From positions 1 to 47,719 of the forward strand of contig JALEWA010000063.1 in NCBI GenBank assembly GCA_022788085.1: a DNA stretch of 47,719 nt, written 5' to 3'. The position numbers and the translations under genes are program-made. The first letter of the stretch is position 1. Every line of letters begins with the position of its first letter. Under the pieces are notes generated by a model. The model was given only the letters and a program-made list of their open reading frames with translations, was not told the DNA's origin and ran no database searches. This document shows, in pieces, positions 1 through 47,719 of this stretch. The stretch comes from Lachnospiraceae bacterium (GTDB taxonomy: Bacteria > Bacillota > Clostridia > Lachnospirales > Lachnospiraceae).

Positions 1-1635
1 GATGTAAAATGTGCAATAGGTCCTGCAATTGAAAATGGTTTCTATTATGATTTTGAATTTCCATTTCTATTTTCAGAGGAAAATTTGAAAGAGGTTGAGG
101 AGGAAATGAGAAGGATAGTAAAGGAATCACTTTCTATTCAAGTGTATGAAAAATCAAAGGATGAGGCAATTGCTTTTATGGAGAATGTCCATGAAGAGTA
201 TAAGCTTGAATTGATTCGTGAGTTGGATGACTCTGAGAAGATTAGTTTTTGCAAGCAGGGTGATTACGAAGAATTCTGTGCAGGTCCCCACATTTCAAAT
301 ACATGTCAAATTAAGGCTATAAAATTACTATCAGTTGCGGGTGCCTACTGGAGAGGCGACGAAAAGAACAAGATGTTAACAAGAATCTACGGAATTTCAT
401 TTCCGAAGGTCTCAGAGTTAGAAGAATATCTTCACATGATGGAAGAGGCAAAGGCAAGAGATCACAGAAAGCTTGGAAAAGAATTAGAATTGTTTGCATT
501 GATGGAAGAAGGACCAGGGTTGCCATTTTATTTTCCCAAGGGACTCATTCTAAAGAATCTGCTGATAGATTACTGGAGAGAAATACATTCAAGAGAGGGA
601 TACGAGGAAATCGCTACACCAATTATGCTAATGAGAGAACTTTGGGAAAAATCAGGGCATTGGGATCATTATCGGGATACTATGTATACAACAAGTGTTG
701 ATGATATGGATTATGTGATTAAGCCAATGAACTGCCCGGGAGGAATGCTTGTGTATAAATCAAAAGTTCACTCCTATAGAGAATTCCCCATTAGAGTCGG
801 TGAACTTGGAATTGTACACAGGGCTGAAAAGTCAGGTACATTGCACGGCCTTATGAGAGCCAGATGTTTTACACAGGACGATGCACATATTTTCATGCGA
901 GAGGATCAGGTGTTATCTGAGATTCAAGGAGTTATGAGGCTGATTGACGAAGTTTATTCGAAGTTTGGATTTACTTATGAGATTGAGCTGTCAACAAGAC
1001 CTGAGAATTCTATCGGAAGTGATGAGGATTGGGAACTGGCAATCAATTCTTTAAAGGCAGCGGTAGAAGATGTTGGTAAATCATATGAGATAAATGAAGG
1101 AGATGGTGCATTTTATGGTCCTAAACTTGACTTTCATTTGAAAGATTCCATAGGCAGAACATGGCAATGCGGTACAATCCAGCTTGATTTCCAACTTCCA
1201 CAACGGTTTGAACTGGAATATATTGGTGAAGATGGAGAGAAACATCGTCCAATTATGCTTCATAGAGTAGTCTTTGGTTCGATCGATCGCTTTATGGGAA
1301 TCCTGATAGAACATTATGCAGGCAAATTCCCGGTATGGTTGTCTCCTGTTCAGGTAAAAATTCTCCCTGTCTCTGACAAGTATGTTGATTATGCCAAAGA
1401 GATAGCACAGGATTTAAGAGAAGATAAGATTCGTGTCGAGGTGGATGATAGAGATGAGAAATTAGGTTACAAGATACGTGAGGCAAGAATGGATAAAGTT
1501 CCATATATGATAATTGTTGGGGAAAAAGAAAAGAACAATAAATCCATATCTGTGCGCCAAAGAGATGGTGAACCGGATAAACAGGAAATGGGCGAAATGC
1601 AACTTAAAGAATTTGCAAAAAAGTTCAACAAATAA
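1..1635 (+). CDS. thrS: threonyl-tRNA synthetase, 5' end outside window
   Basis: Charges tRNA-Thr with threonine in the cytoplasm. The reading frame is open from base 1, so 544 residues are visible and about 90 N-terminal residues (TGS domain and the first part of the editing domain) lie upstream. The first visible residues match the editing-domain stretch IGPAIENGFYYDF, and the C-x3-H motif of that domain is at 277-291. The three catalytic zinc ligands are recognisable: Cys in MNCPGG (732-734), His in DDAHIF (884-886) and His in MLHRVVFGS (1261-1263). The anticodon-binding domain fills the last ~110 residues. Internal TTG or ATG codons near 85 are not the true start. I see no clear terminator after it; the next promoter begins 30 bp downstream. 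The identification is secure. Confidence 0.97.
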   Translation, partial: DVKCAIGPAIENGFYYDFEFPFLFSEENLKEVEEEMRRIVKESLSIQVYEKSKDEAIAFMENVHEEYKLELIRELDDSEKISFCKQGDYEEFCAGPHISNTCQIKAIKLLSVAGAYWRGDEKNKMLTRIYGISFPKVSELEEYLHMMEEAKARDHRKLGKELELFALMEEGPGLPFYFPKGLILKNLLIDYWREIHSREGYEEIATPIMLMRELWEKSGHWDHYRDTMYTTSVDDMDYVIKPMNCPGGMLVYKSKVHSYREFPIRVGELGIVHRAEKSGTLHGLMRARCFTQDDAHIFMREDQVLSEIQGVMRLIDEVYSKFGFTYEIELSTRPENSIGSDEDWELAINSLKAAVEDVGKSYEINEGDGAFYGPKLDFHLKDSIGRTWQCGTIQLDFQLPQRFELEYIGEDGEKHRPIMLHRVVFGSIDRFMGILIEHYAGKFPVWLSPVQVKILPVSDKYVDYAKEIAQDLREDKIRVEVDDRDEKLGYKIREARMDKVPYMIIVGEKEKNNKSISVRQRDGEPDKQEMGEMQLKEFAKKFNK

Positions 1636-1665
1636 GAATTATCCGATGCTCTCAAGAGAATTTAA

Positions 1666-1694
1666 TTGATGTTTTCTTGCACTTAGTATATACT
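1666..1694 (+). promoter_or_regulatory. sigma-A promoter of toxin-antitoxin pair
   Basis: TTGATG (1666-1671), a 17-bp spacer and TATACT (1689-1694) form a good sigma-A promoter. The -10 element and predicted start site lie inside the inverted repeat at 1676-1714, as expected for a promoter repressed by its own antitoxin. Confidence 0.75.
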
Positions 1695-1714
1695 ATGTAT
1701 ATACTAAGCGCAAG
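1676..1714. promoter_or_regulatory. palindromic operator over -10 and RBS
   Basis: Two 18-bp arms (1676-1693 and 1697-1714) are inverted copies with a single mismatch, separated by 3 bp. The right arm runs into the AGGAGG ribosome binding site (1713-1718). This is the expected place for the antitoxin's AbrB-fold DNA-binding domain to repress its own operon. In RNA the left arm would be mostly absent, so a DNA operator is more likely than an mRNA hairpin. Confidence 0.75.
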
Positions 1715-1725
1715 GAGGTTTCTAT

Positions 1726-1968
1726 ATGCAAGCACAAGTAAAAGAATGGGGAAATAGTCAAGGAATCAGATTGCCAAAAGAAGTATTGAGAAGTGCAGGA
1801 ATCGAATTGAATGACATTTTGGATGTCACGGTATCAAATGGTGTAATCACTTTAGTGAAACCATTTCGTCATAAAACTTTGGAAGAGAGAGCCGCTGAGT
1901 TTGATGGAAAGTTAATGCTTGATGGCGAATATGATTGGGGTGAACCTGTCGGAAGAGAGGTATGGTAA
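1726..1968 (+). CDS. MazE/AbrB-fold antitoxin
   Basis: 80-residue antitoxin of the SpoVT/AbrB DNA-binding superfamily. Residues 1-45 carry the MazE-type pattern KEWGNSQGIRLPKEVLRSAG, which forms the swapped-hairpin DNA-binding dimer. The acidic, tryptophan-bearing C-terminus (EYDWGEP) is the part that usually wraps the toxin. The start is set by AGGAGG at 1713-1718, 7 nt upstream. It overlaps the toxin gene in a TAATG junction, so the two are translationally coupled. It should neutralise the downstream PemK-like toxin and repress the operon through the palindrome just upstream. Family assignment is strong; the pairing is inferred from order and overlap. Confidence 0.9.
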   Translation: MQAQVKEWGNSQGIRLPKEVLRSAGIELNDILDVTVSNGVITLVKPFRHKTLEERAAEFDGKLMLDGEYDWGEPVGREVW

Positions 1969-2270
1969 TGGAATTTTTGCATCAAGGAGATATTCTTAAG
2001 ATTGAAAAAATGAAACATCCCGTATTGGTGGTTAGTAAGGATTTTTTTAATACTAGTGGTGAAATAATTGGATGTCCAATTATTAGAAATTCTATTCCGG
2101 GTCCACTTCATATATGGATGGCTACAGAAGAAAATGAAGGCTATATACAATGTGAAAAACTTGCATTGTTAGATATGTCGCTTCGCGTCTACAAGAAAGT
2201 AGATAGATTGCCAATTTCAGAAATGATTAACATATCTGATGCTATTCAGGGGATTTTTGAATACATTTGA
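1968..2270 (+). CDS. PemK/MazF-type toxin (probable mRNA interferase)
   Basis: 100-residue protein following the antitoxin. The N-terminal pattern FLHQGDILKIE, followed by HPVLVVSKDFFN and a CPIIRN strand, is the SH3-like barrel order of the MazF/PemK/CcdB superfamily, whose members usually cut mRNA or tRNA. The usual RGD-like loop is degenerate (HQGDIL), so catalytic activity cannot be assumed. I chose ATG 1968 (sharing one base with the antitoxin stop) over ATG 1962 because GAGAGG at 1955-1960 is 7 nt from 1968 but only 1 nt from 1962. The gene is followed by the hairpin at 2344-2417. Confidence 0.82.
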   Translation: MEFLHQGDILKIEKMKHPVLVVSKDFFNTSGEIIGCPIIRNSIPGPLHIWMATEENEGYIQCEKLALLDMSLRVYKKVDRLPISEMINISDAIQGIFEYI

Positions 2271-2343
2271 TGAGAATTCTAATACGAAAAAGATATGAAT
2301 TGATCAAAGGTCAATTGTATGGGAGCAGAAACAAAAACTAAGA

Positions 2344-2417
2344 GGAGATGTGCAGCCATATATTTATTTAGCAGAGCGCTAAATAAAAAGAAACAATAGG
2401 CTCACATCCCCTTTTTT
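2344..2417 (+). terminator. composite terminator after toxin-antitoxin operon
   Basis: The outer stem pairs 2344-2357 with 2399-2411 (one bulge, one mismatch) and ends in six T's (2412-2417). A second 9-bp hairpin (TTATTTAGC / GCTAAATAA) is nested in the loop. The structure is larger than an ordinary terminator. In the other direction it may also help end transcription of the reverse-strand flavodiiron gene. Confidence 0.7.
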
Positions 2418-2440
2418 CTATGCTAAAATTACAAAAAATA

Positions 2441-3598
2441 TTATTTCTTACAAAGCTCAACTGCCAATGCGTCAAGCTGTGCCATACTTTCTTCATTTAA
2501 AGCAGATTTGATATGCACTTCGTTTTCAGCAAAAGTAAGATTCTTGCTGTTTTCCAGCATAGCTTTCATGGTTTTTGCAGCAGTCAGTGCCCAACTTCCG
2601 TTTTCGATAAAAGCAACCGTTCTGTTTTGGTAATTACGCTCAGTAAGCTGCTGAATGAATTCTCTCATAAAGGGGAAAATGCCTGCATTATAGGTGGTAG
2701 TGGCAAGAACAAGCTTTCCGTAACGAAAGGCATCCTCTACACATTCAGCCATGTCTTCTCTTGCAAGGTCTGCAATAGCAACCTTTGGGCAGCCTAATGC
2801 ACTTAGCTTCTCGGCAAGAAGTTGTGCAGCTTTTTTGGTATGACCATAAATGGAAGTGTAAGCAATAAAGACTCCCTCCGTTTCCACTTCATAAGAGGAC
2901 CATATCTGATAAAGGTTCAGATAGTAGTCAAGATTATCTGTAAGGACAGGTCCGTGAAGCGGGCAGATAACCTGTATATCAACAGAGGATGCCTTCTTTA
3001 GAAGAGCTTGTACCTGCATGCCATATTTTCCAACAATACCAATATAATAGCGGCGGGCTTCGCAAGCCCATTCTTCTTCTACATCAAGAGCACCGAATTT
3101 TCCAAAAGCATCTGCGGAAAAAAGAACCTTGTCATAGTTGTCATAGGTAACCATGACCTCAGGCCAGTGTACCATCGGCGCAGAAAGAAACGTCAAGGAG
3201 TGTTCGCCAAGAGAGAGCGTATCATTATCTTTTATAATGATTCGTCTTTGGGAAAAATCAGTACCGAAAAACTGCTTCATCATGTTAAAGGCAGGTGCGG
3301 AAGAAATGATAGTGGCATTTGGATAGGCTTCCATGAAAGCGATAATACCGGCCGAATGATCCGGCTCCATATGCTGTATAATCAGATAATCAGGCTGGCG
3401 AGTGTCTAAAACCATCTTCAGATTGCCCAACCATTCTTCTATAAAATGTTCATCTACAGTGTCTAATACGGCATTCTTTTCATCCAGAATAAGATAAGAG
3501 TTATATGCCATGCCGTTTTCTACCTTATATTGTCCTTCGAATAAATCAATGTCGTGGTCATTTACGCCGATGTATTTGATCGTATTGGAAATTTCCAT
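2441..3598 (-). CDS. fprA: flavodiiron protein (A-type flavoprotein)
   Basis: 385-residue flavodiiron protein. These cytoplasmic enzymes reduce O2 to water, or NO to N2O, in anaerobes, using electrons from rubredoxin or F420. Residues 1-240 form a metallo-beta-lactamase-like domain with diiron ligands H76, E78, D80 (motif HMEPDHSAG), H144 (VHWPE), D163 (SADAFG) and H215 (CPLHG). Residues 243-385 form a flavodoxin domain with the FMN phosphate loop TSIYGHTKKAA. The length is normal and there is no fused rubredoxin. The start is supported by AAGGAG about 7 nt upstream on the reverse strand. It is transcribed alone, divergent from the chemoreceptor at 3791. Whether O2 or NO is the main substrate cannot be told from sequence. 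Confidence 0.95.
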   Translation of the reverse strand: MEISNTIKYIGVNDHDIDLFEGQYKVENGMAYNSYLILDEKNAVLDTVDEHFIEEWLGNLKMVLDTRQPDYLIIQHMEPDHSAGIIAFMEAYPNATIISSAPAFNMMKQFFGTDFSQRRIIIKDNDTLSLGEHSLTFLSAPMVHWPEVMVTYDNYDKVLFSADAFGKFGALDVEEEWACEARRYYIGIVGKYGMQVQALLKKASSVDIQVICPLHGPVLTDNLDYYLNLYQIWSSYEVETEGVFIAYTSIYGHTKKAAQLLAEKLSALGCPKVAIADLAREDMAECVEDAFRYGKLVLATTTYNAGIFPFMREFIQQLTERNYQNRTVAFIENGSWALTAAKTMKAMLENSKNLTFAENEVHIKSALNEESMAQLDALAVELCKK

Positions 3599-3628
3599 AA
3601 TAAAACTCCTTTCTAGGTTATTTAGAAT

Positions 3629-3634
3629 ATTGTA
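3629..3634 (-). promoter_or_regulatory. possible extended -10 of fprA
   Basis: On the reverse strand TGATACAAT is an extended -10 element (hexamer at 3629-3634) 30 bp upstream of fprA. No convincing -35 sequence stands 17 bp away, so this is tentative. Confidence 0.4.
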
Positions 3635-3728
3635 TCAAATCTCCAGTGCGCTGCCTAGACTGTAGTTTGATAAAGTAGAAATTAATTAATACAGGAAATA
3701 AAATATGTGCTCAAAAATGGTATACAAA

Positions 3729-3757
3729 TTGAATATGTCAGAAAAATGTGATATCAT
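3729..3757 (+). promoter_or_regulatory. promoter of membrane chemoreceptor
   Basis: TTGAAT (3729-3734), a 17-bp spacer and TATCAT (3752-3757) give a sigma-A-type promoter 33 bp before the chemoreceptor start. I saw no sigma-28 flagellar promoter here. Confidence 0.55.
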
Positions 3758-3790
3758 ATATACAAATGTATGAAAATGGAGGTTGCTTCT

Positions 3791-5572
3791 ATGAAAAATC
3801 TTAAGGTCAGTGCGAAGATGACTATTTTGTTACTCTGCGTGATTCTGCTGTCTTTCTTTTCTATCTTGTTATCAAGTAATAATATGAAGAAATTAGAGGA
3901 AGAATCATTGGCTGTATTGGAGGAGACAATAAGAGAGGACTATGACCAAAGCATTAAGGAACAGGTTGACAATGTTATTTCTTTGTTAAATACGATTTAT
4001 GCGCAATATGAGAAGGGTACATATACGTTAGAAGAAGCAAAGAAGCTTGCAGCAGATCAGGTGCGTGAGCTTAGATATGGAGAAAATGGTTATTTCTGGA
4101 TTGATCAGACAGATGGAACCAATGTTGTTTTGCTGGGAAGTGCAACAGAGGGGACAAATCGAATGGAAACAGTAGATGCAAATGGCTACCAGATGGTGAA
4201 AGAAATCATCAGAGTAGGTCAGGAACCCGACGGAGGCTTTGCAGATTATGTTTTTCCGAAGGAGGGTGAAACGGAATATTCTCCAAAGAGATCATATAGT
4301 AAGGCCTTTGAGCCGTTTGGATGGGTGGTAGGAACCGGAAACTATACTGATTATATAGATGATTATATTGCCGGGCAGGAGGAAATCTTTGAAGCCAGTT
4401 ATAATAAAAATCTGGCTGCCCTTGTTAGTGGTGTAGTATTCTTATCCATCATTGTTGCAGTACTCACTGTAATGATAGGTGCCAATATTATTATGCCACT
4501 GAAGAAATCTCTTGTTTACCTGAATGAGATGAGTACCGGAGATTTCCACAATAAGGTTTCAGAGGATTTACTTAAGCGCAAGGATGATTTTGGAATACTT
4601 GCAAATGGATTAGAGAAAATGAGGGCTTTCACGTGTGAACTGTTGCAGCAGGTTAAGACAAAATCAAATAGTTTAACACAGATTGTAGATACTGTATATA
4701 CCAATATAGAAGAGCTTAATGCGGAAATTGATGATGTATCAGCAACGACACAGCAGCTCGCAGCAAGTATGGAAGAAACAGCGGCATCATCAGAGGAAAT
4801 TTCTGCAATGTCACAGGAAATCGGTGATGCGTCAAGAAGCATTGCAGAAAGGTCGACCGAGGGAGCAGAAGAGGCGGTTGAAATCTATAAAAGAGCAGAG
4901 ATTGCGAAACAGGAAACAAAAGAAAAGAGAGAAAATACTGCAAAAATGCATCATGAAATAAGTGTCAGTCTTGCAAAGGCATTAGAGGATGCCAAGGTAG
5001 TAGAACAAATAGAGGTTTTGGCAGAGGCTATTATGGGAATTACTACGCAGACGAATCTTTTGGCATTGAATGCTTCCATCGAGGCTGCCAGAGCAGGAGA
5101 AGCAGGAAAGGGATTTGCCGTAGTTGCGGATGAAATCCGACATCTGGCAGAACAGTCTAAGGATACTGTGGCACATATTCAGGGGGTAACAGAAAGCGTT
5201 ACCGCGGCAGTAAAGAATCTTACCACAGATTCCAACCGTTTGCTGAATTTTGTTGAGAATGATGTCTCAGAGAGCTTTAATGGTTTTGGAAAGTTGGCGG
5301 ATGCCTATAACAATGATGCAGGATATATAGACGGACTTGTTACAGATTTCAGTGCAACTTCAGAGCAGTTACTTGCATCCATTGAAGGTGTAGTGACGAC
5401 CATCAATGGTGTAGCAACGGCAACAAATGAAGGCGCACAGGGAACTACGAATATAGCACAAAAGACAGTCAGTGTAAATGCAAAAGCGGTAGAAGTAAAA
5501 AATGCTATGGCTCAAGCAGAAGAAGTTGCTGAGGATTTAGTAAAGGAAGTAGAGAAATTTACCATAGAATAA
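3791..5572 (+). CDS. methyl-accepting chemotaxis protein with Cache sensor
   Basis: 593-residue transmembrane chemoreceptor that feeds the CheA/CheW pathway. One membrane segment is at ~8-28. An extracytoplasmic single-Cache (sCache_2-like) sensor spans ~35-185, with the typical [11 protein letters not shown] and [14 protein letters not shown] pieces. A second membrane segment at ~202-225 is followed by a HAMP linker and a long cytoplasmic coiled coil. The conserved hairpin tip [16 protein letters not shown] and [16 protein letters not shown] are intact. GGAGG at 3778-3782 is 8 nt from ATG 3791, so the in-frame ATG at 3770 is rejected because it lies upstream of the ribosome binding site. The ligand is unknown; sCache_2 receptors often bind small organic acids. 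It ends at a strong terminator. Confidence 0.93.
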
Positions 5573-5578
5573 AAATAG

Positions 5579-5615
5579 AAACCGGCTCTTATCATCAAGT
5601 TGAGAGCCGGTTTTT
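5579..5615 (+). terminator. terminator between chemoreceptor and heparinase-like gene
   Basis: Perfect 11-bp stem (5579-5589 with 5603-5613) with a 13-nt loop and a T-run. The next gene's ribosome binding site starts only 9 nt later, leaving no room for a separate promoter downstream. Confidence 0.9.
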
Positions 5616-5636
5616 CAGTCAATGAGGGAAAATAAT

Positions 5637-7451
5637 ATGTATATGGAGCAGATTCGATATATAAAACTATTTTGGAATGAGCTTGAACAAGCCGCAAACG
5701 AGCTTGGAAAGTCAACTCTGCCGGAATTAAAAGAAGAAGAGTTTAACCTCTTTTTCAAGACAGGAAACAGACTGATTTATGAAAAGGCATATTTTCGAAG
5801 AAGAAAATACCTGACTGTTTATGGAATACTTGCTGTTTACCGAAGAAAACAGGAGGATATTGACAGAATCACGGAGATTATATCTGCCGTGTGCGAAGAG
5901 CAGTTCTGGGCATTGCCTGCTCATGTGGATGCAGAGAAAAGGGATGAGCTTACAATCGATCTGTTTGCAACTGAAACGGCGCAAACCTTATCGGAGATTG
6001 TCTTCTTACTATATAATAAGCTTCCAAAGACAACTGTTGAAAAAGTGTTTATGGAGATAAAAAGGCGTGTGCTTGTTCCGTTTCTGTCATCGACAGTACC
6101 TTATAGCTGGTGGGAAACAGACAGGTGCAATTGGTCTGCCGTATGCGGCGGTTCGATTGGAATGACTGCAATTTATATGAACCGTATGAAGCAGTTTTCG
6201 GATGATGAAAAGGAAGTCTGTATCCAGCGTGCCTGTAATGCCTTAGACTGTTATCTTTCCGGTATGGAGGAGGATGGTGCCTGCACAGAAGGCTTAGGCT
6301 ACTATTCCTATGGAATGAGCTATTATACGGCATTTGCTGAACTTCTATATCAGGACAGCAACGAAATTATTGATTTGATGAAAAAGCCAAAGTGCGAGAA
6401 TATTGCAGCCTTCCAGCAGAAGTGTTATTTTGGTGGTGGAATCAGTGTCAGCTTTTCGGATGGAAGCAGCAAAGAGCCGTTTTTGCCGGGACTTACAACC
6501 TATCTTGCACATTGTTTCCCACAGGTAGAGGCACCGGATTATGCACTTGCAAGAGGATTGGAAGGAGATGCCTGTTACCGATGGCTTACCAATGAGCGCA
6601 ACATCAGATGGACTATAGAATATGATAAGCAGTTTCAAAATAGAGATGTTTGTGACAGCTTAGGAAAAATTCTTGCAAGTGATTTTGGAGGAGAAAAACG
6701 TGTAGAAGAAAAAAGAGAAAGTAAGGGTATGACATGCTATTTACTACCTTCTGCACAGTGGATGATTTGCAAGGATGCAAATGGAAATGGTTTTGCAGCA
6801 AAGGGCGGACATAACGACGAGAATCATAATCACAATGATGTTGGACATTTCCTTTGTGTATATGATGGAGAGATGCTTCTTACGGATTTAGGTGCAGGGG
6901 AATATACAAAAGATTACTTTGGTGATAAAAGATATCAGATTCTATGTAACCGCTCTATAGGACATTCCGTACCAATAATCAATGGACTTGAACAGGAGTC
7001 AGGACGTGACCATGGGGCAACTGATTTCTCATGGAATAAGGAGAAAAAAGAGCTTACCATATCCTTTGGAGCGGCTTATCCCAAGAACAGTGTGAAGGAT
7101 GTTGTTCGTAGAATTCATATAGAAGAGTGTGAAGAACTTTCTTTACATGTGACAGATACCTTTTATTTGACAGAGAATACACAGGAAATCGTGGAAAATC
7201 TTGTTACAATCTATGAACCTGTTGTGGATAAAAATACTGTTTTGATAAAAGGAACAAGGGGCGAGTGTATTATTGAGGTGAAGGGGATGGAGCCTAAGAC
7301 CTTCATTCAGGTAATACCTCGAAAACATAATAATCATGAAGGCAAAGAAGAAACAGTATATTTGATTCAATGGAATATACCTATCCAAAAGAATATGGAT
7401 ACGGAGTGTTCTATGTGTATAACTCTACAAAAAGAAACTGACAATATATAA
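5637..7451 (+). CDS. heparinase II/III family protein
   Basis: 604-residue protein without a signal peptide, so probably cytoplasmic. The N-terminal ~330 residues are helical with GLGYYSYGMSYY, like the (alpha/alpha) toroid of polysaccharide lyases. Residues ~392-404, HNDENHNHNDVGH, match the conserved His/Asn motif opening the beta-sandwich heparinase II/III domain, and the rest is beta-rich. Family members degrade uronic-acid polysaccharides or their oligomers by beta-elimination; the substrate here cannot be named. ATG 5637 is chosen over ATG 5622 because GAGGG at 5624-5628 is ~8 nt upstream of it. The closeness of the preceding terminator implies read-through or a promoter inside the chemoreceptor gene. 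The hexuronate locus 26 kb away is a possible functional link. Confidence 0.8.
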   Translation: MYMEQIRYIKLFWNELEQAANELGKSTLPELKEEEFNLFFKTGNRLIYEKAYFRRRKYLTVYGILAVYRRKQEDIDRITEIISAVCEEQFWALPAHVDAEKRDELTIDLFATETAQTLSEIVFLLYNKLPKTTVEKVFMEIKRRVLVPFLSSTVPYSWWETDRCNWSAVCGGSIGMTAIYMNRMKQFSDDEKEVCIQRACNALDCYLSGMEEDGACTEGLGYYSYGMSYYTAFAELLYQDSNEIIDLMKKPKCENIAAFQQKCYFGGGISVSFSDGSSKEPFLPGLTTYLAHCFPQVEAPDYALARGLEGDACYRWLTNERNIRWTIEYDKQFQNRDVCDSLGKILASDFGGEKRVEEKRESKGMTCYLLPSAQWMICKDANGNGFAAKGGHNDENHNHNDVGHFLCVYDGEMLLTDLGAGEYTKDYFGDKRYQILCNRSIGHSVPIINGLEQESGRDHGATDFSWNKEKKELTISFGAAYPKNSVKDVVRRIHIEECEELSLHVTDTFYLTENTQEIVENLVTIYEPVVDKNTVLIKGTRGECIIEVKGMEPKTFIQVIPRKHNNHEGKEETVYLIQWNIPIQKNMDTECSMCITLQKETDNI

Positions 7452-7481
7452 ATATCCACAAAATTATCCACAATATCCACA
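7452..7481 (+). other. three tandem DnaA-box-like 9-mers
   Basis: ATATCCACA (7452-7460), TTATCCACA (7464-7472, a perfect consensus) and ATATCCACA (7473-7481) lie head-to-tail just after the heparinase-like stop codon. The 275-bp gap to galE is very A+T-rich and otherwise contains only the galE promoter. No replication initiator gene is near. Confidence 0.65.
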
Positions 7482-7646
7482 CAATATTTGTGGTTTTGCA
7501 GAATAAAGATAAGACTATTGTATAAAATAACTGAAAAGATATAGACAAATAAAATATAAACAGTATAATGTTACATAATATAGCGTTACAATATTTGCCA
7601 AAAAGAAATATGGGTGATTGTATAAAAAAAAGAAATGATTATGCTA

Positions 7647-7675
7647 TTGTTTTCCAAGTTTAAACGCGATATAGT
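7647..7675 (+). promoter_or_regulatory. galE promoter
   Basis: TTGTTT (7647-7652), a 17-bp spacer and TATAGT (7670-7675), 51 bp upstream of the galE start. Confidence 0.6.
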
Positions 7676-7726
7676 ATAGGAGAATGAATGATAATAATTT
7701 AACGTTCTAGAAGTGGAGGGAGCATT

Positions 7727-8743
7727 ATGGCAATTTTAGTTACAGGCGGTGCCGGATTCATCGGTAGTCACACAGTAGTAGAGTTACAGAATGCAGGATA
7801 TGATGTAGTAGTTCTTGATAATTTATCCAATGCAAGTGAGAAGTCCTTAGAGAGAGTAGAGAAAATTACAGGAAAACCGGTAACCTTTTACAAGGCAGAT
7901 ATTCTTGACCGTGATGCCTTAGAAGAAATCTTTACAAAGGAAAAGATTGATTCCTGTATCCATTTTGCTGGTCTTAAGGCAGTTGGTGAATCTGTAGCAA
8001 AGCCTTGGGAGTATTATAATAACAATATCGCAGGTACATTAACTTTGGTGGATGTTATGAGAAAGCATAACTGTAAGAACATTATCTTCTCGTCTTCAGC
8101 AACGGTATATGGAGATCCTGCTTTTATTCCAATTACAGAGGAGTGTCCAAAGGGACAGTGTACCAATCCTTACGGATGGACAAAGTCCATGCTTGAGCAG
8201 ATATTAACTGATATGCAGAAGGCAGATCCGGAATGGAATGTTATTCTTCTTCGTTATTTCAATCCTATCGGAGCTCATAAGAGTGGAACTATTGGTGAGA
8301 ATCCAAATGGTATTCCAAATAACCTGATGCCATATATTACACAGGTTGCAGTAGGTAAGCTCAAAGAACTTGGTGTATTTGGTGATGATTATGATACTCC
8401 GGACGGAACTGGTGTTAGAGATTATATCCATGTTGTTGACCTTGCAGTTGGACATGTTAAGGCATTAAAGAAGATTGAGGAGAAGGCTGGACTTTGCATC
8501 TACAATCTTGGTACAGGACATGGATACAGTGTACTTGATATTGTAAAGAATTTTGAGGCAGCTACAGGAGTAAAGATTCCTTATGTAATTAAGGAAAGAC
8601 GTGCAGGTGATATTGCAACCTGTTACTCTGATGCTACAAAGGCAGAAAAGGAGCTTGGCTGGAAAGCGCAGTATGATATCAAAGATATGTGTGCAGACAG
8701 TTGGAGATGGCAGTCCAATAATCCAAACGGATATGATGACTAG
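7727..8743 (+). CDS. galE: UDP-glucose 4-epimerase
   Basis: 338-residue cytoplasmic short-chain dehydrogenase/reductase that interconverts UDP-glucose and UDP-galactose for galactose use and for surface glycans. The NAD-binding GGAGFIGSH is at residues 7-15. The catalytic Ser lies in SSSATVYG (122-129), and Tyr149 and Lys153 of YGWTK sit at the same numbers as in the E. coli enzyme. Length is normal for the family. GGAGGGAG just upstream sets the ATG. It stands alone between its own promoter and terminator, with no Leloir genes adjacent. Confidence 0.97.
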
Positions 8744-8754
8744 TAATTAAGAAC

Positions 8755-8803
8755 AAAACGCATGAAAGTTGCTAAAATAAAGCGCTTCATGCGTTTTATT
8801 TTT
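8755..8803 (+). terminator. galE terminator
   Basis: AAAACGCATGAA (8755-8766) pairs with TTCATGCGTTTT (8786-8797), followed by a T-rich tail. Confidence 0.88.
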
Positions 8804-8817
8804 GTAAAAAGAGATAC

Positions 8818-8845
8818 ATGACTTTTGGCTGAAATGTGGTATACT
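8818..8845 (+). promoter_or_regulatory. promoter of permease-kinase pair
   Basis: ATGACT (8818-8823), a 16-bp spacer and TATACT (8840-8845) with an upstream TG, which makes it an extended -10. Confidence 0.6.
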
Positions 8846-8892
8846 GTTCAAGGTATTTTTTTCATATAAAGGAAGGAAAGGATGTATTTCAA

Positions 8893-10242
8893 ATGTTGGC
8901 ACAAGTAATAGCAGTTACTATCTTTTTGATAATGTTTGCACTCATTATTACAGATAAGATAGAGAGACATTATGTTACTCTTGGATGTGGTCTTGCGACA
9001 TTGATTTTGGTGTTTGGTGTTTGCATGCGGGATTTTGAAGCAGCGATGGAGACATTGAATATTGCACCTATTTTTACCTTGGGATTTTGGTATGAAGCAG
9101 GAACAGCATCAGAAAGCTCAAGTGGTATTAACTGGGCTACTATTATTTTTATTGCAGGAATGATGGTTATGGTAGAAGGAATGGCGAAAGCAGGATTTTT
9201 CCGCTGGCTTTGTATGACAATTGCAAAGCTGGTACGTTTTAAAACGATTCCTATTTTTATTACCTTTATGATCATGTCTTCCATTTTGGCAATGTTTATT
9301 GACAGTATTACCGTAATTCTTTTTCTGGCAGCAGTTACGGTAGAACTGGCACAATTATTAAAGTTTAATCCTGTTCCCATGATTCTGGCAGAGGTTTTCT
9401 GCGCTAATCTTGGAGGTTCGGCAACGATGTGTGGAGATCCACCAAATATTATTATCGGTACATCATTAGGATACAGCTTCGGAGATTTTATTATCAATAC
9501 AGGCTTTATTGCTGGAATTTCCCTGATTGTCGTGGTAATCTATTTTTATCTGGTATTCCGAAAGGAATTGGTTTCCGGTGTGGCAGCAGAGGATTTGGAT
9601 ATTTCAAAAGAGGCTACTAAGATTGAAGATAAGAAGGGCTTTACAGCAAGCTGTATTATTTTTGGACTGGCTGTTATTCTTTTGGTATCACATGCTCAGA
9701 CTGGTCTGACCGTTGCTACAATCGGACTATTTATTGCAATCATTACCCTGATTGCAGCAGGTAAGTCAGCCTGGGAACTGCTTACAAAGATTGATTATAA
9801 GACGGTATTGTTTTTTATTGGTTTATTTGTGGTAGTTGGTGGTCTGGAACAGACAGGAATTTTGGAGGTTATTGCTGCTTTTATCGGCAAAATAAGTGGT
9901 GGTAACATGTATCTTATGATTGCAATCATCATATGGGTTTCCGGTATTGCCAGTGCTTTTATTGACAATATTCCGTTTGCAGCTACCATGATTCCGGTTA
10001 TTAAGAGTCTTGCACAGACAGAGGGAATCGGACTTTCTATTCTTGCATGGGCACTTGCCATGGGAACAGATATCGGCGGAAGTGCAACACCTATCGGCGC
10101 ATCTGCAAACGTAGTAGGTACTTCCGTAGCAGCTAAGGAAGGATATCCTATTGGCTGGGGCAAATATTGTAAGGCAATGATGCCGGCAACGGTTATTGTT
10201 TTAGTTATTTCCATGATTTGTGTATGGGTTAGATATTTATAA
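8893..10242 (+). CDS. ArsB/NhaD-family ion permease
   Basis: 449-residue polytopic membrane protein of the ion transporter superfamily (ArsB/NhaD, P-permease branch), with about 11-12 hydrophobic helices. The hallmark loop GGSATMCGDPPNIIIG (~residues 175-190) and the matching C-terminal re-entrant loop GGSATPIGASANVVG are both present. Relatives move arsenite, Na+/H+ or carboxylates; the ion here is not determined. ATG 8893 is preceded by AAAGGA ~10 nt upstream, which rules out the extra 19 residues of the longer open frame. It forms an operon with the cytidylate kinase-like gene 18 bp downstream. No arsenic regulator or ArsC lies nearby, so an arsenite role is not supported by context. Confidence 0.85.
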   Translation: MLAQVIAVTIFLIMFALIITDKIERHYVTLGCGLATLILVFGVCMRDFEAAMETLNIAPIFTLGFWYEAGTASESSSGINWATIIFIAGMMVMVEGMAKAGFFRWLCMTIAKLVRFKTIPIFITFMIMSSILAMFIDSITVILFLAAVTVELAQLLKFNPVPMILAEVFCANLGGSATMCGDPPNIIIGTSLGYSFGDFIINTGFIAGISLIVVVIYFYLVFRKELVSGVAAEDLDISKEATKIEDKKGFTASCIIFGLAVILLVSHAQTGLTVATIGLFIAIITLIAAGKSAWELLTKIDYKTVLFFIGLFVVVGGLEQTGILEVIAAFIGKISGGNMYLMIAIIIWVSGIASAFIDNIPFAATMIPVIKSLAQTEGIGLSILAWALAMGTDIGGSATPIGASANVVGTSVAAKEGYPIGWGKYCKAMMPATVIVLVISMICVWVRYL

Positions 10243-10260
10243 TAGGAAGGGGGATACGAT

Positions 10261-10863
10261 ATGGAACAGAAGCAGATGATTATTTCTATTGGACGAGAAT
10301 TTGGAAGTGCCGGTCATGAAATTGCCGAAAAACTGGCAGAGAGGTTCAGTCTTCCATTGTATGACTACAACTTGTTACGTGAGATTGCCGGAGAGAAGAA
10401 GGTAAACGTCGCAAATCTTGAGCCATATGATGAAGTTCCCAAAAAAGGTTTTGGTTCAAGAACGGTAAGAGGTTATAGCAATTCTCCGCAGGAGAATATT
10501 GCATATATGCAGTTTGATTTCCTGAAAAAGAAGGCAAAGGAAGGTCAATCTTTTGTTGTAGTAGGACGCTGTGCAGAAGAGGCCTTGAAGGAATACAAAG
10601 GTCTGATTACCATATTTATTCTTGGTGATATGGATACTAAGATTGAGCGTATAGCAAAGCTTCACAATTTGTCTGAGAAGCAGGCAAAGGAAATGATTAT
10701 TCAGCAGGACAAGAAGAGAAAGGCATATCATAATTACTTTTGCGAGGGAAAATGGGGCGATTCCAGAAATTATGAATTCTCCATTAACAGCAGTAAATTA
10801 GGTCTTGAAGCAACTGTGGAAGTGCTGGAGGACTATATTAAGAGAAGAAGACAGATGTTATAG
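10261..10863 (+). CDS. cytidylate kinase-like protein
   Basis: 200-residue protein of the Cytidylate_kin2 family. The P-loop GREFGSAGHEIAEKLA is at ~11-26, VVVGRCAEEALKEY follows in the middle, and KRKAYHNYF precedes the NMP-binding helix, a pattern seen in these proteins rather than in true Cmk. The natural substrate of the family is uncertain. AGGAAGGGGG upstream sets the start. It is transcribed with the permease. I infer a shared job, perhaps sensing or control, but nothing in the sequence proves it. Confidence 0.8.
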   Translation: MEQKQMIISIGREFGSAGHEIAEKLAERFSLPLYDYNLLREIAGEKKVNVANLEPYDEVPKKGFGSRTVRGYSNSPQENIAYMQFDFLKKKAKEGQSFVVVGRCAEEALKEYKGLITIFILGDMDTKIERIAKLHNLSEKQAKEMIIQQDKKRKAYHNYFCEGKWGDSRNYEFSINSSKLGLEATVEVLEDYIKRRRQML

Positions 10864-10885
10864 TTTTTAAGTGTCTGTTATAAGA

Positions 10886-10913
10886 AAGGGGTTGCACACT
10901 AGTGCAACCCCTT
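10886..10913. terminator. bidirectional hairpin between convergent genes
   Basis: Perfect 12-bp stem (10886-10897 with 10902-10913) and a 4-nt loop between the converging kinase-like and prs genes. The T-tract on the plus strand is broken (TTATATCTT), so it may be only moderately efficient. Confidence 0.75.
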
Positions 10914-10918
10914 ATATC

Positions 10919-12121
10919 TTACATACCTTGCTGACAAGGTAATTCTTTGTTCTTATATTTTTCTATGATATTGTGGATTCTATCGTTTGGATTTAATAAA
11001 TCGCTGATAGAAGAATCATGGTTTAAGGTATCGATGATATAAGCGATGTACTTGCTCATATCACAGCTGATATACCAAGGCTTTTCTAATAGTTCAGGCA
11101 TCTGGTAAATCAGATTTGTGGTAAGAATTCTGTAAATCATACCTTCCTCATAAGCCTTGTCAAATTTGTCAAGACCTGCAGTGAATAAACCAAAAGTAGA
11201 AGCAACGAAGATACGGTTTGCCTTTCTCTTCTTTAAGTCTGCAGCAACCTCTAAAACACTTTCACCGGAAGAAATCATATCATCAACGATAATAACATCT
11301 TTGCCTTCTACGCTGCTTCCCAGGAATTCATGGGCAACAATTGGATTACGTCCGTCAACAACCTTTGTATAATCACGTCTCTTATAGAACATACCCATAT
11401 CAAGTCCCATCACATTTGCCATGTAGATAGCGCGACCCATACCACCTTCATCAGGACTGATAATCATCATATGGTCAGAATCAATGGTTAAGTCAGGAAC
11501 ATGATTTAAAAGTCCCTTAATAAACTGATAGGTTGGCTGAATCGTCTCAAAACCATTCAGAGGAATTGCGTTCTGAACACGAGGATCATGAGCATCAAAA
11601 GTAATAATATTATCAACGCCCATCTTTACCATTTCCTGTAATGCGATAGCACAGTCGAGAGATTCACGGGTATTTCTCTTATGTTGACGGCTTTCATAAA
11701 GGAAAGGCATAATAACGGTAATTCTTCTTGCTTTACCACCTACAGCAGCAATAATTCTCTTTAAATCCTGATAATGGTCATCCGGAGACATATGATTCTC
11801 ATGACCACATAAAGAATAAGTTAAGCTGTAATTAGCAACATCTACAAGAATATATAAGTCATCACCTCGAACGGATTCTAAGATAACACCCTTTGCTTCA
11901 CCTGTACCGAAACGTGGAACCTTTGTTTTTAAAATATAGGAATCACGCTGATAACCTGCAAAAGCAAGACTGTTTTTATGCTCACTCTCACGCTCGGTTC
12001 TCCATTTCACAAGGTACTCATCAACTTTGTTACCAAGAGCTTTACAGCCCTCTAAGGGAATGATACCAAGAGAACCTACAGGTATCGAATTCAGATTTCT
12101 TTTTTCTTCGCGAACTGGCAT
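10919..12121 (-). CDS. prs: ribose-phosphate pyrophosphokinase (long type)
   Basis: 400-residue PRPP synthetase-type protein that would make PRPP from ribose-5-phosphate and ATP for nucleotide, His and Trp synthesis. The PRPP-binding loop is VDDMISSGES (~278-287), a variant of the usual VDDMIDTGGT. MPFLYESRQHKR and DAHDPRVQNAIP mark the ATP and divalent-cation sites. It is ~80 residues longer than classical Prs, the long form I know from Clostridia. GAGGAG lies 7 nt before ATG 12121, so the longer open frame starting at 12193, which would overlap the upstream gene by 61 bp, is rejected. It is the last gene of an operon behind the helicase loader, 11 bp downstream of that gene's stop. Confidence 0.9.
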   Translation of the reverse strand: MPVREEKRNLNSIPVGSLGIIPLEGCKALGNKVDEYLVKWRTERESEHKNSLAFAGYQRDSYILKTKVPRFGTGEAKGVILESVRGDDLYILVDVANYSLTYSLCGHENHMSPDDHYQDLKRIIAAVGGKARRITVIMPFLYESRQHKRNTRESLDCAIALQEMVKMGVDNIITFDAHDPRVQNAIPLNGFETIQPTYQFIKGLLNHVPDLTIDSDHMMIISPDEGGMGRAIYMANVMGLDMGMFYKRRDYTKVVDGRNPIVAHEFLGSSVEGKDVIIVDDMISSGESVLEVAADLKKRKANRIFVASTFGLFTAGLDKFDKAYEEGMIYRILTTNLIYQMPELLEKPWYISCDMSKYIAYIIDTLNHDSSISDLLNPNDRIHNIIEKYKNKELPCQQGM

Positions 12122-12132
12122 TGCGAAACTCC

Positions 12133-13104
12133 TCACTTTCTGTTCATCAACAATTTTTTGGTTACCCGGATATCTCGTCCGGTTAGCTTGCACATCCCAT
12201 AATTACTTGTTATGCGGGAAAAGATTCTGTCAGAGTAACGATCCCTTAGTTCCTCCAGTGAAAGGTTCGTCGTAATAATCGTCGATTTCTTACGAAGATG
12301 CCTGTTATTCAGACAGGAGAAAAGCTGGGATGAAACGAACGCATTAGTAAGTTCAGTTCCCAAATCATCAATAATGAGTAAATCACATTCATAGATGTCC
12401 TCGTAAATCCCCGATGCAGCCTCCTTACTTTCTTTGTCAAAGGTGCTCTTTGATAGTGCGTCAAATAACTGAGTTGCACTGAAATAAATAACAAGCTGCC
12501 CTTGTTCAATGAGTTCCTTGGCGATGCAAGAGGACAAAAATGATTTACCAGTACCTACTGTACCATAAAAAAATAAATTGTGGTAGTCTGATTGAAAATT
12601 TTTTATGAATTTTTGGCATTCAATGACTGCTTTTTGAAATCTCTCAAGGTCTTCACCTTCATAAAAATCATAAGATAAGTTATTGAAATTATCTGTTTTT
12701 AAGAGATTTTTGATATGAGACTGTTCATAAATAAGCTCAATTTCTGCTCTGCGGAAGCAGGAGCATTTCTGATTATCTATATATCCGGTATCCTTGCAAT
12801 AAGGGCACTCATATACAGGGGAAAGATAATCAGCAGAAAAGCCATGAGCCTTTAACAGTTCTGCTTTCATTTCAGAGAGATGTTTTAACTGCTTTTTCAA
12901 TTCAACAAGGGCGTCGCTGTCACCACTAAGGAGTTTGCGTCCCTGTGCAATTGAGATGGATGATACCTGTCTGTCAAGATCTTCATATTCAGGTATGGCA
13001 GCATAAACTTCTTCTGTATGTGCTTCCTGTAAATATCTTGCTTTTCTTTGTTTTTCTTCGTAAGAACGAATAATAGCGTTATACTGGCTGTTTGTAAGTG
13101 ACAT
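12133..13104 (-). CDS. DnaI/DnaC-like helicase-loader ATPase
   Basis: 323-residue AAA+ protein of the DnaC/DnaI/IstB group that loads the replicative helicase. The N-terminal ~100 residues are coiled and charged. A zinc-binding cluster C100-x2-C103 with C114-x-C116 follows (YECPYCKDTGYI, KCSCF), as in DnaI. Walker A is GTVGTGKS (181-188), Walker B is DLLIIDDLG (241-249), sensor STIITTNLS and arginine finger DRIFSRI come next. GGGAG ~6 nt upstream sets the start. It sits between a DnaD-domain gene and prs, and the DnaD neighbour supports a primosome role over an IS21-type transposase helper. Confidence 0.92.
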   Translation of the reverse strand: MSLTNSQYNAIIRSYEEKQRKARYLQEAHTEEVYAAIPEYEDLDRQVSSISIAQGRKLLSGDSDALVELKKQLKHLSEMKAELLKAHGFSADYLSPVYECPYCKDTGYIDNQKCSCFRRAEIELIYEQSHIKNLLKTDNFNNLSYDFYEGEDLERFQKAVIECQKFIKNFQSDYHNLFFYGTVGTGKSFLSSCIAKELIEQGQLVIYFSATQLFDALSKSTFDKESKEAASGIYEDIYECDLLIIDDLGTELTNAFVSSQLFSCLNNRHLRKKSTIITTNLSLEELRDRYSDRIFSRITSNYGMCKLTGRDIRVTKKLLMNRK

Positions 13105-13157
13105 ATCATACTCCCATTATTATAACCTGCAAAATTTTATATAGAGATTTTGCATTA

Positions 13158-14264
13158 TTAATTACTCAGGATGTTTTGCTCAAGCTGTTCAAAATCGTAT
13201 GCGTTTTGGGTAAAACGATTGAACTTGTTTGTACCTGTAGAAGCAGTGCGCTGTGGAGCAGTACTCTTAGGAAGAGTATTGCGCTGGAAGGAAGCATCTG
13301 CTGCCTGGATATCTTCCTTTTTCCGCACACCGGCCTGATACCATTTACTTAAAATACCATCTGCATAGGCAAAACGGTGGGAGTCTGTTGTCATGACAGT
13401 CTTGTCACAAGCTTCCTGTATAACATCCAGCATGAAACCATAATCTTTTGTCCACTTGTTTATGTATTCCATTTCCTTGGGAGCGGGAGAGGAATTCTTA
13501 CCCAGTGATTTCATGATAGCATAAACGGTTTTGTCATATTTTTTTGTTGCTGTTTGTGCCTGTTTGGGGGTGGTAATGCCTTGCTCGGCCCAGGCAATAG
13601 CAACTTTTTCCATATAACGAAAATCTTTTTTACCACGCTCTACGCAGTGCTGCACCAGATAATCTATCAGGTCAGCAGAGAATCCGAGTCCGTCGTAGAG
13701 AAAAAGAATGGTTTCTATATCGGTTCTCGTTAGTTGCTTTCCGATATACTGCTCTGTAACAAAAAGAAGCTGCTGAACTTCTTCGTTACTTTTGAAATTT
13801 TTTAAGTCGTCCATGGTGTATTCAGGCTTTTGAATTTCTTCCTGCATTTTCGGCTGAACCGGTGCGCTGATGGGAGCAGCGGTATTCAGTCCTGCCTGCA
13901 TGGATGCCGGTCGGATAAAAGATAATACCGGTGTGATACGTGGAGCAGACTGCTGGAATTCGTAGGGGTTGTCCAGAGAGAGAACCTGTATACCAGACAG
14001 ATTGTGTGCTGCATCGTATTCTAAGGCAAGAAGCTGTCTTGATTCCCAATACATGAGAGCACGAAGCACATCCTTTTCCGTGTAATTGAATTTGTCCGCA
14101 ATGTCGGTGATACTTGTTGGCAAGTTTGCACTCATCATACGGATTAAGAAAAGATATATTTTAAGCTGTGCATCGTTTGCATCGGCCATGAACTCATCAA
14201 TAAAATAATTAGAGACCAAAGTCTGCTCTTTGTGTGTATTACGATAGATGTTAATTCGATTCAT
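13158..14264 (-). CDS. DnaD/DnaB-type replication initiation protein
   Basis: 368-residue protein with an N-terminal winged-helix-like segment (~20-90, including YTEKDVLRALMYWESRQLL) and two DnaD C-terminal-type (DDBH2) repeats at ~130-200 and ~225-300. The second contains the YINKWTKDYGFMLDVIQEA-like helix pattern. Such proteins remodel DNA at the origin and bring in the helicase loader, which is encoded next in the operon. Three Met codons are possible; AGGTG sits 5 nt before ATG 14264 and only 2 nt before ATG 14267, so 14264 is preferred. The promoter is at 14340-14367 and a DnaA-box cluster lies upstream of it. Confidence in the family is high; which of DnaB or DnaD it replaces is not clear. 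Confidence 0.9.
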   Translation of the reverse strand: MNRINIYRNTHKEQTLVSNYFIDEFMADANDAQLKIYLFLIRMMSANLPTSITDIADKFNYTEKDVLRALMYWESRQLLALEYDAAHNLSGIQVLSLDNPYEFQQSAPRITPVLSFIRPASMQAGLNTAAPISAPVQPKMQEEIQKPEYTMDDLKNFKSNEEVQQLLFVTEQYIGKQLTRTDIETILFLYDGLGFSADLIDYLVQHCVERGKKDFRYMEKVAIAWAEQGITTPKQAQTATKKYDKTVYAIMKSLGKNSSPAPKEMEYINKWTKDYGFMLDVIQEACDKTVMTTDSHRFAYADGILSKWYQAGVRKKEDIQAADASFQRNTLPKSTAPQRTASTGTNKFNRFTQNAYDFEQLEQNILSN

Positions 14265-14339
14265 CATTTCACCTGTCCTGGTATGTATTGTCACAGTGTC
14301 TGACCTATGAAAGAATCACTGCTGACTTAAAGTAAGTGT

Positions 14340-14367
14340 ATTGTAACATAACTGTCCAAAAAAGCAA
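14340..14367 (-). promoter_or_regulatory. promoter of dnaD-type / loader / prs operon
   Basis: On the reverse strand TTGCTT (14362-14367), a 16-bp spacer and TACAAT (14340-14345) preceded by TG give a credible extended -10 promoter. The nearest DnaA boxes begin about 48 bp upstream of its -35 element. Confidence 0.6.
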
Positions 14368-14414
14368 GCCCTCGAGAAGCCTCAAACCCTTGTGAATACT
14401 GGGCTTTGGGGATT

Positions 14415-14587
14415 TGTGGATTACGTGGATAATGTGGATAAGAGAAGATACGAAATCACAAATGCCCTTATACAGAGAGCATTTGAAGCATGTGAATAAC
14501 AAAATGATAAATTGTGGATTTGATAAGAAAATATCCACATCCTTTTTCCGCAGTTTTGCGGATAAAAAATGTGGATAATGTGGATAA
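14415..14587. promoter_or_regulatory. DnaA-box cluster
   Basis: Three abutting 9-mers TGTGGATTA, CGTGGATAA and TGTGGATAA fill 14415-14441. TGTGAATAA is at 14491-14499, an inverted ATATCCACA at 14531-14539, and two abutting perfect TGTGGATAA at 14570-14578 and 14579-14587, directly against the murC stop. Counting one-mismatch sites there are seven boxes in 173 bp, three of them perfect. A GC hairpin (CCGCA / TGCGG) is at 14547-14560. The rest of the 323-bp gap between murC and the DnaD-type gene holds only the promoter at 14340-14367. Confidence 0.8.
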
Positions 14588-15967
14588 TTAAAGCCCTAAC
14601 AGATTTTCACCGATTTTTACAACATCTCCGGCTCCCATAGTTATCAACAAATCACCGTTGATACAATTTTTTAATAAAAAATTTTCAATCTCATCAAAGG
14701 ATGGGAAATAGTAGCATTCTATACCAAGCTTCTCAAGCTCTTTTAAAAGATCCTCGGAAGTAATACCAATGGTATTTTTTTCACGTGCTGCATAAATATC
14801 AGCAAGAATAACCTTGTCAGCAAGACTAAGAGCCTGGGCAAATTCTTTTAAGAAAGCGTTGGTACGTGAATAAGTGTGTGGTTGAAAGACACACCATAAA
14901 GTCTTATGTGGATAATTTGCAGCAGCTGTAAGAGTTGCTTTGATTTCTGTTGGATGGTGTGCATAATCATCAAGTATAGTGACACCACCGATTTCACCCT
15001 TATATTCAAAGCGCCTCTCTGTTCCATGAAAGGCCTTTAGCGCTTTTTGCACAGTTTCTACATTTATATCAAGTAAATCCATTAATGCAATAACAGATAA
15101 AGAGTTCAGGATATTATGTTCACCAACGACACCAAGCTCGATTCTTCCTACAGGATTTCCCTTTTTCAGCAAGGTGTAGGATGCTCTTCCCATTTCATCA
15201 AAGGAAGCATCTGTGTAGCTGTAGTCAGAGGAAGGATCCTTACCAAAGGTAATCACTTTGCAGGACAGATCCTTTGTGATATCGCCCAGATTCTCAATGC
15301 CTGAGTTGATGATCAGGTAACCATCATTTGGAAGAAGCTTTGCAAATCGATGAAAGGAATTGCGGATATCATGGATGTCCTTAAAGAAATCCAGATGATC
15401 TTCTTCTATATTTAATATGATGCTGATACGAGGGAAAAAGCTTAAAAAGGAATTTGTATATTCGCAGGCTTCTGTTACAAAATAATCGGATTTGCCGACA
15501 CGGATATTTCCACCAATGGATTTTAAGATGCCACCAATAGAAAGAGTAGGATCAGCATCTTCTGCAAGCAGTATTTCAGAAATCATGGAAGTCGTGGTGG
15601 TCTTTCCGTGAGTACCGCTGATTGCAATCGGTGTCTTATAGTTTTTCATAATCTGACCAAGAAGCTCTGCACGTGTCATCATTGGAATATTTCTGCCGGC
15701 AGCTTCCTGATATTCAGGATTGTCTTTGGAAATGGCCGCAGTGTAAACAACAAGTTGAATATCATTAGTAATATTTTCAGCACGTTGACCATAGTTTATG
15801 TTAGCACCGATAGAAGAAAGGTGTTCTGTCAGGGGCGATTTCTTCGCATCGGAACCGCTGACCACAAAGCCTGCATCAAGAAGAATTTCGGCAAGTCCAC
15901 TCATGCTGATGCCACCAATTCCCATAAAATGTACATGTATGGGTTCTTTAAAATTGATTTGATACAT
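14588..15967 (-). CDS. murC: UDP-N-acetylmuramate--L-alanine ligase
   Basis: 459-residue cytoplasmic Mur ligase that adds L-Ala to UDP-MurNAc in peptidoglycan synthesis. The N-terminal UDP-binding loop HFMGIGGISMSGLAE, the ATP-binding GTHGKTTTTSM (~118-128), the Mg2+/carbamylated-Lys region TEACEYTNSFL and the C-terminal DDYAHHPTEI all match MurC. GGAGG is 8 nt before ATG 15967. The upstream in-frame ATG at 15982 contains the ribosome binding site itself and is rejected. It is not in a mur/fts cluster; it stands between the DnaA-box region and a long gap before glgC. Confidence 0.96.
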   Translation of the reverse strand: MYQINFKEPIHVHFMGIGGISMSGLAEILLDAGFVVSGSDAKKSPLTEHLSSIGANINYGQRAENITNDIQLVVYTAAISKDNPEYQEAAGRNIPMMTRAELLGQIMKNYKTPIAISGTHGKTTTTSMISEILLAEDADPTLSIGGILKSIGGNIRVGKSDYFVTEACEYTNSFLSFFPRISIILNIEEDHLDFFKDIHDIRNSFHRFAKLLPNDGYLIINSGIENLGDITKDLSCKVITFGKDPSSDYSYTDASFDEMGRASYTLLKKGNPVGRIELGVVGEHNILNSLSVIALMDLLDINVETVQKALKAFHGTERRFEYKGEIGGVTILDDYAHHPTEIKATLTAAANYPHKTLWCVFQPHTYSRTNAFLKEFAQALSLADKVILADIYAAREKNTIGITSEDLLKELEKLGIECYYFPSFDEIENFLLKNCINGDLLITMGAGDVVKIGENLLGL

Positions 15968-16467
15968 ATGATTAACCTCCATAGTTTGGAATATGTTGTT
16001 CCGATTTGTCTTGTACAGTGTACACCTATTCCAAAAACTTTTCCACCTTTAAATCATTAATTCATTATATGAAAATGAGAAGAAAAGGTGTAACTATGAA
16101 CTTACTGGATAATTACGAATAAATTGTGTATATTGGACATATATTATACGGAAGTGATATACATAATAAATAAAAATAACAAAATTACAGTTAACTTATT
16201 AAGAAAACAAAAAACTCTCCGATATATATTTTGTAAAACACACAAGATACCATGAAGATGTAGAAAGAAAGTATGGAACAGATTCGCACACTATATCTTT
16301 CAATGGAAAAACAAGGAAATAATTGAAAGAAAATATGTTGAATAATTTGTAAAAATGTTCACTTTATGTAAATAGTGTGCTATAATCGGCTTAGGTCTAA
16401 CGTAAAATGGCGGAAGTCATGATTGCGTAAACTACCTATCGAATTATGCATTATTAGGGGTGACAAG
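15968..16467. other. long divergent intergenic region, murC / glgC
   Basis: 500 bp without a convincing gene. Near murC an 8-bp inverted repeat (TTGGAATA 15986-15993, TATTCCAA 16027-16034) encloses the palindrome TGTACA-G-TGTACA (16012-16024). A perfect reverse-strand TATAAT (16064-16069) could serve murC but lacks a good -35. The glgC promoter is at 16358-16386. An 8-codon frame at 16096 (MNLLDNYE) has a weak ribosome binding site and is not called. The remainder is plain A+T-rich sequence. Confidence 0.6.
16358..16386 (+). promoter_or_regulatory. glgC promoter
   Basis: TTCACT (16358-16363), a 17-bp spacer and a perfect TATAAT (16381-16386), followed by an ~80-nt leader before glgC. Confidence 0.75.
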
Positions 16468-17736
16468 ATGATTAAAAAAGAAATGATCGCCATGCTTTTA
16501 GCGGGTGGACAGGGTTCTAGACTGGGTGTCCTGACATCTAAAATGGCAAAGCCGGCAGTTTCTTTTGGTGGAAAATATCGAATTATCGATTTCCCACTAA
16601 GTAACTGTATCAATTCCGGCATCGACACAGTCGGCGTACTTACTCAGTATCAGCCATTAAAGCTGAACACACATATTGGTATCGGTATTCCTTGGGATCT
16701 TGACAGAAATATTGGTGGAGTAACCGTTTTACCGCCATATGAGAAGAGTGGAAACAGTGAATGGTATACAGGTACAGCAAACGCAATTTTCCAGAATCTT
16801 GAGTACATGGAAAATTACAATCCTGATTATGTACTGATTTTATCAGGTGACCATATATATAAGATGGATTACGAAGTGATGCTCGATTTCCATAAGGAAA
16901 GCGGAGCAGAGGTTACAATCGCTTCCATGCCGGTTCCAATGGAGGAAGCAAGCAGATTTGGTATTGTTATTGCAGATGAGAAGAAAAAAATCATTGATTT
17001 CGAAGAAAAACCGGAGAACCCGAGAAGCAATCTGGCTTCCATGGGTATTTACATATTCAGCTGGAAGACATTAAAGGAAGCATTACTTGCTATGGCTGAC
17101 CAGCCGGCACTTGATTTCGGAAAGCATGTTATTCCATATTGCCACGCAAAGGGTGCACCAATGTACACCTATGAATTCAATGGCTATTGGAAGGATGTAG
17201 GAACACTTAGCTCTTACTGGGAAGCAAATATGGAGCTGATTGATATTGTTCCGGAATTTAATCTATATGAGGAATACTGGAAGATTTACACAAAGAGTGA
17301 TATTCTGCCTCCTCAATATATTGCTTCAAACAGTGTTGTTGAGCGTAGCATAATAGGTGAAGGCTCAGAGATTTACGGTCAGGTATTCAATTCCGTTATC
17401 GGCTGTGGTGTTGTAATAGGGGAAGGAACTGTAGTACGTAATTCGATTATTATGAATCAGACCCAGATAGGTAGAAACTGCATTATTGAGAAAGCAATAG
17501 TTGATGAATATGTGCAGATAGGTGACTGTGTTGAATTAGGAACCATGGAAGAGAAGGAAAATGATACAAAGCCGAATATTTATAATCATGGCTTAGTAAC
17601 GATTGGAGAAAAATCTGTGGTTCCATCACATGTAAAGATTGGTAAGAATTCTGTAGTTTCCGGTGAAACAGACTCTAATGACTATCCAGGCGGCATTTTA
17701 GACAGTGGCAAGACATTAATAAAGGTGGGTGAGTAA
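16468..17736 (+). CDS. glgC: glucose-1-phosphate adenylyltransferase, catalytic subunit
   Basis: 422-residue enzyme making ADP-glucose from glucose-1-phosphate and ATP, the committed step of glycogen synthesis. The nucleotidyltransferase loop [14 protein letters not shown] and [18 protein letters not shown] lie at the N-terminus, [10 protein letters not shown] carries the catalytic Asp, and FEEKP with the left-handed beta-helix C-terminus completes the fold. AGGGG is 7 nt before ATG 16468, so the longer frame from 16423 is not used. glgD follows after 2 bp. In Firmicutes GlgC and GlgD form a heterotetramer in which GlgC is the catalytic chain. Confidence 0.96.
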
Positions 17737-17738
17737 TT

Positions 17739-18866
17739 ATGAGAGCATTAGGAATTATTCTGGCAGGCGGAAACAGCAAGAGAATGAAAGAACTCTCCCA
17801 TAAAAGAGCTATTTCAGCGATGCCGATTGCAGGAAGCTATAGAAGTATTGATTTTACATTAAGTAATATGACTAATTCCCATATTCAGAAGGTAGCAGTT
17901 ATCACACAGTATAACTCAAGAAGCCTTCATGAACATTTGAATTCCTCAAAATGGTGGGATTTTGGACGTAAACAGGGTGGTCTGTATACATTTACACCGA
18001 CTGTAACACCTGAGAACAGTAACTGGTATAGAGGAACAGCAGACAGTATTTACCAGAACATTTTATTCTTAAAAAGAAGCCATGAACCATATGTAGTAAT
18101 CGCAAACGGTGATTGCGTTTACAAGATGGATTATAATAAAGTATTGGAATATCACATTGCCAAGAAGGCAGATATTACCGTTGTAGTAAAGGACATGCCT
18201 GTAGATACGGCAGATTCAGAAATCGAACGTTTTGGAACAGTCAAGATGAATGAGGACTACCGTATTGAAGAGTTTGAAGAAAAACCAATGGTAGTAAAGT
18301 CAAAAACAGTATCCTGTGGTATCTATGTAATCAGAAGAAGACAACTGATTGAACTCCTTGAAAAATGTGCAGAAGAAGGAAGATACGATTTTGTACAGGA
18401 TATTCTGATTCGCTATAAAGATGTGAAGAGGATCTATGGTTATAAGCTTGGTTCCTATTGGAGAAATATTGCTTCTGTTGAAGATTATTTCGGAACCAAT
18501 ATGGATTTCCTGAAGCCGGAAATTCGTAATTATTTCTTTAAACAGTATCCGGAAGTATATTCCAAGGTTGATGATTTGCCACCTGCAAAGTACAATCCTG
18601 GTGCCCATGTTAAGAACAGCTTAATTTCAAGTGGCTGTATTGTTAATGGAACTGTAGAGGATTCTATTCTGTTTAAGCAGGTATTTGTAGGCAATAACTG
18701 TTATATTAAAAACTCCATCATTTTAAATGATGTGTATCTAGGCGATAATACCCACATTGAGAACTGTATTGTAGAAAGCCGCGATACGATAAGAGCTAAC
18801 TCTTACCACGTAGGGGAAAATGGAATAAAGATAGTGGTAGAGAAAAATGAACGATATGTTCTATAG
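17739..18866 (+). CDS. glgD: GlgD, regulatory ADP-glucose pyrophosphorylase subunit
   Basis: 375-residue GlgC paralogue. The N-terminal loop is shifted to ILAGGNSKRMKELS, so the pyrophosphate-binding Gly-rich motif differs from GlgC, as is usual for GlgD. DRNI-type residues are absent and the catalytic stretch reads ANGDCVYKMDY. The C-terminal third is a beta-helix of hexapeptide-like repeats. GlgD chains are thought to be weakly active themselves and to raise the activity of GlgC. The start is 2 nt after the glgC stop with GGTGGGTGAG as ribosome binding site inside the end of glgC, so the two are tightly coupled. Later glycogen genes (glgA, glgB) are not in this window. Confidence 0.94.
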   Translation: MRALGIILAGGNSKRMKELSHKRAISAMPIAGSYRSIDFTLSNMTNSHIQKVAVITQYNSRSLHEHLNSSKWWDFGRKQGGLYTFTPTVTPENSNWYRGTADSIYQNILFLKRSHEPYVVIANGDCVYKMDYNKVLEYHIAKKADITVVVKDMPVDTADSEIERFGTVKMNEDYRIEEFEEKPMVVKSKTVSCGIYVIRRRQLIELLEKCAEEGRYDFVQDILIRYKDVKRIYGYKLGSYWRNIASVEDYFGTNMDFLKPEIRNYFFKQYPEVYSKVDDLPPAKYNPGAHVKNSLISSGCIVNGTVEDSILFKQVFVGNNCYIKNSIILNDVYLGDNTHIENCIVESRDTIRANSYHVGENGIKIVVEKNERYVL

Positions 18867-18921
18867 TAATTTTTGTGTAAAGTAATTCAAATTATACGAC
18901 TTGCAAAGGGGGATCTTAAGA

Positions 18922-19197
18922 ATGACGATTACAGATGTACGCGTTCGCAAAATTACAAAGGAAGGAAAGATGAAAGCAGTAGTTTCTATTACTCTTGATG
19001 ATGAATTTGTTGTTCATGATATTAAGGTAATTGAAGGAGAGAAGGGGCTCTTTATTGCTATGCCAAGTAAGAAGTCAGCAGATGGTGAATATAGAGATAT
19101 CGCACATCCAATCAATTCTTCCACAAGAGAGACGATTCAAAAAACGATTCTTGACAGCTATGAGAAGGCTTTATTAGAGCCGGACGAAGAATCATAA
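18922..19197 (+). CDS. spoVG: SpoVG, RNA-binding regulator
   Basis: 91-residue protein matching SpoVG along its whole length: [20 protein letters not shown], then [23 protein letters not shown] and the nearly invariant [15 protein letters not shown]. SpoVG binds RNA and DNA and affects sporulation, division and virulence genes in other Firmicutes. AAAGGGGG at 18905-18912 sets ATG 18922; the TTG at 18901 lies before the ribosome binding site and is rejected. It lies 55 bp after glgD and ends at a strong terminator, so it may be partly co-transcribed with glgCD. Confidence 0.95.
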
Positions 19198-19232
19198 TAT
19201 AGAAAGACTTAGTTTTATAACATAATGTGGGT

Positions 19233-19262
19233 AACGGGATGCCGAAAGGTATCCCGTTTTTA
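19233..19262 (+). terminator. spoVG terminator
   Basis: 11-bp stem (19233-19243 with 19248-19258, one G-U pair) closed by GAAA and followed by T's. Confidence 0.9.
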
Positions 19263-19263
19263 T

Positions 19264-19307
19264 GTGACAGGAGATTGCTGTAACGTAGTGGTAGTTAATC
19301 AAGAATT
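19264..19307 (+). repeat. 44-bp dispersed repeat, copy 1
   Basis: Matches 42978-43021 at 40 of 44 positions, same orientation. The core is ATTGCTGTAAC then TAGTGGTAG then TAATCAAGAATT. It starts right after the spoVG terminator, and its last two bases form the start of the -35 element of the next promoter. Confidence 0.85.
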
Positions 19308-19334
19308 GAAAAGAGGAGATACTATTGTTATAAT
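19306..19334 (+). promoter_or_regulatory. promoter of small Cys-rich gene / pth / mfd
   Basis: TTGAAA (19306-19311), a 17-bp spacer and a perfect TATAAT (19329-19334), 41 bp upstream of the small gene. The -35 overlaps the edge of the dispersed repeat. Confidence 0.75.
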
Positions 19335-19374
19335 GGAACAAAACCTTTGGAACTGATTAGAAGGAGGGTAATCA

Positions 19375-19554
19375 ATGGCGGGTGCAAGTTGTGATACATG
19401 TGCGTACAATGTTTACGATGATGAAGATGAATGCTATTACTGTGAGGTAGATATGGACGAGGATGATGCTGTACGATTAAGTCAGGGGCAGTATAAGGAA
19501 TGCCCTTATTATAGAAATGGCGATGAATATGCAGTTGTTCGCCATCAGATGTAA
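19375..19554 (+). CDS. small Cys-rich acidic protein (DUF6472-like)
   Basis: 59-residue protein. AAGGAGG at 19361-19367 gives a near-ideal start. It has CDTCAYN at residues 6-12, a second pair in CYYC (about 19-24), one more Cys in ECPYY, a very acidic middle (DEDDAVRL), and ends in VVRHQM. The cysteine spacing suggests a small zinc or iron-sulfur knuckle. It resembles the DUF6472 family I associate with Lachnospiraceae; the function is unknown. It has its own promoter and lies 72 bp before pth with no terminator between, so it is probably the first gene of the pth-mfd transcript. Confidence 0.8.
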   Translation: MAGASCDTCAYNVYDDEDECYYCEVDMDEDDAVRLSQGQYKECPYYRNGDEYAVVRHQM

Positions 19555-19572
19555 CAAAATAATAGAAGGATT

Positions 19573-19612
19573 GTAACTGTTCAGAAGGTCTGCGTATTTA
19601 CTGAATAGTTAC
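19573..19612 (+). repeat. 12-bp inverted repeat before pth RBS
   Basis: GTAACTGTTCAG (19573-19584) pairs with CTGAATAGTTAC (19601-19612), with one G-U pair and a 16-nt loop, ending 2 nt before the pth ribosome binding site. A degenerate relative is at 30239-30272. Confidence 0.7.
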
Positions 19613-19626
19613 GAAGGATGAAAAAT

Positions 19627-20202
19627 ATGTATATAATAGTAGGTTTGGGAAATCCGACAAAGGAATATGATAATACAAGACATAATATTGGATTTGCAGC
19701 AATCGACATGCTTGCAGATAAATATGGAATTGCCGTAAATGATGTAAAGCATAAGGCACTTATTGGAAAGGGAGTCATTCATGGCAATAAGGTCATACTG
19801 GTGAAACCTTTAACTTACATGAACCTAAGTGGTGAAGCGGTTCGTGCCGTCATAGATTATTATAAGATAGATGAACAACAAGAACTTTTAGTTATTTATG
19901 ATGATATCAGTCTTGATGTAGGCCAGCTCAGGATACGTAAGAAAGGAAGCGCGGGAGGACATAACGGTATCAAGAATATCATTGCACATCTTGGCCATGA
20001 TACTTTTCAGAGAATTAAAATTGGTGTAGGCGAAAAACCAAAGGGCTATGATTTGGCTGATTATGTACTTGGACATTTTAGCAAAGAAGACCTCTCCATT
20101 CTGAAAGAGGGAATGGAAAAAGTTGATGGTGCGGTAGAGCTTATGTTGAATGGTAATATTGATGAGGCAATGAATCGTTATAATACGAAAGTAAGCAGAT
20201 AA
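19627..20202 (+). CDS. pth: peptidyl-tRNA hydrolase
   Basis: 191-residue enzyme that frees tRNA from peptidyl-tRNAs released by stalled ribosomes. GLGNPTKEYDNTRHNIGF contains the conserved Asn and the catalytic His; YMNLSG, DDISLDVG and GGHNG carry the remaining active-site residues. Length is normal. ATG 19627 is preferred to ATG 19618 because AAGGA sits 8 nt upstream of it and family members begin directly with MYIIVGLGNP. It precedes mfd by 34 bp, an order found in many Firmicutes. The inverted repeat just upstream may influence translation. Confidence 0.96.
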   Translation: MYIIVGLGNPTKEYDNTRHNIGFAAIDMLADKYGIAVNDVKHKALIGKGVIHGNKVILVKPLTYMNLSGEAVRAVIDYYKIDEQQELLVIYDDISLDVGQLRIRKKGSAGGHNGIKNIIAHLGHDTFQRIKIGVGEKPKGYDLADYVLGHFSKEDLSILKEGMEKVDGAVELMLNGNIDEAMNRYNTKVSR

Positions 20203-20236
20203 AAAAAAGGTATTGGAATTGAAGGGGAGGTTAATC

Positions 20237-23200
20237 GTGAACGCATTATTGGCGCCACTTCGTGAGCTTGGTGAATTTGATGAGATAGCAGGACATTTAA
20301 GAAAACAGCAGGGAAGAGTCAGTATTTCAGGTTGTGTGGATTCACAAAAGCTGCATATGATCTATGGCCTTGGCGAAGAGTATGATGTAAAAGTCATTAT
20401 TACCTATAGTGATATGAAAGCAAGAGAATTACTGGATGATTGCAGATTATATTGCAAGGAATCCTATTTCTATCCGGCTAAGGATTTGATTTTTTATCAG
20501 GCAGATATTCATGGTAATCAGTTAACCAAGGAAAGAATAAAAGTTCTAAGCGCTATTCTGGAAGGAAAACCCATAACGATTGTTACTACATTTTCTGCCT
20601 TTATGGCACATCAGATACCACTATCAGTCTGGAAGGAAAATGTAATTCATATAGATGGAAACAGTATTATAGAAGAAACAGCCTTAGCAAAAAAACTCGT
20701 CGAAATGGGTTATGAGAAGAACTACCAGGTGGAGGCTCCAGGACAGTTTTCTATCAGGGGTGGCATTATTGACATTTTTGATCTGACTCAGGAGAATCCG
20801 GTTCGAATTGAATTATGGGGAGATGAGATAGAATCCATTCGTTCTTTTGATATATTAAGCCAGCGTTCTATAGAGCAGCTTTCAGAAATATCTATTTTCC
20901 CGGCAACGGAAATGATATTGTCAAAGAGCGTACTGGAGAAAGGTATTTCCGGTATAGAAAATGAATGCAGGAAAAGAGCATCTGATTTCAGAAAACAGAC
21001 AAAGCCGGAGGAAGCACATCGCCTGGAACAGATTGTGGAGGAGTTAAAAGAACAGGTTACACAGTTTCAATCTTATGTTAACCTTGAGAGTTATATACGT
21101 TATTTTTACCCGGAAACACAATCCTTTCTCGACATGTTTCAGGGAAGAAACTGTTGCTTTTATTTGGATGAGCCGGTAAGAATTGAGGAGCATGCATCAG
21201 CAGTAGAGATGGAATTTCGGGAAAGCATGACTTCACGTGCTGAAAAGGGATATATCCTGCCGGGACAGATGGATATTCTTTATGGTGCGAGGGAGATTTT
21301 TGCAAGGCTGGAAAAGGAAAGATTACTTGCTTTGTCTACCATGGAGTATAAAGGATTTCCTATTAAGTTTCCGGATCGATATGCAGTAAATGCCAGAAGT
21401 GTAGCCTCCTATAACAGTAGCTTTGCTGAACTTGTAAGGGATTTGAAAAACTTTAAGAAGAATGGATATCGTGTTTTGCTGGTATCTGCTTCTGCAACAA
21501 GAGCAAAGCGTCTTGCAATTGATTTGATGGATGAAGGGCTGACTGCATTCTATTCCGATAATCCTGACAGGGAACTGCAAAAGGGTGAAATCATGACCTT
21601 TTACGGAAATGTATTAAAGGGTTTTGAATATCCATTTCTTAAGTTTGTAGTTATTTCGGAAACAGACATTTTTGGAAAGCAGAGTCGTAAGAAGCGCAAA
21701 AAGAAAGTTTATGAAGGGCAAAAGATAAGGGATTTTGCCGACCTGAAGGTAGGAGACTATGTTGTACATGAAAATCATGGGTTAGGAATCTATCGTGGTA
21801 TTGAAAAGGTCGAAGTAGATAAAGTCATTAAGGACTATATGAAAATTGAATATCGTGATGGAGGAAATCTCTATATCCTTGCAACAGGGCTTGATGCTAT
21901 TCAGAAATATGCTTCGGCGGATGCTGCAAAGAAGCCAAAGCTCAATAAACTTGGCACACAGGAATGGACGAAAACAAAATCACGTGTAAAGACAGCGGTG
22001 AACGAAGTCGCAAAAGACTTAGTGGAATTATATGCAGTTCGTCAGGAAAAGCAAGGTTATGTTTTTAGTCCTGATACGGTATGGCAGCAGGAGTTTGAAG
22101 AGATGTTCCCGTTTGAGGAAACAGAGGACCAGCTGCTTGCAATCGAAGCGACTAAGGCAGATATGCAAAGTTCACGGATTATGGATCGTCTGATATGTGG
22201 AGACGTAGGATATGGGAAGACGGAAATTGCCATTCGTGCTGCTTTTAAGGCTGTTCAGGATGGAAAACAGGTAGCATATCTGGTACCCACTACCATTCTT
22301 GCACAGCAGCATTACAATACCTTTGTACAAAGAATGAAGGATTTTCCGGTTCGGGTTGACATGCTGTCACGTTTCCGGACAGCAGGAGAACAGAAAAAGA
22401 CAATCGAAGACCTTCGAAAGGGAATGGTAGATATTGTGATTGGCACACACAGGCTTTTGTCTAATGATGTGCAGTACAAGGATTTGGGACTACTTATTAT
22501 TGATGAGGAACAGCGCTTCGGTGTGCGCCATAAGGAGAAGATAAAACAGGTAAAAGAGGATGTTGATGTACTGACATTAACAGCAACTCCGATTCCGAGA
22601 ACCCTTCACATGAGTCTTGTTGGAATCCGTGATATGAGCGTATTAGAGGAAGCTCCAAATGAAAGACAGCCAATTCAGACCTATGTTATGGAATATAATG
22701 AGGAAATGGTAAGGGAAGCGATAGTCAGGGAGCTTTCCAGGCAGGGACAGGTATATTATGTATATAACAGAGTAAATAACATTTCTGATATTGCAGACAG
22801 AATCGCATCACTTGTGCCGGAAGCAAATGTAGCTTATGCACATGGACAGATGAAGGAGCATGAGCTGGAAAAAATCATGTTTGACTTTATCAATGGTGAG
22901 ATTGATGTGCTTGTTTCTACGACAATTATTGAGACGGGTCTCGATATATCGAATGTGAATACCATGATTATTCATGATTCGGACAGCATGGGGCTGTCAC
23001 AGCTATACCAGCTCCGTGGACGTGTCGGACGTTCTAATAGAACTTCGTATGCATTTTTGATGTATAAGAAGGATAAGATGTTAAAAGAGGTTGCGGAGAA
23101 ACGTTTGCAGGCAATTAAGGAATTTACTGATTTAGGAAGCGGCTTTAAGATTGCCATGCGTGATTTGGAAATCAGGGGAGCAGGAAACCTTCTTGGCGAA

Positions 23201-23773
23201 AGACAGCATGGTCATATGGAAGCTGTTGGTTACGACTTATACTGCAAGATGCTAAATGAGGCAGTAAAAACACTTAAGGGAACAAAACGCTTAGAGGAGG
23301 ATTTCAGTACTTATGTAGATATGGATGTAGATGCATTTATTCCGGCATCCTATATTGTCAATGAAATGCAGAAGCTCGATATTTATAAAAGGATTGCAAG
23401 TCTGGAAAATGATTCGGAATGTGAAGATATGAAGTCTGAGCTTCTTGACCGTTTTGGAAATGTTCCGAAGTCTGTAGACAACCTGATTCGTATTTCGTTA
23501 ATTCGTGTACAGGCACATGAACGTTATGTGACAGAGATTAAGGGGAAGGTTGGAAGTATTACCTTTTTCATGGAGCCATATGCACCGGTGCATGTAGAGA
23601 GACTGCCTGATATTTTGGAGAAATATAAGGGTACTTTACAATTTTCTGCTAAGGGAACGCCAAACTTTGTGTTAAAATATAAGAAATACGGATTGGTGGA
23701 AAAAGAAGCCGATTTGATGATAGAGCACACACAACGTGTTCTTGATGACATGGCGATACTTTATGAAGCGTAA
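20237..23773 (+). CDS. mfd: transcription-repair coupling factor
   Basis: 1178-residue ATP-dependent translocase that removes stalled RNA polymerase from DNA lesions and recruits UvrA. The N-terminal ~400 residues resemble UvrB. The polymerase-interaction domain contains DLKVGDYVVHENHGLGIYRG (~507-526). The RecG-like motor has Walker A GDVGYGKTE (~655-663), DEEQRFG (~756-762) and TATPIPRT. The C-terminal TRCF domain is present. GGGGAGG is 6 nt before a GTG start at 20237; the earlier TTG codons lie within or before that site and are rejected. Follows pth in an operon. Confidence 0.97.
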   Translation: MNALLAPLRELGEFDEIAGHLRKQQGRVSISGCVDSQKLHMIYGLGEEYDVKVIITYSDMKARELLDDCRLYCKESYFYPAKDLIFYQADIHGNQLTKERIKVLSAILEGKPITIVTTFSAFMAHQIPLSVWKENVIHIDGNSIIEETALAKKLVEMGYEKNYQVEAPGQFSIRGGIIDIFDLTQENPVRIELWGDEIESIRSFDILSQRSIEQLSEISIFPATEMILSKSVLEKGISGIENECRKRASDFRKQTKPEEAHRLEQIVEELKEQVTQFQSYVNLESYIRYFYPETQSFLDMFQGRNCCFYLDEPVRIEEHASAVEMEFRESMTSRAEKGYILPGQMDILYGAREIFARLEKERLLALSTMEYKGFPIKFPDRYAVNARSVASYNSSFAELVRDLKNFKKNGYRVLLVSASATRAKRLAIDLMDEGLTAFYSDNPDRELQKGEIMTFYGNVLKGFEYPFLKFVVISETDIFGKQSRKKRKKKVYEGQKIRDFADLKVGDYVVHENHGLGIYRGIEKVEVDKVIKDYMKIEYRDGGNLYILATGLDAIQKYASADAAKKPKLNKLGTQEWTKTKSRVKTAVNEVAKDLVELYAVRQEKQGYVFSPDTVWQQEFEEMFPFEETEDQLLAIEATKADMQSSRIMDRLICGDVGYGKTEIAIRAAFKAVQDGKQVAYLVPTTILAQQHYNTFVQRMKDFPVRVDMLSRFRTAGEQKKTIEDLRKGMVDIVIGTHRLLSNDVQYKDLGLLIIDEEQRFGVRHKEKIKQVKEDVDVLTLTATPIPRTLHMSLVGIRDMSVLEEAPNERQPIQTYVMEYNEEMVREAIVRELSRQGQVYYVYNRVNNISDIADRIASLVPEANVAYAHGQMKEHELEKIMFDFINGEIDVLVSTTIIETGLDISNVNTMIIHDSDSMGLSQLYQLRGRVGRSNRTSYAFLMYKKDKMLKEVAEKRLQAIKEFTDLGSGFKIAMRDLEIRGAGNLLGERQHGHMEAVGYDLYCKMLNEAVKTLKGTKRLEEDFSTYVDMDVDAFIPASYIVNEMQKLDIYKRIASLENDSECEDMKSELLDRFGNVPKSVDNLIRISLIRVQAHERYVTEIKGKVGSITFFMEPYAPVHVERLPDILEKYKGTLQFSAKGTPNFVLKYKKYGLVEKEADLMIEHTQRVLDDMAILYEA

Positions 23774-23785
23774 GGAGGAAACAGT

Positions 23786-24916
23786 ATGGAATACAGAGTG
23801 ATGGAAAAGATCAATGCCAAAACTTCTCTTCTTGGTTTTGGCTGTATGCGCTTTCCTTTGAATCAGGATGGCAGTATTAATGAAGAAGAGACTTTTGAGA
23901 TGTTTGATCAGGCGTATCATGCCGGAGTTAATTATTTTGACACAGCATATCCATATCATAATGGAGCAAGTGAGCCGGTGACAGGAAGAGCGTTGGCAAG
24001 ATATCCAAGAGAATCCTTCTATCTTGCAACAAAGCTTCCCATTTGGGCAGTTAAGAGCATAGATGATGTGAAGAGGATTTTTGCAGAGCAGTTAGAACGC
24101 CTTAATATGGAATATGTAGACTTTTATCTGATGCATGCTCTAAATAAAGAAAGATGGGAAACAATCAAGAAGCTTGGGATTCTTGATTACTGTGAAGAAC
24201 TTCGAAAAGAAGGAAAGCTTCGTTATCTTGGATTTTCCTTCCACGATGATTATGAAGTATTTCAGGAGATCATTACCTCTTATAAGTGGGATTTTTGCCA
24301 GATTCAGTTAAATTACATGGATAAGGATACACAGGCAACAACAAAGGGTGTAGAGCTTGCAGAAAGCCTTGGAGTTCCTATGGTTATTATGGAGCCGGTT
24401 AAGGGTGGTTCTCTTGCAAATCTACCGGAGGACATTACGGAGAGATTCAAGGAAGTAAGACCTGACGCAAGTACTGCATCATGGGCACTGCGCTATGTGG
24501 GAAGCTTTTCGAATGTAAAGGTAATCCTAAGCGGTATGTCAGACAAAAAGCAGGTAGAGGATAATCTGAAAACTTTTTCAAAGTTCGAACCATTAAGCAA
24601 TCAGGAACAGGAAGTAATAGAAAATGTGGCAAAGACTCTTCACAGTCGTGTGAAGAATGGCTGTACCGCCTGTAAGTACTGTATGCCATGTCCTGCAGGT
24701 GTTAATATTCCGGGAAGCTTTCAGGTATGGAATGAATATCATGTTTACGGTAATATAAGAGAAACTACTTATAACTGGACAAAGGAAATACCCAAGGAGG
24801 CAAAACCCAAGAATTGCATTAAGTGTGGAAAGTGCGAGAAGGTCTGTCCGCAGAAGATACATATTCGTGAGGACCTGGAGAGCCTTCAGAAAGAATTGGA
24901 TGAAGTTGTAGGATAG
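23786..24916 (+). CDS. aldo/keto reductase with C-terminal [4Fe-4S] cysteines
   Basis: 376-residue oxidoreductase. Residues 1-290 are an aldo/keto reductase barrel with the catalytic Asp and Tyr in FDTAYPYHNG, Lys in ATKLP and His in FYLMHAL. The C-terminal ~85 residues contain CTACKYCMPCP and CIKCGKCEKVCP, ferredoxin-like motifs for one or two [4Fe-4S] clusters. This architecture is common in anaerobes; the substrate is not known. AAGGAGG sets the ATG, 12 bp after mfd, so it is probably co-transcribed. A terminator follows. Confidence 0.9.
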   Translation: MEYRVMEKINAKTSLLGFGCMRFPLNQDGSINEEETFEMFDQAYHAGVNYFDTAYPYHNGASEPVTGRALARYPRESFYLATKLPIWAVKSIDDVKRIFAEQLERLNMEYVDFYLMHALNKERWETIKKLGILDYCEELRKEGKLRYLGFSFHDDYEVFQEIITSYKWDFCQIQLNYMDKDTQATTKGVELAESLGVPMVIMEPVKGGSLANLPEDITERFKEVRPDASTASWALRYVGSFSNVKVILSGMSDKKQVEDNLKTFSKFEPLSNQEQEVIENVAKTLHSRVKNGCTACKYCMPCPAGVNIPGSFQVWNEYHVYGNIRETTYNWTKEIPKEAKPKNCIKCGKCEKVCPQKIHIREDLESLQKELDEVVG

Positions 24917-24931
24917 TATTTGACTAAAAAG

Positions 24932-24974
24932 AAAAAGAATTTAGGCAGTTTGACTGTTTCTAAATTCTTTTTTT
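24932..24974 (+). terminator. terminator after aldo/keto reductase
   Basis: A-rich stem arm (24932-24944) pairs with CTAAATTCTTTTT (24960-24972), a short inner stem CAGT/ACTG, and a T-run. Confidence 0.85.
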
Positions 24975-25025
24975 AATGCACATTTCATAAAATTGATGAA
25001 AATTGAAAGAATATTTCAAAAAAAG

Positions 25026-25054
25026 TGGAAAAATAGAAAAAATTATATTATAAT
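25026..25054 (+). promoter_or_regulatory. promoter of DUF4391-like / ATPase pair
   Basis: TGGAAA (25026-25031), a 17-bp spacer and a perfect TATAAT (25049-25054), 63 bp upstream of the first gene. Confidence 0.6.
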
Positions 25055-25117
25055 GGTCTAGAAAAAGAGATTTACATAATGATTTGACAGAATAGTAAGA
25101 GGAAGAAGAGGGATAAG

Positions 25118-25756
25118 ATGAGTGAGGGCAGATATAATATTCCAAAACAGTATAAAGTAGATAAGGGAATGCCTTTGTCGATCCTTTTTCAGAGGATTGA
25201 TAATGCAAAATGTCGTGAAATCTTTTCGACAGAAGTAGAAAGTGTAGTATGGAATTATCAGATTACAGATGAAGAGGGCATAACAGATGTGAATACATTA
25301 ATGAGACAGAAAGGCATATCTGTATTTGAAGTAATTCTAAGACACAAGATTTCTACAGAACTTTTAACGGAGATTTTAGCAGGATTAATTCAAAAACCAA
25401 TGGTCTTGGTATATCTGTGTGAAGAAGAATTGGCGATGGGTACCTATTTACCAAGCACAAAAGGAAATAGTGGAAGGACCGTTTCTACAGACTTTTTCCC
25501 ATATGATTCTTCACGAATGATTGAAATCCTGGATTTTGAACAGGATTGTGATAAGACTGCAGAACAGATTCATAAGAGAATTTATATGACTCTTAGACAA
25601 CAGAAGAAAGTGATTATGATTGAAAAGGCATTCCAGAATTTGAAGCAGGAGAAAATGACAAAAGTAGATTTGGCATATGAATTCAGTATGGAAAATCTGC
25701 AAAGAATTCGTGAGGATGCAGAATATTGTGAATCACACCTTCGCGTAGAAGCGTAA
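25118..25756 (+). CDS. DUF4391-like protein
   Basis: 212-residue soluble protein. Its N-terminal two thirds fit my recollection of the DUF4391 pattern: a Lys-rich entry segment, IFSTEVESVVWNYQI, then ISVFEVILRHKISTELL and a hydrophobic strand MVLVYLCEEELAMGTYLP. The C-terminal ~60 residues are helical and charged, possibly coiled. DUF4391 genes are usually found next to restriction-modification or helicase genes of defence islands; their biochemical role is not established. AGAGGG ~5 nt upstream sets the ATG. It has its own promoter and is followed by the BrxC/D-like ATPase 76 bp later. The family call is from memory of the pattern and less certain than the ATPase call. Confidence 0.6.
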   Translation: MSEGRYNIPKQYKVDKGMPLSILFQRIDNAKCREIFSTEVESVVWNYQITDEEGITDVNTLMRQKGISVFEVILRHKISTELLTEILAGLIQKPMVLVYLCEEELAMGTYLPSTKGNSGRTVSTDFFPYDSSRMIEILDFEQDCDKTAEQIHKRIYMTLRQQKKVIMIEKAFQNLKQEKMTKVDLAYEFSMENLQRIREDAEYCESHLRVEA

Positions 25757-25832
25757 GTATCCGGCAGCTTTGGGGAGAGCTGACCGGTATGATAAAGTAT
25801 TATGTTATAAGGGTATGAAAAGGGGATGGAGT

Positions 25833-27098
25833 ATGGAAAACGGGATTTCTAAGGCTGTGGCAGCTGCAGTGTTGAATTCACTAAAGGGCGGAGTAGTCCC
25901 TCGTGTTGGACTGGAATATATTACGGTTGGAAGAAGAAGCGAGATACAGGCATTGCTTCAGGATGTCTCCATTATTGAAAATGGTGGAGCTGCCATCCGG
26001 TTTATAGAAGGAAGATATGGTAGTGGAAAGACTTTCCTGCTGCATGCCTTGCGAAATCACGTAATGGAGAAAAATTTTGTCGTTACGGATGTAGAACTAT
26101 CAGTAGACAGGCGGTTTGTTGGAAACAGAGGACAAGGACTTGCTACCTATAGGGAACTGATTCGTAATATGTCGGTCAGCGCAAGACCGGATAATGGTGC
26201 ACTTTCTCTGATCCTTGATAAATGGATTGGTAATATAGAGAATCAGGTGGTGCAGTCGGAAGGCTTTACACCAGGTCAGGAGGTATTTGATCTGGCAGTA
26301 AGCAAGAAAATTTATGAAATTACTTCCTCTATGGAGGAAAGAATCAACGGCTTTGATTTTGGAAAAGTTCTTGCAGCCTACTATAAGGGACATAGAACCG
26401 GAGATTCGGAATTACAGAAAAGGGCATTTCGATGGTTATGTGGAGAGTATAGAACGAAAACAGAAGCAAAGAATGACCTCGGAGTGAATCTTATTGTAAC
26501 CGATGAGAACTGGTATGATTTTATGAAACTGTTTGCTGATTTTGTTGTAAAAGCAGGCTATGCAGGATTGTATATCTGTATCGATGAAATGGCAACCATT
26601 TATGAGATTCCAAGCAAGGTAGGACGGGAATATAATTATAGCAAGATACTTACCATATATAATGATATTCTTCAAGGAAAAGCCAGAAACATGGGAGTAA
26701 TCATGAGCATTACCAAGGAAGCCCTTGAGGATCCGATAAGAGGAATCTACAGCTTTGAACCACTCAAATCGAGGTTAAGGGAAGATATAGGACAGCAGGA
26801 TGGAGTTGTTCCATTAAGAGATATGGCGGCACCAATTATCAGGCTTACTCCTTTAAATCCGGGGGAGATGTATGTGCTCATTGAGAAACTGACAAAGCTT
26901 CATGAAGTAGTTTATGATTATGAAGCAAGACTGGAGCATGACGATTATATTTATTTCCTTAAGACGCAATATGCTAAGAAGCAAAGGGCGGATGATATCA
27001 CAGCAAGGGAAATGATTCGAAATTATATCACATTGTTGAATCTGACACAGCAGCACCAGAATAAATCAAAGGAGGAAATTGTAGCTGCGATATCTTAA
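25833..27098 (+). CDS. BrxC/BrxD-family (DUF2791) ATPase
   Basis: 421-residue P-loop ATPase. The N-terminus AAVLNSLKGGVVPRVGLEYI followed by VGRRSEIQALLQDV is the family signature; Walker A is EGRYGSGKTFLLHALR (~66-81), ADVELS-type strand VVTDVELSVDRRFVG follows, then GLATYRELIRNMS, and Walker B is LYICIDEMATIYEI (~250). The family includes the ATPase of BREX phage-defence systems and of TerB/helicase clusters. AGGGG is 7 nt before ATG 25833; the TTG frame from 25770 is rejected. None of the usual BREX partners (PglX methylase, PglZ, helicase) is present in the window. Confidence 0.88.
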   Translation: MENGISKAVAAAVLNSLKGGVVPRVGLEYITVGRRSEIQALLQDVSIIENGGAAIRFIEGRYGSGKTFLLHALRNHVMEKNFVVTDVELSVDRRFVGNRGQGLATYRELIRNMSVSARPDNGALSLILDKWIGNIENQVVQSEGFTPGQEVFDLAVSKKIYEITSSMEERINGFDFGKVLAAYYKGHRTGDSELQKRAFRWLCGEYRTKTEAKNDLGVNLIVTDENWYDFMKLFADFVVKAGYAGLYICIDEMATIYEIPSKVGREYNYSKILTIYNDILQGKARNMGVIMSITKEALEDPIRGIYSFEPLKSRLREDIGQQDGVVPLRDMAAPIIRLTPLNPGEMYVLIEKLTKLHEVVYDYEARLEHDDYIYFLKTQYAKKQRADDITAREMIRNYITLLNLTQQHQNKSKEEIVAAIS

Positions 27099-27169
27099 AT
27101 AAAAAGTAGATTTTTTAGGCAAAATCAAGTAACATAAGCTTGAGTCACGAGTAAGTGGAGGGTATGCGT

Positions 27170-27832
27170 ATGATAGAGCCTAAGAAAATTGTAAGATCAA
27201 GGCGCAAGACAATCGCACTCGTTATAGACAGTGACGGGGAACTGATTGTCAGGGCGCCTTTTTATGCGTCAGAAAATGACATCCTGCGTTTTGTGCGGGA
27301 GAAACAGAACTGGATAGAACAAAAAGCGAAGGAAATGAAACAGAAGACGAAAGAACGTCCCCGATTATCTTTACAGGAAGGAGAAACGATACCTTATCTT
27401 GGCAGGGAATGTATGATATTTAGAGGGATGACCAGGAAAATCTGCTTTGATGGAAATGCTTTCTTATTACCGGAGTCGGAAGATGCCGGAGCAAAACTGG
27501 TTTCTTGGTATAAAAAGCGTGCAGCAGTAATTTTGAAGGAAAGGGTAGAGAGCATAGCAGAAAAAATGCAGGTTTCTCCTGGCGGAGTCAGGATAACCTC
27601 TGCAAAAACAAGATGGGGCTCCTGTAGTTATACGAATCACTTAAATTTCACATGGCGTCTGATTATGTGCCCGCCTGAAGTGGTGGACTATGTCGTTGTA
27701 CATGAACTGTGCCATATCATACATAAAAACCACAGCAAAAGTTTTTGGAACTGTGTAGAAGGCATAGATACATCTTATCGAGAGCATGAGAAGTGGCTAA
27801 AGGAGAATAGAAGATTGATGGAGGTTATATAG
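27170..27832 (+). CDS. YgjP/SprT-like zinc metallopeptidase
   Basis: 220-residue protein of the YgjP (DUF45) family. The C-terminal half has TRWGSCSYTNHLNFTWRL followed by the zinc motif HELCH (in VVHELCHIIHKNHSKSFW), where the third His of KNHS is the expected extra ligand. The N-terminal half is a small basic beta-rich domain (KIVRSRRKTIALVI). Families of this type are predicted proteases and are often coded near restriction enzymes. GGAGGG is 8 nt before ATG 27170. It follows the ATPase by 71 bp without an obvious terminator and is 1 bp from the HAD gene, so it may belong to the same transcript. Confidence 0.88.
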   Translation: MIEPKKIVRSRRKTIALVIDSDGELIVRAPFYASENDILRFVREKQNWIEQKAKEMKQKTKERPRLSLQEGETIPYLGRECMIFRGMTRKICFDGNAFLLPESEDAGAKLVSWYKKRAAVILKERVESIAEKMQVSPGGVRITSAKTRWGSCSYTNHLNFTWRLIMCPPEVVDYVVVHELCHIIHKNHSKSFWNCVEGIDTSYREHEKWLKENRRLMEVI

Positions 27833-27833
27833 G

Positions 27834-28502
27834 ATGGATACAATAAAGGCAGTGATATTTGATATGGATGGTGTTTTGCTTGATACGGAAAAGCATTATT
27901 TTTCCAGTTGGCTTCAGGCTTCCAGGGAAGCAGGATTTCCTTTTACAAAAGAGCATGCATTGATGCTTCGAAGCTGTGATGCAAAGGTGGCATCGAAAAT
28001 GATGAAGGAGATTTTTGGAGATGCGTTTGATTATTATGCAGTCAGGGAACGGCGTAGACAGCTTGTGAAGGAGAGGCTGGAAACATATGGATTAGAGAAA
28101 AAACCGGGTGTAGAAGAAACACTTTCCTATCTGAGAAAGATGAGAATTAAGACAGCAGTTGCAACAGCGACGCCTTTAGACAGGGCAAGGGAACACCTGA
28201 CAGAGCTTGGCTTGTGGAACCTCTTTGACAAAGTGGTAAGTGCAAAAGAGGTAGAAAATGGAAAACCGGCACCGGATGTTTATCTCTATGCCTGCAAACA
28301 GATAGAGGAAGAACCATGTAACTGTATTGCCGTGGAGGATTCTCCAAATGGTATTATGTCTGCATACAGAGCAGGATTAAAGCCGGTTATGGTACCGGAT
28401 TTGACTCAACCGGATGAAGAATTGAAAAAGCTATTATTTGGATGTGCAAATTCTTTAACAGGAGTGTGTACAATTATTGACAACCTCTTGTCAAAAGAAT
28501 AG
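27834..28502 (+). CDS. HAD-superfamily phosphatase / phosphomutase-like
   Basis: 222-residue cytoplasmic HAD protein of the beta-phosphoglucomutase-like subgroup. Motif I is FDMDGVLLDTE (the first Asp is the nucleophile), motif II is ATATP, motif III is the Lys in ENGKPAPD, and motif IV is AVEDSPNGI. A helical cap domain occupies ~15-85. Such enzymes act on sugar or nucleotide phosphates; the substrate cannot be told. The ATG lies 1 nt after the stop of the metallopeptidase gene, with GGAGG at the end of that gene as ribosome binding site, so the two are translationally coupled. Confidence 0.88.
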   Translation: MDTIKAVIFDMDGVLLDTEKHYFSSWLQASREAGFPFTKEHALMLRSCDAKVASKMMKEIFGDAFDYYAVRERRRQLVKERLETYGLEKKPGVEETLSYLRKMRIKTAVATATPLDRAREHLTELGLWNLFDKVVSAKEVENGKPAPDVYLYACKQIEEEPCNCIAVEDSPNGIMSAYRAGLKPVMVPDLTQPDEELKKLLFGCANSLTGVCTIIDNLLSKE

Positions 28503-28564
28503 AATAAAAGTGTGTGAATAACATAAAATAAACATAAAATTTTGACGGAAAGGAAGTGTCGTAT

Positions 28565-28636
28565 ATGGACAGTTGTGATAGTTGTGGTCGACCTTGTAAG
28601 CATGGACAAATGTTTATATACGTGCACTCTTTATAA
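28565..28636 (+). CDS. possible 23-residue Cys-rich peptide in mgtE leader
   Basis: A short frame MDSCDSCGRPCKHGQMFIYV plus three residues, preceded by AAAGGAAGTG. Three Cys in a C-x2-C-x3-C pattern and a His suggest metal binding. It lies upstream of mgtE and its 3' half overlaps one arm of a 10-bp inverted repeat (28602-28611 with 28642-28651). It could be a leader peptide, a tiny protein, or chance. Confidence 0.4.
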   Translation: MDSCDSCGRPCKHGQMFIYVHSL

Positions 28637-28728
28637 TATCAATTTGTCCATCGTTTCATGAAGCCTGATAAAGTAACTGTTAGTTCTGTTTTAGGTATGT
28701 AAAACGGTGGTTTTTTTATGCCTAAAAC
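28602..28728 (+). promoter_or_regulatory. structured leader of mgtE
   Basis: Two hairpins stand before mgtE: ATGGACAAAT with ATTTGTCCAT (28602-28611, 28642-28651), and an 11-bp stem (28688-28698 with 28718-28728, one G-U pair) whose loop contains a further AAAAC/GTTTT hairpin (28701-28714) running into a T-tract. It does not match the M-box Mg2+ riboswitch I would expect before mgtE. The rest of the gap 28503-28837 shows nothing else that I recognise. Confidence 0.45.
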
Positions 28729-28837
28729 AATGGCACAGAAGTGTGCATAACCTATCATATCTGCAGATGCGGATAAAGTGATAAGATATTGTTACTGGAA
28801 CGGAGTGAACAGTAATATGATGTTTGAGGTGGAGAAG

Positions 28838-30229
28838 ATGGAAAATGAAGAAATTATGGCACCTGATTATGTGCAGGAGCTTGTAGAATTAATCCGAAGT
28901 GGTGAATCAGAAGAGACAATAGCAGAACAGCTTGACAACTATCATGATAATGATATTGCATCTGCGCTGGATGAGTTAAATGATTACGAAAGAAAAAAGC
29001 TGTATCAGATACTTGGCATTGAGAGAGTGTCAGAGGTATTTGCATATCTGGATGATGTTGGAAAATATCTGGATGAATTGGAGCTGGAAAAGGCAGCAGA
29101 TATCATCGAAAACATGGACGCTGACGATGCAGTCGATGTTTTGGAGGAAGTAGATGAGGAGACCAGAAAACAGTTAATCGAATTGATGGATGAAGAATCC
29201 AAAGAAGATATTAACCTGATTCGATCCTATGATGAGGACGAGATTGGTAGTAAGATGACTACCAACTATATTGAAATCAGCAGAAAGCTTAGCATTAAAC
29301 AGGCAATGCGTGAACTGATTGCTCAGGCTGAAGAAAATGATAACATTACGACGATTTATGTAAAGGATGATGATAATTCTTTTTATGGTGCAATTAACCT
29401 AAAGGATTTGATTATCGCACGCAATTATGTGGAGTTGGATTCCTTAATCAGTCAGTCTTATCCGTATGTAAGAGACCATGAGCAGATTGCAGATTGTATT
29501 GAAAGACTGAAGGATTATGCAGAGGATTCCATTCCTGTTCTGAATGAAACGAATGAGTTGATTGGTGTAATTACAGCGCAGGATATCGTTGAAGTTGTTG
29601 ATGATGAAATGGGTGCAGACTACGCGATGCTTGCTGGTATGACAGAAGAGGCAGAGCTTGAGGAAAGCGTATTGGAAAGTATTAAAAAACGTTTACCATG
29701 GCTGGTGGTTTTGCTTGCACTAAGCATGTGTGTATCTACGATTACCGGACTGTTTGAAAGTGTCATATCACAGCTTGCCATTATTGTCAGCTTTCAATCC
29801 CTGATTCTTGGCATGTCAGGTAATGTAGGAACACAATCACTTGCAGTTACCATTCGTGTGCTGATAGATGAGAATCTGGAAGTAAAGCAGAAATTTGGCA
29901 TGATGTTTAGGGAAATGAGAGTAGGTTTCTCGAATGGACTCATACTCGGACTTCTATCATTTGTATTTATAGGTATGTATATATGGTTGATTAAGGGAAA
30001 AACACCGGAATATGCATTTGCAATATCAGCTTGTGTTGGGATTGCACTTATGCTTGCCATGACGATATCAAGTCTGGTCGGCACCGTGGTACCTATTTTC
30101 TTCCATGAAATAAAGGTGGATCCTGCTGTAGCATCAGGACCGTTGATTACGACTGTGAATGACCTTGTAGCAGTGGTAACTTATTATGGATTTGCATGGC
30201 TTTTACTAATAAAAGTTTTACAGCTATAG
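28838..30229 (+). CDS. mgtE: MgtE-type magnesium transporter
   Basis: 463-residue Mg2+ channel. The N-terminal superhelical MgtE_N domain (~10-130) is strongly acidic, a CBS pair follows (~135-255, including ITAQDIVEVVDDE), and five membrane helices end the protein (~290-460), with the conserved SGNVGTQSLAVTIR and VPIFFHEIKVDPAVASGP. Cytoplasmic Mg2+ sensed by the N and CBS domains closes the pore in known members. GAGGTGGAG stands directly before ATG 28838; the longer frame starting at 28778 is not supported. The long structured leader suggests control at the RNA level. Confidence 0.95.
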   Translation: MENEEIMAPDYVQELVELIRSGESEETIAEQLDNYHDNDIASALDELNDYERKKLYQILGIERVSEVFAYLDDVGKYLDELELEKAADIIENMDADDAVDVLEEVDEETRKQLIELMDEESKEDINLIRSYDEDEIGSKMTTNYIEISRKLSIKQAMRELIAQAEENDNITTIYVKDDDNSFYGAINLKDLIIARNYVELDSLISQSYPYVRDHEQIADCIERLKDYAEDSIPVLNETNELIGVITAQDIVEVVDDEMGADYAMLAGMTEEAELEESVLESIKKRLPWLVVLLALSMCVSTITGLFESVISQLAIIVSFQSLILGMSGNVGTQSLAVTIRVLIDENLEVKQKFGMMFREMRVGFSNGLILGLLSFVFIGMYIWLIKGKTPEYAFAISACVGIALMLAMTISSLVGTVVPIFFHEIKVDPAVASGPLITTVNDLVAVVTYYGFAWLLLIKVLQL

Positions 30230-30238
30230 ATAAAGAAT

Positions 30239-30272
30239 GTAACGGCTTAACAGGCACACACTGAATGGTTAC
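30239..30272 (+). repeat. degenerate GTAAC/GTTAC inverted repeat before lipid kinase
   Basis: GTAAC (30239-30243) and CTGAATGGTTAC (30261-30272) resemble the arms of the hairpin before pth (19573-19612). The right halves (CTGAATxGTTACxAAGG) match closely; the left half has diverged. Confidence 0.45.
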
Positions 30273-30305
30273 AAAGGGATTACGATAAGAGAAGGATAAT
30301 AAATC

Positions 30306-31229
30306 ATGATTTATTTTATAGTAAATGAACATTCCAGAAGTGGTAAAGGTGCAGATGTGTGGAAACAGCTGGAAGAGCTGTTGAAGAAAGAAGAAGTACC
30401 GTATCAGGCAAGGCGTACGGAGTATGCCGGGCATGCAGTTCAGATTGCAGAAGAAATCAGCAGCCTGGAAGATGAGGAAATGAAGCTCGTAGCTGTTGGT
30501 GGAGATGGAACGATCAATGAGGTTGTAAATGGAATTGTAGATTTTGAGAAAATACAATTTGGGGCAATACCGACAGGCTCAGGAAATGATTTTGCAAGAG
30601 GACTTGGAATACTGGAAACACCACAGGAGATTCTTCTTAGAATATTGGAATCCAAAGGTACAAAAAGAATTGATATAGGAAGCGTGAGCTGGGAAGGGTG
30701 TGAGAAACCAAGGCTATTTCTCATAAGCTCCGGCGTAGGCATGGATGCGCTTGTATGTAAGAAAGCATTGACATCTAAACTGAAAAAGATATTAAACAGG
30801 CTGCATCTGGGAAAACTGACCTACCTTTTGATTACGATTCAGACGATTCTTAGTATGCAGACTGCTGATACAAGAGTAGTCATTGATCAGAATAGAAAAA
30901 CCTTATATAAGAATCAGATTTTTTCCGCTGCGATGAATTTCAGGGCGGAAGGTGGCGGAATCCCAATGGCACCAGATGCAGATGCACAGGACGGATTGCT
31001 TTCCGTGTGTACAATTCATGGAATCCCAAAGCTCTTGACCTTTTTTGTGCTACCATTTTTGGTGGCAGCCAAGCATGAACGTTTCCGCGGAGTGAAGATA
31101 GAAAACTGCACAGCTTGCGATTTATATATGAATAAACCACTTGTCCTTCATACCGACGGAGAATATTGTGGAGATGTTACAGAAGCTCATTTTAAGTGTC
31201 TGCCCGGAAAACTAAGAATATTATTATAA
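30306..31229 (+). CDS. diacylglycerol/lipid kinase family protein
   Basis: 307-residue DagK/YegS-type lipid kinase. Near the N-terminus are NEHSRSGKG and the ATP-binding VGGDGTINEVVNGI, then GAIPTGSGNDFARGLG, all family hallmarks. The C-terminal domain ends with HTDGEYCGD, which carries a conserved Asp-Gly-Glu. Members phosphorylate diacylglycerol or related lipids at the inner membrane face. AAGGATAA lies ~9 nt before ATG 30306. It is downstream of mgtE without a visible terminator, and its 3' end runs into a chemoreceptor remnant. Confidence 0.92.
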   Translation: MIYFIVNEHSRSGKGADVWKQLEELLKKEEVPYQARRTEYAGHAVQIAEEISSLEDEEMKLVAVGGDGTINEVVNGIVDFEKIQFGAIPTGSGNDFARGLGILETPQEILLRILESKGTKRIDIGSVSWEGCEKPRLFLISSGVGMDALVCKKALTSKLKKILNRLHLGKLTYLLITIQTILSMQTADTRVVIDQNRKTLYKNQIFSAAMNFRAEGGGIPMAPDADAQDGLLSVCTIHGIPKLLTFFVLPFLVAAKHERFRGVKIENCTACDLYMNKPLVLHTDGEYCGDVTEAHFKCLPGKLRILL

Positions 31230-31660
31230 ACTGCATTGTTAAAAAGATTGCAGATACTACGAAGTTCTCCAGAAAAGAACTGCTCATGCCGATTGTAAAG
31301 GTATCAGAGCAGATGACAGAGCTTGCGAAGGGAGCAGCTGAAGGGGCCGGAGAGACGAGAAAACTGATTGAAATGACTGTTGAAGCAGTGGGAAAGGGAA
31401 TTACTATTGCAGATATTACAGCAGAAAATATGAGTGAGGTCATGGTTGGAGCGAAAGAAACAACGGATAAAATGAAGCAAATGGCAGATGAACTTCGTGA
31501 GGAAGCAAATCATATGTATGAAATTGATGAGAATGTTTCCAAGGTCGCTGAGATTGTAGATAATAACTCTGCTACCTCGGAGGAAACGGCAGCTGTTAGT
31601 CAGGAGCAGACTGCACAGGTAGCTACCATGGTACAATTGCTTTCACAGTTTAAAATATAG
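31230..31660 (+). pseudogene. methyl-accepting chemotaxis protein fragment
   Basis: About 125-140 codons of the descending half of a chemoreceptor signalling domain: VKVSEQMTELAKGAAEGAGETRKLIE, which aligns with the segment after the hairpin tip, then helical repeats and the C-terminal NNSATSEETAAVSQEQTAQV. The sensor, membrane segments, HAMP and the conserved tip (NLLALN...GFAVVADE) are all missing. The break falls right where [10 protein letters not shown] would stand. The first ATG with any context is 31286, with only a weak ribosome binding site. I read it as a remnant of a deleted receptor; a translated decoy for CheW/CheA is a less likely alternative. Confidence 0.7.
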
Positions 31661-31664
31661 TACA

Positions 31665-31701
31665 TATGAAAAAAGGACTCCGGTTGGAGTCCTTTTCATA
31701 T
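31665..31701. terminator. bidirectional terminator
   Basis: AAAAGGACTCC (31671-31681), loop GGTT and GGAGTCCTTTT (31686-31696), with an outer ATATGAA/TTCATAT extension. It separates the remnant from the reverse-strand small gene. Confidence 0.9.
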
Positions 31702-31708
31702 GCACTGG

Positions 31709-31867
31709 TTATCTAAAAAGATTCAGTAGTTTATTCCATAAGGATTTTAAGGTCTGTGATGGCTGAATGAACGGTTCACAGTATCCATAGCGCTCTTCAC
31801 GCATCCATTGTGGTGTGACCTGTTCAGATGAATATGTATTGCATCCATTTAGAAATAATGTTGTCAT
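31709..31867 (-). CDS. 52-residue protein of unknown function
   Basis: Reads MTTLFLNGCNTYSSEQ to NKLLNLFR. An ideal AAAGGAGG ribosome binding site and a promoter (31915-31942) precede it on the reverse strand, and the bidirectional terminator at 31665-31701 follows within 10 bp, so it has the complete layout of a real gene. Content: a central aromatic and charged region (QWMREERYGYCEPFI), two Cys, and a short amphipathic C-terminal helix that could touch a membrane. I do not recognise the family. Confidence 0.72.
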   Translation of the reverse strand: MTTLFLNGCNTYSSEQVTPQWMREERYGYCEPFIQPSQTLKSLWNKLLNLFR

Positions 31868-31914
31868 AAAAAACGCCTCCTTTGTTGTTATCTCTTATTT
31901 GTTTTCTTAATATT

Positions 31915-31942
31915 ATCATACCAGAAAAAGGAAAAAAACCAA
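31915..31942 (-). promoter_or_regulatory. promoter of 52-residue protein gene
   Basis: On the reverse strand TTGGTT (31937-31942), a 16-bp spacer and TATGAT (31915-31920) with an upstream TG. Confidence 0.6.
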
Positions 31943-32089
31943 TGGATTACCATACTAAAAATAAACTCAAAATATGTACTCACAGTACGAAAAATGATAA
32001 AATTATAAAAAAAAAGAAAAATGTTAAAGTATATTATAGTATATAATGTACAATTATCCGTGTGTGACGGACAAAAGGAGGTAATTGTC

Positions 32090-33241
32090 TTGGGATTTAC
32101 AATAGAAGATATGAATCTGCTGTCAAAGGAACGGTATCAAATGGAAATGATAGGTGGAAGAAAGGGATGGTCTAATTCCATCAGTTGGATACTGATGCTG
32201 GAGGATACAGCAATTATTCATAATTTTACGGGAAAGGAACTTGCCGTTACAACAGGACTTGGTTTCGATACGGAAGAAAAGCTGATGAACCTTGTGGAAA
32301 TGCTTGTAAGCTGTCATGCCTCCGGCTTAATCATTAATGTAGGAGAATACATAAAGGAAGTTCCAAAGACTGTATGCAAGTATTGTGATGAGAATGATTT
32401 TCCGCTTATGACAGTTCCCTGGGAGGTGCTGCTCGTAGACATGATTAAGGATTTTAGTATCCGTATCTTTCTACAGGGTACCACAGACGAGGAAATTACA
32501 AGAGCGTTTATCTGTGCTGTCGAAACACCGAATAATCAGGAACTGTATCGGAAGACATTGCTGCCGTATTTTGATGTAGATGGAGAGTTTCGGGTAGTCC
32601 TGTTTACAACAGAAGGACTGGATGAGATGGACACGGTGGAGAGAAGGAGGCTTAGCTACCGTTTGCAGATTTATCTGGAAAATATTACGCATAATGGAAG
32701 CTTTTTTTATTATGATTCCAATTTTGTACTGATTATGAATGATGTGGCACAGAAGGACTACGATGAAATAGTTGACGGTGTGATACAGCGAACAAGAAGA
32801 AGGATGCCGGATATTCCAATTTACGTTGGAACAGGAAGCAAGGTATATGATATCGATAATCTGTATGTTTCATACCAAAGGGCGAAGGCGGCGGTAACAA
32901 TGGCAAAGAGAAAGCATATGCCAATTCTTCATTTTGACGAGATGGGAATCTATCGATTATTGTATTCTGTGAATGATACAGCCTTATTAAAGGAAATGAG
33001 TGAAGTTCCGTTACAGCCATTGCTTGATTATGATGCAAAACATCATGCAAATTATGTTGAAACGTTGGAATGTTATTTACAATACAATGGAAGCATACAG
33101 GCAGTATCGGAAGCAATGTACACACATCGAAATACCATTATTTACCGTATATCTAATATAAAAAAACTTTTAAAAAGTGAATTGGAAACAACGCAGGAAA
33201 GACTTATTTATCAAATTGCGTATTATATTCGAAACATGTAA
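32090..33241 (+). CDS. PucR-family transcriptional regulator
   Basis: 383-residue regulator. Residues ~1-125 form the PucR N-terminal sensory domain (LTTGLGF-like strand AVTTGLGFDTEEKL, then ASGLIINVGEYIKEVP). The last ~60 residues are the PucR-type helix-turn-helix (VETLECYLQYNGSIQAVSEA, then HRNTIIYRISNIKKLL). GGAGG is 8 nt before a TTG start at 32090; ATG 32021 lies before that site. Family members control purine, amino acid and sugar catabolism. It is only 35 bp upstream of the GH2 gene on the same strand, so I infer that it controls the hexuronide locus. Confidence 0.9.
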   Translation: MGFTIEDMNLLSKERYQMEMIGGRKGWSNSISWILMLEDTAIIHNFTGKELAVTTGLGFDTEEKLMNLVEMLVSCHASGLIINVGEYIKEVPKTVCKYCDENDFPLMTVPWEVLLVDMIKDFSIRIFLQGTTDEEITRAFICAVETPNNQELYRKTLLPYFDVDGEFRVVLFTTEGLDEMDTVERRRLSYRLQIYLENITHNGSFFYYDSNFVLIMNDVAQKDYDEIVDGVIQRTRRRMPDIPIYVGTGSKVYDIDNLYVSYQRAKAAVTMAKRKHMPILHFDEMGIYRLLYSVNDTALLKEMSEVPLQPLLDYDAKHHANYVETLECYLQYNGSIQAVSEAMYTHRNTIIYRISNIKKLLKSELETTQERLIYQIAYYIRNM

Positions 33242-33276
33242 CAAACTATACATGATGGCAAAATGGAGGTATGACT

Positions 33277-35532
33277 ATGCGTGAAATTTATCATTTAAAC
33301 AAAAAATGGGCTTTTACGAAGGATGCGGACAAGGTACCGGATACCATGCCGCAAAAATGGTATTGGGTAAATCTCCCACATACCTGGAACGCAATTGATG
33401 GTCAGGATGGAGCCAATGACTATTATCGTGGCACCTGTTATTATGCAAAAGAGTTTGAAAAAAGTGAGTTACCGGTAAGTGAAATGTACTATCTGGAGAT
33501 GAACGGTGCAAATTCTTCGGCAGATGTATATTTGAATGGGGAGAAGCTGGCTCATCATGACGGTGGATATTCAACGTGGCGTATTGATATTACAAAGGCA
33601 TTAAAGGAGCATAATTTACTTGCAGTCACAGTTGATAACAGCGTAAATGATATGGTATATCCACAGAATGCAGACTTTACGTTTTATGGTGGCCTTTATC
33701 GTGATGTAAAAATAATTGCCGTTTCAAGATCACATTTTTCATTAGATTATTACGGTGGTCCCGGTATCAAGGTAACACCGGAAGTGACGGGAACAGCTGC
33801 AGATGTGGAAATAGAAGTATATCTTACGAATGCAGCGCAGGGACAGAAGCTTACTTATTCTGTAAAAGACAGGGAAGGACAGATTATTGTTGAATGCAGT
33901 CAGGATGCTGCAGCACAGGCAAAAACCCGTCTAAAAATAGAGAATGTTCATCTTTGGCATGGAAGAAAGGAGCCGTATTTATATACAGCAGAGGTTGTTC
34001 TTGTGGAAGGAGAGATGATCATTGATAAAGTAAGCACACGGTTTGGATGCCGTACCTTTGAAATAGATCCTGACAGGGGCTTTATCTTAAATGGAGAAAG
34101 TTATCCGTTACGTGGCGTATCACGTCATCAGGACAGATGGGGAATCGGTAATGCGCTTCTACCCGAACATCATAAGGAGGATATGGATTTAATCTGCGAA
34201 ATGGGAGCAACTACCATTCGCCTGGCGCATTACCAGCATGATCAGTATTTTTATGATTTGTGTGATGAGCGTGGTATGGTAGTATGGGCAGAGATTCCAT
34301 ACATTTCAGGACATATGCCAAATGGACGTGAAAATACAATTTCCCAGATGAAGGAATTAGTAATCCAGAATTATAATCATCCAAGTATTGTCGTATGGGG
34401 GTTATCCAATGAAATTACCATGTCTGGAGGTAAATCAACAGAAGATTTGCTGGCGAACCATAGAATACTAAACGACCTTGTTCATGAACTGGATAAGACA
34501 AGACCTACTGTAGTTGCTGCCGTTACCATGTGTGATATTCATGACCCTTATATTCAGATACCGGATGTCGTTTCCTATAATCACTATTTTGGCTGGTATG
34601 GTGGAGATACCTCTATGAATGGACCATGGTTTGATCATTTTCATAAGGAATTCCCTAAGATACCGATTGGAGTCAGTGAGTATGGCTGCGAGGCACTGAA
34701 CTGGCATACGTCGAATCCGGCTCAGGGCGATTATACAGAGGAATATCAGGCATATTATCATGAGGAACTGATTAAGCAGTTGTATACAAGACCATATTTA
34801 TGGGCAACCCATGTATGGAATATGTTTGATTTTGGCGCAGACGCAAGAAATGAAGGAGGCGAGAACGGGCAGAATCACAAGGGACTTGTTACCTTTGACC
34901 GAAAGTATAAAAAAGATGCCTTTTACGCATATAAGGCATGGTTGTCAGACGAACCGTTTGTACACATCTGTGGAAAGCGTTATGTGGATCGCGTTGAGGA
35001 TGAGACAAAGGTTACCGTTTATTCGAACCTTCCCGAGGTAGAGCTGTTTGTAAATGGGAAAAGTCTTGGAAAGCAGGAGAGTCGTGAACATTTCTTCTAC
35101 TTTCAGGTGCCAAATAAGGGAGAAAGTGTGCTAAAAGCAATTGCAGGAAACTGTGAAGACGAGAGCTGTATCAGGAAAGTTGTTGTATTCAACGAGGATT
35201 ACCGGCTTAAGGAAAAAGGAGCTGTTCTTAACTGGTTTGATATTAAGGAAAGAGAAGGCTACTATTCCTTAAATGATAAACTTGGCGATATTATGAAGTC
35301 GAAGGAGGGCAAGGAGCTGATTCTTAGCATTTTTAAGAGCATGGGACAAGGCTCGAAGGAAGGTGAGGGAGCTTTTTCCATTTCAGAAGAGAATATGGGC
35401 AGCTTTATGCAGATGATGGGAAGCTTTACTGTAATCCGTATGATCAATACCTTTGGGGCAATCAGCTCTTCCATGACCAAAGAGCAGATGCTGGAGCTGA
35501 ATGACAGATTGAATCAGATAAAGAAGGCTTAA
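33277..35532 (+). CDS. GH2 glycosidase, probable beta-glucuronidase
   Basis: 751-residue intracellular GH2 enzyme without signal peptide: sugar-binding jelly roll (~1-170), Ig-like domain (~175-265) and TIM barrel (~270-590). The acid/base Glu is in WGLSNEITM and the nucleophile Glu in GVSEYGCEA. An N-x-K motif (QNHKG) matches the glucuronic-acid-recognising N-K pair of beta-glucuronidases, but beta-galactosidases of this subgroup can carry it too. Adjacent uxuA and uxuB favour a glucuronide substrate. After ~residue 600 come an Ig-like piece and an ~80-residue helical, Met-rich tail (VIRMINTFGAISS, EQMLELNDRLNQIKKA) not needed for GH2 catalysis. GGAGG is 7 nt from ATG 33277, so ATG 33271 is rejected. 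Confidence 0.85.
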   Translation: MREIYHLNKKWAFTKDADKVPDTMPQKWYWVNLPHTWNAIDGQDGANDYYRGTCYYAKEFEKSELPVSEMYYLEMNGANSSADVYLNGEKLAHHDGGYSTWRIDITKALKEHNLLAVTVDNSVNDMVYPQNADFTFYGGLYRDVKIIAVSRSHFSLDYYGGPGIKVTPEVTGTAADVEIEVYLTNAAQGQKLTYSVKDREGQIIVECSQDAAAQAKTRLKIENVHLWHGRKEPYLYTAEVVLVEGEMIIDKVSTRFGCRTFEIDPDRGFILNGESYPLRGVSRHQDRWGIGNALLPEHHKEDMDLICEMGATTIRLAHYQHDQYFYDLCDERGMVVWAEIPYISGHMPNGRENTISQMKELVIQNYNHPSIVVWGLSNEITMSGGKSTEDLLANHRILNDLVHELDKTRPTVVAAVTMCDIHDPYIQIPDVVSYNHYFGWYGGDTSMNGPWFDHFHKEFPKIPIGVSEYGCEALNWHTSNPAQGDYTEEYQAYYHEELIKQLYTRPYLWATHVWNMFDFGADARNEGGENGQNHKGLVTFDRKYKKDAFYAYKAWLSDEPFVHICGKRYVDRVEDETKVTVYSNLPEVELFVNGKSLGKQESREHFFYFQVPNKGESVLKAIAGNCEDESCIRKVVVFNEDYRLKEKGAVLNWFDIKEREGYYSLNDKLGDIMKSKEGKELILSIFKSMGQGSKEGEGAFSISEENMGSFMQMMGSFTVIRMINTFGAISSSMTKEQMLELNDRLNQIKKA

Positions 35533-35555
35533 AAGGGAAGGAGTAAAAACAGACT

Positions 35556-36626
35556 ATGGAAATGACATTCCGATGGTACGGAGCCAAGTTTGATACGGTT
35601 ACACTAAAGCAGATTCGTCAGATTCCCGGAGTGACGGGAGTTATTACAACACTGTATGATGCGGCACCGGGAGAGGTGTGGAGCAGAGAACGTATTCGGG
35701 CTATGAAGGAAGAAGTAGAGGCAGCAGGGCTTCATATTTCCGGAATAGAGAGTGTAAATATTCATGATGCCATTAAGACAGGAGCTCCTGAACGTGAGCA
35801 GTATATAGAGAATTATATAGAAACCTTAAGGAACCTTGGTGAAGAGGATATTCATATGGTATGTTATAATTTCATGCCTGTATTTGACTGGACACGTACG
35901 GAGCTTGCGCGTGTAAGACCGGATGGTTCCACAGTCCTTGCTTATACACAGGAGGCAGTGGATTCGATTGATCCGGAAAAGATGTTTGAATCGATTGCAG
36001 GCGATATGAATGGAACCATTATGCCGGGCTGGGAACCGGAGCGTATGGAGCATGTAAAAGAACTGTTTGCCATGTATCAGGATGTCGATGATGAGAAGTT
36101 ATTCGAAAACTTAAAATATTTCCTCGAAAAAATCATGCCGGTATGTGATAAATATGATATAAACATGGCAATCCACCCGGATGATCCGGCATGGAGCGTG
36201 TTCGGACTGCCACGAATCATTACGAATAAGCAGAACATTCTCCGTATGATAAATATGGTGGATAATCCACACAATGGAGTTACCTTCTGTACCGGTTCCT
36301 ATGGAACAAATCTTGGAAATGATCTGCCGGATATGATTCATGCTTTAAAGGGAAGAATTCATTTTGCGCATGTCCGTAACCTGAAATTCAATTCTCCGAC
36401 AGATTTTGAAGAAGCAGCACATCTGTCTTCTGACGGAAGCTTTGATATGTATGAGATTATGAAAGCATTATATGACTCCGGTTTTGATGGACCGATTCGT
36501 CCAGACCACGGAAGAATGATATGGGATGAAGTGGCTATGCCGGGATACGGCTTGTATGACAGGGCGCTTGGAGCTACGTATCTGAATGGACTTTGGGAAG
36601 CGATTACAAAAAGCAGCTCGAAATAG
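35556..36626 (+). CDS. uxuA: D-mannonate dehydratase
   Basis: 356-residue TIM-barrel enzyme that dehydrates D-mannonate to 2-keto-3-deoxygluconate in hexuronate breakdown. FRWYGAKFDTVTLKQIRQIP at the start, HPDDPAWSVFGLPRI, CTGSYGTNLGNDLPDM and HFAHVRNLK supply the metal and substrate residues typical of UxuA. Length is normal (about 350-390). AAGGAG is 12 nt before ATG 35556, a slightly long spacing; the next in-frame ATG is 6 nt further on. It is 23 bp after the GH2 gene and 13 bp before the uxuB start. Confidence 0.95.
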   Translation: MEMTFRWYGAKFDTVTLKQIRQIPGVTGVITTLYDAAPGEVWSRERIRAMKEEVEAAGLHISGIESVNIHDAIKTGAPEREQYIENYIETLRNLGEEDIHMVCYNFMPVFDWTRTELARVRPDGSTVLAYTQEAVDSIDPEKMFESIAGDMNGTIMPGWEPERMEHVKELFAMYQDVDDEKLFENLKYFLEKIMPVCDKYDINMAIHPDDPAWSVFGLPRIITNKQNILRMINMVDNPHNGVTFCTGSYGTNLGNDLPDMIHALKGRIHFAHVRNLKFNSPTDFEEAAHLSSDGSFDMYEIMKALYDSGFDGPIRPDHGRMIWDEVAMPGYGLYDRALGATYLNGLWEAITKSSSK

Positions 36627-36639
36627 GAGGTATGTGTTC

Positions 36640-38232
36640 GTGAAGTTATGCGAGGAAGGATTAAAGAATGTAAAAGAATGGGAAGAGAAAGGATATCAGC
36701 TTCCACAATATGACCGTAAAAAGGTAATGGAGGCAACAAGGGAAAATCCCTTTTGGATTCATTTTGGAGCCGGTAACATTTTCCGTGCATTTCAGGCAAA
36801 TGTAGTACAGAATTTACTAAATAATGGTGAGTTGGACCGGGGGCTGATAGTGGTAGAGGGATACGATTATGAAATTATTGAGAAGATGTACCGGCCACAT
36901 GATGATTATTCTCTTTTCGTAACCTTAAAGGCAGATGGGACATTGGAAAAGACGGTGATTGGAAGCATTATGGAATCCTGTATTCTTGATTCGGAAAATG
37001 AAGCAGAATTTGGAAGGCTTCGGGAAATCTTTTGCAAGGATTCCCTGCAGATAGCCTCTTTTACCATAACGGAAAAGGGTTATAGCCTGACTACGGCATT
37101 GGATGATGATTTTAAGGCCGGGCCGAATAAACCGAAAAGCTATTTGGGAAAGGTGGTATCCCTGCTTTATGCCAGATTTCAAGCCGGAGGTAAGCCGATT
37201 GCAATGGTCAGCATGGATAACTGTTCCCATAATGGAGACAGACTGTATGAGGCAGTCAATACCTTTGCAGTAAAATGGCATGAGAATGGATTGGTAGAGA
37301 AAGAATTTGTTGATTATGTGAATGCAAAGGATAAGGTTTCTTTTCCATGGACCATGATAGACAAGATTACACCGCGTCCGGATGCATCGGTAGAGGCAAT
37401 CTTGAAACAGGATGGCTTGGAAGCCCTTGAGCCGGTTATTACGTCAAAGAACACTTATGTGGCACCATTTGTGAACGCAGAGGAATGTGAATATCTTGTT
37501 ATCGAAGACGATTTCCCAAACGGCAGACCGAAACTGGAAAAAGGCGGACTCATGTTTACGAAACGTGAAACGGTGGATCAGGTTGAGAAGATGAAGGTAT
37601 GTACCTGTCTGAATCCACTTCATACAACATTGGCAATATTTGGCTGTTTACTTGGATTTGAGAAAATATCAGATGAAATGAAGGATAATGAGCTGAAAAG
37701 ACTTGTGGAAATCATTGGCTATGACGAAGGCCTTCCTGTTGTAGTGAATCCGGGTATCATGAATCCGAAGGAGTTTCTTGATACTGTCTTGCAGGTTCGG
37801 ATTCCGAATCCTTTTATGCCTGATACACCACAACGTATTGCGACAGATACTTCACAGAAGCTTGCAATCCGGTTTGGGGAAACGATAAAAGCATACAAGG
37901 CCTCTGATTGTCTCGATGTCAGCGAATTAGATATGATTCCTCTTGTGCTTGCAGGATGGCTTCGTTATCTGATGGCAGTCGACGATAAAGGGAGGAACTT
38001 TACTCTTAGCCCCGATCCATTATTGGATAGCATATGCCCTCATGTGTCCGAAATCAGACTTGGAGAGAATGGGCAGGCAGAAAATGCGATAGAACCGTTA
38101 TTGAAAAATAAGGATATTTTTGGTGTCGATTTAGTAAGAGTCGGACTGTCCGGAAAGATATGTCGATATTTTGAAGAAATGACAGCGGGCGTAGGCGCAG
38201 TTCGTGCAACCCTAAAGAAATATGTGAAGTAA
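36640..38232 (+). CDS. uxuB: fructuronate reductase / mannonate oxidoreductase
   Basis: 530-residue polyol dehydrogenase family enzyme that interconverts fructuronate and mannonate with NADH. IHFGAGNIFRAFQANVVQ near the N-terminus is the nucleotide-binding region; MVSMDNCSHNGDRLYEAVNTF and FPWTMIDKITPRPD are the family signatures. AGGAGG overlapping the uxuA stop is 9 nt before a GTG start at 36640, so the earlier ATG at 36586 inside uxuA is not used. Together with uxuA it supplies the middle of the hexuronate path; the uronate isomerase is not in the window. Confidence 0.93.
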   Translation: MKLCEEGLKNVKEWEEKGYQLPQYDRKKVMEATRENPFWIHFGAGNIFRAFQANVVQNLLNNGELDRGLIVVEGYDYEIIEKMYRPHDDYSLFVTLKADGTLEKTVIGSIMESCILDSENEAEFGRLREIFCKDSLQIASFTITEKGYSLTTALDDDFKAGPNKPKSYLGKVVSLLYARFQAGGKPIAMVSMDNCSHNGDRLYEAVNTFAVKWHENGLVEKEFVDYVNAKDKVSFPWTMIDKITPRPDASVEAILKQDGLEALEPVITSKNTYVAPFVNAEECEYLVIEDDFPNGRPKLEKGGLMFTKRETVDQVEKMKVCTCLNPLHTTLAIFGCLLGFEKISDEMKDNELKRLVEIIGYDEGLPVVVNPGIMNPKEFLDTVLQVRIPNPFMPDTPQRIATDTSQKLAIRFGETIKAYKASDCLDVSELDMIPLVLAGWLRYLMAVDDKGRNFTLSPDPLLDSICPHVSEIRLGENGQAENAIEPLLKNKDIFGVDLVRVGLSGKICRYFEEMTAGVGAVRATLKKYVK

Positions 38233-38244
38233 CTCCTAATAAAG

Positions 38245-38286
38245 TTGTCCTATTCGAGACATACTATCGAATAGGACAATTTTTTT
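38245..38286 (+). terminator. hairpin terminator against transporter RBS
   Basis: Perfect 12-bp stem (38245-38256 with 38268-38279) followed by seven T's (38280-38286). The ribosome binding site of the transporter follows at once and its ATG is 13 nt after the T-run. Probable operon attenuator that lowers transporter expression relative to uxuB. Confidence 0.9.
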
Positions 38287-38298
38287 AGGAGGCTTAAA

Positions 38299-39684
38299 AT
38301 GAAAACAGGAGAAACAACAAAGCCTTTTGGCATGAGAGATAAGCTTGGATATATGTTTGGAAATTTCGGAAATGACTTTACCTTCATTTTGTCCAGCATG
38401 ATATTGATGAAGTTCTATTCGGATGTTATGGGAGTTCCGGTCGGAATCATCGGTACGATGATGATGGCAGCGCGCTTTGTAGATGCCTTTACAGATGTTG
38501 CAATGGGGCAGATTGTCGATAGAAGCAGACCAGGAAAAAAGGGAAAATTCATTGAGTGGATTCTATGGATGTGCGGACCGGTATCTGTTGCATCTTTCCT
38601 GATGTATGCAAGCTGGTTTCGTGATATGTCTCTTGGTTTTAAGATATTCTGGATGTTTCTGACGTATTTACTCTGGGGAAGCGTTTTTTACACAAGTATT
38701 AATATCCCATATGGTTCTATGGCTTCTGCAGTTTCTGAGGAATCAAAGGATCGCGCACAATTATCGAACTGGAGAACGATAGGCTCTGCACTTGCCGGAA
38801 CGGTGATTGGTGTAGTGCTTCCTTTAGTGGTTTATTATACAGACGAAAATGGTAATAGTGTTCTTTCCGGTACAAAGACAATGATAGCGGCATTATTATG
38901 CTCCATTGGGGCTGTTATTTGCTATATTTTGTGTTATTTTCTTGTGACGGAGCGTGTAAAGGTAGAACGAAAGACAGAAGCCTTTGACCTTGGTAAATTA
39001 CTTTCCGGTCTGATTCATAATAGGGCATTGATAGGTATTGTTGTAGCTTCTATCTGCATGCTTTTGGTGCAGTTATCATTGTCTACCATGATAACCTATG
39101 TATTTCCTAATTATTTTAGAAATACACAGGCACAGGCTGCGACGGGGATTGTAGGTCTGGTGATTACCCTGATCTGTGCAGGATTTACGGTAAGGATGTC
39201 TGAAAAATACGGCAGAAAGGAGCTTGCTATTCTTTCTGCCATATTTGGAGCAGTTGTTTTCTCGGTAGCATTTTTTTGGCATACGACCAATGCATGGGTA
39301 TTTGTAGGGATTTATGCGGTTTCTTATATAGGTCTTGCTATCTTTAATCTGATTTGTTGGGCAATGATTACGGATGTCATAGATGATACACAGGTACAGA
39401 CAGGAGAACGTTCAGACGGAACAATTTATGCGGTATATTCCTTTTCGAGAAAGCTTGGACAGGCGGCATCCTCCGGAGTGACCGGAATGCTCCTTTCTAT
39501 GATAGGGTATACGCAGGCAACGGCATTTGATCCGGAGGTCACAACCGGTATCTACAATCTGACTTGCCTTGTGCCGGCAATTGGATATGCGCTGCTTGCT
39601 GTTGTTCTATATTTATTCTATCCCCTTAACAAAGAAAGAGTAGAGAAAAATATAAAGCAGCTTGCGAAAAAACAAGAGAAATAA
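38299..39684 (+). CDS. GPH-family glycoside/hexuronide transporter
   Basis: 461-residue secondary transporter of the glycoside-pentoside-hexuronide:cation (MelB-like) family with about 12 membrane helices. FGMRDKLGYMFGNFGNDF at the N-terminus and the loop DRSRPGKKGKFIEWILW are characteristic, as is GERSDGTIYAVYSFSRKLGQ in the second half. It is most likely an Na+- or H+-coupled importer of a glucuronide or hexuronate, by its place after uxuB. AGGAGG is 7 nt before ATG 38299. Its transcription appears to depend on read-through of the strong terminator just before it. Confidence 0.92.
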   Translation: MKTGETTKPFGMRDKLGYMFGNFGNDFTFILSSMILMKFYSDVMGVPVGIIGTMMMAARFVDAFTDVAMGQIVDRSRPGKKGKFIEWILWMCGPVSVASFLMYASWFRDMSLGFKIFWMFLTYLLWGSVFYTSINIPYGSMASAVSEESKDRAQLSNWRTIGSALAGTVIGVVLPLVVYYTDENGNSVLSGTKTMIAALLCSIGAVICYILCYFLVTERVKVERKTEAFDLGKLLSGLIHNRALIGIVVASICMLLVQLSLSTMITYVFPNYFRNTQAQAATGIVGLVITLICAGFTVRMSEKYGRKELAILSAIFGAVVFSVAFFWHTTNAWVFVGIYAVSYIGLAIFNLICWAMITDVIDDTQVQTGERSDGTIYAVYSFSRKLGQAASSGVTGMLLSMIGYTQATAFDPEVTTGIYNLTCLVPAIGYALLAVVLYLFYPLNKERVEKNIKQLAKKQEK

Positions 39685-39772
39685 ATTGTGTAAAACATAT
39701 TGACAAACACAGGAGAAAAGTAAGACAATAATAAGTAAGATATATTATTGTTCAGAAAGAGAGGGACAAAAG

Positions 39773-41173
39773 ATGGCATTTATCAAGAAAAATACAGAAC
39801 TGATTGACTCTGTTGCAGAGCTGAAGGAGGCAGATTATTCAAAGAATCCCAAACTTGGAGATATTTATAAGCGTTTGTTAAAAGGGAGAAAGCAGTTTGA
39901 AGTAGTAATGGATAAGGATATATCGGCAGTTATGCAGATAAGCTCCCTTGACCTTGCTTTAAAGCAACAGACAGACGAGCTGGTAAATATTTCTAACGAG
40001 GTAGCAGATTCCACAGAGATTATACAAAAGGCGTCAGAGGACTCTTCTTTGGTAGCAGAACAGGTGAATGGTCAGCATGAGGACTTGACAAGAACCATTA
40101 TTCAGGCAGCAGAAGACACCAGTGAAGTGCATAAAAAGATAGAGGCTGGTCAGAATGAGCTCTCTGTTATTAAGGAGCTTTCGACGAATACAATCCGGGA
40201 TTCCAGAGAGATGCAGAAGGATATGGATGCATTACTGGATGTTCTTGAGCATATGAACGAAGTGATTTCCGGTATAAATTCCATTTCTTCCCAGACGAAC
40301 TTGTTAGCTCTAAATGCTTCCATTGAAGCGGCAAGAGCAGGAGAAGCCGGAAAGGGATTTGCAGTTGTAGCTGATGAGATTCGCCAGTTGGCAGAGGAAA
40401 CGCAGAAGCTGACAGCTAATATGGGTGCGTTCGTAGAAAAAATTAAAGAGGCCTCACAAAAAAGCGCAAAGAGTGTTACAGCAACAATTGATGCGTTGGG
40501 AACGGTAACGGAAAAAATTGGAAATGTATGGGAAATCAATGATGAAAACCAGCAGCATGTTTCCAGAGTGAATGATTCCATCAGTTCACTTGCTGCAGTC
40601 AGCGAGGAAATCAGCAGCTCTATGGTTGAACTGGAAAGCCAGACGGTCAGCATTAAGGATCAATGTATGCAGTTGAATGAAAGCACACAGCATCTGCGTA
40701 AGGTAAGTAAGAAGATGAAGGAAGTAACAGCACCGGTTCCTGAAATCGAAAAACTGCTTGATGAAGCCGGAAAGCAGCTTGGTGATATGACAGACGATGC
40801 TTTCTTCCGTATGGAGTATACAGAATTTGCAAAATATATTGATAAGGCAATCAAAGCTCATCAGCTATGGCTTGAGAACCTCAAGAAAATGGTGGATAGT
40901 CGTTCTCTTCAGCCATTACAGCTTGATGCAACGAAGTGCGGTTTCGGGCATTTCTATTATTCCATGACGCCAAAGACACCGGAAATCCGCGAGATATGGG
41001 TCGAAATTGAGTCAAAGCATAAGAAATTCCACGAATACGGAAAGTATGTAAAGGATGCAATTCTGAGAGAGGATTATGCAACTGCCCAGAAGCAGTATCA
41101 GGAAGCAGAAGCGGCTTCCAAGGAATTGATCACAAAGTTCCAGAAAATGGAAGACATTGCTCTTCATAAATAG
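39773..41173 (+). CDS. soluble chemoreceptor with CZB zinc-binding domain
   Basis: 466-residue chemotaxis receptor with no membrane segment or HAMP domain. Residues ~60-310 are a coiled-coil signalling domain with the full tip [16 protein letters not shown] and [15 protein letters not shown]. Residues ~355-455 form a chemoreceptor zinc-binding (CZB) domain with His in [11 protein letters not shown], Cys in [10 protein letters not shown] and the HxxxH of [10 protein letters not shown]. Characterised CZB receptors respond to zinc or hypochlorous acid through the Zn-Cys site. It follows the transporter by 88 bp. TTGACA at about 39699 with a weak GACAAT 18 bp on may be its promoter. It has its own terminator. 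Confidence 0.92.
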
Positions 41174-41194
41174 AATAAATATAATAAACAGTAC

Positions 41195-41226
41195 AAAAGC
41201 TGTCGCTTTTATAGCGGCAGCTTTTT
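41195..41226 (+). terminator. terminator after CZB receptor
   Basis: AAAAGCTGTCGC (41195-41206) with GCGGCAGCTTTT (41214-41225), one G-U pair, plus T's. Confidence 0.9.
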
Positions 41227-41296
41227 GCGCTGACATTACATGTATATAGTAGAGCATGGGAAGGACACAGAAATTCCTTCGTTTGTTATGATTTTT

Positions 41297-41324
41297 TTCA
41301 CAATTTAGTTGTAGGATATATGAT
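41297..41324 (+). promoter_or_regulatory. promoter of lipoprotein gene
   Basis: TTCACA (41297-41302), a 16-bp spacer and TATGAT (41319-41324), 45 bp upstream of the start. Confidence 0.55.
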
Positions 41325-41368
41325 AGGAAAAGAAGTGAGAGATAGTTCTATCAAACAAGGAGGAAAGT

Positions 41369-42907
41369 ATGATAAGAAGAAGTTTATCGATAGCAGCTGT
41401 GATGATGTCAGCAGTATTTGCGATGACAGCATGTGGGCAGGAAACTTCGCAGGCTGTGACGCAGGAAGAAAAACAGAGTGAAACAGAGGTGCAGACGGAA
41501 CAGGGACAGGACAATGAAACAGCTTCGGATGCATCTGATGAATCAAAATATGAGGATGCGGTACAAATTACATTATCCGATGAAGCAATAACCGTAAATG
41601 GGAAAGAGGCTGTAACAGAAGCTTCCGATACAGGGGCAGTATATATAAGTCATGATATTATTTATTATGAAGATAAGGATCAGTATGAAAGTGGTAATCC
41701 ATATGGTGAAGGAACGGATGATGACAAGCATTCTGCCGAAGAAGCAGCAGCTCATACCGTTGTCAATATTACACAACCGGGAACTTACCATATAACCGGT
41801 AAGCTCTCAGTAGGACAGATTTTTGTAAATGTTGGTGAGGAAGAAGAGGATAAGGTCACGTTAATCCTGGATGGTGTAGACATTACCTGTACGGTTGCAC
41901 CTGCAGTTATGTTCTACGAGGTATATGAATGTGATACAGATGCTTCCGAAGAGAATGCAAGCTATGAGGTTGATACAACAAATGCAGGAGCAAAGGTTGT
42001 TATTGCAGACGGTTCTGTAAATAATATATCCGGCTCTTATGTAGCACGTATCTATAAGGATAATGATGAAGAAAAGAAGCTTCATAAATACGATGGCGCT
42101 TTTTATTCCAAAATGAGTATGGAAATTACAGGTGAAGAACAGGGGGATGGCATTCTTAATATTATTGCTGCAAATGAAGGATTGGATACAGAAATGCATC
42201 TGACAATTAATGGTGGAAACATTAACATTAATTCTATGAATGATGGTATTAATGTGAATGAGGATGGCATCAGTGTTTGTACAATCAATGGTGGCAATCT
42301 GAATGTTCAGTCTATTGATGGAGAAGAAGGCGATGGCATTGATTCTAATGGATGGCTGGTTATAAACGGCGGAAATGTGTATGCCTCTTCCAATCCAAAG
42401 AGCCAGGATGCAGGTATTGATTCTGATATGGGAATCTATATCAATGGCGGAACAGTCATAGCCTGTGGCAATATGTACGATAATATTGAGGAAGCTTCAT
42501 CAGCAAACACAATGGTATTGCAATTTACAGACAGTGCTAAGGGAAAGCTTGTGATTAAGGATGAGAGTGATGCAGAGGTTCTATCCTTTGACTGTATAGC
42601 AGATTATTCGAATGTTGTTATTTCATCTGATGCATTGTCAGAAGGAACTTATCATGTATATAAGGATGAAAAACAGCTTTCCTATACAGGAACCATGATG
42701 GGAAAGGGTGGCAGACCGGCAATGGCAGAAGGCGAGAGAACTGAAAGACCGGAAGGTGAAGTACCACAGAACTTTGATAGTGAAAGACCTCAAATGGCAG
42801 ATGGTGAAAATGCTTTCGATAAGGGAATGCCGGAAACGAGAGGAGAGAAGAACTCAGATTTTGTAATACAAAAAGGTGTTAACTTATTTGGCGGAGTGAC
42901 GGAATAA
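41369..42907 (+). CDS. Cthe_2159-like carbohydrate-binding lipoprotein
   Basis: 512-residue exported lipoprotein. The signal peptide ends in the lipobox MTAC with Cys22 as lipid anchor, followed by a Gln/Glu-rich linker to ~60. The middle (~150-400) is a repeating beta-helix with INGGN turns (LTINGGNININ, CTINGGNLNVQ, LVINGGNVYASS, YINGGTVIACG) and Asp-rich loops likely to bind Ca2+. This matches the carbohydrate-binding family of Cthe_2159, whose founder binds cellulose and polygalacturonate. A low-complexity C-terminal tail (EGERTERPEGEVPQNFDSER) follows. GGAGG ~6 nt upstream sets the ATG. A role in holding acidic polysaccharide at the cell surface would suit the uronate locus upstream, but that is inference. 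Confidence 0.85.
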   Translation: MIRRSLSIAAVMMSAVFAMTACGQETSQAVTQEEKQSETEVQTEQGQDNETASDASDESKYEDAVQITLSDEAITVNGKEAVTEASDTGAVYISHDIIYYEDKDQYESGNPYGEGTDDDKHSAEEAAAHTVVNITQPGTYHITGKLSVGQIFVNVGEEEEDKVTLILDGVDITCTVAPAVMFYEVYECDTDASEENASYEVDTTNAGAKVVIADGSVNNISGSYVARIYKDNDEEKKLHKYDGAFYSKMSMEITGEEQGDGILNIIAANEGLDTEMHLTINGGNININSMNDGINVNEDGISVCTINGGNLNVQSIDGEEGDGIDSNGWLVINGGNVYASSNPKSQDAGIDSDMGIYINGGTVIACGNMYDNIEEASSANTMVLQFTDSAKGKLVIKDESDAEVLSFDCIADYSNVVISSDALSEGTYHVYKDEKQLSYTGTMMGKGGRPAMAEGERTERPEGEVPQNFDSERPQMADGENAFDKGMPETRGEKNSDFVIQKGVNLFGGVTE

Positions 42908-42926
42908 GTTTTAACATGAAATAAAT

Positions 42927-42976
42927 AAGCAGGACTAAATGGTATGTATCAAAAGCCTTTTGGTTCTGCTTTTTTG
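42927..42976 (+). terminator. terminator after lipoprotein gene
   Basis: AAGCAGGAC (42927-42935) pairs with GTTCTGCTT (42963-42971, one G-U pair) with an inner AAAA-TTTT hairpin and a T-run to 42975. Confidence 0.75.
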
Positions 42977-42977
42977 T

Positions 42978-43021
42978 GTGATAGGAAATTGCTGTAACAT
43001 AGTGGTAGCTAATCAAGAATT
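42978..43021 (+). repeat. 44-bp dispersed repeat, copy 2
   Basis: Matches 19264-19307 at 40 of 44 bases, same orientation, again directly behind a terminator T-run. The four differences are all transitions. Here it continues into a hairpin and terminator, not a promoter. Confidence 0.85.
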
Positions 43022-43068
43022 TGCTTTGCAAATTCTTGTGAGATGATGCCGCTGGGCATCATCTTTTT
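43014..43068 (+). terminator. paired hairpins with terminator
   Basis: CAAGAATTTGC (43014-43024), loop TTT and GCAAATTCTTG (43028-43038) form an 11-bp hairpin. GATGATGCC (43042-43050), loop GCTG and GGCATCATC (43055-43063) with five T's form a classical terminator. As no gene lies immediately upstream, they may end a small RNA that begins in or before the 44-bp repeat. Confidence 0.8.
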
Positions 43069-43091
43069 ATAGATTTTTACTAAAAGGAGCT

Positions 43092-43374
43092 GCATCGAAA
43101 TGCCTCGGATATGTCTGCATCGATGCTGTTTTTATTCTTTTAATATGTCATTGCATCGAAATGTCTCGTAATTTTATGTATCGATGCTGTTTATAATTCT
43201 TTGAAAAAGGAAACTACATCGAAAAGTATATTATATGTAAATATCGATGCTATATTCTTCATTTTTGAAAAAAAGTAGCATCGATATTTGGTGATTTGAC
43301 ATATTCCGATGATAGAAATTGAAAAAATGGTATTTTTGAGCATCGAAAAATTGAATGCCGGCTATTTTCGATGC
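43092..43374. repeat. array of five 35-bp inverted-repeat units
   Basis: Units at 43092-43126, 43153-43187, 43216-43250, 43278-43312 and 43340-43374. Each has 7-bp arms GCATCGA and TCGATGC exactly 21 bp apart; units 1, 2 and 5 are perfect, unit 3 has one arm change and unit 4 is decayed (right arm CCGATGA). Unit starts are 61, 63, 62 and 62 bp apart. The 21-bp interiors differ from unit to unit while the arms are kept. The spacers are A+T-rich, 26-28 bp, and partly alike. Confidence 0.9.
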
Positions 43375-43532
43375 AAAATAGGATTAAACATAGCATTAAG
43401 AGATATAAATAGTTTGGATGCATAATTCTCCAAAATTTCCACATAATATCCATACTACACAGGATATGGAAGGAAGATTAACAATAGTATGGAATACGAG
43501 GAAAGGAAATAGACAGGAGGAGTATTAAGCAT

Positions 43533-44081
43533 ATGAAAGCAACAGGTATAGTCAGACGTATTGATGATTTAGGGCGTGTTGTGATACCAAAAGAAATACG
43601 CAGAACCTTGAGGATTCGCGAAAGTGATCCGCTTGAAATATTTACCGATCATGAAGGAGCAATTATCTTGAAGAAATATTCACCGATTGGTGAGATGGGA
43701 AGCTTTGCAAAGCAGTATGCAGAAAGTCTTTCCCAGGTATCGGGGCATATCGCATTGATTGCAGACAGAGACCAGATTATTGCTGCGGCAGGAAGTAATA
43801 ATAAGCAATTCCTTGGAAAAAGCATCAGTAAGGAATTAGAGGAAAAAATGAATGCAAGGGAAACGGTAAGTGCTTCAAAAGGTGACAGGAAGTGCATTCC
43901 GGTTATAAAGGATCAGACAGAAGAAATCCAACATCAGATTATCATTCCTATCATAACACAGGGAGATATTATCGGGGCAGTAGTATTATTATCTACAGAA
44001 GCCGTGGATTCTATGAATGAAGTAGAGATGAAACTTGCACAGTCGGCAGCAGATTTCTTGGGAAAACAAATGGAACAATAA
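43533..44081 (+). CDS. spoVT: SpoVT/AbrB-type transcriptional regulator
   Basis: 182-residue regulator. Residues 1-50 are the AbrB-type DNA-binding domain (MKATGIVRRIDDLGRVVIPK, then EIRRTLRIRESDPLEIF). Residues ~58-180 form a GAF-like domain, so the layout and length are those of SpoVT, a late sporulation regulator active in the forespore of Bacillus. AGGAGGAG ~9 nt upstream sets the ATG. The five-unit inverted-repeat array lies 159-441 bp upstream and could be a site for this or another DNA-binding protein; that is only a suggestion from position. Confidence 0.93.
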   Translation: MKATGIVRRIDDLGRVVIPKEIRRTLRIRESDPLEIFTDHEGAIILKKYSPIGEMGSFAKQYAESLSQVSGHIALIADRDQIIAAAGSNNKQFLGKSISKELEEKMNARETVSASKGDRKCIPVIKDQTEEIQHQIIIPIITQGDIIGAVVLLSTEAVDSMNEVEMKLAQSAADFLGKQMEQ

Positions 44082-44084
44082 AGA

Positions 44085-44127
44085 AAAGGCAGAACTGCTC
44101 ATAATCACATGACAGTCCTGCCTTTTA
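44085..44127. terminator. bidirectional terminator, spoVT / hemolysin III gene
   Basis: AAAAGGCAG-A-ACTG (44085-44098) pairs with CAGT-C-CTGCCTTTT (44114-44127), one internal mismatch. It separates the convergent genes. Confidence 0.85.
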
Positions 44128-44135
44128 TGATTCTT

Positions 44136-44783
44136 TTATGCTACATAGAAATACATAAAGATAAAGTGACAAATACTTCCACCCATGACAAATAAATGAA
44201 ATATTTCATGAGAGCCAAAATTCTTGTGAATGGAATTAAAGATTGGAAGCTTTAAGGCATAAATAATACCGCCAATCGTATAAATGATGCCTCCTGCAAG
44301 CAGCCAGCCAAAAGCAGCATGAGGAAGTGTGTTCCATAAGGTTCCAAATACAAGCAGACAGGTCCAGCCCATTGCAATATAGATGGCAGAGGAGAACCAT
44401 TTCGGGCAGGTAATCCAAAAAGCTTTGATTGTCATTCCGATTATGGCGATTCCCCAAACAAGAGCAAGAAGTGTATAACCAATCTTGCCGCCAAGGACAA
44501 TCAGACAAACCGGAGTATAGGATCCGGCAATCAGGACAAAAATCATCATATGGTCAATTTTCCGAAAAATCTTTAGTATCTTATCGGAAACAGATACGCT
44601 ATGGTATGCGGTACTTGCCCCATAAAGCAGAATCATGCTTGCCATAAAGATAATCATAGCGGCAGCAGCTATATGGGAACTGCTCTCAGCTTTCATAATA
44701 AGTGGTGAGGCTGCAACGATGGCCATAAGCCAGGCGATAAAGTGAGTAATGGCACTACCGGGTTCACGAATTGTTACTTGCAT
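44136..44783 (-). CDS. hemolysin III family membrane protein
   Basis: 215-residue protein with seven predicted membrane helices of the hemolysin III/YqfA/PAQR family. The conserved metal-site residues are present: STAYHS after helix 2, KIDHMMIFVLIAGSYTP in helix 3, and SHEIFHLFVMGGSICHF near the end, consistent with the hydrolase-like CREST superfamily. The haemolysin name is historical and does not imply a toxin; the bacterial role is poorly known. AGGAGG sets the ATG on the reverse strand. A consensus promoter with an overlapping inverted repeat lies ~70 bp upstream. Confidence 0.92.
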   Translation of the reverse strand: MQVTIREPGSAITHFIAWLMAIVAASPLIMKAESSSHIAAAAMIIFMASMILLYGASTAYHSVSVSDKILKIFRKIDHMMIFVLIAGSYTPVCLIVLGGKIGYTLLALVWGIAIIGMTIKAFWITCPKWFSSAIYIAMGWTCLLVFGTLWNTLPHAAFGWLLAGGIIYTIGGIIYALKLPIFNSIHKNFGSHEIFHLFVMGGSICHFIFMYFYVA

Positions 44784-44819
44784 AGAAACTCCTCCTTTTG
44801 ATAATTTACTCTATAACAT

Positions 44820-44858
44820 GTAGTATTAAAAACCATATCAAATATAAATTAATACTAC
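44820..44858. promoter_or_regulatory. operator-like inverted repeat at hemolysin III promoter
   Basis: Perfect 10-bp arms GTAGTATTAA (44820-44829) and TTAATACTAC (44849-44858) 19 bp apart. The outer arm covers the -10 element (44852-44857), so a bound protein would block the promoter. Confidence 0.6.
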
Positions 44859-44880
44859 GACTTATTATATTAAGTGTCAA
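44852..44880 (-). promoter_or_regulatory. promoter of hemolysin III family gene
   Basis: On the reverse strand a perfect TTGACA (44875-44880), a 17-bp spacer and TAGTAT (44852-44857). Confidence 0.75.
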
Positions 44881-44894
44881 TAGAAATATGCACT

Positions 44895-44924
44895 AAAAAA
44901 ACATGCATGAAAGCATGTTTTTTT
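44895..44924. terminator. terminator of HD-GYP gene
   Basis: A-run plus ACATGC (44895-44906) pairs with GCATGT plus T-run (44913-44924). On the reverse strand it follows the HD-GYP stop by 15 nt and ends in seven T's. Confidence 0.88.
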
Positions 44925-44938
44925 GTTAAAAGAAATTA

Positions 44939-46120
44939 CTATTTTATTTTTCCCTCTTTAATCAACCGAAGCAGTATATCGGCAAATTGCGGATCAAATT
45001 GTTTGCCTTTTCCTGTTTCAAGCTGCTCGAGAATGAAGCTGTCGTTAAGAGCTCTTCGATATACACGGTTTGAACTCATGGCATCATAGGCATCTGCAAC
45101 AGCAATGATTCTGGCAAAAACAGGAATGGATTCGCCTTTTAATCCTGTGGGATAACCATTGCCATCATAGCGTTCATGATGGTAGAGGACACTGTCAGTA
45201 ACTCCTTCAAGGGCATCATAACCTTTTAAGATCTTATGTCCAATTTCAGGATGCATTTTGATTTGTGCAAATTCTTCATCGGTAAGTTTTCCAGGTTTAT
45301 TCAAAATAGCATCCGGGATACCAATTTTGCCAATATCGTGAATGAGCCCTGCAATATAGAGACGTTCAAGCTTTTCTTCACTCCAGCCCAGTTCTGTAGC
45401 AATCATTTTTGCATACTGTGCAACTCTGGCAGAATGTTCACTGGTATAGGAATCCTTGGCATCCACGGCATGGCTGATGGAAATGATTGTCTGCATGGCA
45501 AGGGATAAATTCTTTTCTCTTTCCACTTCTACGGCTTTGTGAAGATCATCAATACGCGTAAGCTGTTCAAGGGAAGCTCTATGAAGCTGATATCCGGTTC
45601 GGATGGCAACAAGCATGGAGAAGAAATAAAGGATTGGGAACCGAATCATAAAGGTTTCACTGTATTCATATTGAAGGAATTGCTTTGCAGGTGTCCAGAA
45701 AAAGAATACGGATAACAGGAAAAAGTAAGCGCTGCTGTACAATCCCCATTTCAGGTCAATGACAGACATGGCAGCATATGGAAAAACAATCAGCCATAAA
45801 CAGGCAAAACCATTACTGCTACCAAAAATAAAATAATAGGTAAAGATTACCACCATAATCAAAGAGAATAGAAGTATGACAATCCGACGGTTTTCATACT
45901 TTTTTAGCAAGACAAAACAAATGGTAAAGCCTATAAAAAGTATCAACGAGGTAACCTCTAGAATCACTGAGCTTCCTGTCAAATTGATAAGAGACATAAC
46001 AGCTGTTATGCTCATAAGTATAAGCAGCATTTTCTCCATAATACGGATATTAGCAGCTCTGTTCTTGCCAACATATATGTCAGTACGTAGTATTTCAAGA
46101 ATTTCACGAAGTGTATCCAT
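44939..46120 (-). CDS. membrane HD-GYP phosphodiesterase
   Basis: 393-residue protein. About six membrane helices occupy ~25-190, then a short coiled coil (~190-215) and an HD-GYP domain (~215-390). HDIGKIGIP carries the HD metal pair, and HHERYDGNGYPTGLKG carries the GYP loop, here in the NGYP form. Members hydrolyse cyclic di-GMP (some cGAMP), so it probably lowers this messenger in response to a membrane signal. AAGGAG is ~6 nt before ATG 46120; the TTG start two codons earlier lies inside the spacing and is rejected. A small conserved gene 30 bp upstream shares the transcript. Confidence 0.92.
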   Translation of the reverse strand: MDTLREILEILRTDIYVGKNRAANIRIMEKMLLILMSITAVMSLINLTGSSVILEVTSLILFIGFTICFVLLKKYENRRIVILLFSLIMVVIFTYYFIFGSSNGFACLWLIVFPYAAMSVIDLKWGLYSSAYFFLLSVFFFWTPAKQFLQYEYSETFMIRFPILYFFSMLVAIRTGYQLHRASLEQLTRIDDLHKAVEVEREKNLSLAMQTIISISHAVDAKDSYTSEHSARVAQYAKMIATELGWSEEKLERLYIAGLIHDIGKIGIPDAILNKPGKLTDEEFAQIKMHPEIGHKILKGYDALEGVTDSVLYHHERYDGNGYPTGLKGESIPVFARIIAVADAYDAMSSNRVYRRALNDSFILEQLETGKGKQFDPQFADILLRLIKEGKIK

Positions 46121-46149
46121 AGTCAACTCCTTTATCCTGTGTATAAGAA

Positions 46150-46416
46150 CTAATCCTCTTCAATAATCTGAATCTCCAGATAATCGAAATCAATCGTTTC
46201 TATAAAATTATCAGCAGTAAATCTTGCTTTGTTATGGCGCTTGAATTCTGTAATGGTAGAATCAAGCCATATGGGTTTGCCAAGGTCGAAAGCATAACAG
46301 ACCTCTTCTATGGCATGAAATACCTTGTGTGTTCTTGTATCATCTGAAGCATCACAGATGACAGTGTCCTGCAGCATATGATTATCTTTAAACGTTCTGG
46401 CCCATAAGCGGAACAT
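46150..46416 (-). CDS. conserved 88-residue protein of unknown function
   Basis: 88 residues, soluble and acidic, with MFRLWARTFKDNHMLQDTVI at the start, THKVFHAIEEVCYAFDLGKPI in the middle and a C-terminal DFDYLEIQIIEED. I recognise the sequence as a common Lachnospiraceae hypothetical but know of no function. AGGAGG 7 nt upstream and an extended -10 promoter make it a real gene. It is first in an operon with the HD-GYP gene, so a link to cyclic di-GMP signalling is possible but unproven. Confidence 0.8.
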   Translation of the reverse strand: MFRLWARTFKDNHMLQDTVICDASDDTRTHKVFHAIEEVCYAFDLGKPIWLDSTITEFKRHNKARFTADNFIETIDFDYLEIQIIEED

Positions 46417-46443
46417 GGCTGTACCTCCTAATAAATATAATAA

Positions 46444-46449
46444 TAGTAT
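46444..46449 (-). promoter_or_regulatory. extended -10 promoter of 88-residue protein / HD-GYP operon
   Basis: On the reverse strand TGCTATACT (hexamer 46444-46449) is an extended -10, 28 bp before the start. No good -35 is seen. Confidence 0.5.
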
Positions 46450-46650
46450 AGCATAAAATAGAAAGGATTAACATATACTTATTGTAGTGCGGTATTGGGA
46501 TAATAAGGAAAACTGAAAAAAGAATAAATTTTTTCCGATTTATACACAAAAATTCCCAAGTACATGATAGAATATACGAGAATAAGAGAGTCATGGATTC
46601 TTAGCGTGTATGATGCGAAGATATGATATCATAAATAAAAGAGGTTGAAA

Positions 46651-47310
46651 ATGGAATATAAAGTTTTTAGAGATTCAGAAGTAGATAGCTGGAAGGAAGT
46701 TATGCTTGTATATAGCTCTGCTTTGAAAGAAATTGGAACAAAGATTGAAATACTGAATGATGAATTTCAGCATGTACATAGATATAACCCGATAGAGCAT
46801 GTTAAATCAAGACTTAAGACATCTGAGAGCATCGTGAAAAAGTTAAAAAGAAATGGTTATGAATCTACCATTGAAAATATGGTGAAATATGTAAATGATA
46901 TAGCTGGCATTCGCATTATCTGTTCCTTTACGACGGATATTTACCGGATTGCGGAGATGATTGCAAACCAGAGTGACATCAAAGTTCTTTCTGTGAAAGA
47001 CTATATCAAGAAAACAAAGCCAAGCGGCTACAAGAGCTACCATATGATTGTATCAATTCCGATTTATTTATCCGATAGAATTATTGATGCCAAGGTTGAG
47101 ATTCAGATCAGAACAGTTGCAATGGATTTCTGGGCAAGTCTGGAACATAAGATTAATTATAAGTTTGAAGGGAACGCACCCGAACATATTAAGGATGAGC
47201 TTTATGCCTGCGCACAGATGGTATCAGCACTTGATGCAAAGATGCTGTCCTTGAATGAAGAGATTCAGGCAATTGAGAGGGAAAGAGAAAACGAAAAAAA
47301 TACCCCATAA
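46651..47310 (+). CDS. small alarmone synthetase (RelA/SpoT domain)
   Basis: 219-residue cytoplasmic (p)ppGpp synthetase of the RelQ/RelP size class, with no hydrolase, TGS or ACT domain. The synthetase motifs are present: KSRLKTSESIVKKLKRNGY for ATP and GTP binding, IAGIRIICSF, KPSGYKSYHMI and VEIQIRTVAMDFWASLEHKI, whose Glu and Gln are catalytic. Such enzymes make the stringent-response alarmone in response to transcriptional or cell-wall stress cues. GAGG is 6 nt before ATG 46651. It stands alone, divergent from the 88-residue protein gene. Confidence 0.92.
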   Translation: MEYKVFRDSEVDSWKEVMLVYSSALKEIGTKIEILNDEFQHVHRYNPIEHVKSRLKTSESIVKKLKRNGYESTIENMVKYVNDIAGIRIICSFTTDIYRIAEMIANQSDIKVLSVKDYIKKTKPSGYKSYHMIVSIPIYLSDRIIDAKVEIQIRTVAMDFWASLEHKINYKFEGNAPEHIKDELYACAQMVSALDAKMLSLNEEIQAIERERENEKNTP

Positions 47311-47426
47311 AATGAGGAGTGCCCCGATACCTTTCGGCACCGAGGCTATTATGAAAAAATTTATCTATGTGTAATGAAAAACATTACGTTGTTCCCTTTG
47401 CTATGAGTAAATATTACCATTGGAAT

Positions 47427-47448
47427 ATGAACAAATTATGAACAAATT
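47427..47448 (+). repeat. abutting 11-bp direct repeats
   Basis: ATGAACAAATT occurs at 47427-47437 and again at 47438-47448. The second copy overlaps the left arm of the palindrome at 47444-47475. Confidence 0.7.
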
Positions 47449-47479
47449 GTGATATTATTGTTAATATCACAATTTTTAT
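47444..47479 (+). terminator. terminator-like palindrome after alarmone synthetase
   Basis: Perfect 14-bp arms (47444-47457 with 47462-47475), loop TTGT, followed by T's. It is 134 bp from the gene end, so it could also be an operator for the next gene. The rest of 47311-47594 is A+T-rich with a weak hairpin at 47318-47343. Confidence 0.7.
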
Positions 47480-47527
47480 TAATAAATTACAGTTTTATAT
47501 GTGCAATATACACAATGCTTTCTCCTG

Positions 47528-47556
47528 TTGTCAGCAAAAGCAATTGATGATACAAT
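47528..47556 (+). promoter_or_regulatory. promoter of last gene
   Basis: TTGTCA (47528-47533), a 17-bp spacer and TACAAT (47551-47556), 39 bp before the start. Confidence 0.65.
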
Positions 47557-47594
47557 ATTTTTATAACAAAGTTATACACAAAGGAGCATGAATT

Positions 47595-47719
47595 ATGGAT
47601 AACTTTATGGATAAGCTTGCGCAAAGATTCAGCGCACAGGAAGTCATTAAGGCAAATTCCCAGGCAGAGGCTGCGGAGATGAAGAAGTTACAGCTTCAGG
47701 TCGCAGAATATGAAAAAAT
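47595..47719 (+). CDS. start of helical protein, 3' end outside window
   Basis: 41 codons are visible: MDNFMDKLAQRFSAQEVIKA followed by NSQAEAAEMKKLQLQVAEYE. AAGGAG ~9 nt upstream and a good promoter support the start. The visible part is an amphipathic, heptad-like helix, probably a coiled coil. I recall similar hypothetical proteins in Lachnospiraceae but no function. Confidence 0.75.
   Translation, partial: MDNFMDKLAQRFSAQEVIKANSQAEAAEMKKLQLQVAEYEK

Follow-up and report, generated by a model that had tools for sequence, protein, structure and literature searches.

A regular array of inverted repeats lies upstream of the sporulation gene spoVT in the window (the whole stretch of Lachnospiraceae DNA analysed, 47,719 nucleotides in length), and this arrangement raises the question of whether the array belongs to that gene, serves the chromosome in another way or is a repeat that merely came to rest there.

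Results

Architecture of the array

The array consists of five 35-bp inverted-repeat units (43092–43374), with unit starts separated by 61, 63, 62 and 62 bp and an inter-arm gap of 21 bp in 5/5 units. The preliminary description of this DNA, made from the sequence alone, had reported five regular units with constant arms; the units and their gap proved real, but the arms GCATCGA and TCGATGC are exact in only three of the five, and the pitch varies between 61 and 63 bp. When gaps of 15–27 bp were allowed, the arm pattern matched only the three exact units in the window, against 0.01 matches expected, and 0/100 shuffled controls contained three exact arm-pair matches. The features are as follows.

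43092..43126, + strand: unit 1, half-sites GCATCGA / TCGATGC 21 bp apart, exact arms
43127..43152, no strand: linker 1/2, 26 bp
43153..43187, + strand: unit 2, exact arms
43188..43215, no strand: linker 2/3, 28 bp
43216..43250, + strand: unit 3, left arm ACATCGA, opens the conserved three-unit core
43251..43277, no strand: linker 3/4, 27 bp, rich in A/T tracts (CATTTTTGAAAAAAA), kept across copies
43278..43312, + strand: unit 4, right arm degenerate, CCGATGA
43313..43339, no strand: linker 4/5, 27 bp (ATTGAAAAAATGG..TTTTTGA), kept across copies
43340..43374, + strand: unit 5, exact arms, closing the element on the right
43216..43378, + strand: 163-bp core common to 16 copies in the genome, free of indels in 15 of the 16

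The proposal that all units face the same side of the helix holds only approximately. The helical repeat of DNA is 10.5 bp per turn, which makes 62 bp equal to 5.9 turns, and one linker is 12 bp shorter in a subfamily of copies described below; helical phasing of the units was therefore retained as suggestive only. A strong terminator-like hairpin, absent from the consensus scan, occupies 43040–43065, just before the array.

Relation to spoVT

The array ends 159 bp upstream of spoVT, on the same strand, which is the natural ground for regarding it as an operator or leader of that gene. A spoVT match at E 1e-30 was obtained in 35/38 genomes of the genus, the genome of origin included, and spoVT loci were examined in 29 of the 34 other genomes, with the gene start found in 28 and up to 330 bp taken upstream; the congener G001 (83% complete) has no spoVT match and hence stands outside this comparison. 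An array unit is present in 0/28 of these upstream stretches, whereas 25/28 keep a promoter-like box, ACARATAMTAG, which forms the second half of the longer box GMATAAAAATCC..ACAAATAMTAG found in 13/28. In the window, the sequence GCATA-N17-CATAATA (43420–43448) lies upstream of spoVT and presumably fits the sigma-G promoter consensus; by inference, it corresponds to the ACARATAMTAG box of the relatives. Since the relatives lack the unit and the element is dispersed, with the identical element type occurring beside unrelated genes (see below), the array is not a feature of spoVT, and a regulatory role as spoVT operator or leader is scarcely credible. The copy near spoVT is incidental to that gene.

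Dispersal in the genome of origin and its relatives

The genome of origin (G000) comprises 3.69 Mb in 254 contigs and is 96% complete. A DNA search of it with the element gave many strong matches, and the genome search suggested in the preliminary description, for GCATCGA-N21-TCGATGC with ≤ 3 mismatches, was fruitful, returning 173 forward matches against 47 for a reversed-pattern control. A sequence model without base pairs (R1) was built from 16 G000 copies, which it recovers by construction, and it added three copies of a diverged subfamily (C140, C97 and C15b), giving 19 loci. The copies have 3–6 units each as counted by eye; two of them with five or more units (C26 and C198) also start with steps of 61 and 63 bp, and in the C225 copy (L050 1642-1944) one unit appears by eye to be tandemly doubled. 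A single unit on C48 was excluded from the alignment and the counts.

Scanning the genus at E 0.001 gave matches in 3/38 genomes (G000, G001 and G017) and none in the remaining 35; the two model matches in G017 proved to lack arms when inspected and were treated as false. G001 carries eight loci, six with ACACCG/CGGTGT-type arms and two (C81 and C73) with CATCG-type arms, so that CACCG replaces CATCG on both arms in most copies of this genome. When one copy of this genome is taken as reference, six further stretches at different places are 93–96% identical to it, among them a 94-bp fragment (C53) left out of the eight loci; C139 and C46 share upstream sequence as well and may be a segmental copy. 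In a sample of the family, 1/299 genomes matched, namely G000 itself, under stricter filters, at which weak matches may drop out. Another pattern, which had matched 72/98 fetched loci, many of them overlapping, was found in six contigs of an 84,980-species collection from which G000 is perhaps absent, all six belonging to one uncultured Lachnospiraceae metagenome-assembled genome. Two patterns gave 0 matches in viral contigs, and the core of one copy (C187) was unmatched in phage and plasmid records. The element is known so far from two related Lachnospiraceae genomes.

Both neighbouring genes were called at 22/27 loci, and relative to them the element lies in the same sense (5), antisense (10), between convergent genes (5) or between divergent genes (2). 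The neighbouring ORFs were called mechanically and those overlapping the element by > 60 bp were skipped, which favours an intergenic placement; without this filter, ORFs of at least 80 aa overlap the element in 4/17 loci (C26, C187, C56 and C86), and of these only the C26 ORF resembles a true gene, one that would probably start later. Of ten neighbours scanned, eight had a family, among them SpoVT, GGDEF, LysR, PHP, PfkB and, adjoining copy C19, a PD-(D/E)XK nuclease family transposase; they have no common theme.

Other small repeats were encountered in the same genomes. A separate palindromic MITE of ~170 bp, with the ends CTAGTAC..GTACTAG, is co-resident in G000 and G001 (L152–L158 are the G000 and G001 copies together), and in three cases (G000 C239a; G000 C56, as a 57-bp part; and G001 C41) it adjoins the array element on the left side. 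Its copies are located as follows.

G000: C243:294-466; C82:3802-3967; C239 near 24690-24857
G001: C41:6805-6974; C32:3927-4093; C56:7424-7591; C137:2178-2353

At 32 other places, G000 contains a short hairpin repeat around GTATCTATTCAGTACCTTCATAGATAC (query ~13–64 of L044:1840-2150:-), which is another unnamed small repeat family.

Constraint within the element

Comparison of the copies resolves the element into a half-site, RCATCGR, arranged in inverted pairs 28 bp centre to centre and repeated every ~62 bp, with A/T-tract linkers. Over the 163-bp core of 16 copies, the mean pairwise identity is 0.949 for the arm core, 0.83 for the linkers, whose conservation the preliminary description had not mentioned, and 0.654 for the interiors; the two arm edges stand at 0.579 and 0.726. 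Parsimony assigned 10 changes to the 30 arm-core columns, 72 to the 54 linker columns and 172 to the 63 interior columns. The suggestion that interiors are free to vary is thus accurate in that they differ between the units of one array, but among the copies they are homologous by position. Among the 96 half-sites of the last three units, C2, A3 and C5 are invariant (96/96) and the full CATCG core is present in 85; position 4 is T in 86, C in 6 and A in 4. At the edges only A or G occurs, apart from three T at position 1.

Selection on the arms is supported by these counts and by the youngest divergences. In the three closest copy pairs, 0/46 differences fall within the arm core, for which the chance under equal rates is ~9e-5, and in six pairs pooled the figure is 5/140, against a share of 30/163 columns. 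The constraint accordingly persists near the tips of the tree, and this could reflect either host selection or copies that are still active.

The evidence for selection on spacing, to which the preliminary description had pointed, is weaker than that for selection on the arms. The distance from unit 3 to unit 5 is 159 bp in 24/25 copies overall, including 9/9 measured diverged copies, although in eight of these nine unit 3 has an altered left arm (ACCCCGA or ACCCTGA) that was accepted as an arm partly by its distance, so that they are not fully independent; G001 C11 and C73, without a full unit 3, were excluded from the measurement. Only one indel accompanies 286 changes in the array element, but the co-resident MITE, used as a yardstick, likewise has few, with 68 changes and a single internal indel (another gap in the count falls outside the MITE end), and the fixed length is therefore not clearly unusual and was set aside as proof of selection. 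Unit 3 is preceded by a linker of 16 bp in the four diverged copies for which it was measured, against 28 bp in the window.

Double-stranded site or transcribed hairpin

The arms might alternatively form the stems of a chain of RNA hairpins, transcribed as a small RNA or a leader. For the window copy, the predicted fold of either strand is more stable than that of shuffled sequences (z −3.97 and −7.21), for which repeated palindromes are by themselves a sufficient cause, and the arms pair in 89% of cells in the true register against 12–46% when slid, as expected of any palindrome. The replacement of CATCG by CACCG on both arms in most G001 copies is in favour of pairing, as are the RNAalifold consensus fold of −16.5 kcal/mol, with three pairs changed on both sides, and the agreement at position 4 between the arms of neighbouring units (27/32 against 23.7 permuted, p 0.009, in one of six tests). 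With the exception of this last result, no compensatory base changes above background were found among the 16 copies: arm pairing was 89.0% of cells against 89.2% in shuffles, with a covariation score of 0.103 against 0.106; the RNAalifold covariation term is 0.11; and the agreement of edge bases within units did not exceed that of permuted data (20/48 against 23.1 and 27/48 against 26.5). A standard pair is lacking at the outer position of unit 3 in 8/16 copies and at the inner position of unit 4 in 11/16. A promoter scan of 42900–43560 found 0 promoters, an Rfam search of eight loci gave no gathering-score match to the elements and only tRNAs (sub-threshold Rfam matches in the window were taken as chance), and all orientations relative to genes occur among the copies. 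RNA hairpins are therefore disfavoured, and the hairpin-chain explanation as a whole seems improbable to us. Since the two arm sides do not change together, the sequence data favour a half-site RCATCGR that would be read in double-stranded DNA; of the two possibilities raised in the preliminary description, protein sites or hairpins, the former is the better option.

Discussion

Nature of the element

The array is probably one copy of a family of small, non-coding, dispersed intergenic repeats of the MITE/BOX-like type, whose half-sites would be read by a protein acting in trans. Its observed basis is the dispersal, the modular unit number, the constraint on half-sites over interiors, the lack of excess pairing covariation and the lack of a fixed orientation to genes. 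A protein provided in trans would bind the half-sites as duplex DNA, the likeliest candidate being the transposase or recombinase responsible for spreading the element, and unit number may have changed through tandem duplication; the element would thus probably be a passenger mobile element with paired protein-read motifs.

Several observations bear on such mobility. The left end of the element is variable and the right end common; the outermost arms form an inverted repeat, as do the arms of each single unit. The variable left end showed no clear terminal inverted repeat, and the idea that the core as a whole is inverted-symmetrical about unit 4 was rejected (48/117 positions outside the arms matched, against 42.5 in shuffles, p 0.25). 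No obvious target-site duplication was seen in the flanks read by eye, and no autonomous, longer version sharing these ends was seen in the 254-contig assembly of G000. On C239 two inverted copies stand 11.7 kb apart; that they bound a composite transposon was considered and rejected, as none of the 10/13 ORFs (≥ 130 aa) scanned was transposase-like. Moreover, the arms are intact in diverged copies, which exceeds the needs of a dead passenger and counts against the mobile-repeat explanation.

This last point also favours the view that the array serves the host as a set of nucleoid, segregation or chromosome-organising sites, selected at each place after copying. The absence of arm-core changes in the three closest pairs is in accordance with it, as are the arms kept intact while the interiors are only 65% identical, and the linker before unit 3 that differs by 12 bp, or roughly one helical turn, in the four diverged copies. 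The spread of the element is narrow, however, with matches in 3/38 genus genomes (one of them false by eye) and 1/299 of the family sample, and this argues against a core chromosomal function, which close relatives would be expected to carry. We know of no factor with a site of RCATCGR pairs, and we regard a host-serving array as unlikely, though worth keeping in mind. A combination of the two is slightly more doubtful still: a mobile element might spread nucleoprotein scaffolds, with the phased RCATCGR pairs remaining under selection once inserted, owing to their use by a DNA-organising protein of the host, and the shift from CATCG to CACCG might track a change in that protein.

Comparison with known repeats

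The preliminary statement that the array matches no known repeat class was too strong, since the layout resembles that of small interspersed repeats of the BOX and MITE type. The BOX elements of Streptococcus pneumoniae (boxA-boxB(n)-boxC), as presented in PMC3049150, are small, dispersed and modular, with variable internal units and a mean of 122 copies in pneumococci; they are regarded by the authors as non-autonomous parasites and cluster with other small repeats. They are the nearest to the array element in layout and behaviour, including its clustering with a MITE. The array element differs in that a single half-site pair recurs in all its units at a fixed pitch of ~62 bp, in that no separate end modules were found, and in its 19 copies in G000 against that mean (PMC3049150). 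With MITEs (RUP, ERIC and others), the element shares a short, non-coding, dispersed form without its own transposase, being found at 19 + 8 loci, but apart from the arms it shows no clear terminal inverted repeat; background is given in reviews of MITEs (PMC10969869) and of small mobile sequences (PMC2229807).

REPs are palindromic extragenic units that are often clustered (PMC3733652), and the array element, being palindromic, intergenic, multi-copy and clustered, might accordingly be of the REPIN type and be moved by a RAYT (Y1) transposase. One Y1_Tnp match was indeed found in G001, but G000, the genome with most copies, has none (PF01797, E 1e-5), even though the domain is present in 20/38 genomes of the genus, which makes the RAYT route unlikely. 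The element further differs in its fixed pitch and in constrained half-sites without pairing covariation, and no constant GTAG tag was seen by eye beside the units. Taken together, we consider a REPIN-type origin very improbable.

Multi-site transposon ends, such as those of Tn7 and Mu, carry several protein sites along an end. The array element shares this serial layout, its own sites being putative, and differs in that no enzyme gene, with Y1_Tnp as the family searched genome-wide, and no two-ended element was found. Among the matches listed in our literature search on Lachnospiraceae small dispersed repeats, the arm sequences and array phasing, nothing concerned this element or any small dispersed repeat of Lachnospiraceae.

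For the biology of these bacteria, the lesson is that a repeat adjoining a sporulation gene need not regulate that gene. Half-sites are constrained even between copies that diverged recently, which makes it testable whether the element's own mobility or use by the host maintains such elements.
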